Below, piece after piece: positions 1 through 55,969 of a stretch of DNA of 55,969 bases. Source of the DNA: Rhodoplanes elegans (GTDB lineage Bacteria > Pseudomonadota > Alphaproteobacteria > Rhizobiales > Xanthobacteraceae); NCBI RefSeq assembly GCF_016653355.1, contig NZ_NHSK01000097.1, positions 1-55,969 of the forward strand, in the 5' to 3' direction. The notes beneath the pieces are model-generated. The model was not told the origin of the DNA. It made no database searches and saw only the letters and a program-made list of their open reading frames with translations. Each line of letters begins with the position of its first letter. The first letter of the stretch is position 1. Position numbers and translations under genes: made by a program.

Positions 1-62
1 GATAGGGAGGGGGGGTGAGCCCCGGGCACGAGCGATGTGGGGAGAGGAGAAGGGCCGGAGAC

Positions 63-177
63 GTAGGGTGGGCAAAGCGAAGCGTGCCCACGCGGTCGCG
101 CACCGGCGGCCGAGTGCGATCGACGGCGCCCGTCGGCGTGGGCACGGCGCGCCTCGGCGCACCTTTGCCCACCCTAC
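63..177. repeat. Intergenic inverted repeat, family A
   Basis: The two ends are inverted copies of a motif beginning GTAGGGTGGGCAAAG. The outer arms would form a long stem around a variable centre. A second copy lies at 45139-45236. It sits just downstream of the SIR2-like gene, where it could act as a hairpin at the end of the nif operon transcript. The first 60 bases of the window before it hold nothing I recognise. Confidence 0.85.
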
Positions 178-192
178 GCTGCGTGTTGGCGC

Positions 193-1104
193 TCAGCCGA
201 GCGCGGCGGCGAGGTCGGCCGGGCCGGCGGCGATCGGCGCGACGCCGGCGGCGGCCAGGAAGCGCGCCTCGTTGCGGGTCAGGACGGTGGGGTCGACCAG
301 CGCGACGTGGCCGTCACCGGAGCGCTTGGAGATCTGGCGGGCGAAGATGCGCAGCGTCTGATCGTGGAAGCGGGCGCCGACGAACAGGAAGGCGCGGTCG
401 ACGCGGCGCTCCTGCACCGGCACGGGGATCGGCGTCTGGATGTCGATCTCGGTCAGAACCTCGACATAGTCGGAATCCGACACGAGGAAGTTTTCCGCCG
501 GAACGACGCTGCCATGCGGCTTGTAGAGGATCGTGGTCCAGTCGACGGCCGTCTCCGGCTCGACCTCGCGGCCCTGCGCGTCATAGGCCCGCCACCAGAT
601 GTCGCCGGTCGCGTGCGCCCGGGTGACACCCTGGATCTCGCCCCAGTCGGAGCGGCCGCTCTCGACGAAGGCGCGCCGCATGGCGCCGTCGTACCAGGTG
701 TCGACGACCATCGGCAGCGGCAGCGCGGCGATCGCCCGCTGCAGCGGCGTCGGCACCACGGGCTTGCGGAAGATCTCGGCCATCACGGCGGTCAGGGTCT
801 TGCGATGACGGCGGCTCTCGATCGACTGCGCCGTCGCCCACAGATTGCCGCGGATGCGGGCCGAGACGGCGGCCCGCGCATTGAGCGCCAGCGCCAGCGC
901 CTCGGGCGTGCGCGGCACGCCGTCGGTCTCGTCCGACAGGAGGTCGGGGCCGAGATAGGGCACCACGCGGCCGGCCTTCAGCGCCGCGACCAGCGCCGGC
1001 AGCCGCTCGGGGCCGCCGACCGGCGGCAGCCCGAGCGTGTCGGCGAGCGCCGTTTCGGCCGCCGTCGCGGCAGATGTCTCGGCCACAACCTCGGGCGTGC
1101 TCAT
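193..1104 (-). CDS. SIR2-like domain protein at the end of the nifB operon
   Basis: Predicted protein of 303 residues. The region near residues 44-57 (GRVVPYLGPDLLS) resembles the nucleotide-binding start of SIR2-like (SIR2_2) proteins, a group that includes NAD-binding or NAD-hydrolysing domains. The ATG at 1104 overlaps the nifT stop as ATGA, so the two are translationally coupled; longer upstream starts would run into nifT. It is the last gene of nifB-fdxN-LRV-nifZ-nifT-this gene. SIR2-like proteins occur in the nif clusters of some diazotrophs, but their role there is not established as far as I know. NAD-dependent modification of nitrogenase-related proteins is conceivable but is only a guess. 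Assignment to the SIR2-like group is by motif recall, with moderate confidence. Confidence 0.75.
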   Translation of the reverse strand: MSTPEVVAETSAATAAETALADTLGLPPVGGPERLPALVAALKAGRVVPYLGPDLLSDETDGVPRTPEALALALNARAAVSARIRGNLWATAQSIESRRHRKTLTAVMAEIFRKPVVPTPLQRAIAALPLPMVVDTWYDGAMRRAFVESGRSDWGEIQGVTRAHATGDIWWRAYDAQGREVEPETAVDWTTILYKPHGSVVPAENFLVSDSDYVEVLTEIDIQTPIPVPVQERRVDRAFLFVGARFHDQTLRIFARQISKRSGDGHVALVDPTVLTRNEARFLAAAGVAPIAAGPADLAAALG

Positions 1105-1313
1105 GCGTCCTCGCTGATCCGCTTCGCCTCGACCGTGATGGGCAGGCGCGTCTCCGCAGGCATCTCGGGCAACACGAGAACCCAGCCGTTCTTCAGCTTC
1201 ACCCAGCCGCCCCACATCGCGTCCTTCTCCAGCTCGACGATGGGCTGCTCGAGATCCTTCTTGGGGACGTAGGCGGACAGGCCCTTCTCGGTCTTGCGGA
1301 TCATGATCTTCAC
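1101..1313 (-). CDS. nifT: NifT/FixU nitrogen fixation protein
   Basis: Small protein of 70 residues starting at a GTG (V-K-I-M-I-R-K-T). It carries the family pattern of an MIRK-type start, a YVPKKDLE segment and a WGGWVKLKNGW segment. NifT/FixU proteins are about 70 residues long and are found beside nifZ or nifB. Their biochemical role is unknown and mutants often fix nitrogen normally. A much longer in-frame opening upstream is discarded because it has no family similarity. The stop overlaps the start of the SIR2-like gene by four bases. nifZ ends 49 bases upstream. Confidence 0.9.
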   Translation of the reverse strand: MKIMIRKTEKGLSAYVPKKDLEQPIVELEKDAMWGGWVKLKNGWVLVLPEMPAETRLPITVEAKRISEDA

Positions 1314-1362
1314 GGCGTGGGTTCCCGGGCTTGGAGGTAAAGAATGTCGGACAATCGACCGT

Positions 1363-1731
1363 CTAGGAGGCGACGGTCTCGGACGTGCGAGGCTCGACGG
1401 CGTCGGTGTCGGACGTGACAGCCGCCGACGTGACCAGATCGGCCGCACCGGCCGGAACGACCGGACGATCGAGGCTCACGAGCTCGCGGCCGCGCATGCC
1501 GACGATGGTGCCACGGTCGACGAACTCGACGGCGTAGACGTAGAACTGCTGCAGGAAGGTGCCGATGTCGCGCACATAGCCGACATCGCCCTTGCGCACG
1601 AGAATGTCGCCGATCTCGCGGCGCGGATAGGTGCCGTCGTTCTTGATGTGCTTGGTCGACTGCACCTTCTCGCCCGGCATGAAGCGCGGCGCCGAGCGGA
1701 TCTCGACCTCTTCCTCACGGCCGAGGCCCAT
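1363..1731 (-). CDS. nifZ: NifZ, nitrogenase MoFe protein maturation factor
   Basis: Protein of 122 residues with the NifZ core: a basic FMPGEKV segment followed by GTYPRREIGDILVRKGDVGYVRDIG. NifZ helps convert paired [4Fe-4S] clusters to the second P-cluster during MoFe protein maturation (known for Azotobacter). The ATG at 1731 is preceded by a good GGAGG ribosome site. The start lies 17 bases inside the end of the LRV gene, which supports one operon. The last 35 or so residues are a low-complexity Ser/Thr/Asp-rich tail. Confidence 0.95.
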   Translation of the reverse strand: MGLGREEEVEIRSAPRFMPGEKVQSTKHIKNDGTYPRREIGDILVRKGDVGYVRDIGTFLQQFYVYAVEFVDRGTIVGMRGRELVSLDRPVVPAGAADLVTSAAVTSDTDAVEPRTSETVAS

Positions 1732-2542
1732 CGTGTCCCTCCTTGGGTTCGATGACGGGAGACACGACGAGGGTGGGCGGGGCGAGGCCGGCGAGGCGGT
1801 CGCGCGCCCGCTGCCGCACCTCGGGATCGGGATCGTCGCGCAGCAGCGGCAGCGCCGCGGGCGCGCCGCGCTCGGCGACGATGAAGCGCACCCGCAGATC
1901 CTCGTCGTCGGCCAACGCGACGAGCTGCGACGGTTCGAGCCGCTCGGCGACCGCGATGCGCACCAGCGGGTCGAGATCGTAGAGCATGGCCGGCAGCACG
2001 TCCGGCTTCACCCGCCGCGCCACCTCGCAGCGCACCTGCGGGTCGGGATCCTGCATGGCGCCCGGCAGCACGTCCGGCGGCACATGGCGCACGGCGACGA
2101 GCCGCACGGCGTAATCTGGATCGCCCAGCATGGCGACGAGCGCCGCGCCCTCGAGGCGCTGCGCCATCACCATGCGGACCTTACGGTCGGGATCCTCGCG
2201 CAGCTTGATGACACGGGTGAGCGGCAGACGCTGCGCCACCACGGCGCGGACGTCGGGCTCCGGGTCGTCGATCAGCGCCGGCAGCAGGAACAGGCTGGCG
2301 CGCCGCGCCGCGAGGGCACGGATCTCGAAATAGGGATGGTTCAGGTACTGCTCCGCCTCGCCGGGATTGCCGGCGAAGAAGCGGTCGATGCGACGGGCGC
2401 GGCGGTCGCGGACGCAGATGCGCCCGCGGTCGCAGCGGCCCTCGGCCCGGATCTCCTCGTGCGGACAGTCGGCACAGGACACCGGATGACCGAGCCAGTC
2501 GGTCGGCTCCGGTGCGGCGGCCTGGCTGCCCGCGGCGACCAT
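1715..2542 (-). CDS. LRV-repeat protein with N-terminal [4Fe-4S] cluster motif
   Basis: Protein of 275 residues. Four cysteines near the N-terminus (C23, C26, C37, C43) match the small [4Fe-4S] domain of the leucine-rich-variant (LRV) protein described from the Azotobacter nif region. After residue 60 come several repeats of about 24 residues of the form DPDPxVRxxVAxRL, for example DPEPDVRAVVAQRL and DPDPQVRCEVARRV, which would build an alpha/3-10 solenoid. Function is unknown; the nif context suggests a role in cluster supply or redox sensing. It lies between fdxN (10 bases upstream) and nifZ (17-base overlap). Confidence 0.88.
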   Translation of the reverse strand: MVAAGSQAAAPEPTDWLGHPVSCADCPHEEIRAEGRCDRGRICVRDRRARRIDRFFAGNPGEAEQYLNHPYFEIRALAARRASLFLLPALIDDPEPDVRAVVAQRLPLTRVIKLREDPDRKVRMVMAQRLEGAALVAMLGDPDYAVRLVAVRHVPPDVLPGAMQDPDPQVRCEVARRVKPDVLPAMLYDLDPLVRIAVAERLEPSQLVALADDEDLRVRFIVAERGAPAALPLLRDDPDPEVRQRARDRLAGLAPPTLVVSPVIEPKEGHDGPRP

Positions 2543-2552
2543 GGCGCGGCGC

Positions 2553-2747
2553 TCAGGCGGCGATGCAGGTGTTGGGGACCGGGCACACGGCCGCGCACTG
2601 CGGCGCGTCGAAATGCCCCTCGCACTCGGTGCACTTCGCCGGGTCGATCACGTAGATGTCGCGCTTCATCTTGATGGCGCTGTTCGGGCACTCGAACTCG
2701 CAGGCCCCACACACGGTGCACTGCGACGCGACGATCTTCAGGGCCAT
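2553..2747 (-). CDS. fdxN: 2[4Fe-4S] ferredoxin, FdxN type, downstream of nifB
   Basis: Protein of 64 residues with two cluster motifs: C10-x2-C13-x2-C16-x3-C20 and C39-x2-C42-x8-C51-x3-C55. The extended eight-residue spacer in the second motif is typical of nif-associated bacterial ferredoxins. An AAGGAG ribosome site precedes the ATG. FdxN-type ferredoxins donate electrons to nitrogenase reductase or to NifB cofactor synthesis. Its place 30 bases after nifB fits the latter. Confidence 0.93.
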
Positions 2748-2777
2748 GGCAGTCTCTCCTTCTTCGCGACGGTGCGG

Positions 2778-4259
2778 TCAGGCGACCTGCGCCTGGACGG
2801 GCCGTCCATAACGATCGGCGTAGCAGGCCGAGATGGCGGTCTCGATGTACTCGAACGCGTAGGCGTCGGTCGCCGTGATGCCGGCGCCCTTCAGCTGCCC
2901 CTGCGGGCAGTCGCCAATCTTGGCGCACAGCACCGTGTCGACGCCCTCCAGCGTCTTCAGCACGCTGTCGAGCGTGGCGTCCTCGCCGAAGCCGCCCTGG
3001 CAGTAGGCGTCCTCGACCTTGCGATGGCCGATGAAGCGCACGCCCGCCGCCGAGGCCTCGTAGACCTGGAACTCCTTGGCGTGACCGAAATGCTGGTTGA
3101 CGCGGCCGCCGCCCTTGGTCGCGACCGCGATCAGGATGCGGGCGGCGCTGTCGGTCTCGTCGAGCACCGCGGTCGCCTCCTGCTTGGCGGCGACGTGGTC
3201 CTGGCGCTCGCGCGCCACGACCTCGCGATAGGTCGAGCGAATCGACGGGTCGTAGGCGACCTCCTCGGGGATTTGGTCGAGCGTGAACTCCTGGCCGCGG
3301 TCCTCGCCCAGGAGGCCGACCGCGTCGGCCCGGCACTGACGGCAGTGGCGCATCAGGTTGGCGCCGCCCGCGCACGCCTCCTGCAGGGCCATCAGCTCGG
3401 CGTGCTTGGGTCCGCGTTGGCCGGTGAGGCCGAAATGGGTGCCGTGCGCCGGATCGGAGATCAGCGGCATGATGTTGTGCAGGAAGGCGCCGCGCGCCTT
3501 CACGGCGGCGTTGACCTCCTTCAGGTGCTCGTCGTTGATCCCGGGGATCATCACCGAGTTGACCTTCACGAGGATGCCGCGCTCCGCCAGCATCTCGAGG
3601 CCGAGCATCTGCCGCTCGTGCAGGATCTGCGACGCGACGAGGCCGGTCCACCGCTTGTGGTCGTAGAAGATCCACGGATAGATCTTCGTCCCGATCAGGG
3701 GATCGATCATGTTGATCGTGATCGTCACGTGATCGATGTTCATGTCGACCAGCTCGTCGACATGGTCGGGCAGCGCCAGCCCGTTGGTCGAGATGCACAG
3801 CTTGATGTCGGGAATCTCTCGCGCGACCAATTCGAACGTGGCCTTGGTCTTCTTCCAGTCGTAGAGCGCGTCGCCCGGCCCGGCGATGCCGAGCACCGAG
3901 AGCTGCGGCACCTCGTTGGCGACCGTCACGACCTTGCGGAAGGCCTGGTCGGGCGTGAGCTTCTCGGAGACGACGCCGGGGCGGCTCTCGTTGGCGCAGT
4001 CGTACTTGCGGTTACAGTAGTTGCACTGGATGTTGCAGGCCGGCGCCACCGCCACATGCATGCGGGCGAAGTAGTGGTGCGCCTCCTCCGAGTAGCACGG
4101 ATGGTCCTTGATCCGCGCCCACAGCTCCGGCGACATGTCGCCCTGCCCGCCGCTCGACCCGCACGAGGAGGACTGGCAGCCCGAGGCGCCGAGGGCCTGA
4201 CGCATGGCGTCGGCCGAGGTCGTTCCGGAGAGGCTGTCGAGCGACACGAAGTTGGCCAT
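2778..4259 (-). CDS. nifB: NifB, radical SAM FeMo-cofactor precursor synthase
   Basis: Protein of 493 residues. The radical SAM cysteines are C75-x3-C79-x2-C82 within [15 protein letters not shown]. The N-terminal segment before them, including the HPCYSE region, is typical of NifB. The C-terminal part (about residue 370 onward, with [15 protein letters not shown]) is a NifX/NafY-like cofactor-binding domain. NifB fuses two [4Fe-4S] clusters with an SAM-derived carbide to give NifB-co, the 8Fe-9S-C core of FeMo-co. The ATG at 4259 has a GAGGA ribosome site. It is first in the operon, behind a -24/-12 promoter and two NifA sites. Confidence 0.98.
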
Positions 4260-4294
4260 CGGTGGTCCTCACGGGCGGTGACGCCGGATCGTGT

Positions 4295-4310
4295 TTCAAG
4301 ACCTGTGCCA
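4295..4310 (-). promoter_or_regulatory. Sigma54 -24/-12 promoter of nifB
   Basis: On the minus strand the sequence is TGGCACAGGTCTTGAA. This keeps the -24 TGGCAC block and the correct spacing to the -12 TTG. The usual C after TTG is an A, so the -12 element is imperfect. It lies about 35 bases before the nifB ATG. Confidence 0.8.
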
Positions 4311-4365
4311 CGCGAGGAACATTCGTGTTGTCAGCCACTTGCCGATTTGGTCCGACGCCCGGGCC

Positions 4366-4381
4366 TGTCGCGCGTCCGACA
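4366..4381. promoter_or_regulatory. NifA upstream activator site 1 of nifB
   Basis: Exact TGT-N10-ACA (TGT 4366-4368, ACA 4379-4381), the consensus NifA enhancer. It is centred about 65 bases upstream of the -24 GG. Confidence 0.8.
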
Positions 4382-4406
4382 ACCAGCGCCCAACCCGACG
4401 CGATCG

Positions 4407-4422
4407 TGTCGCATCCCCGACA
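4407..4422. promoter_or_regulatory. NifA upstream activator site 2 of nifB
   Basis: Second exact TGT-N10-ACA (TGT 4407-4409, ACA 4420-4422). It is centred about 106 bases upstream of the -24 GG and 41 bases, about four helical turns, from site 1. Confidence 0.8.
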
Positions 4423-4551
4423 GGGGTGTCGGTGCTCGGAAGACCGACTGAGAGGCTCACGTGGCTCGCCGTGAGGTGACCGCCGGCGTGCAAAAGCGCC
4501 GCGCCCGGTGGACCCGACATCTGATGACGATCGGCGCCAGGACACGAAGCT

Positions 4552-4687
4552 CGTGTCCCGGGCGCGGCGCATTGCGCCGCGACCCGGGACCCAGGGGCGA
4601 TCAGATGATGTGATTGCCGGACCGCCCCTGGGCCCCGGCTCTGCGGCGCGACAGGCCTGCGGCCGGTCGCGCCTTGTCCGGGGCACG
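4552..4687. repeat. Intergenic repeat, family B
   Basis: Starts CGTGTCCCGG and ends CCTTGTCCGGGGCACG, with internal inverted arms (GACCCGGGACCCAGGGG and its partner CCCCTGGGCCCCGGCTC). The end part is nearly identical to 12082-12241, and a short version is at 43579-43619. It fills the space between nifA and the nifB regulatory region. Confidence 0.8.
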
Positions 4688-4740
4688 CACCGGAGAATCG
4701 GCCGGGTTCGCGTCAGGCCGCGGGTCCGGGACCGGTGTGA

Positions 4741-6495
<1,755 letters not shown>

Positions 6496-6771
6496 GCGCT
6501 GCGCTCCATCGTCCTCGGTGCTCCATCCCACTGCAGTGTTTTTCAATCATAAGTATGCGTGGGAATCGCAAGGCTGTCGCGCCTATATTTGGTGCCGCGA
6601 CCTGCTCGAAAAGCTCATTCGGTGCGCATCATCCGCTGCGCCGGGATGTGACAGATCTTTGGCACAGCCGACGTTGTTCTCGATCAGCGCACGACTTTTC
6701 GGGGACGGAAGCAATAAAACAGACGTTGTCATTCAAATCGCCGCAACAAGAAGAAAGGCCGTCGCTCCGGT

Positions 6772-7683
6772 TCAGAGAGTTTGACCACCGTTGATGTGAA
6801 TCTCCTCGCCCGTCACGTAGCTGGCGGCGTCGGAGCAGAGAAACTGCAGGACCGACGCCACCTCCATGGGCGAGCCGACGCGCCGCATCGGGATCAGCGG
6901 CGCGAGCCGCTCCTCGGTCTCGGGCGAGAGGATGTCGGTCTTGATCTCGCCGGGCGCGATCGCGTTGACGCGAATTCCATGGGGCGCGAAATCATGCGCC
7001 ATCTCACGGGTCAGGCAGGCGAGCGCCGCCTTCGACGTCGCATAGGCCGTCCCGGCGAAGGGATGCACGCGCGAGCCGACGATCGACGTGACATTGACGA
7101 CCGTGCCGCGCCCGGCCTTCAGCTCGTCGAACAGGCCGCGCGCCAGCAGCACCGGCGCCAGGAAGTTGACGTTGAAGACCTCGGTCCAGGTGGCGACCGG
7201 CGTGGTGAGCGACGACAGCCGGGCGCCGTCCGGCGCCTTCGGCGAGATGCCGGCATTGTTGATCAGCGCATGCAGGGGCCGGCCGGCGAGCCGGGCCTTG
7301 ATGTCGACGATCGCCAGGTTGAGGGCGCGCAGATCGTTGAGATCGACCTGGACGTGATCGTCCGGCCCTTCCTCCCACGGGCAGCGGGCGCGGTCGAAAG
7401 GCTGGCGCGAGCAGGTGATGATCCGCCAGCCGTTCTCGGCGAACAGCCGGACGGTCGCGTGCCCGATGCCGCGAGAGGCCCCGGTCAGCACCATCACCTT
7501 CGGGCCGTCGTCGGCAACCGAGGCGGGTCGCGGCGCCGCCATGGCCCCCGGCATCCCGGCGGCGCCCATCGCGCCGCTGTGGAACGGGCAGCGCGCCTCG
7601 GCCGGCGGGGCTCCCGCCTCCGGGGCCGGGGCATCGACCGCCGGGGCCCCCGGCCTCTCGTCCACGGTCGTGCTGTCGGTCAT
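6772..7683 (-). CDS. fixR: FixR-like short-chain dehydrogenase/reductase
   Basis: Protein of 303 residues. Its SDR core has the TGASRGIG cofactor motif, NNAG, and the catalytic Ser...Tyr-x3-Lys (TSIVGS then YATSK). The first 65 or so residues are an Ala/Pro-rich extension carrying RCPFH. In Bradyrhizobium the fixR-nifA operon encodes a homologous SDR of unknown substrate, and gene order and strand match here. The start at 7683 gives the earliest plausible methionine. The -24/-12 element lies about 120 bases upstream. FixR is dispensable for fixation in Bradyrhizobium and its substrate is unknown. The name rests on synteny plus the SDR fold. Confidence 0.85.
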   Translation of the reverse strand: MTDSTTVDERPGAPAVDAPAPEAGAPPAEARCPFHSGAMGAAGMPGAMAAPRPASVADDGPKVMVLTGASRGIGHATVRLFAENGWRIITCSRQPFDRARCPWEEGPDDHVQVDLNDLRALNLAIVDIKARLAGRPLHALINNAGISPKAPDGARLSSLTTPVATWTEVFNVNFLAPVLLARGLFDELKAGRGTVVNVTSIVGSRVHPFAGTAYATSKAALACLTREMAHDFAPHGIRVNAIAPGEIKTDILSPETEERLAPLIPMRRVGSPMEVASVLQFLCSDAASYVTGEEIHINGGQTL

Positions 7684-7802
7684 CGAGGCCCCCAACGCCA
7701 GTCCCGCGAGCGACCGGCCCGCCCCTCGGGCGTCCCGAGGTCGGCCGTCGCCGCATCGGCACGCCGCGGAACGAACGTTGCAGCGCACCCCGCCGCGACC
7801 AT

Positions 7803-7818
7803 AGCAGGAAGCAGGCCA
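7803..7818 (-). promoter_or_regulatory. Candidate sigma54 -24/-12 promoter of fixR-nifA
   Basis: On the minus strand TGGCCTGCTTCCTGCT keeps the invariant GG, ten bases, then GC, with TGGC and TGCT halves. The middle of the -24 block differs from TGGCAC. Its position downstream of two NifA sites supports it. Confidence 0.6.
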
Positions 7819-7901
7819 GCTCCGCCCTCCGGGGGATCGCGGATTACGCGCATGAATTATGGGCACATGTCCGTGATCGCCGGCCGCCCCAGCGGAAGCG
7901 C

Positions 7902-7917
7902 TGTCGACTTCACGACA
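7902..7917. promoter_or_regulatory. NifA upstream activator site 1 of fixR-nifA
   Basis: Exact TGT-N10-ACA (TGT 7902-7904, ACA 7915-7917), centred about 92 bases upstream of the candidate -24 GG. Confidence 0.7.
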
Positions 7918-7947
7918 CGGGACGAGCGCGGAGCGGGAGACCATCGC

Positions 7948-7963
7948 TGTCGCAAACGCGACA
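7948..7963. promoter_or_regulatory. NifA upstream activator site 2 of fixR-nifA
   Basis: Exact TGT-N10-ACA with an extended dyad, TGTCGCAAACGCGACA, centred about 138 bases upstream of the -24 GG. The inner TGTCGC/GCGACA symmetry is stronger than the minimal consensus. Confidence 0.75.
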
Positions 7964-8094
7964 ATCGCGATACCCGTGCGATGCCGTTACCCACCAGCCG
8001 GAATTGCTCCGCAGGGAGGCCGTCGCGGGCCGGTCCCGAAGCGCCCTGAAAGACCTCGCGAGGATCACGTCCCGCCCCTCCCAGCACCGCCGAT

Positions 8095-8118
8095 TTCGGT
8101 GAAAACGTTTTCACCGAA
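8095..8118. promoter_or_regulatory. LacI-family operator-like palindrome
   Basis: A perfect 24-base palindrome with the core TGAAAACGTTTTCA, which has the central CG and spacing of LacI/GalR-family operators. It ends 163 bases before the start of the thiamine-diphosphate enzyme gene and is also upstream of fixR on the other strand. No LacI-type regulator gene lies in this window. The rest of 7964-8281 shows no gene. Confidence 0.7.
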
Positions 8119-8281
8119 CCTCGTGATGGGCCCATGAGCCACGGCGCCACCGGGCCGTCCTCGCTCACCGGGAATTGCACCAATCGCGCCTTACATCTTT
8201 TAGGAGCATTCGCCATAGTCGCAACCACTACGCGAGCGCCGGCTCTCGTCGGGGCCTAGGGCGTCGCGCCAGGGAGGCCGC

Positions 8282-10084
8282 ATGGCGAAGTCCGACACCG
8301 ACCCGCGGACCGGAAGGACACCGGTCGCACCTGTCTCGACGCGCCCGACCACCGGGCGTTTCGCGTTCCTGCGCCAGCTCGTCGCCGACGGCATCCCGTA
8401 TGTGTTCGGCAATCCGGGCAGCTCGGAGGAGAACCTCCTCGACGCGCTGCGGGCCGAGGAGTTCGCCGGGCTGAAATACATCCTCGCTTTGCACGAGGGA
8501 CCGGCCGTGGCGATCGCCGACGCTTATGCCCGCGCCGCCCCGGCGGTGCAGCGGGACGGCGACCCGCGGCCGTGGCGGCGGCCGGCGCTGGTGCAGCTCC
8601 ACTCCTATGCGGGCCTCGCGAACGGGCTCGGCATGATGTACTACGCGCGCCGCGGCTATACGCCCATGGTGGTGTTCGCCGGCGAGGCGGGGCTGCGCTA
8701 CGAGGCGCTCGACGGCCAGATGGCGGCCGACCTGCCGACCATCGCGAAGCCCTTCGTGAAGTCCGACCACGCCGGCCCCTGCGCCTGGCGGGTGGTCGAT
8801 CCGGGCTCGCTGCTGCGCCTCACCCGCCGCGCCATCAAGACGGCGGCGACGCCGCCCTGCGGGCCGGTCTTTCTCACCCTGCCCATGGACGTGCTCGACC
8901 AACCCTGCCCCGAGACCGTCGAACCGACCCGGCTGGTCGAGACCCGGGTCGCGCCCGACGACGCCACGATCAAGGCGGCGGCCGCGCTCCTGCGCACCGG
9001 CGCGCGGCCGCTGATCCTGATGGGCGACGGGGTCGCGGCCGCCGAGGCGCAGCCGGAGCTGGCCGCCGTGGCCGAGCTGCTCGGCGCCGTGGTGTGGGGC
9101 GGCAACGCCTCCGAGGTGAACCTGCCGGCTTCGCATCCGCTGTTCGGCGGGTTTCTGGGCCACATGTTCGGCGCCGCGAGCCGACCCGTCACGGCGGCCG
9201 CCGACGTGGTGCTGATCGTCGGCACGACGGTGCTGCCCGAGGTGTTCCCGCTAACCGCGGGCGTGTTCGCGCCCGGCGCGCGGCGGGTGCAGATCGATCT
9301 CGGCGTCTCCGAGATCGGCAAGAACGAGGGCGTCGAGATCGGGATGCTGGCCGACCCGAAAGTCGCGCTCGGCCGGCTCGCCGCGGCGCTGCGCGCGACC
9401 ATGACGGCGGCCGAGCACGAGCAGGCGAAGGCGCGCACCGCGCGACACGCCGCCGCGAAGGCCGAGGCGCTGACGGCGGCGCTCGCCGCCGACGCGGCCC
9501 TGCCCGACACGGTGCCGCTGCGGGCGCCAAAATTCTTCGCCGCGCTCGCCGCCCGACTGAAGGCACTCCCCGCGCCCGCCCTGATCTTCGACGAGGCGCT
9601 CACCTATGCGCCCGAGCTGCTGCGCCATCTGCCGCCCGACATCCCCGGCACCTGGTTCCAGACCCGCTGCGGCATGCTCGGCACCGGCCTGCCGGGCGCC
9701 GTCGGCCTGAAGGTGGCGCACCCGGGCCGCTTCGTGTTCGGCTTCGCCGGCGACGGTGGCGGCATCTCGACCGTGCAGGCGCTGGCGACCGCGGCGCGCT
9801 ATCGCATCGGCGCCAAGTTCGTGCTCCTGAACAATCGCAAGTACCGCATCCTCGAATACAATCTGCTGGACTATCGGCGCGGCCTCGGCCTGCCCGAGAC
9901 CGATCCGTTCCCGGACAGCTTCGACCTCGCCGCCCAGAACCTGCGCTTCGACTTTCTCGCGCACGGGCTCGGCGTCCCGGCCGTGCGGGTCGAGCGCCCC
10001 GACCAGATCGCCCCGGCCCTCGACCGCGCGCTGGCCGACGACGGTCCGTTCCTGATCGAGCTGATGGTGGACGGGGGATTGTGA
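8282..10084 (+). CDS. Thiamine-diphosphate-dependent enzyme, acetolactate synthase/benzoylformate decarboxylase-like
   Basis: Protein of 600 residues. The N-terminal Pyr domain has FGNPGSSEE and the catalytic glutamate E72 in HEGPAVAIADAY. A central Rossmann-like domain carries a VVLIVGTTV segment. The C-terminal PP domain has the ThDP motif GDGG (about residue 492) followed by the NN near 520. The FGNPGS opening resembles benzoylformate decarboxylase and related 2-oxo acid decarboxylases more than biosynthetic acetolactate synthase, and no small subunit gene is near. A GGAGG ribosome site lies five bases before the ATG. An upstream LacI-type palindrome suggests control by a carbon source. 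Substrate unknown. Confidence 0.85.
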   Translation: MAKSDTDPRTGRTPVAPVSTRPTTGRFAFLRQLVADGIPYVFGNPGSSEENLLDALRAEEFAGLKYILALHEGPAVAIADAYARAAPAVQRDGDPRPWRRPALVQLHSYAGLANGLGMMYYARRGYTPMVVFAGEAGLRYEALDGQMAADLPTIAKPFVKSDHAGPCAWRVVDPGSLLRLTRRAIKTAATPPCGPVFLTLPMDVLDQPCPETVEPTRLVETRVAPDDATIKAAAALLRTGARPLILMGDGVAAAEAQPELAAVAELLGAVVWGGNASEVNLPASHPLFGGFLGHMFGAASRPVTAAADVVLIVGTTVLPEVFPLTAGVFAPGARRVQIDLGVSEIGKNEGVEIGMLADPKVALGRLAAALRATMTAAEHEQAKARTARHAAAKAEALTAALAADAALPDTVPLRAPKFFAALAARLKALPAPALIFDEALTYAPELLRHLPPDIPGTWFQTRCGMLGTGLPGAVGLKVAHPGRFVFGFAGDGGGISTVQALATAARYRIGAKFVLLNNRKYRILEYNLLDYRRGLGLPETDPFPDSFDLAAQNLRFDFLAHGLGVPAVRVERPDQIAPALDRALADDGPFLIELMVDGGL

Positions 10085-10144
10085 GGCGCCCTCGGCGTGT
10101 CCCCGCGAACGCGCATAGGCGCAAAGTCCGGATCCGAAGCCTCT

Positions 10145-10372
10145 CCTTCGTCGTGCTCCGCGCAGGCGGAGCACCCAGTACGCCGCAGCGTTTCGACTGA
10201 AACAACGTGAGGCCAGTGGATACTGGGTCGTCCGCCTGCGCGGACGACGACCACCGAGAGGCCGTGCCCTCGCGCCTAAAGCAACGCCTGTGGGGCTCGT
10301 CCAGGCTCCACGCTCTTCCACACCGATGTTCGGCGAAGACGTGGATGCCCGCGACGAGCGCGGGCATGACGG
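10145..10372. repeat. Intergenic repeats, two neighbouring inverted elements
   Basis: 10145-10253 has outer arms based on GCTCCGCGCAGGCGGAGCACCCAGTA and its degenerate partner TACTGGGTCGTCCGCCTGCGCGGACGA. 10335-10372 is a second palindrome, GTGGATGCCCGCG ... CGCGGGCATGAC, shared with 18755-18850. These fill the 393 bases before the hydrolase; no gene is seen there. Confidence 0.75.
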
Positions 10373-10477
10373 AGCTTTGGAATTGGCTCACGACGGGTTG
10401 CGACACGGCACCGCTTGCGCCGGCCGGGTCGCATCGCCATACCCACGGGGCTCTTCGAAACGCTCCGCAGAGGTCCC

Positions 10478-12058
10478 GTGTCCCGGTTTCGCGCGTTCGC
10501 TCCCCTCCTCGCCGTCGTGCTCGGGATCGCGGGCGCGCTCGCCGTCGCGATTGCACTCTGGCAGCTCGTCGCCACCACGGCGGGGCTGACGATCGAGCGC
10601 ACCACGGTCGGCACGACGCCGGTGACGATCTATCGTCAGGCCGGCGCGTCGCCCGCGCCCGTGATCGTCATCGCGCACGGCTTCGCCGGCTCGCAGCAGC
10701 TGATGCAGCCCTTCGCCGTGACGCTGGCCCGCAACGGCTACGTCGCCGTCACGTTCGACTTCGCCGGGCACGGGCGCAACGCCGAGAAGCTCGGCGGCGA
10801 CATCACGAAGGTGAGCGGCACGACCATCCTGCTGGTCGAGGAGGTCGCCCGCGTCGTCGCCTTCGCGAAGGGGATTCCCGGCGGCGACGGGCGCATCGCG
10901 CTGCTCGGCCACTCGATGGCGTCCGACATCATCGTGCGGGCCGCGCAGGCAGACCCCGAGATCGCCGCCGTGGTCGCCGTGTCGATGTTCTCGCCGGCGG
11001 TGCGCCCCGACAGCCCGAAGAACCTCCTCGTCGTAGTCGGCGACTGGGAACGCCGGCTGAAGGAGGAGGCATTGCGCGCCGTCGGCATGGCGGTCGGCGG
11101 TCCGGTCGAGGCCGGCGTCACCTACGGGAGCTTCGCCGACGGCACGGCGCGGCGTGCCGCGTTCTCGCCGAGCGTCGAGCACATCGCGGTCCTCTACAGC
11201 CCGGCGAGCAGCCGCGAGGCGCTCCTCTGGCTCGACCAGGTATTCCGGCACGCGGGCTCCGGCTACGTCGACGATCGCGGCGCCTGGATCGGCCTTCTGA
11301 TCCTCGGCATCGTGCTGCTGGCGAAGCCGCTCGCCGGCCTGTTGCCGCGCGTCGCGTCGACCCCGCAGGGCGCCGGCCTGCCGTGGCGGCGGCTGTGGCC
11401 GGTCGCCGTGGTGCCGGCGGTCGCGACGCCACTGCTGCTCTGGAAAGCGCCGACCAGCTTCCTGCCCGTGCTGGTCGGCGACTATCTCGCCGTGCATTTC
11501 GCCGTTTACGGCCTGCTGACGGCGCTGATGCTTTTCGTCGTGAGGCGCTGGTCAGTCCGGGATGCGGGTGTGCAGACGGCACCCCGGACTGACGGAGGCT
11601 TTCATTGGTCCGCCCGCGCCGTCGCCGCCTTCCTGCTCGCAACCACGCTGGTCACGGCCTATGCGATCGGGGCGCTCGGCGGGGCGATCGACTGGTTCGT
11701 CACATCCTTCGTGCCGGTCGGGCCGCGCTGGCTTCTGGTGCTGGCGCTCGCCGCCGGCACCGTGCCGTATTTCCTCGCCGACGAGTGGGCGACGCGCGGC
11801 CCCGGCACCGGACGCGGCGCCTACGCGGCGACCAAGCTTCTGTTCCTGCTGTCGCTCGCCGGTGCGGTCGCGCTGAACCTGCGGGCGCTGTTCTTTCTCA
11901 TTCTGATCGTGCCCGTGATCCTCGCCTTCTTCGTCGTCTACGGCCTGTTCAGCCGCTGGACGTTTGCACGCACCGGCCACCCGTGGGTCGGCGGCCTCGC
12001 CAACGCGCTCGCCTTCGCCTGGGCGATCGCCGTCACGTTCCCGATGCTGGTGAGATAG
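10478..12058 (+). CDS. Alpha/beta hydrolase with multi-spanning membrane C-terminus
   Basis: Protein of 526 residues from a GTG with a GAGG site; a TTG at 10415 is a weaker start. Residues 8-31 form a first membrane segment. A hydrolase domain follows with AHGFAGS (oxyanion region) and the nucleophile elbow GHSMAS (Ser146). From about residue 265 there are roughly six further membrane segments, so the hydrolase would face one side of the inner membrane. Substrate unknown; the fold suggests an esterase or lipase acting at the membrane. A palindrome at 11551-11593 lies inside the coding sequence in a loop between membrane segments. Confidence 0.8.
   Translation: MSRFRAFAPLLAVVLGIAGALAVAIALWQLVATTAGLTIERTTVGTTPVTIYRQAGASPAPVIVIAHGFAGSQQLMQPFAVTLARNGYVAVTFDFAGHGRNAEKLGGDITKVSGTTILLVEEVARVVAFAKGIPGGDGRIALLGHSMASDIIVRAAQADPEIAAVVAVSMFSPAVRPDSPKNLLVVVGDWERRLKEEALRAVGMAVGGPVEAGVTYGSFADGTARRAAFSPSVEHIAVLYSPASSREALLWLDQVFRHAGSGYVDDRGAWIGLLILGIVLLAKPLAGLLPRVASTPQGAGLPWRRLWPVAVVPAVATPLLLWKAPTSFLPVLVGDYLAVHFAVYGLLTALMLFVVRRWSVRDAGVQTAPRTDGGFHWSARAVAAFLLATTLVTAYAIGALGGAIDWFVTSFVPVGPRWLLVLALAAGTVPYFLADEWATRGPGTGRGAYAATKLLFLLSLAGAVALNLRALFFLILIVPVILAFFVVYGLFSRWTFARTGHPWVGGLANALAFAWAIAVTFPMLVR
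11551..11593. repeat. Perfect inverted repeat inside a coding sequence
   Basis: GTCAGTCCGGG (11551-11561) and CCCGGACTGAC (11583-11593) are perfect 11-base inverted arms around a 21-base loop, inside the alpha/beta hydrolase gene. The translated segment is WSVRDAGVQTAPRTDGG, hydrophilic and between two membrane helices, as expected of an in-frame insertion. Confidence 0.85.
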
Positions 12059-12081
12059 ACGCAGCGAGATCACACGACGTC

Positions 12082-12241
12082 CGTGTCCCGGACGCGCTGG
12101 ACCGCGGAGCGGTGCAACGCGAGCCGGGACCCAGAGGCCGCACGGTCGGCATCGATGGCGAGGCGCCCTGCCGTGCCGCCCCTGGGCCCCGGCTCTGCGG
12201 CGCATCGCGCCTGCGGCCCGATGCGCCTTGTCCGGGGCACG
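12082..12241. repeat. Intergenic repeat, family B
   Basis: Starts CCGTGTCCCGGACGCG and ends CTTGTCCGGGGCACG. The second half (CCCCTGGGCCCCGGCTCTGCGGCGC) matches 4628-4652 closely. It fills the gap between the hydrolase and the convergent dehydrogenase. Confidence 0.8.
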
Positions 12242-12265
12242 AGGCCCGTCGCGACCAGAACGTCC

Positions 12266-13348
12266 CTACCGCGAAAACACCGGCGGCACGGAGAACTCCG
12301 CCGCGACCTTGTCGAGCTGGACGATCAGCGCCTCGGGCAGCGGAATCCCCGAGGCCTCGCGCTCGGCCCGGCACTCGCGGCGGCGGTCGCCGGGCAGCCG
12401 GATCGTCTCGACGCCCTGCATCCGGCCGGTGGCGCGCAGATCCGCGACGTGGCGATCGACCTCGGCGACGAAGCGATCCAGCCCGACGAAGCGGGCGACG
12501 TCGATCGCCACCACGAACTGCCCCGTGTTGGTGACGCTGGTGTCGTCGGCGTTGAAGTCGACGCAGTCGCGGCCGAAGGCGGCGCCGTTGAGCACGCCGG
12601 CGAGCGCGCCGAGCATCAGCGCGAGGCCCGAGCCCTTGTAGCCGCCGATCGGCAGCAACAGGCCGCGGCCGCTCTGCGCCGGATCCGTGATCGGCTCGCC
12701 GGTCTCGCGGTCGATCAGCCAGCCCTCCGGCATCGGCAGGCCCTGCAGCGTATGCTTCTTGATGGTGCCGTAGGAGACGACCGTGGTCGCCATGTCGAGC
12801 ACCATCGGCCCCGCCCCGGTCGGCACCGCGACGGCGAGCGGGTTGGTGCCGAGCAAGAGCTCGTTGCCGCCCCACACGGCCATGTGGTTGGCGCTCGCCA
12901 CGGCCGAGTAGAGGCCGACCATGCCGTGCGCGACCGGCATCTCGGCATAGAGCCCGGCCGAGCCCGCGTGGTTGGAGCCGCGCACCCCGACCCAGGCGAC
13001 GCCGGTCTCGCGAGCGAGCTCGATCGCCGTCGCGGCGGCCCGCTTCACCACCAGATGGCCCATGCCGTTGTCGCCGTCGACCAGCGCGGTCGCCGGCGCG
13101 GTGCGCTCGACCCGGATCTTGGGCGTCCTGTTGAAGCCGCCCGCCTTCAGGCGGCGGGCGTATTGCGGCAGGCGGAAGACGCCGTGCGCGTCGGCGCCGG
13201 TGAGGTCCGCCTCGGTCATCAGCGCCGCGACGGTCTCGGCATCGTCGCGCGGCGCGCCGGCGGCGGCGAGGCAGTCGGCGATTAGGCTCTCCACCGCGGT
13301 GGCGGGCGCGCGCCTGACCGACGTCGTGGGCTTCTGGGGCGCGTTCAT
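12266..13348 (-). CDS. Ldh-family (malate/L-lactate/ureidoglycolate) NAD(P)-dependent dehydrogenase
   Basis: Protein of 360 residues of the Ldh_2 type. Visible family features are LTGADAHGVFRLPQY near residue 50, the VRGSNHAGSAGLY segment with the catalytic His, and the nucleotide-binding region around GTNPLAVAVPT. These enzymes reduce or oxidise 2-hydroxy acids such as malate, L-lactate, ureidoglycolate or sulfolactate. The ATG at 13348 overlaps the amidohydrolase stop as ATGA, so the two are one operon and probably one pathway. The exact substrate cannot be read from sequence. Confidence 0.88.
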   Translation of the reverse strand: MNAPQKPTTSVRRAPATAVESLIADCLAAAGAPRDDAETVAALMTEADLTGADAHGVFRLPQYARRLKAGGFNRTPKIRVERTAPATALVDGDNGMGHLVVKRAAATAIELARETGVAWVGVRGSNHAGSAGLYAEMPVAHGMVGLYSAVASANHMAVWGGNELLLGTNPLAVAVPTGAGPMVLDMATTVVSYGTIKKHTLQGLPMPEGWLIDRETGEPITDPAQSGRGLLLPIGGYKGSGLALMLGALAGVLNGAAFGRDCVDFNADDTSVTNTGQFVVAIDVARFVGLDRFVAEVDRHVADLRATGRMQGVETIRLPGDRRRECRAEREASGIPLPEALIVQLDKVAAEFSVPPVFSR

Positions 13349-14364
13349 GCGGCGCTCCGCTGCTCGGCCGCGCCGGCGAGGGCCAGCGGCCCGCCGCGCA
13401 GGATGCGATCCTTGTCGGCGTCCGGGATCGACAGCGCCCGGACCTGACGGACGCATTCGAGCGTGCCCATGTCGTAAGGGTAGTCGCTGCCGAGCACGAC
13501 GCGGTGCACGCCGGCCGAGGCGACCAGATACTCGAGCGGCTCCTTCGCATGCAGGATGCTGTCGAACCACAAGGTCTTCAGCGCCGCCTCGGGAGACTCC
13601 TTCAGATGCACCTGCGGCTCGGAGCGCACCTGCCAGCCGTGGATCCAGCGGCCGAACTGATACGGCACGAAGCCGCCGCCGTGGACGAACAGGAACCTGA
13701 TCTTGGGGAAGCGCGCGATCACGCCGCCGAACACGAGCGACGCCGCCGCGATGGTCGAGTCGAGTGGATTGCCGATCAGGTTGGCGAGGTAATACGACTT
13801 CAGCCGGTCGCTGCCAGCCACCTGGGTCGGGTGGATCATGATGAAGGCGGAGAGCGCGTTCGCGGCCTCCCACAGGGGCTCGAGCGCCGGATCGTCGAGA
13901 TTGCGGCCGTTGACGTTGGAGCCGATCTGGGCGCCCTTGAGCCCGAGCGTGCGCATCGCCCGCGTCAGCTCGGCGGCCGCCAGCTCCGGCGCCTGCATGG
14001 GCAGCGTCGCGATCCCCATGAAGCGGTCGGGATGCGCCTTCACGGTGGCGGCGATCTGGTCGTTCTGCAGTGCAGCGAGGGTGGCGTTCAGCGACGCGTC
14101 GATGGTGTAGAGGAAGGTCTGCGGCGTGTTCGACAGCACCTGCATGTCGACCTCGGCCGCGTCCATGTCCTTCAGTCGGGTTTCGAGATTCCAGCCGCCG
14201 CGCGGGAACGGACGGTACGGCACGCCGGCGACCTCGAGCACCGAGAAGGCGTCGTCGATCGGCGTGATCTTCGGCGCGACGGCGGGGGCTTCCTTGGCGA
14301 TCATCCGCATGGTCTCGTCGCTCAGGATGTGAGCGTGCGTGTCGATCGTCTTCGCTGTGGGCAT
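13345..14364 (-). CDS. Metal-dependent amidohydrolase (amidohydrolase 2/ACMSD-like)
   Basis: Protein of 339 residues starting MPTAKTIDTHAHI with a clear GGAGG site. Metal ligands are likely the HAH near residue 10, the histidine in IMIHPTQ, the histidine in LFVHGGG, and the aspartate in VLGSDYPYD. The family includes aminocarboxymuconate-semialdehyde and gamma-resorcylate decarboxylases, so it may be a decarboxylase or a hydrolase. It is the upstream member of a coupled pair with the Ldh-type dehydrogenase. Confidence 0.88.
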   Translation of the reverse strand: MPTAKTIDTHAHILSDETMRMIAKEAPAVAPKITPIDDAFSVLEVAGVPYRPFPRGGWNLETRLKDMDAAEVDMQVLSNTPQTFLYTIDASLNATLAALQNDQIAATVKAHPDRFMGIATLPMQAPELAAAELTRAMRTLGLKGAQIGSNVNGRNLDDPALEPLWEAANALSAFIMIHPTQVAGSDRLKSYYLANLIGNPLDSTIAAASLVFGGVIARFPKIRFLFVHGGGFVPYQFGRWIHGWQVRSEPQVHLKESPEAALKTLWFDSILHAKEPLEYLVASAGVHRVVLGSDYPYDMGTLECVRQVRALSIPDADKDRILRGGPLALAGAAEQRSAA

Positions 14365-14491
14365 TTTTTGTTTCCTCCGAGAGCCGCTTGTCATAGCGGC
14401 TGCCGGAGGGACGGACCACCCCTTGTATGACATGTGCCGATGCAGGGCGCGCAGGGCATCGCACCGACCGCGTTCGTCCCCGAGCCCTTGG

Positions 14492-14613
14492 TCGTCCCGA
14501 GGCGGCGCGAAGCGCCGAGCCCGGGCCCCATAACCACTGTCTCGCGTGAGCCCCCGGCGCCGGGGGTAAGGATTCCGGGCTCGCGGACCTGACGGTCCGC
14601 GCCCCGGAATGAC
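14492..14613. repeat. Intergenic repeat, family C
   Basis: Begins with GTCGTCCCGAGGCGGCGCGAAGCGCCGAGCCCGGG and ends GCGCCCCGGAATGACG. Related elements are at 23741-23781, 25846-25966 and 51401-51511, all with CCGGAATGAC at one end. No gene in 14365-14639. Confidence 0.8.
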
Positions 14614-14639
14614 GAGACTGAAGCCGGGGCGGGTTTCGA

Positions 14640-15371
14640 CTACCCCGCCTTGCGGGTCGGCGGCGCGTCGGGCTCGCTGATGACGAGGCCGGACATCGGC
14701 TCGATCCAGGCGAGGTGGCTCACCACGCCCTTCACGCCGGGCGTGTTCTCGGCCAGCACCTTGAGGCCTTCGCCCTGCTTCGACTCGGTGATGCTGCCCC
14801 ACAACTCGACGATGCCGTCCTTGACGACGACGTCGACGAGGGCGACCGGCGCCCACGGCTGGCGGGCGATCTCGGCCATCACCCGGGTGCGGATCTCGGC
14901 GTCGCCGGCCGGCGCGTCCGGCAGGTCGCGGCTGACGCTCGCCAGCGCGTGCAGCAGGTTCGACCGGCTGACGATGCCGACGACCCGGCGGTCGCGCACC
15001 ACCGGCACGCGCTTCACCCGCTTGCGCTCCATGATCGACACGACGGCGTCGAGCCCGGCGTCCTCGTCGACCGTCACGGGCGAGCGGGTCATCACCTCCT
15101 CGACCCGCCGGCCGTGCGAGCGGACATAGTCGGTGGCGAGGTTCTGGGGGCCGACCAGGAACTCGAGCCAGCGCGGCCGCTTGCGGGCCGTGCCGGTCTC
15201 GGCGCGGCGCAGGAAGTCCCCTTCGGTGACGATCCCGACCAGCGCGCCGCCGGCATCGACCACCGGCAGCCCGCTGATGCGGTTCTCCAGCATCAGCCGG
15301 ATCGCCTCCTCGATGGAGGCTTCGGGCGCAATCGTCAGCACCCGGCTCGTCATCACGTCTCGGGCTTTCAT
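14640..15371 (-). CDS. CBS-domain pair protein with C-terminal BON domain
   Basis: Protein of 243 residues. Two CBS motifs occupy residues 1-60 (MKARDVMTSRVLTI ... GLPVVD ... GIVTEGDF) and about 90-145 (VEEVMTRSPVTV ... RVPVV ... GIVSRSNL). A BON domain follows (about 155-225, VKDGIVELWGSI). CBS pairs bind adenine nucleotides and BON domains bind membranes or lipids. Proteins of this architecture are common in Rhizobiales and are mostly uncharacterised. It appears monocistronic. Confidence 0.9.
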   Translation of the reverse strand: MKARDVMTSRVLTIAPEASIEEAIRLMLENRISGLPVVDAGGALVGIVTEGDFLRRAETGTARKRPRWLEFLVGPQNLATDYVRSHGRRVEEVMTRSPVTVDEDAGLDAVVSIMERKRVKRVPVVRDRRVVGIVSRSNLLHALASVSRDLPDAPAGDAEIRTRVMAEIARQPWAPVALVDVVVKDGIVELWGSITESKQGEGLKVLAENTPGVKGVVSHLAWIEPMSGLVISEPDAPPTRKAG

Positions 15372-15658
15372 CGCGGCATCTCCTGCTCGGATCGCTCCGG
15401 TGCCGCACCGCCCGCCCCTCGGCGGCGCACCTCGCCGCGCTCCGCGGCCGCACCGTGCTCCGAGCCGGCCGAGTATCGGCCCGCCTCAGGGAGGCGGCAA
15501 TCGAAATCGGCCGCACCACGCCGGCACTGATGGCCCATAAGCAACACTGCGTAAGGGCTCCATGACAAGGGTTCTGTAAAGCCAAGGATGTTGCGTCCGG
15601 CGGGTGTGTGCTATGCGGTAGATTAGGAGCTGTTCGGTCCGGAGCGGGGGAGAACGAC

Positions 15659-16408
15659 ATGGAGTCAGCGGTCGCGACACAGGCCGTTTCGGGCGGCACC
15701 CAGGCCGGGATGCCGCATCGCGAGGCGGCCTCGGCGCCGGCGATTCCGTCGTATCTCGACGTGCATTACTGGTGGGCCTATGTGCACCCGAACGCCGTCA
15801 AGGTGTTCGAGCGGCAGTGGCTCGCCAACCTGATCCTGTGGGGCAACTACGCCCGCCTGCGCGACGCCGCGCTCGATCTGCTGGGCGACGTCCTGCCCGG
15901 CCGCACCCTGCAGGTCGCCTGCGCCTATGGCGACCTCACGCCGCACCTGGTCGAGCGGGTGAGTGCCGGCCAGGGCGCGGTCGACATCGTCGACGTGCTG
16001 CCCGTGCAGCTCGACAATCTGCGCCGCAAGCTCGCCGCCGACGCGCCGGCGCGGCTCCTGGAGACCGATTCGTCGGCCCTGCCGCTGCCCGACGCGAGCT
16101 ACGACCGCGTGCTCTTGTTCTTCCTGCTGCACGAGCAGCCGGAGAGCTGGCGCCGCCGCACGCTGGCCGAGGCGGTGCGGGTGCTGAAGCCGGGCGGCCG
16201 CCTCGTCATCGTCGATTACGCGAAGCCGCACTGGTGGAACCCGTTGCGCTACGTATTCGCACCGGTGCTGGCCGCGCTGGAACCGTTTGCGCTCGATCTC
16301 TGGCGCGAGGACGTCTCGGGCTGGATGCCGGCCCTGCCGCCCGACCGGAAAATCGAGCGGCGCTCGTATTTTGGTGGACTTTATCAGGCGCTGGTCGTCG
16401 ATCGCTGA
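15659..16408 (+). CDS. rquA: RquA-type rhodoquinone biosynthesis protein, copy 1
   Basis: Protein of 249 residues. After a variable N-terminus of about 30 residues comes SYLDVHYWWAYVHPNAV, then ILWGNYARLRDAAL, the altered motif I LQVACAYGDLTPHL (84-97) in place of the usual GxGxG, and FFLLHEQPESWRRRT. These match my recollection of RquA from Rhodospirillum rubrum, a class I methyltransferase-fold enzyme that converts ubiquinone to rhodoquinone with SAM as amino donor. A GGGGGAG ribosome site precedes the ATG. Rhodoquinone serves fumarate reduction and redox balance without oxygen. The gene is followed 148 bases on by a paralogue. Confidence 0.82.
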   Translation: MESAVATQAVSGGTQAGMPHREAASAPAIPSYLDVHYWWAYVHPNAVKVFERQWLANLILWGNYARLRDAALDLLGDVLPGRTLQVACAYGDLTPHLVERVSAGQGAVDIVDVLPVQLDNLRRKLAADAPARLLETDSSALPLPDASYDRVLLFFLLHEQPESWRRRTLAEAVRVLKPGGRLVIVDYAKPHWWNPLRYVFAPVLAALEPFALDLWREDVSGWMPALPPDRKIERRSYFGGLYQALVVDR

Positions 16409-16456
16409 CCATCGTTGCGCCGCCCGCGCATGGCGGACGTGCCCGGAGTTTCAGTC

Positions 16457-16470
16457 TTGCGTTTTCTCAA
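16457..16470 (+). promoter_or_regulatory. Weak FNR/FixK-like box upstream of rquA copy 2
   Basis: TTGCGTTTTCTCAA keeps the TTG and CAA ends of TTGAT-N4-ATCAA, but both inner half-site bases differ. It lies 86 bases before the copy 2 start. Such a match can arise by chance. Confidence 0.25.
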
Positions 16471-16556
16471 GGTGTTGCACGGGGGCCAATGCGATGGTCG
16501 ATCCCAGGGGGCATGAACTCTTGCGGGATCCCCCACCCGCTTCGAGGTCACTACAC

Positions 16557-17309
16557 ATGCAGAGTGCTGCAGTTCGATCGTCGACTTCGGTGCGAATCGA
16601 GGCCGGCTCGCCGGTGGACAGTGCGAAAGCTCCCGTCGTCTCCATTCCTTCTTATCTCGAGAAGCATTACTGGTGGGCCTATATTCACCCGAACGCGATC
16701 CGTTTCTTCGACCACCAGCCGATCATCAACTTCATCCTGTGGGGCAACTACGCCAAGCTGCGGAACGCCGCGCTCGCCGAGATGGGCGACGAGCTTCCCG
16801 GCCAGACCCTGCAGGTGGCCTGCGCCTATGGTGATCTGACGCCGCATCTCGCCGATCGCGTCGCCGCCGGCGGGGGCCGGCTCGACGTCATCGACATCGT
16901 GCCGGCGCAGCTGCGCAACGTGCGCCGCAAGCTGAAGGCCGACGCGCCGGTCCGCCTCCTCAACATGGATTCGGCCGACCTGAACTTCCCGGATGCGAGC
17001 TACGACCGCGCCATCGTCTACCTGCTGTTCCACGAGCAGCCGGTCGAGCATCGCGAGAAGACGCTGGCCGAGATCTTCCGGGTGGTGAAGCCGGGCGGCA
17101 AGGTGGTCATCGTCGACTACGCCAAGCCCGACTGGTGGCACCCGTGGCGCTACTGGTTCAAGCCGGTGCTCGGCTATCTGGAGCCGTTCGCGCTCGACCT
17201 GTGGAAGCACAAGCTGACCACCTGGATGCCGGCGCCCTGGTCGAAGACCGAGTGGCCGCGCCAGTCCTACTTCGGCGGCCTGTACCAGAAGATCGTGATC
17301 ACGCGCTGA
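16557..17309 (+). CDS. rquA: RquA-type rhodoquinone biosynthesis protein, copy 2
   Basis: Protein of 250 residues. From YWWAYIHPNAI onward it aligns without gaps to copy 1 across the core. It shares ILWGNYAKLR, the identical LQVACAYGDLTPHL, VIVDYAKP and the SYFGGLYQ end. Differences cluster in FFDHQPIINF, DIVPAQLRN and YLLFHEQPVEHREK. The start at 16557 has a GAGG site; an upstream ATG at 16494 is possible but lacks similarity. The substitutions suggest an old duplication with both copies under selection. Which copy makes rhodoquinone, or whether both do, cannot be told here. Confidence 0.8.
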   Translation: MQSAAVRSSTSVRIEAGSPVDSAKAPVVSIPSYLEKHYWWAYIHPNAIRFFDHQPIINFILWGNYAKLRNAALAEMGDELPGQTLQVACAYGDLTPHLADRVAAGGGRLDVIDIVPAQLRNVRRKLKADAPVRLLNMDSADLNFPDASYDRAIVYLLFHEQPVEHREKTLAEIFRVVKPGGKVVIVDYAKPDWWHPWRYWFKPVLGYLEPFALDLWKHKLTTWMPAPWSKTEWPRQSYFGGLYQKIVITR

Positions 17310-17320
17310 TCACGGTTCTT

Positions 17321-17467
17321 CCCCTCTCCCTGAGGGAGAGGGTCGGGGCGCGCGACAGCGCGCACCGGGGTGAGGGTTTACGGCGCTGGTTGGCTAGCCT
17401 CGGCCCCCCTCACCCGGACTTCGCGCCTTCGGCGCGAACCCCGACCTCTTCCCGCTGGGGAGAGGTG
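17321..17467. repeat. Intergenic repeat, family D
   Basis: Has CCCTCTCCCTGAGGGAGAGGG hairpin ends and GGGTGAGGG/CCCTCACCC arms. Related to 27761-27940 and 36281-36420. It separates rquA copy 2 from the convergent TIGR02444-type gene and may end both transcripts. Confidence 0.8.
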
Positions 17468-17494
17468 ATCGGAGTGCCTGACCCGCTTCGTGAT

Positions 17495-17995
17495 CTACAC
17501 CACCGCCGAAACCAGCCGCTCGACCGCCGCGGCCGGAAATGCCGTCCCCATCGCCTGCGCCAGCGTCTCGACATTGGCCCCCACCGCGGCCTCCGGCGGC
17601 GTGCCGTCGGGGACGGGCAGCGTCGCGGCGAGGCCGAACAGCGCCTCCTGCTCCAGCCGCTCCGCCTCGAGCTCCAGCCGCTTCACCTGCGTCCGGAACG
17701 CCTGCGCCGCCGCAGACGCGACCAACGGCGGCGCGTCCTTCAGGCACCGCCGGATCATGCGCAGCGGCACCACCACGTCGCCCGCCCAGCCGGCCGCGGC
17801 GTCGCGCACCCGCAGGATCTCGCCCGCATCGAGCCGCCGCCCCTGCGTGCCGAGCCACATGACGAACAGCAGCACGTTGACGTCGACGCCGTGGTCGTCC
17901 TGGAGGGCGAGGCAGGCCTCGGCGACGCTGGGCTTTCGGTAGGTCGCGAGCGAGAACCGCCAGAACGGCGAGCCGTTCTCTTCGATCAGCTCCAC
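17495..17995 (-). CDS. TIGR02444/DUF2390-type protein of unknown function
   Basis: Protein of 166 residues. The N-terminal half has PFWRFSLATYRKPSVAEACL followed by DDHGVDVNVLLFVMWLG, the hallmark of the TIGR02444 family. The rest is helical and rich in Ala, Leu and Glu. No function is known. It is 13 bases downstream of the enoyl-CoA hydratase-like gene on the same strand and is probably cotranscribed. Confidence 0.85.
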   Translation of the reverse strand: MELIEENGSPFWRFSLATYRKPSVAEACLALQDDHGVDVNVLLFVMWLGTQGRRLDAGEILRVRDAAAGWAGDVVVPLRMIRRCLKDAPPLVASAAAQAFRTQVKRLELEAERLEQEALFGLAATLPVPDGTPPEAAVGANVETLAQAMGTAFPAAAVERLVSAVV

Positions 17996-18008
17996 GCGGC
18001 GGCTCCCT

Positions 18009-18731
18009 CTACCGCTCGCGTGACGACAGCACCGTCGCGAGCGCGTTGGCCGAATAGTCGGCGAGCCCGCGCGGCTCCATGTGATAGGCGACGCGCAGAA
18101 AATCCTTCACGGCGACCAGCGACGGCGCCGCCCGCGACGTGACGGTCGCCAGCACCTTGTCCAGCGCAGCGTCGAGCTGGGCCTCCGGCACCACGGTGCT
18201 GACGAGCCCGATCTGCAACGCTTGTTCAGCCGTCAGCTCCTCGAGTGCAAAGACCATCCAGGCGAGCGCCTTCTTCGAGACGTTCGGCACCACGGCCGAC
18301 ATGGCGAGCGTCGGCGGCAGATTGTGCTCCATCTCGGGGAGCTTGAAGCGTGCCGTGTCGGCCGCGATGGAGATGTCGCAGGCCGACGTGACGGCCGTGC
18401 CGAAGCCGTGCGCGGCGCCGTGCACGAGCGCGATGACGGGCTGCGGCGCCGCCTCGATCGCCGCATAGGCGGCGAGGATCGGCTCGAGCGTCGAGGTGCG
18501 CAGCGCCAGCGCGTTGGGGGCGCCCGACCCGTCGCGCGGATCGCGGCCGCGGCAGAAGTCCGGCCCGTTCGCCCGGATCACGATCGCCTTGGCGTCTGTC
18601 GCCGAAGCCTCCTTGATGGCCGCGGTGAGCTCGCGCACCTGCGCGATGGTGAGGAGGTTCTTCTCCTCCGGCCGGTCGATCACCAGGGTCACGACCGCGC
18701 CGGCGCGCGACGATCTGATCACGTTGCTCAT
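18009..18731 (-). CDS. Enoyl-CoA hydratase/isomerase family protein
   Basis: Protein of 240 residues with the crotonase fold: RPEEKNLL near the N-terminus, the oxyanion region (HGAAHGFGTAVTSACDISIAAD) and FKLPEMEHNLPP. The first catalytic glutamate of hydratases (in GGGCEL-type motifs) is replaced in FGTAVTSACD, while a glutamate remains in LPEME. This points to a different crotonase reaction (isomerase, hydrolase or other) or a decayed hydratase. Length is slightly short for the family. Its neighbours do not reveal a pathway. Confidence 0.85.
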   Translation of the reverse strand: MSNVIRSSRAGAVVTLVIDRPEEKNLLTIAQVRELTAAIKEASATDAKAIVIRANGPDFCRGRDPRDGSGAPNALALRTSTLEPILAAYAAIEAAPQPVIALVHGAAHGFGTAVTSACDISIAADTARFKLPEMEHNLPPTLAMSAVVPNVSKKALAWMVFALEELTAEQALQIGLVSTVVPEAQLDAALDKVLATVTSRAAPSLVAVKDFLRVAYHMEPRGLADYSANALATVLSSRER

Positions 18732-18754
18732 GGGGGTCTCTCTACGGCCTCTCG

Positions 18755-18850
18755 GTCGTCATGGCCGGGCTTGTCCCGGCCATCCACGACAGTGACTCGC
18801 GGGCATTCTCGAAAAGACGTGGATGCCCGGCACAAGGCCGGGCATGACGG
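18755..18850. repeat. Intergenic repeat, family E
   Basis: Contains CATGGCCGGGCTTGTCCCGGCCATCCACG and GTGGATGCCCGGCACAAGGCCGGGCATGACGG, inverted relative to each other. Related to 10335-10372 and 55705-55790. Confidence 0.8.
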
Positions 18851-18872
18851 ATTCGGAAGACGGCAGCCGCCC

Positions 18873-20678
18873 TCACCGGCCGGCCGCGTAGCCCTGCATG
18901 CCGCGCGGATTGGCGGCGGCGCGGCGGCGCCAGCCGTCGCGCGAGGCCGCGGTGAGGCGGCCTTCGGACCACGCCGGCCCGACCTCGACGACATGGCCGC
19001 GGGCGGCGAGATCGCGCCGCACCTCCTCGGACACCCGCTCCTCGATCACGAGGACGCCGGGACGCGCGGTGCGCGGCCAGAACGAGATCGGGAAGTGCTC
19101 CGAGTGCCAGGCCGGCGCGTCGATCGATTCCTGCAGGTTCAGCCCGGCATGGACGTGGCGCAGGAAGAGCTGCAGGTTCCACTGGTCCTGCTGATCGCCG
19201 CCCGGCGTGCCCCACGCCAGATAGGGCTCGCCGTCGCGCAGCGCCAGCGTCGGCGACAGCGTGGTGCGGGGCCGCTTCCCGGGCGCGAGCGCCGCCGGGT
19301 GCCCCTCCTCCAGCCAGAACATCTGGGCGCGCGTGCCGAGGCAGAAGCCGAGCTCCGGGATGATCGGCGACGACTGCAGCCAGCCGCCCGACGGCGTCGC
19401 CGAGATCATGTTGCCGTCGCGATCGATGATGTCGAAATGCACCGTGTCGCCGCGCACCTCGCCGGGCTTCGCCGCGATCTTGCCGACCGTCGGCTCGCCG
19501 GCGCCGGCCGCGACCGGCACCTCGCCGGCGCGGCGCAGCTTCACGTCGCCGCCGAAGCCTTCGACCGAGCCGGGCCGCAGCTCCAGCGACGCCGCGTCGG
19601 TGACGAGCTTGCGGCGCGCGTCGTTGTAGGCGTCGGACAGCAGCACATCCATCGGCACCTTCACGACGTCCGGATCGCCGTAGAACTTCTCGCGGTCCGC
19701 ATAGGCGAGCTTGGCGCATTCCACGACGGTGTGGATGAACTCCGCCCCGGCGACGTCGAGCCCGTCGAGCGCGAAGCCCTTCAGGAGCGCGAGCTGCTGG
19801 AGCAGCACCGGCCCCTGCGACCACGGCCCCGCCTTGCACACCGTGTAGCGCCCGTAGTCGTAGGTGAGCGGCGCCTCGATGCGCGGCTTCCAGGTCGCCA
19901 TGTCGTGGCCGGTGAGGATGCCGCGATGGGCCTCGCCGGACGTGTCCATCACCTTCTGGGTGCGGCAGAAGCGATCGATCGCGTCGGCGACGAATCCCTC
20001 CGACCACGCTTTCCGGGCCCGCGCGATCTCCTGCTCACGTCCGCCACCGCCGCTTTCCGCCTCGCGCAGGATGCGCGCATAGGTGTCGGCAAGGCCGCGA
20101 TTCACGAACAGGCTGCCGGTCTCCGGCACGGTGCCGCCGGGGAGCCAGACGGCGGCCGAGGTCGGCCAGTGCTGGCGGAACAGCGTCTCAACCGAGCGGA
20201 TGGTCGCATGGGCGCGCTCGACCAGCGGGTGGCCCTCGCGGGCGTAATAGATGGCGGGCGCGAGCACGTCGGCGGGACGCAGCGTGCCGTATTCGGCGAG
20301 CAGCATCATCCAGGTCTCGAACGTGCCCGGCACGCAGGCGGCCAAAAGCCCGGTGCCCGGCACCATGTCGAGGCCGAGGCCGCGGTAGTAGCGGATGGTG
20401 GCGCCGGCCGGGGCCGGCCCCTGGCCGCAGATCACCTCCGGGCGCCCCTTGCGCACGTCGTAGAGCACGATCGGCACGTCGCCGCCGGCGCCGTTGAGAT
20501 GCGGCTCCACCACCTGCAACGTGAAGGCGGTGGCGACCGCCGCGTCGAACGCGTTGCCGCCCTTCTCCAGGATCGACATGCCGACCGCGGTCGCGATCCA
20601 GTGCGTGGAGGTGACGACGCCGAACGAGCCTTCGATCTCGGGGCGGGTGGTGAACGGGTTTGGATTGACGTTGCTCAT
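18873..20678 (-). CDS. Gamma-glutamyltransferase family protein
   Basis: Protein of 601 residues from the ATG at 20678; an ATG at 20711 would add 11. It has the GGT N-terminal pattern (GGNAFDAAVATAFTLQVVEPH) and the autoprocessing and nucleophile threonine T412 in GDTVHFDIIDRDGN. This gives a large subunit of about 411 residues and a small one of 190. The PGGDQQDQW segment near the C-terminus is the conserved GGxxI-type region. No signal peptide is evident, unlike classical periplasmic Ggt, so it may act in the cytoplasm on a gamma-glutamyl or related amide. Confidence 0.9.
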   Translation of the reverse strand: MSNVNPNPFTTRPEIEGSFGVVTSTHWIATAVGMSILEKGGNAFDAAVATAFTLQVVEPHLNGAGGDVPIVLYDVRKGRPEVICGQGPAPAGATIRYYRGLGLDMVPGTGLLAACVPGTFETWMMLLAEYGTLRPADVLAPAIYYAREGHPLVERAHATIRSVETLFRQHWPTSAAVWLPGGTVPETGSLFVNRGLADTYARILREAESGGGGREQEIARARKAWSEGFVADAIDRFCRTQKVMDTSGEAHRGILTGHDMATWKPRIEAPLTYDYGRYTVCKAGPWSQGPVLLQQLALLKGFALDGLDVAGAEFIHTVVECAKLAYADREKFYGDPDVVKVPMDVLLSDAYNDARRKLVTDAASLELRPGSVEGFGGDVKLRRAGEVPVAAGAGEPTVGKIAAKPGEVRGDTVHFDIIDRDGNMISATPSGGWLQSSPIIPELGFCLGTRAQMFWLEEGHPAALAPGKRPRTTLSPTLALRDGEPYLAWGTPGGDQQDQWNLQLFLRHVHAGLNLQESIDAPAWHSEHFPISFWPRTARPGVLVIEERVSEEVRRDLAARGHVVEVGPAWSEGRLTAASRDGWRRRAAANPRGMQGYAAGR

Positions 20679-20751
20679 TACCGTTTCGGGGTAGGAACGC
20701 GGGGCGGCCATTCGGCGGTCCGACGCCGGCTTTGTCAACGGACCCGAAACG

Positions 20752-20779
20752 AAAAAAGCGGCCGGTTTGGCCGGCCGCT
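20752..20779 (-). terminator. Rho-independent terminator of the chemoreceptor gene
   Basis: On the minus strand an eight-base GC stem (20758-20765 pairing with 20771-20778) with a five-base loop is followed by six T residues (20757-20752). It lies 63 bases after the chemoreceptor stop. Confidence 0.88.
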
Positions 20780-20841
20780 CCTCGATCTCCTGCGCCACGG
20801 CAGGACCCGGGCACGCCCGCGCCGCCGGGGACCGTCCCGCC

Positions 20842-22521
20842 TCAGGCGGCCCGCACCATCGACAGGAACGTCTCGATCTCGGTCTTCAGGCGGTTGCTCT
20901 CGCCGGCCAGCGACTGGGCCGAGGAGAGGACCTGCGAGGCGGCCGCGCCGGTCTCGCCTGCGCCGAGATTCACCTGCGAGATGTTGTCGGCCACCTGGGT
21001 GGTGCCCTGCGCGGCCTGCTGGACGTTGCGGGCGATCTCGTGCGTCGCCGCCCCCTGCTCTTCCACGGCCGCCGCGATGCTGCCGGAGATGTCGGAGATC
21101 CGCTTGATGGTGCCGCCGATCTCCTTGATCGCGCCGACCGCCACCTGGGTCGCCGACTGCATGCCGGCGATCTGGGCCGAGATGTCGCCGGTCGCCTTGC
21201 CGGTTTGGGCGGCGAGCGCCTTGACCTCCTGGGCGACGACCGCGAAGCCCTTGCCGGCCTCGCCAGCGCGGGCCGCCTCGATCGTGGCGTTGAGCGCGAG
21301 GAGATTGGTCTGCTCGGCGATCGCCGTGATCAGCTTGATCACGTCGCCAATGCGGTTCGCCGCCTGCGACAGCTCGTTGATCTGATCGTCGGTCCGTTGC
21401 GCCTGCTGGACGGCCTCACCGGCGATGCGGGCGGATTCGGCGACCTGGCGGCTGATCTCGCCGACCGACGACGACATCTGATTGGTGGCGGAGGCGACCG
21501 ACTGCACGTTGGCCGAAGTCTCCTCCGAGGCGGTCGCGACCGTCGTCGACAGGGTCTGAGTGGTCTCCGCGGTCTTGCTCAACGTCACCGCCGCCCCCTC
21601 GAGATGCGACGACGCCGTGGAGACGGTCCGGACGATCTCGCCGACCGCCGCGTCGAACCGATCGGCGAGGCCGAGCATGGCCTGCTTGCGCTCGACGGCC
21701 GCGCGCTCGTCGCGCTCGCGCTGCTGCTTGGCAAGCGCCGCCATCCGCTCGGCATTGGCCGCGAAGGCGCGGGCGATGTCGCCGATCTCGTCCTTGCGCT
21801 CGCCGCCCGGGACGACGGGCGACTCGCCGGCCGGAACAGACTGCACGGCACGGCTGATCGCCACCATCGGCTGCACCATGCCCTTGTTGAGCAGCATCAG
21901 GAAGCCGCCGACCATCGCCAGAATCACGACGGCGCCGCCGATCATCGTGACCCGGGCCAGCTCGGCCGCTGCTGCCGCCGCACCGCTGCGCTCCTTCAGG
22001 AGACTCAGCTCGATGTCGGAGATCTCCTTCGCCTTCGCCCGGATCCCGTCCATCGCGGTCTTGCCGGCGCCGGACAGCTCGATCTGACGCGCCTCGTCGA
22101 GCTTGGCGGGGTTCTGCAGGATCGACTGGACGCGATCCGACACCGCCTGCTTCCAGGACTGGACCATGCGGTCGACGTCGTCGAACCGGCGCTGCTGGGC
22201 CGGATTGTCGGCGGTGAGCTGGCGCACCTCGGCGAGAGCCTTGGCGTAGGTGGTCTCGCCGTTGCGCAACGGCTCGAGGAAGCGCGCGTCACCGGACAGC
22301 AGATAACCTCGAATCCCGGTCTCGCGGTCGACCATGGCGGCGACCAGGGTGTCGACCCGCATCAGGACCTTGTAGGTGTGCTCGGTCATCTGGGCAGCAG
22401 ATTCGAGCCGGCCGGTGACGACCCAGCTGATCCCGCTGATGGCGAAGCTGACAGCGAGCAGACAGACGAAAGCGATCGAGATCTTCCGCAGCGTCCCGAG
22501 GTCGCTGAAGCGCCGAATCAT
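20842..22521 (-). CDS. Methyl-accepting chemotaxis protein with CHASE3-type sensor
   Basis: Protein of 559 residues. Transmembrane segment 1 is at about 12-33. A periplasmic helical domain of the CHASE3 type follows, with [21 protein letters not shown]. Segment 2 is at about 188-212, then a HAMP linker. The signalling domain has the MCP hairpin tip [19 protein letters not shown]. It relays an unknown signal to CheA. No che genes are nearby. The gene is alone between an upstream 342-base gap and its own terminator. Confidence 0.93.
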
Positions 22522-22863
22522 GTCCTGGTCCTTGATCGTATCGAGAGGAAGGCGCGGGGGTGCGCACGCGCTGGCACGCGTAAAACCTGCGACGGTTTTG
22601 GAGAAATTCGCCTCGGCCCGATTAAGAACTCGTGTATGGGCGAGCGTCCCACCTTCGGTGTTTTGCTTGTTTTTTCCGGAGCGGATCGGCTCCTGAAAGC
22701 CGGTCGACGTGATTTGTCGGCCCTCCGCTAGCCCTTTCTGGCTATGGAGTGACGGTCGCCCGACCAGAAGCGGCTATTCTGGTCGGCCGCCGGCGCCGCC
22801 GGTGACAACACGCGCCGCCATCCGAAAGGCCGTGGCCGTTGCGCTTCTGGATCGGCCCCGTCC
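22522..22863. other. Intergenic region with one perfect hairpin
   Basis: No gene supported in these 342 bases. CCGACCAGAA (22760-22769) and TTCTGGTCGG (22777-22786) form a perfect ten-base stem with a seven-base loop. It could end the cupin transcript on minus, but no T run follows. Confidence 0.6.
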
Positions 22864-23697
22864 TCACACCTCCGCCATCGGGCCGTGGGCGTGCTTCTCG
22901 ATGGTGCGGGAGGGGGCGCCGCCGCGATGGTTCACGCCCATCGGGATCCAGGTGCAGACCTTCGAGGGATCGGCCCAGACGGTGGCGACCGCGCTCGGCA
23001 CGAAGAACTCCGAGAAGATCATGTCGCCGGTCTCGCCGCCCTTCACCCAGTGCGGCTCGCGGTCGTGATAATAGACGACGTCGCCGGTCCTCACCTGCAT
23101 CTCCTGCGTCTCGCCGGCGTAGCAGGTCCCCTGCCCGGCCAGGAAATACATGAAATGCGCGCCGCCCTCGTGATGGTGCACCGGGCAGGTGGTGCCGGGC
23201 GGATAGATGATCATCTCGCCGCGGATCGCCCGCACACCGAACATCTTCGGCGTCACGATGTAGATGCGCTTGCGGGCGTCGTGCTCGGACTTCAGCAGCG
23301 GCTCCTCGCGCCAGTCGACGAGCCGGAACGGTGGCGGGCTCTTCAGCACGGCCGGGTCGAGCGAGCCGACGTCGGGCACCAGGGCGAACAGCAGCGTCGC
23401 GCCGCCTTCGCTGTCGAGCGTGCCCGACAGGCCGGGCGGCAGGAGACCGATATGGGTCGGCAGCACCGCGGCGTCGCCGTCCGGCATCCGCAGGGTCGCC
23501 GAACCGTCGATCATCTGGAACCAGCCGAGCGCATCGGGCGCGATGTCGAAGGTCACGGCGGTGCCCGGCGACAGCACGATGCGATCGAGCTCGAACAGCA
23601 CGCCCGGCACCCGCGCCGCATCGAGCAGCCGCTGCCGCGTCACGTCATCGGCCAGCGCCTCGGCCACGACCTCGCTCTCGTTGAAATGGATCGCCAT
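22864..23697 (-). CDS. Two-domain cupin (bicupin) protein
   Basis: Protein of 277 residues with an AAGGAG ribosome site before the ATG. The C-terminal cupin has the metal motif CPVHHHEGGAHFMYFLAGQG and a later HDREPHW. The N-terminal half is a second, degenerate cupin barrel. Such proteins include ureidoglycine aminohydrolase and dioxygenase-like enzymes; which reaction applies is not visible. It is the last gene of the Tct block on minus, 103 bases after tctA. Confidence 0.85.
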   Translation of the reverse strand: MAIHFNESEVVAEALADDVTRQRLLDAARVPGVLFELDRIVLSPGTAVTFDIAPDALGWFQMIDGSATLRMPDGDAAVLPTHIGLLPPGLSGTLDSEGGATLLFALVPDVGSLDPAVLKSPPPFRLVDWREEPLLKSEHDARKRIYIVTPKMFGVRAIRGEMIIYPPGTTCPVHHHEGGAHFMYFLAGQGTCYAGETQEMQVRTGDVVYYHDREPHWVKGGETGDMIFSEFFVPSAVATVWADPSKVCTWIPMGVNHRGGAPSRTIEKHAHGPMAEV

Positions 23698-23740
23698 GGT
23701 GCTTCTCCTTGCGTGCAGTTCAAGTCCGATCGTTCTCGGC

Positions 23741-23781
23741 CATTCCGGGGCCGGCGGGAAACGCCGGCGCCGGAATGACAG
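23741..23781. repeat. Short intergenic repeat, family C end
   Basis: Compact palindrome GCCATTCCGGGGCCGGCG ... CGCCGGCGCCGGAATGAC between the cupin gene and tctA. Confidence 0.7.
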
Positions 23782-23800
23782 GATCACGGCGCGGACCGGA

Positions 23801-25306
23801 TTACTCCTGGAACGCCTGCTCGCGGCCCGAGCGGATCGCCGGCAGGGCGACGATCAACAGGAGAATCGCGGCGCAAATCAGGAGGCCCAGCGAGATCGGC
23901 CGGTCGACGAAGATCATCGGATCGCCACCGGAGACGCGCAGCGCGCGGCGCAGGTTCTCCTCCATCAGCGGGCCGAGCACGAAGCCGAGGATCAGCGGCG
24001 CCGGCTCGCAGGCGAGCCTCTGGAACACGAAGCCGGCGACCCCGAAGATCGCCGCCATGATGACGGCCGCGGCGCTGTTGCTCACCGTGTAGACGCCGAT
24101 GGCGCAGAACAGCAGGATGGCGAGATAGAGGAAGCGGTAGGGCACCTTCAGGAGCTGCACCCAGAAGCCGATCAGCGGCAGGTTGATGATGACCAGCATC
24201 AGGTTGCCGATCCACATCGAGGCGACCATGCCCCAGAACATCTGCGGCCGCTCCGTCATGATCTGCGGCCCCGGCTGGATGCCGTGGATCATCAGCGCGC
24301 CGATCATCAGCGCCATCACCGGATTGCCGGGGATGCCGAGGGTGAGCATCGGGATGAACGAGCTCTGCGCACCGGCGTTGTTGGCGGCCTCCGGCCCGGC
24401 GACGCCCTCGATGGCGCCGCGCCCGAACATGCCGGGCCGGTCGGAGACGCGCTTCTCCAGCGCATAGGCCGCGAAGGCCGAGAGCGTCGCGCCGCCGCCG
24501 GGCAGCACGCCGAGCACGGCGCCGAGCGAGGTGCCGCGCAGCACCGCCGGCCAGCCGCGGGCGAAGTCGTCGCGCGTCGGCCACAGGCGGGTGATGCGCT
24601 TGGTGACCACGTCACGGGCAGCGTCGTCGCGCCCGGCCAGATTCGCCATGATCTCGCTGATGCCGAACAGGCCGATCGCCAGCGTCGCGACGTCGAGCCC
24701 GTCGGCGAGCTCGTTCAGCCCGAAGGTGAAGCGCTGGCCGCCGGTGTTGCCGTCGGTGCCGATCAGACCGAGAAGCAGGCCGAGCACGATCATGGCGATC
24801 GCCTTGACGACGGAGCCGTGCGCCAGCACCACGGCGGCGATCAGCCCCAGCAGCATCAGCGAGAAGTACTCTGGGGAGCCGAAGGACTGGCCGAGCCGGG
24901 CGAGCGGCGGCGCGAAGCCGGCGATCAGCGCGGTCGAGACGCAGCCGGCGAAGAACGAGGCGAGCGCGGCGGCCGCGAGCGCCGCGCCGGCGCGGCCCTG
25001 GATCGCCATCTGATGGCCGTCGATCGTGGTGACGACCGACGAGGTCTCGCCCGGCAGGTTGATCAGGATCGCCGAGGTCGAGCCGCCGTACTGGGCGCCG
25101 TAGAAGATGCCGGCCAGCATGATCAGGCCGGCGGTCGGCTCGAGATGGAAGGTCAGCGGCAGCAGCATCGCGATGGTGGCGATCGGCCCGATGCCAGGCA
25201 GCACGCCGATCAGCGTGCCGATCATCGCACCGATGAAGGCGAACAGCATGTTCCACGGCGTCAGCGCCACCGAGAAGCCGAGCGCCAGGTTGGAGAGCAG
25301 CTCCAT
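23801..25306 (-). CDS. tctA: Tripartite tricarboxylate transporter permease TctA
   Basis: Protein of 501 residues, entirely hydrophobic with about 11-12 membrane segments. Family motifs include GVLPGIGPIATIAMLLPLT near residue 40, YGGSTSAILINLPGE near 75-90 and GVLPGGGATLSAFAAY near 265. TctA is the large membrane subunit of secondary carboxylate transporters that work with a periplasmic binding protein. The gene begins six bases after tctB on the same strand. The substrate cannot be predicted. Confidence 0.95.
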   Translation of the reverse strand: MELLSNLALGFSVALTPWNMLFAFIGAMIGTLIGVLPGIGPIATIAMLLPLTFHLEPTAGLIMLAGIFYGAQYGGSTSAILINLPGETSSVVTTIDGHQMAIQGRAGAALAAAALASFFAGCVSTALIAGFAPPLARLGQSFGSPEYFSLMLLGLIAAVVLAHGSVVKAIAMIVLGLLLGLIGTDGNTGGQRFTFGLNELADGLDVATLAIGLFGISEIMANLAGRDDAARDVVTKRITRLWPTRDDFARGWPAVLRGTSLGAVLGVLPGGGATLSAFAAYALEKRVSDRPGMFGRGAIEGVAGPEAANNAGAQSSFIPMLTLGIPGNPVMALMIGALMIHGIQPGPQIMTERPQMFWGMVASMWIGNLMLVIINLPLIGFWVQLLKVPYRFLYLAILLFCAIGVYTVSNSAAAVIMAAIFGVAGFVFQRLACEPAPLILGFVLGPLMEENLRRALRVSGGDPMIFVDRPISLGLLICAAILLLIVALPAIRSGREQAFQE

Positions 25307-25312
25307 GACGAC

Positions 25313-25810
25313 CTACCACACGGGCCAGACCGGGATCGTCAGCCCCAGCCCGGCGATGAACACGGCCCATGCGAGGCCGACGAGGAAGACGGCGGCCAGC
25401 GCGGCCTCGGCGACGCGCAGGCCGCGCCCGGCCAGCGTGCCGATGGCCACGAGGAGCAGGATCGAGAGGACGAGGCCGAGCCGCTCCAGCGAGACGCCGA
25501 ACACCACCAGCGCGAGGAAGACGAGGATCACGGGACGCGCCGCCTCGCGACCGATCGGGAACTCGCTGCGCTCCGCGCCCGCCGCCATGAAGCCCCGGAA
25601 CGCGACGACGGCGCCGAGGCCGAGCAGGATCCAGCACAGGAGGCGCGGCACGTAGCCGGTGCCCATGCGGCGCGCCGTGCCGATCGGATAGTCCTGCGAC
25701 AACCACAGCCCGAAGCCGGCGATGGCGACGAACAGCAGGCCCGCCAGCACGTCGCGGTGGATCAGCCGCCGCCACGGCCGCGTCATCGGGAAGCCGGACG
25801 TGTCGGTCAT
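25313..25810 (-). CDS. tctB: Tripartite tricarboxylate transporter small subunit TctB
   Basis: Protein of 165 residues with four predicted membrane segments and the TctB pattern YPIGTARRMGTGYVPRLLCWILL near residues 40-62. It partners TctA in the inner membrane. It is directly upstream of tctA (six-base gap) and downstream of the CocE-type hydrolase. Confidence 0.93.
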   Translation of the reverse strand: MTDTSGFPMTRPWRRLIHRDVLAGLLFVAIAGFGLWLSQDYPIGTARRMGTGYVPRLLCWILLGLGAVVAFRGFMAAGAERSEFPIGREAARPVILVFLALVVFGVSLERLGLVLSILLLVAIGTLAGRGLRVAEAALAAVFLVGLAWAVFIAGLGLTIPVWPVW

Positions 25811-25845
25811 GCGGGGCTCCTCATGACGTCAGCCGCCCATCTCTC

Positions 25846-25966
25846 GGTCATTCCGGAAGCCGAGCGAAGCTCCGCTGCCCGGACTCCATACGCCCGGCCC
25901 CCATGAGGCAGGACAGGGGATATGGAGTCCGGGCTCGCGGGCTCACGCCCGCGCCCCGGAATGACG
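25846..25966. repeat. Intergenic repeat, family C
   Basis: Starts GGTCATTCCGG and ends GCGCCCCGGAATGACGG. Inner arms GACTCCATA/TATGGAGTC and inverted GCCCGGA/TCCGGGC are clear. It lies between the hydrolase gene and tctB, inside what is otherwise one minus-strand gene row. Confidence 0.85.
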
Positions 25967-25985
25967 GAGGTGGGTAGCGCCCCGC

Positions 25986-27704
25986 TCATCGCGCCGGGAT
26001 CACCGGCAGCAGCAGGAATGACTCCTTGTCGCCGCCCGAATGGATCGTGTTGGTGCCCGTGTTGTAGTCGGCGTGATAGTGCGTGTAGTGGACGCTCCCC
26101 ACGCCGTCGCGCGGCTGGATGTCGAGCCGCAGGCGATGGCCCTTGCGGAACACCATCGAGGTCGGCCAGATCTCCACCTCCACCTTCACGACCTCGCCGG
26201 GCGCCAGATAGAGCCGCCGCTGGTGCCGGTGATACGGCCGCCACGGCTTCGTCAGCTCCGGATCGAGCTCGCGATGCGAGACGCGCAGCCAGCCCTTGGC
26301 GATCGGCACCTGCTGGCCCTGCTGGCCGATCTCCCACACGTCGTTGCCGTCCGGATCGATGTCGCGGATGGTGAGGAACAGATCCATGTCTTCGGTGGCG
26401 CTCGACACCCACAGCGTCGCGGCGACCGGCCCGGTGATCTCGGTGTCCCGATCGAACGGCGCCGTGTCGAGCGAGATGCCCATGCCGGCCTGCATGGCGC
26501 CCGACGCGAGGAACGTCGACGATGCCGAGGCCGAGCCGCCTTTCGAGGAGCCGCTCGCGTTGTAGGTGCGCGACGACGTGACGGCCGGGTTCTCCGGCAC
26601 CAGCGCGCCGCTGTTGGCGGGCGCTCCCGGCGCGGGAGCCGAGAGATCGAGATGCATCTTGGTCCACTGCGTGCGGGCGAGCGGCCATTCGTGCTCGTCG
26701 CGCCAGACGCCCTCGCCGTTGCCGTGGCGGATGAACAGGCGCACCGGCGGCTCGTCCATCACGCCGTTGTCGACGCCTTTGAGGAAGTGGTCGAGGAAGC
26801 GAAGCTGCTCGTTTCGCGCGGATTCCGTGTAGAAAGGATGCACATGCGTGCCGGAATGCATGCGCAGCTTCTTGTGCCTGGAGGCGGCGCGCATGAAGCC
26901 TTCGGTGTTGCCGCGCAGATGCAGGCCCATGCCGGACCAGTTGCCGACCGAGAACAGCGGCACCGTGATCCTGTCCCACTGCGCCTGCTCGCCCGCGAAG
27001 GCGCCGCTGTCGAGATTGTGCCGCACCCAGCGCCACAGCGTGTCGGCCGTGAAGGTGTCGGGATTGTCGCGATAGGCGCGGCCGATCAGATGATGGCAGA
27101 GGTGGGTGACGAACCAGTTGGTCATGAACTGGTTGAGGATGCCGCCGTGGAACAGCGCATCGCGATAGAGATCGGCGAAGCCCTCCCACGGGACGATCGC
27201 GGCGAGCGACGGCGGCTGATGATTGGCGACGAACCACTGGTTGATGGCGAAATAGGAGATGCCGATCAACCCGACCTTGCCGTTACACCAGGGCTGCGCC
27301 GCCGCCCACGCGATGGCGTCGCAATAGTCGAGCGACTCCTGCAGCGACCACGGCTCGGTGCGGCCCGGCGACTTGCCGGTGCCGCGGGCGTCGACGCGCA
27401 CGCAGGCATAGCCGCGCGGCACCCACCATTCGGGATTGACCGTCTCCCAGTTCATCAGCGGGTTCGGCTTCTCCTCCAGATTGTCCGGCGGAATCCAGAC
27501 CTTGTCCTTCTGATAAGGACCGAGATTGAGGAGCGCCGGCACCCGCGTGTCGGCGGCAGGCCGCAGCACGTCGGCCTTCAGGCGCGAGCCGTCGCGCGTC
27601 GGCACGTCGACGTCGCGCTCGACCACGATGTCGCTGATCGTGCCACCCACGGCAGTCCCGGCGCCGCCGGTCGTCTCGCTCTTCACGTCCAGCACTGAGG
27701 ACAC
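25986..27704 (-). CDS. CocE/NonD-family (X-Pro dipeptidyl-peptidase-like) hydrolase
   Basis: Protein of 572 residues. The nucleophile elbow GISYFA places the catalytic Ser at 150. VRVDARGTGKSPG upstream and the C-terminal jelly-roll half (from about 370, with DIDPDGND and GHRLRLDI) fit the cocaine esterase/glutaryl acylase/X-Pro peptidase family. No signal peptide is seen, so it is probably cytoplasmic. It lies between the genes for the Tct binding protein and the Tct permeases, so it may cleave an ester or amide that the transporter brings in. Confidence 0.88.
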   Translation of the reverse strand: MSSVLDVKSETTGGAGTAVGGTISDIVVERDVDVPTRDGSRLKADVLRPAADTRVPALLNLGPYQKDKVWIPPDNLEEKPNPLMNWETVNPEWWVPRGYACVRVDARGTGKSPGRTEPWSLQESLDYCDAIAWAAAQPWCNGKVGLIGISYFAINQWFVANHQPPSLAAIVPWEGFADLYRDALFHGGILNQFMTNWFVTHLCHHLIGRAYRDNPDTFTADTLWRWVRHNLDSGAFAGEQAQWDRITVPLFSVGNWSGMGLHLRGNTEGFMRAASRHKKLRMHSGTHVHPFYTESARNEQLRFLDHFLKGVDNGVMDEPPVRLFIRHGNGEGVWRDEHEWPLARTQWTKMHLDLSAPAPGAPANSGALVPENPAVTSSRTYNASGSSKGGSASASSTFLASGAMQAGMGISLDTAPFDRDTEITGPVAATLWVSSATEDMDLFLTIRDIDPDGNDVWEIGQQGQQVPIAKGWLRVSHRELDPELTKPWRPYHRHQRRLYLAPGEVVKVEVEIWPTSMVFRKGHRLRLDIQPRDGVGSVHYTHYHADYNTGTNTIHSGGDKESFLLLPVIPAR

Positions 27705-27760
27705 TCCGTGTCACGTTGGTTCGAGGAGATAAGATCGGGTGCAAGATTCGCCGGCGTTTT

Positions 27761-27940
27761 CACCTCTCCCCGCGTGCGGGGAGAGGTCGGACTTTGCGCC
27801 GGCAGGCGCGAAGTCCGGGTGAGGGGGCGCCTCCGTATCCACGAGAGGCCCCCTCACCCCGACCCTCTCCCCGCGGGCGGGGAGAGGGAGAGCGGACGCT
27901 GCGGACCGAGATAGGGAGCACAAGCGCAGCGGGGAGAGGG
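27761..27940. repeat. Intergenic repeat, family D
   Basis: Tandem inverted modules: CCTCTCCCCGCGTGCGGGGAGAGG, CGCGAAGTCCGGGTGAGGGGG, CCCCCTCACCCCGACCCTC and TCTCCCCGCGGGCGGGGAGAGGG. Shares these blocks with 17321-17467 and 36281-36420. No gene in 27705-27964. Confidence 0.85.
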
Positions 27941-27964
27941 AACACGGGTGCCGCGCGGCAGGCC

Positions 27965-28984
27965 CTACTCGGCGAGCTCGATCTTCACCTCGTCGGCGAT
28001 CGTCTTCCAGGTCTTCATCTCGTCGGCGAGCCAGGTCTTCGCCTCGGCGACCGACTTGCTCGGCACGACGTTGAAGTTCTGCTTCTTGAACGCCTCCTGC
28101 ACGGCCGGTGCCTGCATGGCCTTGACCGCGGCCTTGTACAGCGTCTCCAGCACCTCGGGCGGCGTGCCGGCGGGTGCGAACAGGCCCTGCCAGGCGATGG
28201 TGCCGACGCCCTTGAAGCCGATCTCGTCCATGGTCGGGACGTCCGGATAGTCCGGCAGCCGCGTGTGGTTGACGAGCGCGAAGGGCCGCAGATTGCCGGC
28301 CTTGATCATCGGCGCCGTGGAGGCGACGTTGAGGAAGGCGAACTGTGCGTCGCCCGACACGAGGTCGTTGATCACGCCCGAGGCGCCCGCCTTGTTGTGG
28401 ATCGCCACCATGTCGAGATCGCCGGCGCGCTTGGCGAACAGGGCCGCGTCGTAATGCGGATAGCTGCCGACACCGACCGAGCCGTAGCGCACTTTGCCGG
28501 GGTTCTTCTTGGCGTAGTCGACCAGCTCCTTGGCGTTCTTCGGCGGGAAGTCCTTGGTGGTGGCGACCATGAACTCCGGGATGTCGACGAGGCGCGTGAC
28601 CGGGACGACATCCTTCACGTAGTCGATCTTGAACTTCTTCGGGAACAGCACCGGCGTGATGGCGTTCGTGGACACGTTGCCCACCATCAGCGTGTAGCCG
28701 TCGGGCTTCGCCCGCGCCATCTCCTCGATGGCGATGATGCCGAAGGCGCCCGGCTTGTTCTCCACCACGAAGGACTGGCCGAGATCCTGGCGCATGTGCT
28801 CGCCGATCAGCCGCGCCACGATGTCGGTGGCGCCGCCGGGCGCGTAGGGGACGATGATCTTCACCGGCTTGGACGGATACTTGTCCTGCGCGGCCGCGGT
28901 CGTCGCGGCCACGAGGCTCGCCGCCACGCCGCCGGTCACGGCCAGGCAGACGGCCGCCGTCAGGCTCAGCACGCTCTTCCTCAT
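27965..28984 (-). CDS. tctC: Tripartite tricarboxylate transporter (Bug/TctC) substrate-binding protein
   Basis: Protein of 339 residues with a signal peptide (basic start, hydrophobic stretch, cleavage near AAA-QDKYP). The mature start YPSKPVKIIVPYAPGGATDIVAR is the Bug signature, and ENKPGAFGIIAIEEMARAKPDGYTL carries the second conserved region. It binds a carboxylated compound in the periplasm and delivers it to TctAB. It is first of the Tct genes on minus, with the hydrolase gene between it and tctB. Confidence 0.94.
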   Translation of the reverse strand: MRKSVLSLTAAVCLAVTGGVAASLVAATTAAAQDKYPSKPVKIIVPYAPGGATDIVARLIGEHMRQDLGQSFVVENKPGAFGIIAIEEMARAKPDGYTLMVGNVSTNAITPVLFPKKFKIDYVKDVVPVTRLVDIPEFMVATTKDFPPKNAKELVDYAKKNPGKVRYGSVGVGSYPHYDAALFAKRAGDLDMVAIHNKAGASGVINDLVSGDAQFAFLNVASTAPMIKAGNLRPFALVNHTRLPDYPDVPTMDEIGFKGVGTIAWQGLFAPAGTPPEVLETLYKAAVKAMQAPAVQEAFKKQNFNVVPSKSVAEAKTWLADEMKTWKTIADEVKIELAE

Positions 28985-29148
28985 GCTCTCCTCCTCGGGA
29001 TGCGTCCGTCGATTTTTGGGGGGCTGACGGATCGTTGGTTCGCTTCATGAGACGTCTCGGCCGCGTAGCGCCGTGGCGCGGGGCGACCGACGGGTCGCCC
29101 TCGGCGCGTGCGCGTCGTCTCACGCGCGCCGCGCAGAGCCGGACGCCG

Positions 29149-29628
29149 TCACGCCTTGATGCCGTGCAGCGAGTGCGAGGCGTCCTTGACGGTGAAGAAC
29201 AGCACGTCGCCGGCCTCGGTGGCGCCGCCCGAATGGATCGTGCCGGCCGGGATGTAGACCAGCGAGCCCGGTCCGGCCTCGACCGGCCGATCGCCGATCG
29301 TCGCCCGGAACGTGCCCTCGAGAATGTAGATCCACTGCTCGTTGGGATGCGAATGCGGCTCGGCGCCGGTGCCGGCCGGCATGCGCATCAGCCCGACGAT
29401 CATGCGGTCGCCCTCGACGCAGGCGCCGTTGGCGGTCGAGTAGTCGGGACCACCGAGGATGTGGTTGACCTTGGCGAGCTCGAACACGTATTCGCCGGGC
29501 GCGGCGCGCTTGGCGCCCGGCGTCCGCGCCGCGCCGTGTTCGCTCATGGTGGGAGCGTTTGCGCTTCGCTCGCCCACGGTGGGATCGCTCGCGCGCGGGT
29601 CTTTCGCAGCCGCGGCCGGCTCGCTCAT
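29149..29628 (-). CDS. Single-domain cupin protein
   Basis: Protein of 159 residues with a ribosome site GGGAG before the ATG; a second methionine at residue 28 is an alternative start. The cupin core has PHSHPNEQWIYILEGTFRATIG and later VYIPAGTIHSG, giving a complete HxH...E...H metal site. The first 40 residues are low-complexity. It is upstream of tctC on the same strand, with 164 bases between, and may act in the same catabolic route. Confidence 0.85.
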   Translation of the reverse strand: MSEPAAAAKDPRASDPTVGERSANAPTMSEHGAARTPGAKRAAPGEYVFELAKVNHILGGPDYSTANGACVEGDRMIVGLMRMPAGTGAEPHSHPNEQWIYILEGTFRATIGDRPVEAGPGSLVYIPAGTIHSGGATEAGDVLFFTVKDASHSLHGIKA

Positions 29629-30083
29629 GCGTCTCTCCCTGGTCGATTCTTGTTGTTCGTGTCGCGGTCGTGTCGCCGCGTCGGTTGGGACGAGCTTCGG
29701 CGGGCGCTCGTCAGTTTGTCAATTGCGAAACCCGCGGCACTGCGAAGCGGGTTCCGCATGCCGAGACGGTGGATCTCGGCCACGTCCCTCCGTGATGGCG
29801 TCGCGACACTTCGTATGACAAGCGGACGCCCCTCTTTCGCACCGCACAACGAATCCGCCGGGTGTGCCGGATCCGGGACGTCGCCCGAATAGGCCGGCGC
29901 GAGGCGTTTCGTCCCGCCCACGCGCGTGTCGTCCCGCTTGCGCAAGCGCGGGCGGCACGGCAGCATGCGGCGCCTTCTTCCCCCGCGCCCTTCCGTTTCG
30001 CGGCACGACACGACGCCGGCCCGCCTCGCGCGGCCTGCGGTCGCCGCCGCGCCGGACGGCGCCAACCCCCGAGGAGAACAACG
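29629..30083. other. Divergent intergenic region
   Basis: 455 bases between the minus-strand cupin and the plus-strand dehydrogenase; it must hold both promoters. No gene is supported. A 14-base palindrome CGCTTGCGCAAGCG lies at 29937-29950, within a GTCCCGC...GCGGG-type repeat. Confidence 0.6.
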
Positions 30084-30965
30084 GTGGAGATCGGATTCGT
30101 CGGTCTCGGCGACATGGGATCCCTGATCGTGCCGCGCCTGATGGCGGCCGGGCACCGGGTCACCGGCTGGAACCGCACCAGATCGAAGGCCGAGCCGCTG
30201 ATCGCGGCCGGGATGGCGTTCGCCGAGACGCCGCGCAAGGCGGCCGCGAACGCCGACATCGTCTTCTCGATCGTGACGGACGGCGCCGCCGTCGAGCAGG
30301 TCGCGCTCGGGCCGGACGGCATTCTCGCCGGCCTGCGCGAGGGCGGCATCTATGCCGACATGAGCACCATCGCGCCGCATGTCAGCCGCGGCGTCGCGGA
30401 GAAGTTCGCCGCCGCCGGCCGCGTGATGCTCGACGCGCCGATCTCCGGCAGCCCGGTCACCATCCAGGCCGGCCAGGCCTCGGTGATGGTCGGCGGCGAC
30501 GAGAAGGCTTACGAGACGATCACGCCGGTGCTGCTCGCCATCGGGCCTAAGGTGATGCGGGTCGGCGGCAACGGGCTGGCCTGCCAGATGAAGATCGCCG
30601 TCAACCTGCTTCTGATGGTCGAGGTGATCTGCTTCGGCGAATCGGTCGCGCTCGCCGAGAAGGGCGGGGTCGATCGCGCCGTCGCGGTCGAGGCGATCCT
30701 CAAGAGCGTCGCGGCGTCGCCGGTGCTCGGCTATCGCGGGCCCTTCATCCTGGAGGGCAAGATGCCGGCGAAGCCGCTCGCCGACGTGACGCTGCAGCAG
30801 AAGGACATGATGCTGGCGCTCGATCTCGGACGCCGGCTCGGCAGCCCGGTGCCGCTCGCCGCCGCCGCCAACGAGATGATGAACGCGTGCCGGGGCCTCG
30901 GCATCGACCACCGCGATTTCGTCGCCGCCCACGAGGTCTATCGGCGGCTGGGAGGACAGTCATGA
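30084..30965 (+). CDS. NAD(P)-dependent beta-hydroxyacid dehydrogenase family protein
   Basis: Protein of 293 residues from a GTG with GAGGAG seven bases upstream. The Rossmann motif GFVGLGDMG opens the protein. APISGSPVTIQAG is the substrate-binding region, and GGNGLACQMKIAVN carries the catalytic Lys. The family includes 3-hydroxyisobutyrate, tartronate-semialdehyde and related dehydrogenases. It is first of a three-gene operon joined by ATGA overlaps, so the three products likely act in sequence. Confidence 0.92.
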   Translation: MEIGFVGLGDMGSLIVPRLMAAGHRVTGWNRTRSKAEPLIAAGMAFAETPRKAAANADIVFSIVTDGAAVEQVALGPDGILAGLREGGIYADMSTIAPHVSRGVAEKFAAAGRVMLDAPISGSPVTIQAGQASVMVGGDEKAYETITPVLLAIGPKVMRVGGNGLACQMKIAVNLLLMVEVICFGESVALAEKGGVDRAVAVEAILKSVAASPVLGYRGPFILEGKMPAKPLADVTLQQKDMMLALDLGRRLGSPVPLAAAANEMMNACRGLGIDHRDFVAAHEVYRRLGGQS

Positions 30966-31375
30966 GCAAGATGTTCCGCACCACCATGGACGCGGTCCCG
31001 CTGGTGGAGGGCCTCAAGCGCGACGACGGCTGGATCGACATGCAGGTCCAGTTCCTGATCGACAAGAAGTCGGCCGGAGCCGACCACGTCGTCGGGTGGA
31101 CCGTGCTGAAGCCGGGCGCGAGCCACGAGGCCCACCTCCATCGCAACTGCGACGAGTTCTTCATCGTGCTCGAGGGCGAGGGCCACATCATCACCGGGGA
31201 CGGCCTCGAGCCATCCAAGAAGGGCGACGTCGTCTACTCGCCGCGCGGCTGCTGGCACGGCTTCAACAACACGTCCGACAAGGACGTGGTGCTGGTGTGG
31301 GGCTGGATGGGCGCCGGCTCGATCGCCGACTCCGGCTACGAGACGCCGGAGAGCGTCGCGGAGGGCAAGCGATGA
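30962..31375 (+). CDS. Cupin-domain protein in a dehydrogenase-hydratase operon
   Basis: Protein of 137 residues. The cupin core HEAHLHRNCDEFFIVLEGEGHII and later YSPRGCWHGFNN gives the HxH...E...H metal-binding set. The start overlaps the dehydrogenase stop as ATGA, and its own stop overlaps the next start. It may be an isomerase, epimerase or dioxygenase step. Confidence 0.87.
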   Translation: MSKMFRTTMDAVPLVEGLKRDDGWIDMQVQFLIDKKSAGADHVVGWTVLKPGASHEAHLHRNCDEFFIVLEGEGHIITGDGLEPSKKGDVVYSPRGCWHGFNNTSDKDVVLVWGWMGAGSIADSGYETPESVAEGKR

Positions 31376-32070
31376 GCGGTCCGCTCGACGACCCGCGGCT
31401 CGCCCGCGGCATGGCGGCCCAGATGGAGCTGCGCCGCGGCGCACTCGCCGGCGGCGCCAGGCCGATCGGCTGGAAGGTCGGCTTCGGCGCGCCGGCCGGC
31501 CTCGCCAAGCTGAAAATCGCGGCACCGATCGTCGGCTTCCTGCTCGACCGCAACGTCGTCGCCTCGGGCGGGACGGTGGCGATCTCGCGCTTCGCCATGC
31601 CGGTCGCCGAGCCGGAGATCGCCGTCGAGATCGGCACCGACCTGCCGGGCGGCGGCGACGAGGCGGCGGCGGCGGCCGCGATCGCGGCGCTCGGGCCCGC
31701 CATCGAGCTCGCCGACTTCTCGCCGCTCGACGACCCGGAGCCGATCCTCTCCGGCAACATCTTTCACCGGCACGTGATCTTCGGCCCGCGCATGCCCCGG
31801 CCGAACGGCGACACGACCGGTCTCGTCTCCACCGTGCTGCGCGACGGTACGTCAGTGCCGGCTCCGGACGACGTGACCGCCAACACGGGCGGGCTCGTGC
31901 GGATCGTGCGCCACGTCGCCGATACGCTGGCGGCGCTCGGCGAGACGCTGCGGGCCGGCGACGTGATCATCGCCGGCTCGATCACGCCGCCCCTGATGCT
32001 CGGCGCGGAGGATCGCCTGCTGGCGCACCGTCTGGCGCCGATCGGCGAGGTGACGGTCCGGTTCTCCTGA
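31372..32070 (+). CDS. 2-keto-4-pentenoate hydratase/fumarylacetoacetase-fold protein
   Basis: Protein of 232 residues with the FAH-superfamily pattern: GWKVGFG near residue 30, PVAEPEIAVEIG holding the metal-binding glutamates, then AIELADF, and GDVIIAGSITPP near 200. It most resembles 2-keto-4-pentenoate hydratase and 2-oxo-hept-3-ene-dioate hydratase (catechol or homoprotocatechuate meta-cleavage). It is last in the coupled operon. The operon looks catabolic, for a dihydroxyacid or ring-cleavage product. Confidence 0.85.
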   Translation: MSGPLDDPRLARGMAAQMELRRGALAGGARPIGWKVGFGAPAGLAKLKIAAPIVGFLLDRNVVASGGTVAISRFAMPVAEPEIAVEIGTDLPGGGDEAAAAAAIAALGPAIELADFSPLDDPEPILSGNIFHRHVIFGPRMPRPNGDTTGLVSTVLRDGTSVPAPDDVTANTGGLVRIVRHVADTLAALGETLRAGDVIIAGSITPPLMLGAEDRLLAHRLAPIGEVTVRFS

Positions 32071-32407
32071 TCCGCGCCCCGCTTGCCCGTCGCCGGTCCG
32101 GCGGCGGGCATACTCGGCCACCGTGCAGGAGACGGAGGCGCCGTAATACCCCTTATACGTTGTCGTTATGATCGATCGCCTCGGGCACGCGAAAGTTGCG
32201 TGACTCCGAAAATTTCGCGAGAACCCTGAAATTCAAAAGAGTTGCACGTCCCGATAAGGACTCGTCCGACTATAGGGCATTCCCCTTTCTTGATACGCCA
32301 GCCGCAGTGAACGTTTATTGCGTGCCGCGTGTTCTCGTTGCGGCCGCGCCTCACTGCACCTCTCTGCACTTGTCACTGCACTGGCGGATCCGGATCAGGA
32401 GAATCCC
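32071..32407 (+). other. Upstream region of cstA
   Basis: 337 bases without a supportable gene. AT content rises around 32140-32300 relative to neighbours, as in a promoter region. I could not identify a specific operator. Confidence 0.5.
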
Positions 32408-34495
32408 ATGACTGCACTCGTGCGCAGCAACCCCAGAGGGCATTGGGCCCTCTGGGTCTTGATCGTCTTGGTAGGCACCGTCTCGCTCGGGATGGTCGCC
32501 CTCAACCGGGGCGAGAGCATCAATGCCGCTTGGCTGGTGGTGGCCGCCGTCTGCGTCTACCTGATCGCCTACCGGTTCTACGGGCTGTTCATCGCCGAGA
32601 AGGTGCTGAAGGTCGACCCGGCGCGGCCGACCCCGGCGCAGCGCCACAACGACGGGCTCGACTACGTCCCGACCAACAAGTACGTGCTGTTCGGGCACCA
32701 CTTCGCCGCCATCGCCGGCGCCGGCCCGCTGGTCGGCCCGGTGCTCGCGGCGCAGATGGGCTATCTGCCCGGCACGCTGTGGATCCTGGCCGGCGTCGTG
32801 TTCGCCGGCGCCGTGCAGGACATGATCGTGCTGTTCATGTCGACGCGGCGTGACGGCCGCTCGCTCGGCGACATGATCCGCGCCGAGATGGGCCCGGTCG
32901 CCGGCGGCATCGCGCTGGTCGGCGTGCTCCTGATCATGATCATCCTGCTCGCCGTGCTGGCCCTGGTGGTCGTCAAGGCGCTGGTCGGCAGCCCGTGGGG
33001 CACCTTCGCGGTGGTCGCGACCATCCCGATCGCCATGCTGATGGGCGTCTACACCCGGTTCATCCGGGTCGGCCGCATCATGGAGATGTCGATCATCGGC
33101 TTCGTGCTGCTGATGACCGCGCTGATCTTCGGCAAGACCGTCTCCGAGACGCCCTCGCTGGCCGTCCTGTTCGACTGGAAGGGCGAGACGCTGGCCCTCG
33201 CCATCATCGGCTACGGCTTCGTCGCCTCGGTGCTGCCGGTGTGGCTGCTCCTCGCCCCGCGCGACTATCTCTCGACCTTCCTCAAGATCGGCACCATCTG
33301 CCTGCTGGCCATCGGCATCATCGTCGTCCAGCCCGAGCTGAAGATGCCGGCCTTCACGAAGTTCATCGACGGCACCGGGCCGGTGTGGGCCGGCAGCCTG
33401 TTCCCGTTCCTGTTCATCACCATCGCGTGCGGCGCGGTCTCGGGCTTCCACTCGCTGATCTCGTCGGGCACCACGCCCAAGATGATCGAGAACGAGGATC
33501 AGATCCGCCTGATCGGCTACGGCGGCATGCTGATGGAGTCCTTCGTCGCCATCATGGCGCTGATCGCCGCGACCGTCATCGAGCCCGGCGTCTACTTCGC
33601 CATGAACAGCCCGGCCGGCGTGATCGGCACCACGGTCGAGAAGGCCTCGCAGGTCATCTCCACCTGGGGCTTCCTGGTGACGCCCGAGATGCTCAGCCAG
33701 ATGGCGAGCGACGTCGGCGAGCACACGATCCTGTCGCGCGCCGGCGGCGCGCCCACCCTCGCCGTCGGCATGGCCCACATCCTGTCGGGCCTGATCGGCG
33801 GCAAGACCATGATGGGCCTGTGGTATCACTTCGCCATCCTGTTCGAGGCGCTGTTCATCCTGACGACGGTCGACGCCGGCACCCGGGTCGCCCGCTTCAT
33901 GATCCAGGACCTCGTGGGCAGCGTGATCCCGCCCTTCAAGAACACCGAGTCGTGGGTCAACAACCTGATCGGCTCGGCCCTCTCGGTGACCTGCTGGGGC
34001 TACTTCCTCTACCAGGGCGTCGTCGACCCGCTCGGCGGCATCAACACCCTGTGGCCGCTGTTCGGCATCTCCAACCAGATGCTGGCCGGCATCGCCCTGA
34101 TCCTGTGCACCACCGTCCTGTTCAAGATGAAGCAGGAGCGGTACGCCTGGGTCACGCTGCTGCCCACCACCTGGCTGCTCGCCTGCACGCTGACGGCCGG
34201 CCTGCAGAAGATCTTCCACCCCAGCCCGCGCATCGGCTTCCTGGCGCACGCCCAGGTGTTCGGCGACGCGCTCGCCCAGGGCAAGGTGCTGGCTCCGGCC
34301 AAGAACCTCGAGGAGATGAGCCGGGTGGTCTTCAACGACTACATCAACACGGCGCTCTCGGCGGCGTTCGTCGCCGTGGTCCTGTCGATGCTGGTGTTCG
34401 GCTTCATCAGCATCCGCAAGGCGCTCGCGAGCTCGCGGGTCACCACCGCGGAGGTCGGCGGCGTCAGTGGCACCGCGCGGGCGGCCCATGCCTGA
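32408..34495 (+). CDS. cstA: CstA-family peptide/pyruvate transporter
   Basis: Protein of 695 residues with about 16-18 membrane segments. Conserved CstA motifs are visible: HHFAAIAGAGPLVGPVLAAQMG near residue 97, FHSLISSGTTPKMI near 350, and LFEALFILTTVDAGTR near 480. CstA and BtsT import peptides or pyruvate during carbon limitation. The start at 32408 is chosen because MTALVRSNPRGHW is the typical N-terminus; upstream residues are not conserved. It overlaps ybdD by eight bases. Confidence 0.95.
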   Translation: MTALVRSNPRGHWALWVLIVLVGTVSLGMVALNRGESINAAWLVVAAVCVYLIAYRFYGLFIAEKVLKVDPARPTPAQRHNDGLDYVPTNKYVLFGHHFAAIAGAGPLVGPVLAAQMGYLPGTLWILAGVVFAGAVQDMIVLFMSTRRDGRSLGDMIRAEMGPVAGGIALVGVLLIMIILLAVLALVVVKALVGSPWGTFAVVATIPIAMLMGVYTRFIRVGRIMEMSIIGFVLLMTALIFGKTVSETPSLAVLFDWKGETLALAIIGYGFVASVLPVWLLLAPRDYLSTFLKIGTICLLAIGIIVVQPELKMPAFTKFIDGTGPVWAGSLFPFLFITIACGAVSGFHSLISSGTTPKMIENEDQIRLIGYGGMLMESFVAIMALIAATVIEPGVYFAMNSPAGVIGTTVEKASQVISTWGFLVTPEMLSQMASDVGEHTILSRAGGAPTLAVGMAHILSGLIGGKTMMGLWYHFAILFEALFILTTVDAGTRVARFMIQDLVGSVIPPFKNTESWVNNLIGSALSVTCWGYFLYQGVVDPLGGINTLWPLFGISNQMLAGIALILCTTVLFKMKQERYAWVTLLPTTWLLACTLTAGLQKIFHPSPRIGFLAHAQVFGDALAQGKVLAPAKNLEEMSRVVFNDYINTALSAAFVAVVLSMLVFGFISIRKALASSRVTTAEVGGVSGTARAAHA

Positions 34496-34700
34496 GCCGG
34501 GCCCCAGCACGCTCGGCCTCGCCGGGTGGGCCGTTCGCACGGCCCGCCTGATGGTCGGGGTGCCCGACTACGACACCTATGTGGAGCACCGCAAGGTGAC
34601 CCACCCGGACGAGCCGGTCATGACCTGGGAAGAGTTCTTCCGGGAACGGCAGGACGCCCGGTACGGGTTCGGCAAGAACGGCCGGTTCCGCTGCTGCTAG
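34488..34700 (+). CDS. ybdD: YbdD/YjiX-family small protein
   Basis: Protein of 70 residues with MVGVPDYDTYVEHRKVTHPDEPVMTWEEFFRERQDARYG and an FRCC end, the YbdD/YjiX signature. In enterobacteria the gene follows cstA or btsT, and the small protein is needed for transporter activity. The ATG lies inside the end of cstA, so translation is coupled. Confidence 0.94.
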   Translation: MPEPGPSTLGLAGWAVRTARLMVGVPDYDTYVEHRKVTHPDEPVMTWEEFFRERQDARYGFGKNGRFRCC

Positions 34701-34726
34701 GCCGGCGCGGAGCCGGGCGGGATGCG

Positions 34727-34758
34727 AAGGGGCGGCCCACGGGCCGCCCCTTTCGTTT
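34727..34758 (+). terminator. Rho-independent terminator after cstA-ybdD
   Basis: Stem AAGGGGCGGC (34727-34736) pairs with GCCGCCCCTT (34743-34752), followed by a short T-rich stretch (TTTCGTTT). It is 26 bases after the ybdD stop. Confidence 0.82.
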
Positions 34759-34897
34759 GGCGCACGCCACCCCGAGACGGCCGGCGCCCGAACCGGTGGA
34801 TGGCCCGGCGGCCCGCGCGTGACCGCGCCCGGGTTCATGGCTATGCTCCGCCGCTCCGCCATTCCAGTCCCGTCACCGCCCAGGTGAGTTGCCTCCG

Positions 34898-36226
34898 ATG
34901 ATCCGATTGCTCGCCGTCCTCGGCCTCTGCATGGCCGCCGCGACCACGGCCCTCGGGCCCGCGCAGGCGCAGGCACCCGCCCGCGTCACCGTCGTCACCT
35001 CCTTCTCCAAGGACGTCACCGATCCGGTGAAGAAGGCCTTCGAGCAGGCCACCCCCGGCTTCACGCTCGAGGTCCAGAACCGCAACACCAATGCGGGCGT
35101 GAAGTACATCGAGGAGACCCGCGCCAAAAACCAGGTCGACCTGTTCTGGGCCTCGGCGCCGGACGCCTTCGAGGTGCTCAAGGGCAAGGGCCTGCTCGCC
35201 AAGCACCAGCCCAAGGCGACCGGCATTCCGGACAAGATCGGCGCCTTCCCGATCAACGATCCCGAGGGCTTCTATTTCGGCTTCGCGGCGTCCGGCTACG
35301 GCATCATGTGGAACACCCGCTACGCCCGCGCCAACAAGCTGCCCGACCCCAAGGAATGGAGCGACCTCGCCAAGCCGATCTATTTCGATCATGTGGCGAT
35401 CGCGGCGCCGTCGCGCTCCGGCACCACGCATCTCACCATCGAGACCGTGCTGCAGGGCGAGGGCTGGGACCAGGGCTGGCGCACCGTCAAGGAGATGGCG
35501 GGCAACTTCCGCCAGGTGACCGAGCGCTCGTTCGGCGTGCCGGAAGGCGTCAACTCCGGCCAGTTCGGTGTCGGCATCGTCATCGACTTCTTCGGCTTCT
35601 CGGCCCAGGCCGCCGGCTTCCCGGTGAAGTTCGTCTATCCGAGCGTGACCACCATCGTGCCGGCCAACGTGGCGATCGTCGCCAATGCGCCGAACCGCGC
35701 CGGCGCCGAGGCGTTCATCGACTTCCTCCTGTCGGACAAGGGCCAGGAGGTGCTGCTCGAGCCGACCATCCGGCGCCTGCCCGTGAACCCCGCGACCTAC
35801 GCCAAGGCGCCGGCCGACTATCCGAACCCGTTCAAGGATCCGTCCCTCGGCTCGCGCGTGAAGTTCGATCCCGACGTGTCGGAGAAGCGCACCGCCGTGG
35901 TCGACGCGCTGTTCGATCAGCTGATCACGTTCCAGCTCGACAATCTGAAGGCCGCCACCAAGGCGATCCACGAGGCCGAGGCGGCGCTGGCGAAGAAGGA
36001 CAACGCGCAAGGCCGCGCGCTGGTGAAGCAGGCGCGCGACCTCGTCGCCGCCATGCCGGTGACGGCCGCGGAGGCCGCCTCGCCGGAGATCGGCGGTGCC
36101 TTCACGGGCGCCAAGGAGAAGGGCGCCCGCCAGGCCGAGCTGGAGAACCGCTGGGCCGGTTTCGCCCGCGACAACTACGCGAGCGCCAAGGCCAAGGCCG
36201 ACGAGGCGACACGGCTGGCGAAGTGA
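34898..36226 (+). CDS. Extracellular solute-binding protein of a ferric-iron-type ABC transporter
   Basis: Protein of 442 residues with a signal peptide (MIRLLAVLGLCMAAATTALGPAQAQA). The binding domain of about 310 residues has VDLFWASAPDAFEVLKGKGLL and YGIMWNTRYARAN, as in FbpA/FutA-like proteins. About 110 extra residues at the C-terminus are strongly helical and charged (EAEAALAKKDNAQGRALVKQ and a final KAKADEATRLAK), looking like a coiled coil. The tyrosine pair that binds iron in FbpA is not clear, so another anion, such as a phosphonate, is possible. Confidence 0.88.
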   Translation: MIRLLAVLGLCMAAATTALGPAQAQAPARVTVVTSFSKDVTDPVKKAFEQATPGFTLEVQNRNTNAGVKYIEETRAKNQVDLFWASAPDAFEVLKGKGLLAKHQPKATGIPDKIGAFPINDPEGFYFGFAASGYGIMWNTRYARANKLPDPKEWSDLAKPIYFDHVAIAAPSRSGTTHLTIETVLQGEGWDQGWRTVKEMAGNFRQVTERSFGVPEGVNSGQFGVGIVIDFFGFSAQAAGFPVKFVYPSVTTIVPANVAIVANAPNRAGAEAFIDFLLSDKGQEVLLEPTIRRLPVNPATYAKAPADYPNPFKDPSLGSRVKFDPDVSEKRTAVVDALFDQLITFQLDNLKAATKAIHEAEAALAKKDNAQGRALVKQARDLVAAMPVTAAEAASPEIGGAFTGAKEKGARQAELENRWAGFARDNYASAKAKADEATRLAK

Positions 36227-36260
36227 GGCGACGACGCAGCTTGCTCGCATGACCGCCCCG

Positions 36261-36451
36261 ATGCAGAGCGCAGTCCTTCCTTCTCCCCGCGCGCGGGGAG
36301 AAGGTGGCGCGCCGCCGTGCGGCGAGCCGGATGAGCGGGCGCTTCCACAAATCGCGAATGCTCGGCGTCCGGGCGGCGCCCCCTCACCCCACCCCTCTCC
36401 CCGCCTGCGGGGAGAGGGAGCGCCAGCGCTGCGGCCATCCATGCAGAGCGC
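36261..36451. repeat. Family D repeat between 11-base direct repeats
   Basis: The core 36281-36420 has TTCTCCCCGCGCGCGGGGAGAA and CTCTCCCCGCCTGCGGGGAGAG hairpins. It is bracketed by perfect direct repeats ATGCAGAGCGC at 36261-36271 and 36441-36451. It lies in the gap between the binding protein and permease genes. Confidence 0.8.
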
Positions 36452-36454
36452 GCC

Positions 36455-38212
36455 ATGACACCCCTCGCGCCGACGATCTCTGCCGAAGCGGCACCTCGTG
36501 CGCGCGCCGCCCTGGCCACGCCCGGCCAGTGGGCCGTGGCGGCTGCCATCGTCGCGTTCCTCGCCGTCGCGCTGGTGATCCCGGTCGGCACCGTCGTCTG
36601 GGTCGCCTTCACCGAAAAGGGCACCGGCACCTTCACGCTGGTCAACTTCTACGATTTCGCCCGCACCGATCTCCTGGTGCGCTCGACCTGGAACTCGATC
36701 ATCGCCGCCGCCATGACGGTCGCGCTGGCGACCGTGCTGGCGCTACCCCTCGCCGTGATCACGACGCGCTTCGACTTCCGCGGCGCCGCGCTGGTGCAGA
36801 CGCTCGGCTTCCTGCCGCTGATCATGCCGCCCTTCGTCGGCGCGGTCGCCATGCAGCTCGTGTTCGGCCGCAGCGGCACCATCAATCTCCTGCTCGGCGA
36901 TTGGTTCGACATCGAGATCCCGTTCATGGAGGGGCTGAACGGCGTCGTCTTCGTCGAGGGCGTGCACTACTTCCCGTTCATCCTGCTCAATCTCTCGACG
37001 GCGCTGCGCACCATCGACCGCAGCATGGAGGAGGCGGCCCAGAACCTCGGCAGCTCGGGCCTGCGGCTGTTCCGCCGCATCGTCTTCCCGCTCGCCATGC
37101 CGGGATACATCGCCGGCGCCTCGCTGGTGTTCGTCAAGGTGTTCGACGATCTCGCGACCCCCCTCCTCCTCAACGTCAAGGACATGCTCGCGCCGCAGGC
37201 CTATCTGCGCATCACCTCGATCGGCATCGCCGACCCGATGGGCTACGTGATCTCGGTCGTGCTGGTGCTGCTGTCGGTCTCGGCGATCGCGCTGTCGATG
37301 CTCGCCATGCGGGGCCGCGACTACGCGACCGTGCAGCGCGGCGGCGGCGGACTGGAGAAGCGCCGGCTGCGCCCCTTCGAGCACGTGGTCGCCTGGGGCG
37401 TCGTCGTCCTCATCCTGGTGATCGTGCTCGCCCCGCACGCCGCCCTGCTGATGCTGTCGCTCGCCACCGTGTGGTCGTACAGCCCGCTGCCGGACGGTTT
37501 TACGCTCGCGCATTACGCCCGGGTGTTCGGCGATTCCTCGGTCTACATCACCAACACGCTGCTCTATGCGTCGCTCGCAGGGATCATCGACGTGGTGCTG
37601 GGCGCCGCGATCGCCTATCTGGTGCTGCGCACGAAGCTGCCCGGCCGGCAGTGGCTCGACTGGATCGCGATGGCGGCCGTCGCGGTGCCGGGCGTCGTCA
37701 TCGGCATCGGCTACCTGCGCACCTTCTACGGCATCGATGTCGGCGGCGTGCCGCTCGCCACGCTGTGGATCGTCATCGTTCTGGCGCTCGCGGTGCGCCG
37801 CCTGCCCTACGCGCTGCGCGCCTGCTACGCCGCGCTCCAGCAGGTCTCGGTGTCGCTCGAGGAGGCGGCCGAGAACCTCGGCGCCACCAAGGCCCGCACC
37901 ATCCGCCGCATCGTCGTGCCGCTGATCTCGGGCGGCATGCTCGCCGGATTCATCTCGTCCTTCGCCACCGCCTCGGTCGAGCTCGCCGCGACGCTGATGC
38001 TGGTGCAGTCGAACTCCGACGCGCCGCTCGCCTACGGGCTCTACGTGTTCATGCAGTCGCCCGCCGGCCGCGGGCCGGGCGCGGCGCTCGGCGTCATCGC
38101 CGTGGTGCTGGTGGCGGTCTGCACCTTCCTGTCCCACCTCGTGGTCGAACGCCAGCACCGCCGCCAGAGCCGCGGCGCCGCGGGCCCGGCCATCCCCGGA
38201 GCCACCGGATGA
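36455..38212 (+). CDS. Fused two-domain ABC transporter permease, iron/phosphonate type
   Basis: Protein of 585 residues with 12 or so membrane segments in two halves. Each half has an EAA loop: EEAAQNLGSSGLRLFRRIVFPL near residue 191 and EEAAENLGATKARTIRRIVVPL near 470. The fused form is typical of FbpB and some 2-aminoethylphosphonate permeases. It is between the binding protein and the ATPase, and its stop overlaps the ATPase start as ATGA. Confidence 0.92.
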   Translation: MTPLAPTISAEAAPRARAALATPGQWAVAAAIVAFLAVALVIPVGTVVWVAFTEKGTGTFTLVNFYDFARTDLLVRSTWNSIIAAAMTVALATVLALPLAVITTRFDFRGAALVQTLGFLPLIMPPFVGAVAMQLVFGRSGTINLLLGDWFDIEIPFMEGLNGVVFVEGVHYFPFILLNLSTALRTIDRSMEEAAQNLGSSGLRLFRRIVFPLAMPGYIAGASLVFVKVFDDLATPLLLNVKDMLAPQAYLRITSIGIADPMGYVISVVLVLLSVSAIALSMLAMRGRDYATVQRGGGGLEKRRLRPFEHVVAWGVVVLILVIVLAPHAALLMLSLATVWSYSPLPDGFTLAHYARVFGDSSVYITNTLLYASLAGIIDVVLGAAIAYLVLRTKLPGRQWLDWIAMAAVAVPGVVIGIGYLRTFYGIDVGGVPLATLWIVIVLALAVRRLPYALRACYAALQQVSVSLEEAAENLGATKARTIRRIVVPLISGGMLAGFISSFATASVELAATLMLVQSNSDAPLAYGLYVFMQSPAGRGPGAALGVIAVVLVAVCTFLSHLVVERQHRRQSRGAAGPAIPGATG

Positions 38213-39348
38213 CTGCGCTCGCCGTCGACACCCTCGCGACGCCCTCGGTCGACATCGCCATCGAGCATGTCGATCTCTGGTACGGCTCGAATCACGTGCT
38301 GCGCGACGTGGACCTGAGGATCGAGCCCGGCGAGTTCTTCGCGTTTCTCGGGCCGTCGGGCTGCGGCAAGACCACGCTCTTGCGACTGATCGCCGGCTTC
38401 AACCAGGCCGACCGCGGCCGGGTACTGATCGCCGGTCGCGACGTCTCCGGCCTGCCGCCGTGGAAGCGCGACGTCGGCATGGTGTTCCAGTCCTACGCCC
38501 TGTGGCCGCACATGACGGTCGAGCAGAACGTCGCCTTCGGACTGGAGGAGCGCCGCCTGCCACGCCAGGAGATCAGAAAGCGTGTCGCCGCCGCCCTCGA
38601 TCTCGTCGGCCTCGGGGGGCTCGAGAAGCGTCGGCCGGCGCAGCTCTCCGGCGGCCAGCAGCAGCGCGTCGCGCTCGCCCGCACCATCGTGGTCGAGCCG
38701 AAGGTGCTGCTGCTCGACGAGCCGCTGTCGAACCTCGACGCGAAACTGCGTGGAGAGGTGCGGCGCGAGCTGCGCGAGCTGCAGCAGCGCCTCGGCCTCA
38801 CCGCGATCTTCGTCACCCACGACCAGGAGGAGGCGAACACGATCTGCGACCGGATCGCCGTGATGAAGGACGGCGCCGTGCAGCAGGTCGGCGCCCCGAC
38901 GGCGCTCTACGACGCGCCGAGGAACCTGTTCGTCGCCGGCTTTCTCGGCACCACCAACATCCTGGACGGCCGCGTGGTCCGCGACGGCGCTGCGGCGGCC
39001 TTCGAAACCGCAGCCGGCACCATCCCCTTGCCCGCAGGCGCGCTCCCGTCCGGCGAGCCGCCGCCCGGGGCGAAGCTCGTCTTCCGCCCGCACCACGCGA
39101 TCCTGTCGCGCCCGGACGCTCCGCCGGCGGAGGGTCGCGCGCGAATTTCCGGCACGATCCGGTTCAAGGAGTTCTTGGGGGCGACCGAGCGTTACGGCAT
39201 CGCGGTCGGCGCCTCCATGACCGGCGCGATCGAGGGCGCCGCGATCCTGGTCGACCTCACCCACGGCACCGCCCCGGCCGGCCTCGCGCCCGGCACCGCC
39301 GTCGCGATCGACATCGCGACCGACCGCCTGCACGTGCTGGGAGAGTGA
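38209..39348 (+). CDS. ABC transporter ATP-binding protein, FbpC/PotA type
   Basis: Protein of 379 residues. Walker A is GPSGCGKT (48-55), the signature is LSGGQQQR, Walker B is VLLLDEP, and the switch His is in VTHD. A TOBE-like C-terminal domain starts near residue 270. It powers the transporter encoded by the two genes before it. Confidence 0.94.
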   Translation: MTALAVDTLATPSVDIAIEHVDLWYGSNHVLRDVDLRIEPGEFFAFLGPSGCGKTTLLRLIAGFNQADRGRVLIAGRDVSGLPPWKRDVGMVFQSYALWPHMTVEQNVAFGLEERRLPRQEIRKRVAAALDLVGLGGLEKRRPAQLSGGQQQRVALARTIVVEPKVLLLDEPLSNLDAKLRGEVRRELRELQQRLGLTAIFVTHDQEEANTICDRIAVMKDGAVQQVGAPTALYDAPRNLFVAGFLGTTNILDGRVVRDGAAAAFETAAGTIPLPAGALPSGEPPPGAKLVFRPHHAILSRPDAPPAEGRARISGTIRFKEFLGATERYGIAVGASMTGAIEGAAILVDLTHGTAPAGLAPGTAVAIDIATDRLHVLGE

Positions 39349-39375
39349 GGCGGCCCCCCCCGGCGGCCTCTGCGG

Positions 39376-39684
39376 TTACGCGGAGACGCGGTTCCGGGCC
39401 GCCCACCAGGCGTCGCGGAGGCCGGGCGCGACCTCGTAACGATCGCCGTCGCGCTCATACCATCCGCCATCGGCCAGAGGTCGGACTGCGCCACTTCCGA
39501 TCCCATGCACGGCCCGGGTGACATGGGAGAGCGCTGAAACGACGAGGTCTTTCGATCCGTACTTTGCCTCGATGGCGCCGGCGTGGAGCCGGCCGGCGAC
39601 GATGTCGTCGATGACGTCGACGTACTGCGGGTTTCGTTGATTTGCCGTCTCGATCACCGTCTCCACGGCGCTGATCCAGTCCAT
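39376..39684 (-). CDS. Hypothetical small protein
   Basis: Protein of 102 residues, MDWISAVETVIETANQR at the start. It has alternating helices, the segment IVAGRLHAGAIEAKYGSKD, and an aromatic end (WYERDGDRYEVAPGLRDAWW). I do not recognise the family; the helix pattern and basic wing-like end could suit a winged-helix fold. It is convergent with the ABC operon and divergent from tldD. Confidence 0.55.
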   Translation of the reverse strand: MDWISAVETVIETANQRNPQYVDVIDDIVAGRLHAGAIEAKYGSKDLVVSALSHVTRAVHGIGSGAVRPLADGGWYERDGDRYEVAPGLRDAWWAARNRVSA

Positions 39685-39778
39685 GGCTCCTCCTCTCCTG
39701 GTGGTCCGATGCCCCCTCGCGCCGGCGCGTCGGACCCACTATCTTCCGGGCAACCGTTTCCGCAACGAAAGATCCGCC

Positions 39779-41200
<1,422 letters not shown>

Positions 41201-41218
41201 GGCACACCCTCGTCCTGA

Positions 41219-41827
41219 TCACGATCCGAGTGCGGCGCGCGCCCATGTGAGCGCCGGCGGGCTCGCGAGAAACCCGCGCACGCGCTCCCGCACCGCCGGC
41301 GTGATGCCGGCGGCGCCGATCGCGGTCGCCACCATCACGTTGCACTGTGCCGAGAAGGCGACGGCCAGCACGGTCCCGGCGGGATCGCTGCGACCCGCCA
41401 GCGCATAGGCGCGCATCCAGCCCGGCATCTCGCCGACCGCCACGCCCCGCCCCGCCTCGGCGGGCGCGAAGCGCGGCGCCAGGAGGTCGACGTCGCCGAC
41501 CCGGTCCATCTCCTCGTCGTCGGCGACGCCGGTCGTGCAATTGCAGAAGCCGATCTTCGGGCGGACGAAGATCGTGATCTCGCTGCCGCAGTCCGCTGCG
41601 CTACAGCGGAAGGCGCGGCCGAGACCCCACTGATCCATCGCGAAGGGCCACGCGGTCTCGACGAAGCGTGGCGCCGTCTCGGCCACGGTGCCGGCGGGTG
41701 GTCGCCGGTCGTCCGTGCCCGACGTCGCCGCCGGGCCGTCCCCGGCCAGCAACGCGGCGAGCAGCAGCGCGCCGCCGGTCGCGCCGCTCCAGAACACCGA
41801 TCGGCTCGCTCTCCCGCGGGACCTCAT
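41219..41827 (-). CDS. Conserved cysteine-containing exported protein, unknown function
   Basis: Protein of 202 residues from the ATG at 41827. Residues 11-29 form a hydrophobic segment suited to a signal peptide or anchor. C75 and C80 (RCSAADC) and C95, C97 (GFCNCTTG) form a cysteine cluster followed by VADDEEMDRVGDVDLL, a pattern I recall from uncharacterised alphaproteobacterial proteins. A sixth-position cysteine in SAQCNV follows later. Cysteines could bind metal or form disulfides. It lies tail to tail with tldD. Confidence 0.75.
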   Translation of the reverse strand: MRSRGRASRSVFWSGATGGALLLAALLAGDGPAATSGTDDRRPPAGTVAETAPRFVETAWPFAMDQWGLGRAFRCSAADCGSEITIFVRPKIGFCNCTTGVADDEEMDRVGDVDLLAPRFAPAEAGRGVAVGEMPGWMRAYALAGRSDPAGTVLAVAFSAQCNVMVATAIGAAGITPAVRERVRGFLASPPALTWARAALGS

Positions 41828-42098
41828 GCGGGCCCTCCCGGCCGGCAACGGCGCACCTCTGCTGATCACGTCCGGGACCGACGCGTCGCGATCTTCGCGG
41901 TCGGCCGACCACGGATGATCGCCGGCTTCGGCGCCGGTGTCGAGCCCGAGGCCCGATCGCGGGATCAATGTATGCAAACCCTGCAGACCTCACCATCGAT
42001 TGACACGGGGTGCCGCACGATCGATTGCGCCGGCGGGCCGACCTGCTTAGGCTTCCCTCCAACAAACAAACGACCAAACAAGACCAGGGAGGAAGCGC

Positions 42099-43562
42099 AT
42101 GATCGGACATTATAACACCACTGTGTCCGCGATCTGTCTGCTCGCGGTGCCGCTCGGCCTCGCGTGCAGCGCAGCGAGCGCCGGCCAGATGCAGAAGCTC
42201 GGCGATCCGCCGGAGGCGATGAACATGCGCCTCGTCGGCCACAGCGACCTGCAAGCCCGCAGCGCGTACCAGCCCACCATCGCCAAGCAGGGCGATCGTT
42301 ACATCGCCTATGTCGGCCACCACGGCGGCACCGATGCGGTGCCGAAGCCCGTCAACCCGACGACCGGCCAGCCGGAGTTCAACGGCACCTCGATCGTCGA
42401 CGTGACGGATCCGAGGAACCCGAAATACCTGAAGCACATGCCCGGCTTGGAGGGTCTCTACGAAGGCGGCGGCGGCCAGATGACCCGCGTCTGCGCCGGC
42501 GCGTCGCTGCCGAAGGGCGACCGTGACAAGTTCTATCTGCTCCGCGTGTTCGGCGGCCAGGCGCACGAGATCTGGGACGTGACGAAACCCGAGGAGCCGA
42601 AGCTGATCACGCGGCTCGACGGGCTGCGCGACACCCACAAGAGCTTCTGGGAGTGCGACACCGGCATCGCCTATCTGGTCTCGGGCGCGCCCGGCTGGCG
42701 CACCCGCCGCATGAGCCAAGTCTACGATCTCTCCGATCCGGCCAACCCGAAGAAGATCCGCGACTTCGGCCTGCCCGGCCAGGAGCCCGGCGCGACCGGC
42801 CCGGTGGCGACCGAGCTGCACGGCCCGATCTCGACCGGCCCGTCGGGCAACCGTGTCTATTTCGGCTACGGCACCAACAAGGGGGGCGTGCTGCAGATCG
42901 TCGACCGCCAGAAGCTCCTGGAAGGTCCCGCCGAGCCGACGCCCGAGAACATGAAGGCGCCGGAGATCGGCCGGCTCGAGCTGCCGCTCACCGGCGCCCA
43001 CACGGTGTTCCCGCTGCTCAAGATGCCTATCGCCGAGTTCAAGAACGACAAATTCGGCGCGACCCGCGACATCGTGATGATCGTCAACGAGTCGCTGATC
43101 AACGAATGCCAGGAGGGCGAGGCGCGCCAGATGGTGTGGTTCGCCGACGTCACGATCGAGCGGCGGCCGATGATCATCTCGAACTACACCGTGAAGGAGG
43201 CCTCGGGCGATTTCTGCTCGCGCGGCGGCCGCTTCGGCTCGCACTCCTCCAACGAGAGCACGGCCCCGGTGTTCAACAGGAAGCTCGCCTTCATCACCTG
43301 GTTCAACGCCGGCGTCCGGGCGCTCGACATCCGCGACCCGTTCAATCCGCGCGAGGTCGGCTACTTCATCCCGGCCATCACCGAGGCGACCGACAAGCGC
43401 TGCATCAAGGTGAACGGCGAGGAGCGCTGCAAGACCGCGATCCAGAGCAACAACGTCGAGACCGACGACCGCGGCTACATCTACGTCGTCGATCGCGCCA
43501 ACACCGGCATGCACATTCTCGAGGTGACCGGCGAGCCCCGCAGCATCGCCGGCCTGCCGTGA
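42099..43562 (+). CDS. LVIVD-repeat secreted protein
   Basis: Protein of 487 residues with a signal peptide ending near CSAASAGQ and a strong GGGAGGAAG-type ribosome site before the ATG (GGGAGGAAGCGC). Beta-propeller-like repeats recur as xVDVTDPRNPKYL, IWDVTKPEEPKLI, VYDLSDPANPKKI, ALDIRDPFNPREV, typical of LVIVD proteins. These are surface or periplasmic propellers of unknown ligand. Cysteines at ECDTG, NECQ, FCSR and RCIK...ERCK may be disulfide-linked. Confidence 0.88.
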   Translation: MIGHYNTTVSAICLLAVPLGLACSAASAGQMQKLGDPPEAMNMRLVGHSDLQARSAYQPTIAKQGDRYIAYVGHHGGTDAVPKPVNPTTGQPEFNGTSIVDVTDPRNPKYLKHMPGLEGLYEGGGGQMTRVCAGASLPKGDRDKFYLLRVFGGQAHEIWDVTKPEEPKLITRLDGLRDTHKSFWECDTGIAYLVSGAPGWRTRRMSQVYDLSDPANPKKIRDFGLPGQEPGATGPVATELHGPISTGPSGNRVYFGYGTNKGGVLQIVDRQKLLEGPAEPTPENMKAPEIGRLELPLTGAHTVFPLLKMPIAEFKNDKFGATRDIVMIVNESLINECQEGEARQMVWFADVTIERRPMIISNYTVKEASGDFCSRGGRFGSHSSNESTAPVFNRKLAFITWFNAGVRALDIRDPFNPREVGYFIPAITEATDKRCIKVNGEERCKTAIQSNNVETDDRGYIYVVDRANTGMHILEVTGEPRSIAGLP

Positions 43563-43578
43563 GCTGAAGCACGGCCTC

Positions 43579-43619
43579 CGTGTCCCGGGCGCGGCGCGAC
43601 GCGCCTTGTCCAGGGCACG
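43579..43619. repeat. Short family B repeat
   Basis: CGTGTCCCGGGCGCGGCGCG immediately followed by the CGCCTTGTCCAGGGCACG end: the two ends of family B joined without the centre. Confidence 0.75.
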
Positions 43620-43699
43620 AGGCCGAACACCGGGAGAGCTGGTTCATCTCTCGGGTGCGCCAGCCGCGACTTGCAGCAGGCACCCCATGCGTGCGCCGC

Positions 43700-43990
43700 T
43701 CACACCTCGATGTCGAGGATCCGCCCGACCACGCCCTTCGGCACCGTCGCGGTCGGCGCGGGGCGCTGTGCCACCGTGGCCTGCTGGGTCTGCGTCGTCT
43801 GGCTCCGGCTCTCGGCCGGCGGGGCGGCGCCGCCCGCCTTGATGGCGCGCTCGATCACGTCGCCGAGCGTTCGCTCCTGATAGGACGGCTGGCTCTCCGG
43901 CACCTGACGGGCGTAGCGCTGCGTCATGTCCGACTGGGCGCGGCGCACCGCGTCGAGCCAGGCGGCGGTCAGTCCGGTGGTGAGCTCCAT
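43700..43990 (-). CDS. Hypothetical small protein
   Basis: Protein of 96 residues from the ATG at 43990, which has GGGAG seven bases upstream; the ATG at 43996 is too close to that site. It starts MELTTGLTAAWLDAVRRAQSDM, has a Gln/Ala/Thr-rich middle, and ends GVVGRILDIEV. I do not recognise it. It has no signal peptide or membrane segment. The gene stands alone between LVIVD and DMT genes. Confidence 0.55.
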   Translation of the reverse strand: MELTTGLTAAWLDAVRRAQSDMTQRYARQVPESQPSYQERTLGDVIERAIKAGGAAPPAESRSQTTQTQQATVAQRPAPTATVPKGVVGRILDIEV

Positions 43991-44203
43991 GGGCATCTCC
44001 CGGGTGACACAACTCCTCCGTGCCATTGCGGCGCACGACCGGTTGACGAGTCCTGAACGTCGGGGTCCGGCGCGGCGCACTCCCCGGTGCCCCGGTTAAC
44101 GAAAGCTTGCCGGGCGACGCCCGCCCGGGCGTTGCTCTCACGACATGCAGAAAGGGTGCGTTTCGCTGTCGCGTCGGCCGGTCTTCGCCCTTAAAAGGAA
44201 GAC

Positions 44204-45124
44204 ATGCGCCAAGGCCCCGTCCTGACCATGTCGCCCGGCGACTGGCTGATGCTCGTCGCCCTCTCCACCCTGTGGGGGGCGTCCTATTACTTCGCCAAGG
44301 TGGCGGTGGCCGAGGTGCCGCCGATGACCATCTCGCTGGTCCGCGTCGCGGTCGCGGCGCCCATCATGCTGGCGCTGTGCTGGCGGGCCGGCGAGCTCGC
44401 CGGCATGACGCGCCACTGGGTGCCGTTCCTGGTGATGGGGTTCCTCAGCAACGCCGCCGCCTTCGCGCTGATCTCGTGGAGCCAGCGGCACATCGGCAGC
44501 GGCCTCGCGGCGATCCTCAACGCGACGACGCCGCTGTTCGCCATCGTGCTCGCCCATCTCACGACCCGCGACGACCGCATCACCCCGGCCCGCACGGTCG
44601 GCCTGCTGCTCGGCCTCGTCGGCGTCGCCGTGATGATCGGCCCGGCAGCGCTCGGCGGGATCGGCGGCCACATCGCCGGGGAGATCGCCTGCCTCTTGGC
44701 GGCGTTCCTGTACGCGGTCGGGGCCATCTATGCGCGCCGCTACAAGCACCTGTCGCCGAACCAGATGGGCGGCGGCCAGGCGGTCGCGGCGATCGCCCTG
44801 ATGCTGCCGCCGGTGCTGCTCTTCGACCAGCCGTGGACGCTGCCCCTGCCCTCGTGGCCGACCGTCGCGGCGCTGGTCGCGCTCGGCGCTTTCTCGACCG
44901 CGCTCGCCTATGTGCTGTATTTCCGGGTGCTGGCGCGGGCCGGGGCGACCAACACGCTGCTCGTCACCTTCCTGATCCCGGTCAGCGCCATGCTGCTCGG
45001 CACCGTGCTGATGGACGAGCGTCTCGCCGCGCACCAGATCGCCGGCATGCTCGGCATCGCGGCCGGCCTCGCCGCGATCGACGGACGGCTGTGGAAGATG
45101 TTTATGAGGTGGCGGAAGCGGTGA
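44204..45124 (+). CDS. EamA/DMT-family transporter
   Basis: Protein of 306 residues with ten predicted membrane segments in two EamA repeats, each opening like STLWGASYYFAKVAV and LLAAFLYAVGAIYARRY. The N-terminal repeat has the LISWSQRHIGSGLAAILNATTPLF motif. DMT proteins export metabolites such as amino acids; the substrate is unknown. The ATG at 44204 is followed by a possible start at 44228. Confidence 0.92.
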   Translation: MRQGPVLTMSPGDWLMLVALSTLWGASYYFAKVAVAEVPPMTISLVRVAVAAPIMLALCWRAGELAGMTRHWVPFLVMGFLSNAAAFALISWSQRHIGSGLAAILNATTPLFAIVLAHLTTRDDRITPARTVGLLLGLVGVAVMIGPAALGGIGGHIAGEIACLLAAFLYAVGAIYARRYKHLSPNQMGGGQAVAAIALMLPPVLLFDQPWTLPLPSWPTVAALVALGAFSTALAYVLYFRVLARAGATNTLLVTFLIPVSAMLLGTVLMDERLAAHQIAGMLGIAAGLAAIDGRLWKMFMRWRKR

Positions 45125-45138
45125 TGCGCTCGCGACGG

Positions 45139-45236
45139 GTAGGGTGGGCAAAGCGAAGCGTGCCCACGCCGTCCAACATCGATTCCATCGTCCGCGTGGG
45201 CACGACGCGCCTTCGGCGCGCCTTTGCCCACCCTAC
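45139..45236. repeat. Intergenic inverted repeat, family A
   Basis: GTAGGGTGGGCAAAGCGAAG start and CGCCTTTGCCCACCCTAC end, nearly identical to 63-177. It lies between the convergent DMT and dehydrogenase genes and may end both transcripts. Confidence 0.88.
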
Positions 45237-45239
45237 GGG

Positions 45240-46118
45240 TCAGCGCGTCGGAACCGGCTTCTCGCCGCGATAGTCGTAGAAGCCGCGCTGGGTCTTGCGG
45301 CCGAGCCAGCCGGCCTCGACGTACTTCACCAAGAGCGGGCACGGCCGGTACTTGGAGTCGGCCAGCCCCTCGTGCAGCACCTGCATGACCGACAGGCAGA
45401 TGTCGAGGCCGATGAAGTCGGCGAGCTGCAGCGGGCCCATCGGATGGTTGGCGCCGAGCCGCATCGCGGTGTCGATCGCCTCGACGGTGCCGACGCCCTC
45501 GTACAGCGTGTAGATCGCCTCGTTGATCATCGGCATCAGCACACGGTTGACGATGAAGGCCGGGAAATCCTCGGACACCGCGACCGTCTTGCCGAGCCGC
45601 ACGCAGAACGCCTTGGTCGCCTCGTAGGTGACGTCCTCGGTGGCGATGCCGCGGATCAGCTCCACCAGCTCCATCAGCGGCACCGGATTCATGAAATGAA
45701 TCCCGATGAAACGCTCCGGCCGATCGGTCGAGGCGGCGAGCCGCGTGATCGAGATCGACGAGGTGTTGGAGCCGATCATCGCGTCCGGCTTGAGGTGCGG
45801 ACAGAGCTGACCGTAGATCTTGCGCTTCACGTCCTCCTTCTCGGTCGCCGCCTCGATCACCAGGTCGCAGTCCGAGAAGCCGTCGTAGGAGACCGACGGC
45901 ACGATGCGGGCGAGCGCCGTCTGGCGCTCCGCCTCGGTGATGCGGTTGCGCCGCACCTGCCGGGTCATGTTGCCGTTGATGGTCGCGAGCCCGGCCTTGA
46001 CGCGGTCCGCGCTGACGTCGTTGAGCACCACGTCCAGTCCGGCCAGGGCGCAGACATGGGCAATCCCGGTGCCCATCTGCCCGGCCCCGATCACGCCGAC
46101 CTTGTCGATATTCGTCAT
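45240..46118 (-). CDS. 3-hydroxybutyryl-CoA dehydrogenase
   Basis: Protein of 292 residues. The NAD motif is GVIGAGQMGTG at residue 7 onward, the catalytic His is in FIGIHFMNPVPLMELVE, and SNTSSISIT and LGANHPMGPLQLADFIGLD are conserved. An AGGTGA site precedes the ATG. It oxidises or reduces 3-hydroxyacyl-CoA, in butyrate, polyhydroxybutyrate or fatty acid metabolism. It is 237 bases downstream of etfA on the same strand. This order is common in related genera and suggests coupling of beta-oxidation to ETF. Confidence 0.93.
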   Translation of the reverse strand: MTNIDKVGVIGAGQMGTGIAHVCALAGLDVVLNDVSADRVKAGLATINGNMTRQVRRNRITEAERQTALARIVPSVSYDGFSDCDLVIEAATEKEDVKRKIYGQLCPHLKPDAMIGSNTSSISITRLAASTDRPERFIGIHFMNPVPLMELVELIRGIATEDVTYEATKAFCVRLGKTVAVSEDFPAFIVNRVLMPMINEAIYTLYEGVGTVEAIDTAMRLGANHPMGPLQLADFIGLDICLSVMQVLHEGLADSKYRPCPLLVKYVEAGWLGRKTQRGFYDYRGEKPVPTR

Positions 46119-46355
46119 GTCACCTACCCGAGGGACTGGCGGTCCAGGCTCTCGGGCCCGCCGGGGGACGGGCCCGGCCATGGACCGGGAAGCTCTTATA
46201 TCGCCAGTCTCGGCCGCCCGCCACGGCCGTGATGCCCGGACCGGGCCTCGGCGGGCGGTGCCGCGGCCGCCGTCGGGGTGACGGCGGCCGGATTCGCGCA
46301 GGTCGTGCAGCAGACGTCGGCCAGACGTCGCTTGCCCGGCTTCACTCGCCCGGCG

Positions 46356-47303
46356 TCACTTGCCCAGCTTGGCGAGCTCCTCCTGGAGCTCGGGCAGGAT
46401 CTTGAAGAGGTCGCCGACGAGGCCGTAGTCGGCGACCTGGAAGATCGGCGCCTCCTCGTCCTTGTTGATGGCGACGATGACCTTCGAGTCCTTCATGCCG
46501 GCGAGGTGCTGGATCGCGCCCGAGATACCGATTGCGACATAGAGCTCCGGCGCCACCACCTTGCCGGTCTGGCCGACCTGCCAGTCGTTGGGGGCGTAGC
46601 CGGCGTCGACGGCGGCGCGCGAGGCACCGACCGCGGCGCCGAGCGTGTCGGCCACCGGCTCGATGTACTTGGCGAAGTTCTCGCGGCTCTGCACGGCGCG
46701 GCCGCCCGAGACGACGATGCGGGCCGAGGTCAGCTCCGGACGCTCCGACTTCGACAGCTCCTCGCCCACGAAGCGGGAGATGCCGGGGTCGGCCACGGCC
46801 GCGACCGGCTCGATCGGTGCCGCGGCGCCGCCGGCCCCGGTCGCCTGGAACGACGAGATGCGGACCGTGATCACCTTCTTGGCGTCGCGCGACCGCACCG
46901 TCTGCACGGCGCTGCCGGCATAGATCAGCCGCTCGAACGTGTCGGGACCGAGCACCTTGATGATCTCGGACACCTGCATGACGTCGATGAGCGCGGCGAC
47001 ACGCGGCATCACGTCCTTGCCGATCGCCGTCGCCGGCATCACGAGCGCGTCGTAAGCCGGCGCGAGTGACACCAGGAGCGCCGCCAGCGGCTCGGCCGTC
47101 TGGTGGGCGTAGCGGGCGTCGTCCGCCGTGATCACCTTGGCGACGCCGTCGAGGGCGGCCGCGGCCGCCGCGACGCCCGCGACATTCTGACCGGCGACCA
47201 GCACGTGGACGTCGCCGCCGAGCGCGCGCACCGCGGTCAGGGCCTTGGCGGTGGCGTCCTTGAGGGTTCCGCCGTCGTGTTCCGCAACCAGAAGGTTCGC
47301 CAT
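46356..47303 (-). CDS. etfA: Electron transfer flavoprotein alpha subunit
   Basis: Protein of 315 residues. The C-terminal FAD-binding domain has [22 protein letters not shown] and [23 protein letters not shown]. EtfAB carries electrons from acyl-CoA dehydrogenases to the quinone pool via ETF:quinone oxidoreductase. It begins one base after the etfB stop, and both lie on minus. Confidence 0.97.
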
Positions 47304-47304
47304 C

Positions 47305-48054
47305 TCACAGCACTCCGGCTTCGTCCTTGAGCTTCCCGACCAGCTCGGCGACCGAGCCGACCTTGACGCCGGCCTTGCGGCCGGCCGGCTCGACGGTCTT
47401 GAGGACCTCGAGCCGCGGCGCCACGTCGACGCCGTAGTCGGCCGGGGCCTTCTCGGCGATCGGCTTCTTCTTCGCCTTCATGATGTTGGGCAGCGAGGCG
47501 TAGCGCGGCTCGTTGAGCCGCAGATCCGTCGTCACGATCGCCGGGCCCTTGAGCGCGACCGTCTGCAGGCCGCCGTCGACCTCGCGCGTCACGGTGACGC
47601 CGTCACCTTCGAGCACGACCTTGGAGGCGAACGTGCCCTGCGGCCAGCCGAGCAGCGCGGCCAGCATCTGGCCGGTCTGGTTGCAGTCGTCGTCGATCGC
47701 CTGCTTGCCCATGATGACGAGGCCGGGCGCCTCCTCGGCGACCACCTTGGCGAGGATCTTGGCCACCGCCAGCGGCTCGACGATGCCGTCCGTCTTCACC
47801 AGGATGCCGCGGTCGGCGCCCATGGCGAGCGCGGTGCGGATGGTTTCGGCCGCCTGGGCCGGGCCTATCGAGACGGCGACGATCTCGGTCGCCTTTCCGG
47901 CCTCCTTCAGCCGGATCGCCTCCTCGACGGCGATCTCGTCGAAGGGATTCATCGACATCTTCACGTTGGCGAGCTCGACGCCGGATCCGTCCGGCTTCAC
48001 TCGCACCTTCACGTTGTAGTCGACGACCCGCTTGACTGTGACAAGGACCTTCAT
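47305..48054 (-). CDS. etfB: Electron transfer flavoprotein beta subunit
   Basis: Protein of 249 residues. Family features are [19 protein letters not shown], the [17 protein letters not shown] segment and the AMP-site region [18 protein letters not shown]. The leucine-rich recognition loop is [20 protein letters not shown]. It forms the ETF heterodimer with EtfA. Confidence 0.97.
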
Positions 48055-48210
48055 GCTGCATGACTCCCGCGGCGGCGGCGCAACCTATGGCCCGGTTCCG
48101 GGGCTGTCAACGCGACTTCCGCAGTGCCGCAGGGGACCGCCGGGCCTGTCTGGAAAACCTTCAAGCTGCGACGAAATTTCCGCCCGGGCGGGCGCCGCCC
48201 GGCGCCCCGC

Positions 48211-48792
48211 TCAGCGGTTCCGGCCGGGCTGCCACAGGACGTCGGCGGCGCCACGATCGTTGGCCCACCGCGCCGCGACGAACAGGAAGTCCGACAACCT
48301 GTTGACGTATTTGAGCGCCGGCCCGGACACCGTCTCGTCGGGCCGGTCGGCGAGCTCTGCCATCAGCCGCTCGGCCCGCCGGCACACGGTGCGGGCGACG
48401 TGCAGGGCGGCGGCCGCCGGGGTGCCGCCCGGCAGGATGAAGGAGCGCAGCGGCGCGAGATCGGCGTTCAGCGCGTCGATCTCGCGCTCCAGCCGGGCGA
48501 CCTGCTCCTCGCTGACCGCGAGCCGCGCCCCGCCCGGCCCCTTGCCGGCCTCGCCCGGCATGCACAGGTCGGCGCCGAGATCGAACAGGTCGTTCTGGAT
48601 GCGCGCCAGCATGGCGTCGAGCTCCGGCTCGGCCGCGGTGGAGAGCCGGGCCACGCCGAGCGCCGCATTGGTCTCGTCGACCGTGCCGTAGGCGGCGATG
48701 CGCAGGTCGTGCTTCTTGCGCCGCTCGCCGGTGCCGAGTGCCGTGGTGCCGTCGTCGCCGGTGCGGGTGTAGATGCGATTGAGCACGACCAT
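48211..48792 (-). CDS. Cob(I)yrinic acid a,c-diamide adenosyltransferase, PduO type
   Basis: Protein of 193 residues. YTRTGDDGTTALGTGERRKKHD binds ATP, and AYGTVDETNAALG and FILPGGTPAAAALHVARTVCRRAER are typical of the PduO/MMAB type. It adds the adenosyl group to cobalamin for enzymes such as methylmalonyl-CoA mutase. Upstream of etfB on the same strand, with 156 bases between. Confidence 0.95.
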   Translation of the reverse strand: MVVLNRIYTRTGDDGTTALGTGERRKKHDLRIAAYGTVDETNAALGVARLSTAAEPELDAMLARIQNDLFDLGADLCMPGEAGKGPGGARLAVSEEQVARLEREIDALNADLAPLRSFILPGGTPAAAALHVARTVCRRAERLMAELADRPDETVSGPALKYVNRLSDFLFVAARWANDRGAADVLWQPGRNR

Positions 48793-48896
48793 GGGGCTTG
48801 TCCTGCGAAGGTCCGGTCCAGTCGGGTCTCTACGGTGGCGGGACCGTAACGGATTTCGGCGCCCGGGCAATGCCGGTGCGTTTTTTCGGGCGCCCG

Positions 48897-49091
48897 CTAC
48901 CGGCCCATCGCCCAGATGGTCGCCATGATCACCACGATGGCGACGAGCTGCAGCACCACGCGCCAGCGCATCAGCCGCTGCGAGGTCGACGGCGAGCCGC
49001 CCCGCAGCATGTTGACGAGGCCGAGGAGGAGCACCACGGCGACCGCGCCGATCGCCACCGGGACCGCATACATGCTGAGCGCGTGGGCCAT
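48897..49091 (-). CDS. HIG1-like twin-transmembrane small protein
   Basis: Protein of 64 residues with two membrane segments (about 6-26 and 41-61) joined by a loop NMLRGGSPSTSQRLMRWRV. The loop matches the HIG1/hypoxia-induced family pattern (RGG...RLMRxRV). HIG1 relatives bind or stabilise cytochrome oxidase complexes in mitochondria and in some alphaproteobacteria. It is upstream of the adenosyltransferase gene. Confidence 0.85.
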   Translation of the reverse strand: MAHALSMYAVPVAIGAVAVVLLLGLVNMLRGGSPSTSQRLMRWRVVLQLVAIVVIMATIWAMGR

Positions 49092-49277
49092 GCGGGGGCG
49101 TCCTCTCTGCAATCGGCCGTGGCCGAGTCGCGACCGCCGCGGGCCGCGGCACGAGGCCACCATATAGGGATGTTTCGCCGGGCGGGAATGGTGGCGACAC
49201 CTCTTGTGCCAGGCCGGCCTTCGCGCCACTACGGGGCGACGGCGCCCACCGGCGCCACCGCAAATCCCGGACCCCTG

Positions 49278-50441
49278 ATGGCAAAGCCTCCGACGCCCCC
49301 GAAGCCCCGCACGCTCGCCGCCCAGGCGCTCGGCGCCGTCGAGCCCGTGACGCGCGCGATCGTGCCGCCCGTGCACGTCTCGACCACCTATCTGCGCGAT
49401 CCCGACAACGCCTATTCGTCCGGCTACGTCTACGGCCGGCCCGACAACGCGACCGTGCGCCAGGCCGAGGGCGTGCTGGCCGCGCTCGAAGGCGCCACGG
49501 CGGCGATGCTGCTCGGCTCCGGCCTGTCGGCCGCGACCGCCGCCGTGATGGCGCTGCCCGAGCCCGGCCACATCGTCGCGTCGCAGGTGATGTACTGGGC
49601 GTTCCGCGACTGGCTGGTGCGGGAGGCGCCGCGCTACGGGCACACGGTCACGCTGGTCGACACCACCGATCTCGCCGCCGTGCGGGACGCCGTGGTGCCC
49701 GGGAAGACCCGGCTGGTGTGGATCGAGACGCCCGGCAACCCGCTGTGGACCATCACGGACATCGCCGGCGTCGCGGAGATCGCGCACGCGGCCGGCGCCA
49801 GGGTGGCGGTCGACTCGACCGTCGCCACCCCGGTGTTCAGCCGGCCGCTGGCGCTCGGCGCCGACCTCGTGATGCACTCGGCGACCAAGTACCTGAACGG
49901 CCATTCGGACGTGATCGCCGGCGCACTCGCGACCCGGGATCCGGATGACGCCTGGTGGACCCGCATCGCCGAGCTGCGCGCGCGTCTCGGCCTGATCCTC
50001 GGGCCGTTCGAGGCGTGGCTGCTGCTGCGCGGCCTGCGCACCCTCGACGTCCGGGTGCGGGCGCAATCCGAATCCGCCGCCCTGCTCGCCACCTGGCTCG
50101 GCCATCACCGCGGCATCGAGCGGGTGCGCTATCCCGGCCTGCCGCATCATCCGGGGCACGCGATCGCGACCCGCCAGATGACCGGCTACGGCGCCATGCT
50201 GTCGGTCGACGTGCTCGGCGGCGAACAGGCAGCGATCGCGATCGCGGTCGCGGCCGCCGTGACGCTGTGGAAGCGGGCGACGTCGCTCGGCGGCGTCGAG
50301 AGCCTGATCGAGCACCGCGCCTCGATCGAGGGGCCGGGCTCGCCCTGCCCGACCAACCTGCTGCGCCTGTCGGTCGGCCTGGAAGATCCGGAGGACCTCT
50401 ACGCCGATCTCGACCGGGCGCTGGGGAGTGTCGCGTCGTGA
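49278..50441 (+). CDS. PLP-dependent Cys/Met-metabolism-type transferase or lyase
   Basis: Protein of 387 residues. The PLP lysine is K204 in HSATKYLNGHSD, and YVYGRPDNATVRQAE and WIETPGNPLWTITDI are family regions. It is of the cystathionine gamma-synthase/lyase fold. The R in the YGRPDN segment is conserved. The product is not certain: cystathionine synthase, beta-lyase or methionine gamma-lyase. Its stop overlaps the next gene as GTGA. Confidence 0.9.
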   Translation: MAKPPTPPKPRTLAAQALGAVEPVTRAIVPPVHVSTTYLRDPDNAYSSGYVYGRPDNATVRQAEGVLAALEGATAAMLLGSGLSAATAAVMALPEPGHIVASQVMYWAFRDWLVREAPRYGHTVTLVDTTDLAAVRDAVVPGKTRLVWIETPGNPLWTITDIAGVAEIAHAAGARVAVDSTVATPVFSRPLALGADLVMHSATKYLNGHSDVIAGALATRDPDDAWWTRIAELRARLGLILGPFEAWLLLRGLRTLDVRVRAQSESAALLATWLGHHRGIERVRYPGLPHHPGHAIATRQMTGYGAMLSVDVLGGEQAAIAIAVAAAVTLWKRATSLGGVESLIEHRASIEGPGSPCPTNLLRLSVGLEDPEDLYADLDRALGSVAS

Positions 50442-51379
50442 GCGGGCGGGTTCTCGTGCTGGGTGGCGCCGGCCGGCTGGGCCGCGCGAGCGCGGAGGCG
50501 TTCCGTGACGCCGGCTGGCAGGTCGCGAGCCTGGTGCGCGGCAGCGCCGCGTCCCGCATCGCGCCCGACACCGAGCTGATCACGCTCGACGCCCGCGACA
50601 CCGAGTCGGTCGTCAAGGCGGCGCAGGGCGCCGACGTGGTGCTGCACGCCCTCAACGTCCCCTACACGCGATGGGAGGCGGAGGCGTTCGGCCTGGCCGA
50701 GACCGCCATCGCGGCGGCGCGCGCCGCCGGCGCGACCCTGATGATGCCCGGCAATGTCTACGGCTACGGCGCCGGCATGCCGCCCGTGCTCGACGAGGAC
50801 ACGCCGATGCGGCCGACCTCGCGCAAGGGAACGATCCGGGTCGCCATCGAGGAGCGGCTGCGGGCCGAGGCCGAGACCGGCCTGCGCACCATCGTGCTGC
50901 GCACCGGCGACTTCTACGGCGGCGATGCCGGCGGCTGGCTCGACCGTGTCGTCCTCAACCACATCAGCCACGGGCGGCTCGCCTATCCGGGGCCGCTCGA
51001 CGTCGTCCACACCTGGGCCTACCTGCCGGACGTCGCCGCGACGGTCCCGAAGCTCGCGGCGGTGCGCGACGCCGTGCCGCCCTTCGCGGCCTACGGCTTC
51101 GCCGGCCACGCCGTGACGGGCGACGAGCTCTTGAAAGCGATCACCACGGCGCTCGGCCGGTCGTTCAAGATCGACCGCATGCAGTGGTGGATGCTGCGCC
51201 TGCTGGCCCCGCTGGTGCCGGTGTTCCGCGAGCTGACCGACATCGCCTATCTGTGGACGGTGCCGCACCGCATCGACGAGCGGCGGCTGGCCGCCGCGAT
51301 CGGGCAGGTTCCGCACACGCCGTTCGAGGCGGCGCTGGCCGCCGCCCTCTACGAGCTCGGCGCGACGCGGCGGGCGTGA
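50438..51379 (+). CDS. NAD(P)-dependent epimerase/dehydratase-like protein
   Basis: Protein of 313 residues from a GTG overlapping the PLP gene stop. VLVLGGAGRLGR is the Rossmann motif, and MMPGNVYGYG marks the extended-SDR strand. The usual Tyr-x3-Lys is absent: the region reads RPTSRKGTIRVAIEERL. The protein may bind NAD without classical SDR catalysis. It shares a transcript with the PLP enzyme. Confidence 0.85.
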   Translation: MSGRVLVLGGAGRLGRASAEAFRDAGWQVASLVRGSAASRIAPDTELITLDARDTESVVKAAQGADVVLHALNVPYTRWEAEAFGLAETAIAAARAAGATLMMPGNVYGYGAGMPPVLDEDTPMRPTSRKGTIRVAIEERLRAEAETGLRTIVLRTGDFYGGDAGGWLDRVVLNHISHGRLAYPGPLDVVHTWAYLPDVAATVPKLAAVRDAVPPFAAYGFAGHAVTGDELLKAITTALGRSFKIDRMQWWMLRLLAPLVPVFRELTDIAYLWTVPHRIDERRLAAAIGQVPHTPFEAALAAALYELGATRRA

Positions 51380-51400
51380 CGCCGCCCGGCATGTTTGATG

Positions 51401-51511
51401 GGTCATTCCGAGGCGCGGACCACCGCAGGTCCGCGAACCCGGAATCCAACCCCGGTGTCCGAGCCCGCGGCTGGATTCCGGGTTCGGCGCGTTGCGCCGC
51501 CCCGGAATGAC
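51401..51511. repeat. Intergenic repeat, family C
   Basis: GGTCATTCCGAGGCGCGGAC start and GCCCCGGAATGAC end with inner GGATTCCGGGTT/AACCCGGAATCC arms. Confidence 0.85.
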
Positions 51512-51560
51512 AGGTCGCCGAGTCTCGGCTCTCGAGGATTCGAAGTGCGCCCCGCCCTCC

Positions 51561-51638
51561 GCTCATGCCCGCGCAGGCGGGCATCCAGGGCGTCTTGCCG
51601 TATCTCCCCTGGGTCCCCGCCTTCGCGGGGACGAGCGG
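51561..51638. repeat. Intergenic repeat, family F
   Basis: GCTCATGCCCGCGCAGGCGGGCATCCAGGG and CTGGGTCCCCGCCTTCGCGGGGAC are two hairpins. Similar to 55561-55640. Confidence 0.8.
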
Positions 51639-51667
51639 ACCGCGGTGCCTCCGTCCGGCCGAACGGC

Positions 51668-52120
51668 CTATGCCGCCTTCAGATGCTTCTCGATCTCGTA
51701 GACCGGCAGCTTGGTGAGGTCCTTGTCGATCTCGGCCACCACCACGGCCTTGACCTCGTTGTGCAGGGCGCGCCGCAGTTCGGCGAGCGTCTTGGGCGGC
51801 GCGGCGATCACCAGCGCCTTCACCTTGCGATCGCGCACCAGGCGGTGCAGTGCGGCCGCCGACTCCTTGGCGAAGCGCTGCTCCTCCATCACGTGCCAGT
51901 CGGTCTGCTCGACGCTGCTGCGCCGCGCGCCGACGCTGGCGAAAGCGCGGCCGGGCGAGTCGGTGCCCTGCTCGCGGGCGGCCGGGTTGTCGGCATCGAC
52001 GAAGACCTGCTCGGTACGCAGATTGGGGAACTTCTCGTCCCCCTCGTTGCGCAGGACGAGCGCCTTGCGCCCATCCGCCACGAAGACGAAGGCATCATGC
52101 GGAATGTTGAGCTTGGTCAT
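51668..52120 (-). CDS. Host attachment-type protein
   Basis: Protein of 150 residues. FVFVADGRKALVLRN near the N-terminus and RKVKALVIAAPPKTLAELRRALHNEV near 100 match the host-attachment family, named from a plant-attachment protein in Agrobacterium/Azospirillum relatives. It resembles an archaeal release-factor-like fold. The biochemical role is not established. It is alone on minus. Confidence 0.86.
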   Translation of the reverse strand: MTKLNIPHDAFVFVADGRKALVLRNEGDEKFPNLRTEQVFVDADNPAAREQGTDSPGRAFASVGARRSSVEQTDWHVMEEQRFAKESAAALHRLVRDRKVKALVIAAPPKTLAELRRALHNEVKAVVVAEIDKDLTKLPVYEIEKHLKAA

Positions 52121-52328
52121 AGGGTTCGCCTCTCCTTACGCGAAGGCAAGCCCGCATCAGGATAGGCGCATCGGAGCCGCGGTCAATCCGTGACGCGCGA
52201 AGACGCCATTCGGCAATCGACACAACACATCGTCAAACATAACGATCTTTTACCATTGGTTAGCCGCGTGCCTTAAGACCGGGGAGGTAGCCGGTCGGCG
52301 ATTGTCTCGGCATTAGGCGAGACAGGCG

Positions 52329-55300
52329 ATGACAGGCGGCCGGGCGAGAACGTCCCCACGAGTGACGGGTATCAGATTGCGGCTGCTGGGGTTGATCCTC
52401 GTCGCCGTGCTGCCGCTCATCGCCGCCATCGCGGTCGGTCTCCATCGCGACTGGGTCAGCGACATCGACACGGCCGGGCAGCAGGTCGAGGCGCTGGCGC
52501 GCCGCGCCGCCGGTCGCTACCGCGAGGCACAGCTCGAGGCGCGGACCCTGCTCGACATCGTGAGCTTCGTTCCGGAGGTGACACACGGGTCGCCCGAAAG
52601 CTGCAACCGCTACCTCGCCCAGATCGAGCGCACGCGTCCGTGGTCGGAAGGCCTGCTGGTGCTCGACCGGGCCGGCCGCGTCGTCTGCCACACGGCGCCG
52701 GGCGGCATCGGCCTCGACGTCTCCGACCGCGACTACTTCAAGATCGCGATGGCCGAACGCAGGTTCGTCGTCAGCGACGTCATGACCAGCCGCATCACCG
52801 GCGCGCCGGTCACCCTCCTGGTGCTGCCGATCCTGGACGAGAACGGCACCGTCGTTCGGCTGGTCGGGATGGCCCTGCGGCCGACCTGGCTCGACAAGAT
52901 CGTGCAGGAGAGTGCCGACGGGTTGGACCCGAGCTTCTGGCTCGTCGACTCCGCCGGCCGGCTGATGGCGTACGCCTCGGGGGACCGCGGCACCTCGGCG
53001 ACGAAGGCGCTCGACCCGGAGATCGCGCGGCGGCTGACCGCCGTCGCGGACGCCTGGACGCCGGGCACACCGGCCGAGGGGCCCAGGCGTATCTATGGCG
53101 TGGTTCAGCTGCCGGAATCGGGCGGTCGCATCGTCGCGGCCGTCGACCGCAGCACCGCGCTCGCCCGGGTGGAGACGAAGATCGGCCGCGGCGTGCTCGT
53201 CTCGGCCGGTGCGCTGGCGCTCGCCGTGATCCTCGCCATGGGCGTCGCCCGCGGCATCGCGGCGCCGCTCGAGCGACTGACCGAAGCGGCGCGCGGCGCG
53301 CGCCGCTTCCAGGACGTCGACCTGCCGGTGCTGCGCGACTACGCCGAGGTGGAATCGCTGTCGCAATCGCTCCAGGCCCTGCTGCGCGACAATCGCGACC
53401 GCGAGGCGGCCTTGCGCACGGCACGGGGCGAGGCGGAGCGCGCGTCCGAGGCGGAGCGGGCCGCACATGCGCGCCTGCGCGAAGCCATCGAGGCGGTGCC
53501 GGTCGGCCTCGCCTTCTTCGACGCCGAAAACCGCTTCGTCGTGTGGAACCGGTTCTACGAGGACCTCTACGCCGCCAATCCGATGCCGCTGGCGCCCGGC
53601 CTGCGGCTCGAGGATCGCCTGGGGGAACGGCTGAGGGCCGGCCTGATTCCGGCGGCGGTCGGTCGGGAGGAGGAATGGCTGGCCGAACGCATGGCGAGCT
53701 TCCACGCCCATGCGGGCAGCCACGAGCAGCGCCTGCCGGGCGACCGCTGGCTGCGCGTCGAGGAGAGGCGGACCAGCGACGGCGGCTCGATCGGCATCCG
53801 CATCGACATCACCGAGCTCAAGCGCAGCGAGCAGTCGTTCCGCCTGATGTTCGACGCCAATCCGGTGCCGATGTGGGTGTTCGACTGCGAGACCCTGCGC
53901 TTCCTCGCCGTCAACGACGCCGCCGTGCATCACTACGGCTGGAGCCGCGAGCAGTTTCTCGCCATGACGGTGCTGGACCTGCGCGATCCCGCCGACCACG
54001 CCGCGGTCCGGCTCGCCGCCCGGTCGCCGGAGCCGTCGCGCGGCGAGCATGTGTGGCGGCATCGCCGCGCCGACGGCAGCGAGATCCTGGCCCAGCCGTT
54101 CACGCGGATGCTCTCCTACGACGGCCGGCCGGCCAAGCTGGTGGCGTCGATCGACGTCACCCAGCAGTCCCGCGACGAGGAGCGGATCCGTCGCCTCGCC
54201 CATTTCGACAGCCTGACCGAGCTCGCCAACCGCACCCTGTTCCGTGCCCGACTGGAGGAGGCGGTCGCCCGCGATCGTCCGGACGGCGAGGGGCTGGCGC
54301 TGATCTGCATCGACCTCGACGGCTTCAAGGACGTCAACGACACGCTCGGGCACCCGATCGGCGACCGGCTCCTGAAGCACGTCGCCGACCGCCTGCGCGG
54401 CTGCGTGCGCGAGCAGGACACCGCGGCCCGCATCGGCGGCGACGAGTTCGCCGTCGTGCAGGACGGGATCACCCGCACCGAGGACGCCGGGCAGCTCGCC
54501 GAACGGCTGATCGCGGTGATCAGCACCCCCTATCTCATCGAAGGCCACGCCATCACGGTGACGCCCTGCGTCGGCATCGCCACCACGCTGGACCGCGACA
54601 GCCGCTCGCCCGACGATCTCCTCAACCACGCCGACATGGCGCTCTACCGCGCCAAGGCGCGCGGGCGCCGGACCCATTGCTTCTTCGAGCCCGAGATGGA
54701 CGCCCAGCTCAAGGCGCGCCGCGCCCTCGAGCTGCATCTGCGCGCCGCCCACGACGCCGAGCAGTTCGAGGTGCACTACCAGCCCTGGGTCGATCTGCGC
54801 AGCGGCACCGTGAAGGGCTTCGAGGCGCTGCTGCGCTGGACCCATCCGGAACGCGGCCCGGTGTCGCCGGCCGAGTTCATCCCGATCGCCGAGACCATCG
54901 GCCTGATCGTGCCGCTCGGCGAATGGGTGCTGCGGCGGGCCTGCGCCGACGCGGCCCGCTGGCCCGACACCGTGGACATCGCCATCAACCTGTCGCCCCT
55001 GCAGTTCCGCTCGGGCGACATCGTCGGGACCGTGAAATCCGTCCTCGCCGACAGCGGCATCGATCCGGCCCGGCTCGAGCTCGAGATCACCGAGACGGTG
55101 CTGCTCGAGGACAGCCCGACCAATCTCGCGACCCTCCACGCGCTGCGGGCGCTCGGCGTGCGCATCGCGATGGACGACTTCGGCACCGGCTACTCGTCGA
55201 TCGGCTACCTGCGCCGCTTCCCCTTCGACAAGATCAAGATCGACCGCTCCTTCGTCAGCGAGCTGCCGAACGACATCGACTGCCTGACCATCACGCGCGG

Positions 55301-55484
55301 CATCACCGAGCTCGCCGCCGGGCTGGGCATGAGCACGATCGCCGAAGGAGTCGAGACGATCGAGCAGCAGGAGATCCTGCGCGCCATCGGCTGCACGCTC
55401 GGCCAGGGCTACCTGTTCGGCCGCGCCATGCCGGCCGCGATGTCCGAGACGCTGGCGCACAGCCGCCGCACCGTCGCGGCGTGA
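52329..55484 (+). CDS. Membrane sensor with PAS, GGDEF and EAL domains (c-di-GMP turnover)
   Basis: Protein of 1051 residues. Membrane segment 1 (about 18-38), a periplasmic dCache-like domain (about 40-285, with SDRDYFKIAMAERRFVVSD), segment 2 (about 290-307), a HAMP-like linker, PAS domains near 385 and 503, GGDEF (about 625-780, intact GGDEF near 703) and EAL (about 800-1051, GFEALLRW, DDFGTGYSS, EGVET). Both catalytic domains look intact, so it could make or break c-di-GMP. The dCache domain likely binds a small organic ligand. No partner genes are adjacent. Confidence 0.94.
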   Translation: MTGGRARTSPRVTGIRLRLLGLILVAVLPLIAAIAVGLHRDWVSDIDTAGQQVEALARRAAGRYREAQLEARTLLDIVSFVPEVTHGSPESCNRYLAQIERTRPWSEGLLVLDRAGRVVCHTAPGGIGLDVSDRDYFKIAMAERRFVVSDVMTSRITGAPVTLLVLPILDENGTVVRLVGMALRPTWLDKIVQESADGLDPSFWLVDSAGRLMAYASGDRGTSATKALDPEIARRLTAVADAWTPGTPAEGPRRIYGVVQLPESGGRIVAAVDRSTALARVETKIGRGVLVSAGALALAVILAMGVARGIAAPLERLTEAARGARRFQDVDLPVLRDYAEVESLSQSLQALLRDNRDREAALRTARGEAERASEAERAAHARLREAIEAVPVGLAFFDAENRFVVWNRFYEDLYAANPMPLAPGLRLEDRLGERLRAGLIPAAVGREEEWLAERMASFHAHAGSHEQRLPGDRWLRVEERRTSDGGSIGIRIDITELKRSEQSFRLMFDANPVPMWVFDCETLRFLAVNDAAVHHYGWSREQFLAMTVLDLRDPADHAAVRLAARSPEPSRGEHVWRHRRADGSEILAQPFTRMLSYDGRPAKLVASIDVTQQSRDEERIRRLAHFDSLTELANRTLFRARLEEAVARDRPDGEGLALICIDLDGFKDVNDTLGHPIGDRLLKHVADRLRGCVREQDTAARIGGDEFAVVQDGITRTEDAGQLAERLIAVISTPYLIEGHAITVTPCVGIATTLDRDSRSPDDLLNHADMALYRAKARGRRTHCFFEPEMDAQLKARRALELHLRAAHDAEQFEVHYQPWVDLRSGTVKGFEALLRWTHPERGPVSPAEFIPIAETIGLIVPLGEWVLRRACADAARWPDTVDIAINLSPLQFRSGDIVGTVKSVLADSGIDPARLELEITETVLLEDSPTNLATLHALRALGVRIAMDDFGTGYSSIGYLRRFPFDKIKIDRSFVSELPNDIDCLTITRGITELAAGLGMSTIAEGVETIEQQEILRAIGCTLGQGYLFGRAMPAAMSETLAHSRRTVAA

Positions 55485-55560
55485 GATCTGCCCGGCGCGG
55501 CGCGGGCCGGGCCGTCAGCGACGTACCCCCGACGACGGCTGTCCACCGACGTCGCTCCGC

Positions 55561-55790
55561 GCTCCGCTCATCCCCGCGAAGGCGGGGATCCAGAGCCCCG
55601 TTCCGTGACGCACCTGAGTCCCCGCCTTCGCGCTACGGGATGCACACATCTCAGAAAGCTGAGAAGTTTCAGTGAGGGGCAAACACGCCGGCTGCCCCCT
55701 CCGCCGTCGTCGCCGGGCTTGACCCGGCGACCCATCTCGCTGCGAGAGAGTGCTTTCAGGCGAAGGCGATGGATGCGCGGGTCGAGCCCC
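55561..55790. repeat. Intergenic repeats, families F and E
   Basis: 55561-55640 carries GCTCATCCCCGCGAAGGCGGGGATCCAGAG and CCCCGCCTTCGCGC. 55705-55790 has CGTCGCCGGGCTTGACCCGGCGAC and a diverged partner. No gene in 55485-55846. Confidence 0.75.
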
Positions 55791-55846
55791 ATAGGCGCTA
55801 AGATAAGGGGATTCCCGTCGGACCCGGGATGTGATTCAAGCTGGAG

Positions 55847-55969
55847 ATGGCAAGGAACCATCTTGATTCGACCGAGTGGGATCGGCTCGTCGAGGGGCTC
55901 GGTGGTGAAGCGGCACTGACCGCGTCGGCTCGGGAGCTGAAGGCGTTCGTGCGCGCCCGCGGGATTCGC
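55847..55969 (+). CDS. IS4-like transposase, N-terminal fragment cut by window end
   Basis: Open from the ATG at 55847 to the last base, giving 41 residues. TASARELKAFVRARGIR near the end resembles the N-terminal region of IS4-family transposases, which often reads ASARxxxAFxRARG. A GGAG ribosome site precedes the ATG closely. The rest lies outside the window. The end of the mobile element is probably between 55780 and 55846. Low-length evidence, so moderate confidence. Confidence 0.6.
   Translation, partial: MARNHLDSTEWDRLVEGLGGEAALTASARELKAFVRARGIR

Follow-up and report, generated by a model that had tools for sequence, protein, structure and literature searches.

A stretch of 55,969 nucleotides from Rhodoplanes elegans (hereafter, the window) was found to carry two genes of the RquA family in tandem. 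The analysis established the family membership of both copies, the conservation of the pair and of its place, the pattern of residue changes in the second copy (B), the lower divergence of B compared to that of the first copy (A), and the presence of a FixK/FNR-type box. The explanation that we favour, and to which we give about an even chance of being correct, is that the tandem pair is old and consists of true RquA enzymes between which the work would be divided (subfunctionalised), with A as the canonical enzyme and B as a variant regulated by low oxygen.

RquA, first found in Rhodospirillum rubrum, forms rhodoquinone from ubiquinone with SAM and Mn2+. The transfer of the amino group from SAM to ubiquinone is an unusual reaction, and its product, rhodoquinone, is a low-oxygen electron carrier. 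The two genes and the conserved genes that flank them are the following.

15659 to 16408, + strand: rquA copy A, from ATG to stop, canonical RquA of 249 aa (NF038261 score of 284.7 bits, cut-off 175; 0 of 73 family-conserved columns departing)
16557 to 17309, + strand: rquA copy B, from ATG to stop, variant RquA of 250 aa (NF038261 score of 293.6 bits; the same 9 of 73 conserved columns departing in 5 of 5 species; AlphaFold2 mean pLDDT 90.4)
14640 to 15371, - strand: CBS-BON protein (Pfam), conserved left neighbour, on this side of the pair in all four other Rhodoplanes loci as well
18873 to 20798, - strand: gamma-glutamyltranspeptidase (Pfam), conserved right-hand gene, likewise on this side of the pair in all four other Rhodoplanes loci

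The tandem rquA pair

Both open reading frames are intact, and 148 bases separate copy A from copy B. Their scores are well over the cut-off of the NCBIfam equivalog model for RquA (NF038261), while those obtained with TIGR01934 (UbiE/MenG; cut-off, 158.35 bits) are far below it (47.3 bits for A and 53.0 bits for B). One UbiE gene over the latter cut-off (262.7 bits) is present in the genome, separate from the pair. In a quick tree of 101 rows, with an outgroup made up of the UbiE of this genome and five further methyltransferases, A and B were placed among the 95 RquA rows, the branch leading to these being 3.04 long with a support of 87; the UbiE row formed a very long branch. On the basis of the scores, the tree placement and the separate genomic UbiE, a generic UbiE-like identity was rejected. 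Judged by their sequences, both copies are true RquA family members and not UbiE; the UbiE/Coq5 quinone C-methyltransferases differ in motif I and have RN (UbiE) where RquA has HE. An earlier note on this DNA had described two adjacent genes with the RquA pattern, an identical motif and a core aligned without gaps, and had asked whether both would fall inside the RquA clade rather than with UbiE-like enzymes. The description was confirmed, and both copies did so.

Copies A and B are 60% identical overall. From IPSYL to the C-terminus they align without gaps, with 139 of 221 residues identical; with the core DNA just 70% identical, no recent gene conversion across it was seen. The exact string LQVACAYGDLTPHL is shared by both copies. 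Of the 86 aligned RquA rows, 7 have it, all of them from Rhodoplanes pairs (five B copies and two A copies), and all of the 76 other rows lack it. A looser pattern, LQ[VI]AC[AV]YG[DN]L, was present in 51 of the 86 rows, so that much of the motif is family consensus. The motif I criteria given for RquA in the available text of PMC7813818 are Gln in place of Asp and Val in place of Gly. Gln was found in A and B of all five species and in 146 of 148 other rows. At the position of Val both window copies have Ala, as do 42 of the 148 other rows (98 have Val), and thus Val is no defining mark of the bacterial RquA rows compared here.

Four surveys with the RquA cut-off yielded 11 of 391 genomes over it in the family, 15 of 397 in the order, 23 of 385 in the class and 61 of 398 in the phylum. 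Once repeats were removed by hand, 105 genomes remained. A single copy over the cut-off was found in 97 of them, a tandem pair in 6 and two copies split across contigs in 2; one of the single-copy genomes (G1323) also holds a second RquA under the cut-off. The view that RquA normally occurs as a single gene therefore agreed with the surveys, where one copy is the rule, but not with Rhodoplanes, where the pair is the norm. The tandem-pair genomes are five of the window's genus (G000, G009, G053, G079 and G100) and one of another genus (G037). The pair was found in five of the six genus members searched, the sixth (G133, 58% complete) showing one A-type copy; this has the same sequence as locus L044, and no second copy was found in the 1239 bases after L044. 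Of 179 confirmed named loci the best 80 were compared, and four of these have a tandem pair in the fetched flanks, some of which end at contig ends; the four are the Rhodoplanes loci listed next. The identity of copy B to its nearest named loci is 94% for R. tepidamans DSM 9987, 91% for a Rhodoplanes MAG, 90% for R. serenus DSM 18633 and 81% for 'Rhodovulum sp. PH10'. The rquA sequences of the last record (L040, NZ_AKZI01000008.1) are those of G009 over the ends compared, and since G009 is placed in the window's own genus, the name 'Rhodovulum' looks wrong.

According to the available text of Stairs 2018 (PMC5953543), rquA is often located near respiratory complex genes. No respiratory complex subunit was found with Pfam among 20 chosen ORFs of the window (positions 6772-55484), 4 of which had no family.

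A careful tree, built from 66 rows, grouped the B copies in one clade (100/100) with a stem of 0.51 and tips of 0.026 to 0.20, and the A copies in another together with the G133 copy (97/92). The best trees joined B with locus L042 rather than with A, although with weak support (93 in the quick tree and 84/52 in the careful one), a placement that would suit the acquisition of B from another lineage and its landing beside A. On the other side, holding A, B and L044 as one clade cost 2.5 log units (p-AU 0.457) and a clade of A and B without L044 cost 7.4 log units (p-AU 0.228), neither of which was rejected, and the sharing of exact LQVACAYGDLTPHL by B and A copies also argues against a foreign B. 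Such an origin, which would be compatible with any reading of function, is possible but on balance doubtful. Trees joining B with the divergent G037 copy (p-AU 0.421) or the two G037 copies with each other (p-AU 0.434) were not rejected.

Both copies lie in one deep RquA group, and a mix of two deep groups in one genome was therefore rejected for this pair. As far as the trees show, the pair thus leaves unbroken the rule stated in the available part of Stairs 2018 (PMC5953543) that none of 182 organisms has both RquA groups; the R. rubrum RquA lay outside the rows, and the deep groups are therefore not named here as A or B of that study. Genomes G396 (L120 and L132) and G821 (L143 and L162) each have two over-cut-off RquA copies on separate contigs, and the four copies all belong to the other deep group. 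In the Burkholderiales MAG SFB_649D_50_9, two RquA loci (L091 and L117) lie on two contigs, which could reflect two genes or a mixed bin. At positions 1229-1953 of L131 (G482), the rquA match is spread over two overlapping reading frames, and the gene therefore looks frameshifted.

Residue changes specific to copy B

A set of 73 family-conserved columns was defined as those at least 90% conserved in 76 other RquA rows of the same deep group. At these columns, the A copies of the five species depart 0, 0, 1, 1 and 0 times, and the B copies 9, 9, 9, 11 and 9 times. Window copy A keeps all 73 columns, and window copy B keeps 64, His159 and Glu160 included. Nine columns depart in all five B copies (48, 52, 53, 55, 56, 122, 155, 156 and 158); eight of them hold one identical residue across species, and column 122 is Val or Thr. 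The departures are clustered at residues 48-56 and 155-158 (permutation p 0.015), which bears out the claim that the differences between the copies cluster; the example given with that claim, ERQWLANL against DHQPIINF, is indeed present and coincides in part with one of the two clusters. The corresponding segments of B are the following.

16698 to 16730, + strand: B segment 1, residues 48-58, IRFFDHQPIIN (consensus of the same group, FERQWLVN), in the N-terminal helices of the model
17019 to 17030, + strand: B segment 2, residues 155-158, YLLF versus FFLL in the family, adjoining His159-Glu160

In a larger comparison covering 114 other rows and 67 columns, the median number of departures was 1 and the 90th percentile was 4, with 7 to 9 in the B copies; four of the 114 rows (L161, L148, L149 and L112) show at least 9. 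At the columns at least 85% conserved in 148 other RquA rows, A departs, by majority, at none and B at F156Y, F157L and L159F (a table numbering equal to protein numbering plus 1). The FFLLHE stretch, conserved in these rows, is intact in A; in B it reads YLLFHE, which keeps L157, H159 and E160 and has three flanking positions changed. The earlier note lacked this exchange, which we judge the more telling change of B, and also lacked the intergenic box described below. Of 158 RquA rows, only the five B copies combine L156 with F158 and the remaining 153 lack the combination, F156 and L158 being nearly fixed across RquA rows. For its part, segment 1 has residues (D, H, P and I) that occur singly or jointly in other RquA rows, with D52 in 32 of the 34 rows of the other deep group, so that the DHQPIINF segment alone marks no new function. 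Locus L112 (5956-6690) has DHLPIVN, resembling copy B, and DHQPIIN is found in L161 (1450-2169), a distant homologue that scores below the RquA cut-off and has a very long branch.

Between species, B is 81-94% identical and A 68-86%. NG86 estimates were lower for B in 10 of 10 species pairs, with means of 0.078 versus 0.173 for dN, 0.17 versus 0.30 for dN/dS and 0.45 versus 0.58 for dS; these pairs share species and are thus not independent, and NG86 dS is probably saturated. The comparison rests on NG86 because YN00 gave no estimate for 6 of the 10 A pairs and for 4 of the 10 B pairs. Since dS was also lower, B is possibly slower in general, which would explain part of its lower dN. Pseudogene status of either copy was rejected, both frames being open and each of the ten species pairs having NG86 dN below dS. 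A copy that serves its own role would be expected to show such a course, remodelling first and strong conservation afterwards.

AlphaFold2 predicted the same fold for both copies (pLDDT of 89.4 for A), with residues 52-56 located where two N-terminal helices join and residues 155-158 at a strand end and in the following loop. Profile alignment placed VYLLFHEQP of B opposite IAFGIRNVP of UbiE, so HE aligns with UbiE's RN, the R of which we take to be Arg201 of Coq5. Yeast Coq5 was among the closest solved folds in the matches listed by a structure search with the B model. In the available text on Coq5 (PMC5289526), Arg201 is the proposed general base and an N-terminal helix closes the cavity. 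Given the alignment, the Coq5 cavity and the placement of both segments in the model, contact of the B-specific segments with the quinone is plausible. No RquA was among the matches listed by the structure search, and a profile search of solved structures listed none; the RquA active site has thus not yet been seen.

The L156/F158 exchange by the active-site HE, together with the DHQPII segment, could mean that B is neofunctionalised, with a different quinone, a different redox state or an obligate partnership with A as the result; we regard this as unlikely. The exchange, absent from all the other rows and adjoining the HE aligned with RN, would also fit a B with a changed reaction or substrate, the same SAM chemistry then acting on a ubiquinone precursor or another benzoquinone, and so would the clustering of the departures and the good conservation of B afterwards. 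However, B outscores A on the RquA model, the segment-1 residues are found in other RquA rows, and no menaquinone pathway was found, with no MenD over the cut-off in the genome (four weaker matches) and no match to PF02621 (futalosine pathway). Menaquinone as a second substrate is therefore unlikely, the suggestion of a second quinone substrate of this kind went unsupported, and a changed reaction appears distinctly unlikely.

The box upstream of copy B

The spacer between the genes and the region preceding copy A contain the following elements.

16409 to 16556, + strand: intergenic spacer, conserved in five species (DNA alignment; mean column identity of 83%)
16457 to 16470, + strand: FixK/FNR-type box TTGCGTTTTCTCAA, full match to TTG(A/C)-N6-(T/G)CAA, unique in the 56 kb window, with half-sites that do not vary among the five species
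16490 to 16498, + strand: possible extended -10, TGCGATGGT, invariant in 5 of 5 species, a weak sigma-70 -10 match absent from the promoter scan
16544 to 16547, + strand: GAGG, likely ribosome-binding site of copy B, from its sequence, invariant in 5 of 5 species
15606 to 15617, + strand: GTGTGCTATGCG, conserved element before copy A that may be its -10 region, identical in all five species and absent from the promoter scan

The box was found in the A-B spacer of all five species, and none was found upstream of their A copies (about 310 to 400 bases searched). The eight half-site bases of TTGCGTTTTCTCAA are invariant in the five species, and three of the six central bases vary. The box fits fully the FixK2 consensus, TTG(A/C)-N6-(T/G)CAA, given for Bradyrhizobium diazoefficiens promoters in the available texts of PMC5582078 and PMC9104804. 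The family label of Bradyrhizobium loci is also that of the window's genome. The FixK2 system differs in that the FixK-like protein found here is under the FixK cut-off: of the ten Crp-type regulators over their cut-off in the genome, the one nearest to FixK reached 231.5 bits, with a FixK cut-off of 300.

By chance, 0.93 consensus matches would be expected in the whole window on both strands, and 1 was observed. The count alone thus proves nothing, and the case rests on place and conservation, the box having been seen first and tested afterwards. Box matches were present upstream of rquA in 10 of 76 regions from other named loci, a set that includes related genomes and leaves out 8 rows from four paired loci (14 of 84 with them); shuffles averaged 1.3, and none of 200 reached 10. 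In control stretches from the same loci, mostly not upstream regions, 52 of 3046 had a match. Thus, boxes recur at rquA, and in Rhodoplanes they do so at B. Two adjacent U32-family genes of the genome match UbiU and UbiV best in the parts tested, under the cut-offs since partial sequences were given; UbiU and UbiV belong to the oxygen-independent ubiquinone pathway. The stretches fetched at ubiU and ubiV, which are expected to be low-oxygen genes, contained no such box, and this genome therefore offers no positive control for it.

The other tandem pair, that of G037 (L013; another genus of the family), lies at 1501-2229 and 2469-3221 on the - strand. Its canonical copy, the 3' one, departs at none of 67 columns, and its divergent copy, the 5' one, at 7 (L158M included). 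A box, TTGAGACGGATCAA, lies upstream of the divergent copy, about 120 bases from the matched start, and between the genes none was found, the stretches searched being unequal (439 bases before the divergent copy and 240 between the genes). This box precedes both genes and may drive both, and as 10 of 76 rquA upstream regions have one, a single box in G037 is weak evidence. The G037 pair may have arisen independently of the Rhodoplanes pairs.

If TGCGATGGT acted as the -10, transcription would start approximately 41 bases past the box centre. The promoter scan found no sigma-70 promoter upstream of the A or B start, and transcription of B by read-through from A is possible. In the leader of B (window positions 16507-16535), a G-run and a C-run conserved in five species, one of them shorter by one base, could form a hairpin; no compensatory changes were found across the five species, and no known RNA element was found in the window at gathering thresholds.

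A and B are probably under different control, and with a FixK/FNR-type box in what would be its own promoter, B should switch on at low oxygen. The idea of expression under different oxygen conditions gained evidence from the predicted box, which precedes only B in all five species; the induction of B itself would follow from that box. The conserved, box-bearing spacer would be needless in a strict 1:1 complex, and this argues against a heterodimeric RquA in which B would modify or activate A. B also looks catalytic, since it keeps most of the conserved columns with His159 and Glu160, and the great majority of over-cut-off genomes (97 of 105) have one copy over the cut-off. The heterodimer would agree with the adjacent, co-stranded genes of each tandem pair seen and with the elution of purified RquA, in detergent, as a probable homodimer (PMC9814641, available text); even so, we consider it improbable.

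Possible roles of the two copies

Under the favoured division of work, copy A would be the canonical enzyme, transcribed without a FixK/FNR-type box. The active-site surroundings of B would have been remodelled once, before the sampled species split, and strongly conserved thereafter, and B would have its own promoter, with the box between the genes. Each copy would move the SAM amino group onto ubiquinone to give rhodoquinone, with A providing the baseline supply and B a low-oxygen supply tuned to that state. Plain dosage, in which the copies would do the same job and the changes of B would be neutral drift, accords with two intact genes, dN below dS in each pair and the same predicted fold, but is quite improbable given the same nine clustered columns departing in all five species, the lower dN/dS of B and the box before one copy only.

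For R. tepidamans TUT3520, whose species has the pair, the quinones reported are Q-10 and 'R-10' (as printed); those of R. elegans are Q-10 and RQ-10 (PMC12470966, Table 1, in the text available). Rhodoplanes is also credited with rhodoquinone in the accessible portion of PMC10715153. A second fumarate reductase was rejected, just one SdhA/FrdA-type gene being present in the genome (E up to 1e-30).

With known RquA, both copies share an equivalog score, the Gln of motif I and the conserved columns (73 of 73 in A and 64 of 73 in B). What differs here is the presence of two tandem copies, one of which, B, has YLLFHE and FDHQPIIN (FFLLHE and FERQWLVN in the family) and a FixK-type box of its own. 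The RquA family and its reaction are already known, and so are diverged multiple rquA genes in heterotrich ciliates (Spirostomum, Blepharisma and Stentor), which have two or three diverged RquA per organism, likewise typed by conserved residues (PMC7813818). The ciliate genes differ in being eukaryotic and in having been obtained from transcriptomes and genomes, and neither tandem order nor an oxygen-type promoter is described for them in the text available. Among the literature matches listed, no tandem rquA in a bacterium was found, nor a bacterial pair of which one member is an active-site variant preceded by a FixK-type box.

If B were neofunctional, Rhodoplanes would have a two-enzyme, oxygen-staged quinone amination, of which the G037 pair would be a second case. 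The pair occurs in a genus reported to make rhodoquinone, and as a natural pair differing at a few nearly fixed positions beside the likely active site, it offers a ready-made experiment on those positions. Likewise, the box before one copy only would allow a direct test of how the rhodoquinone supply is matched to oxygen.
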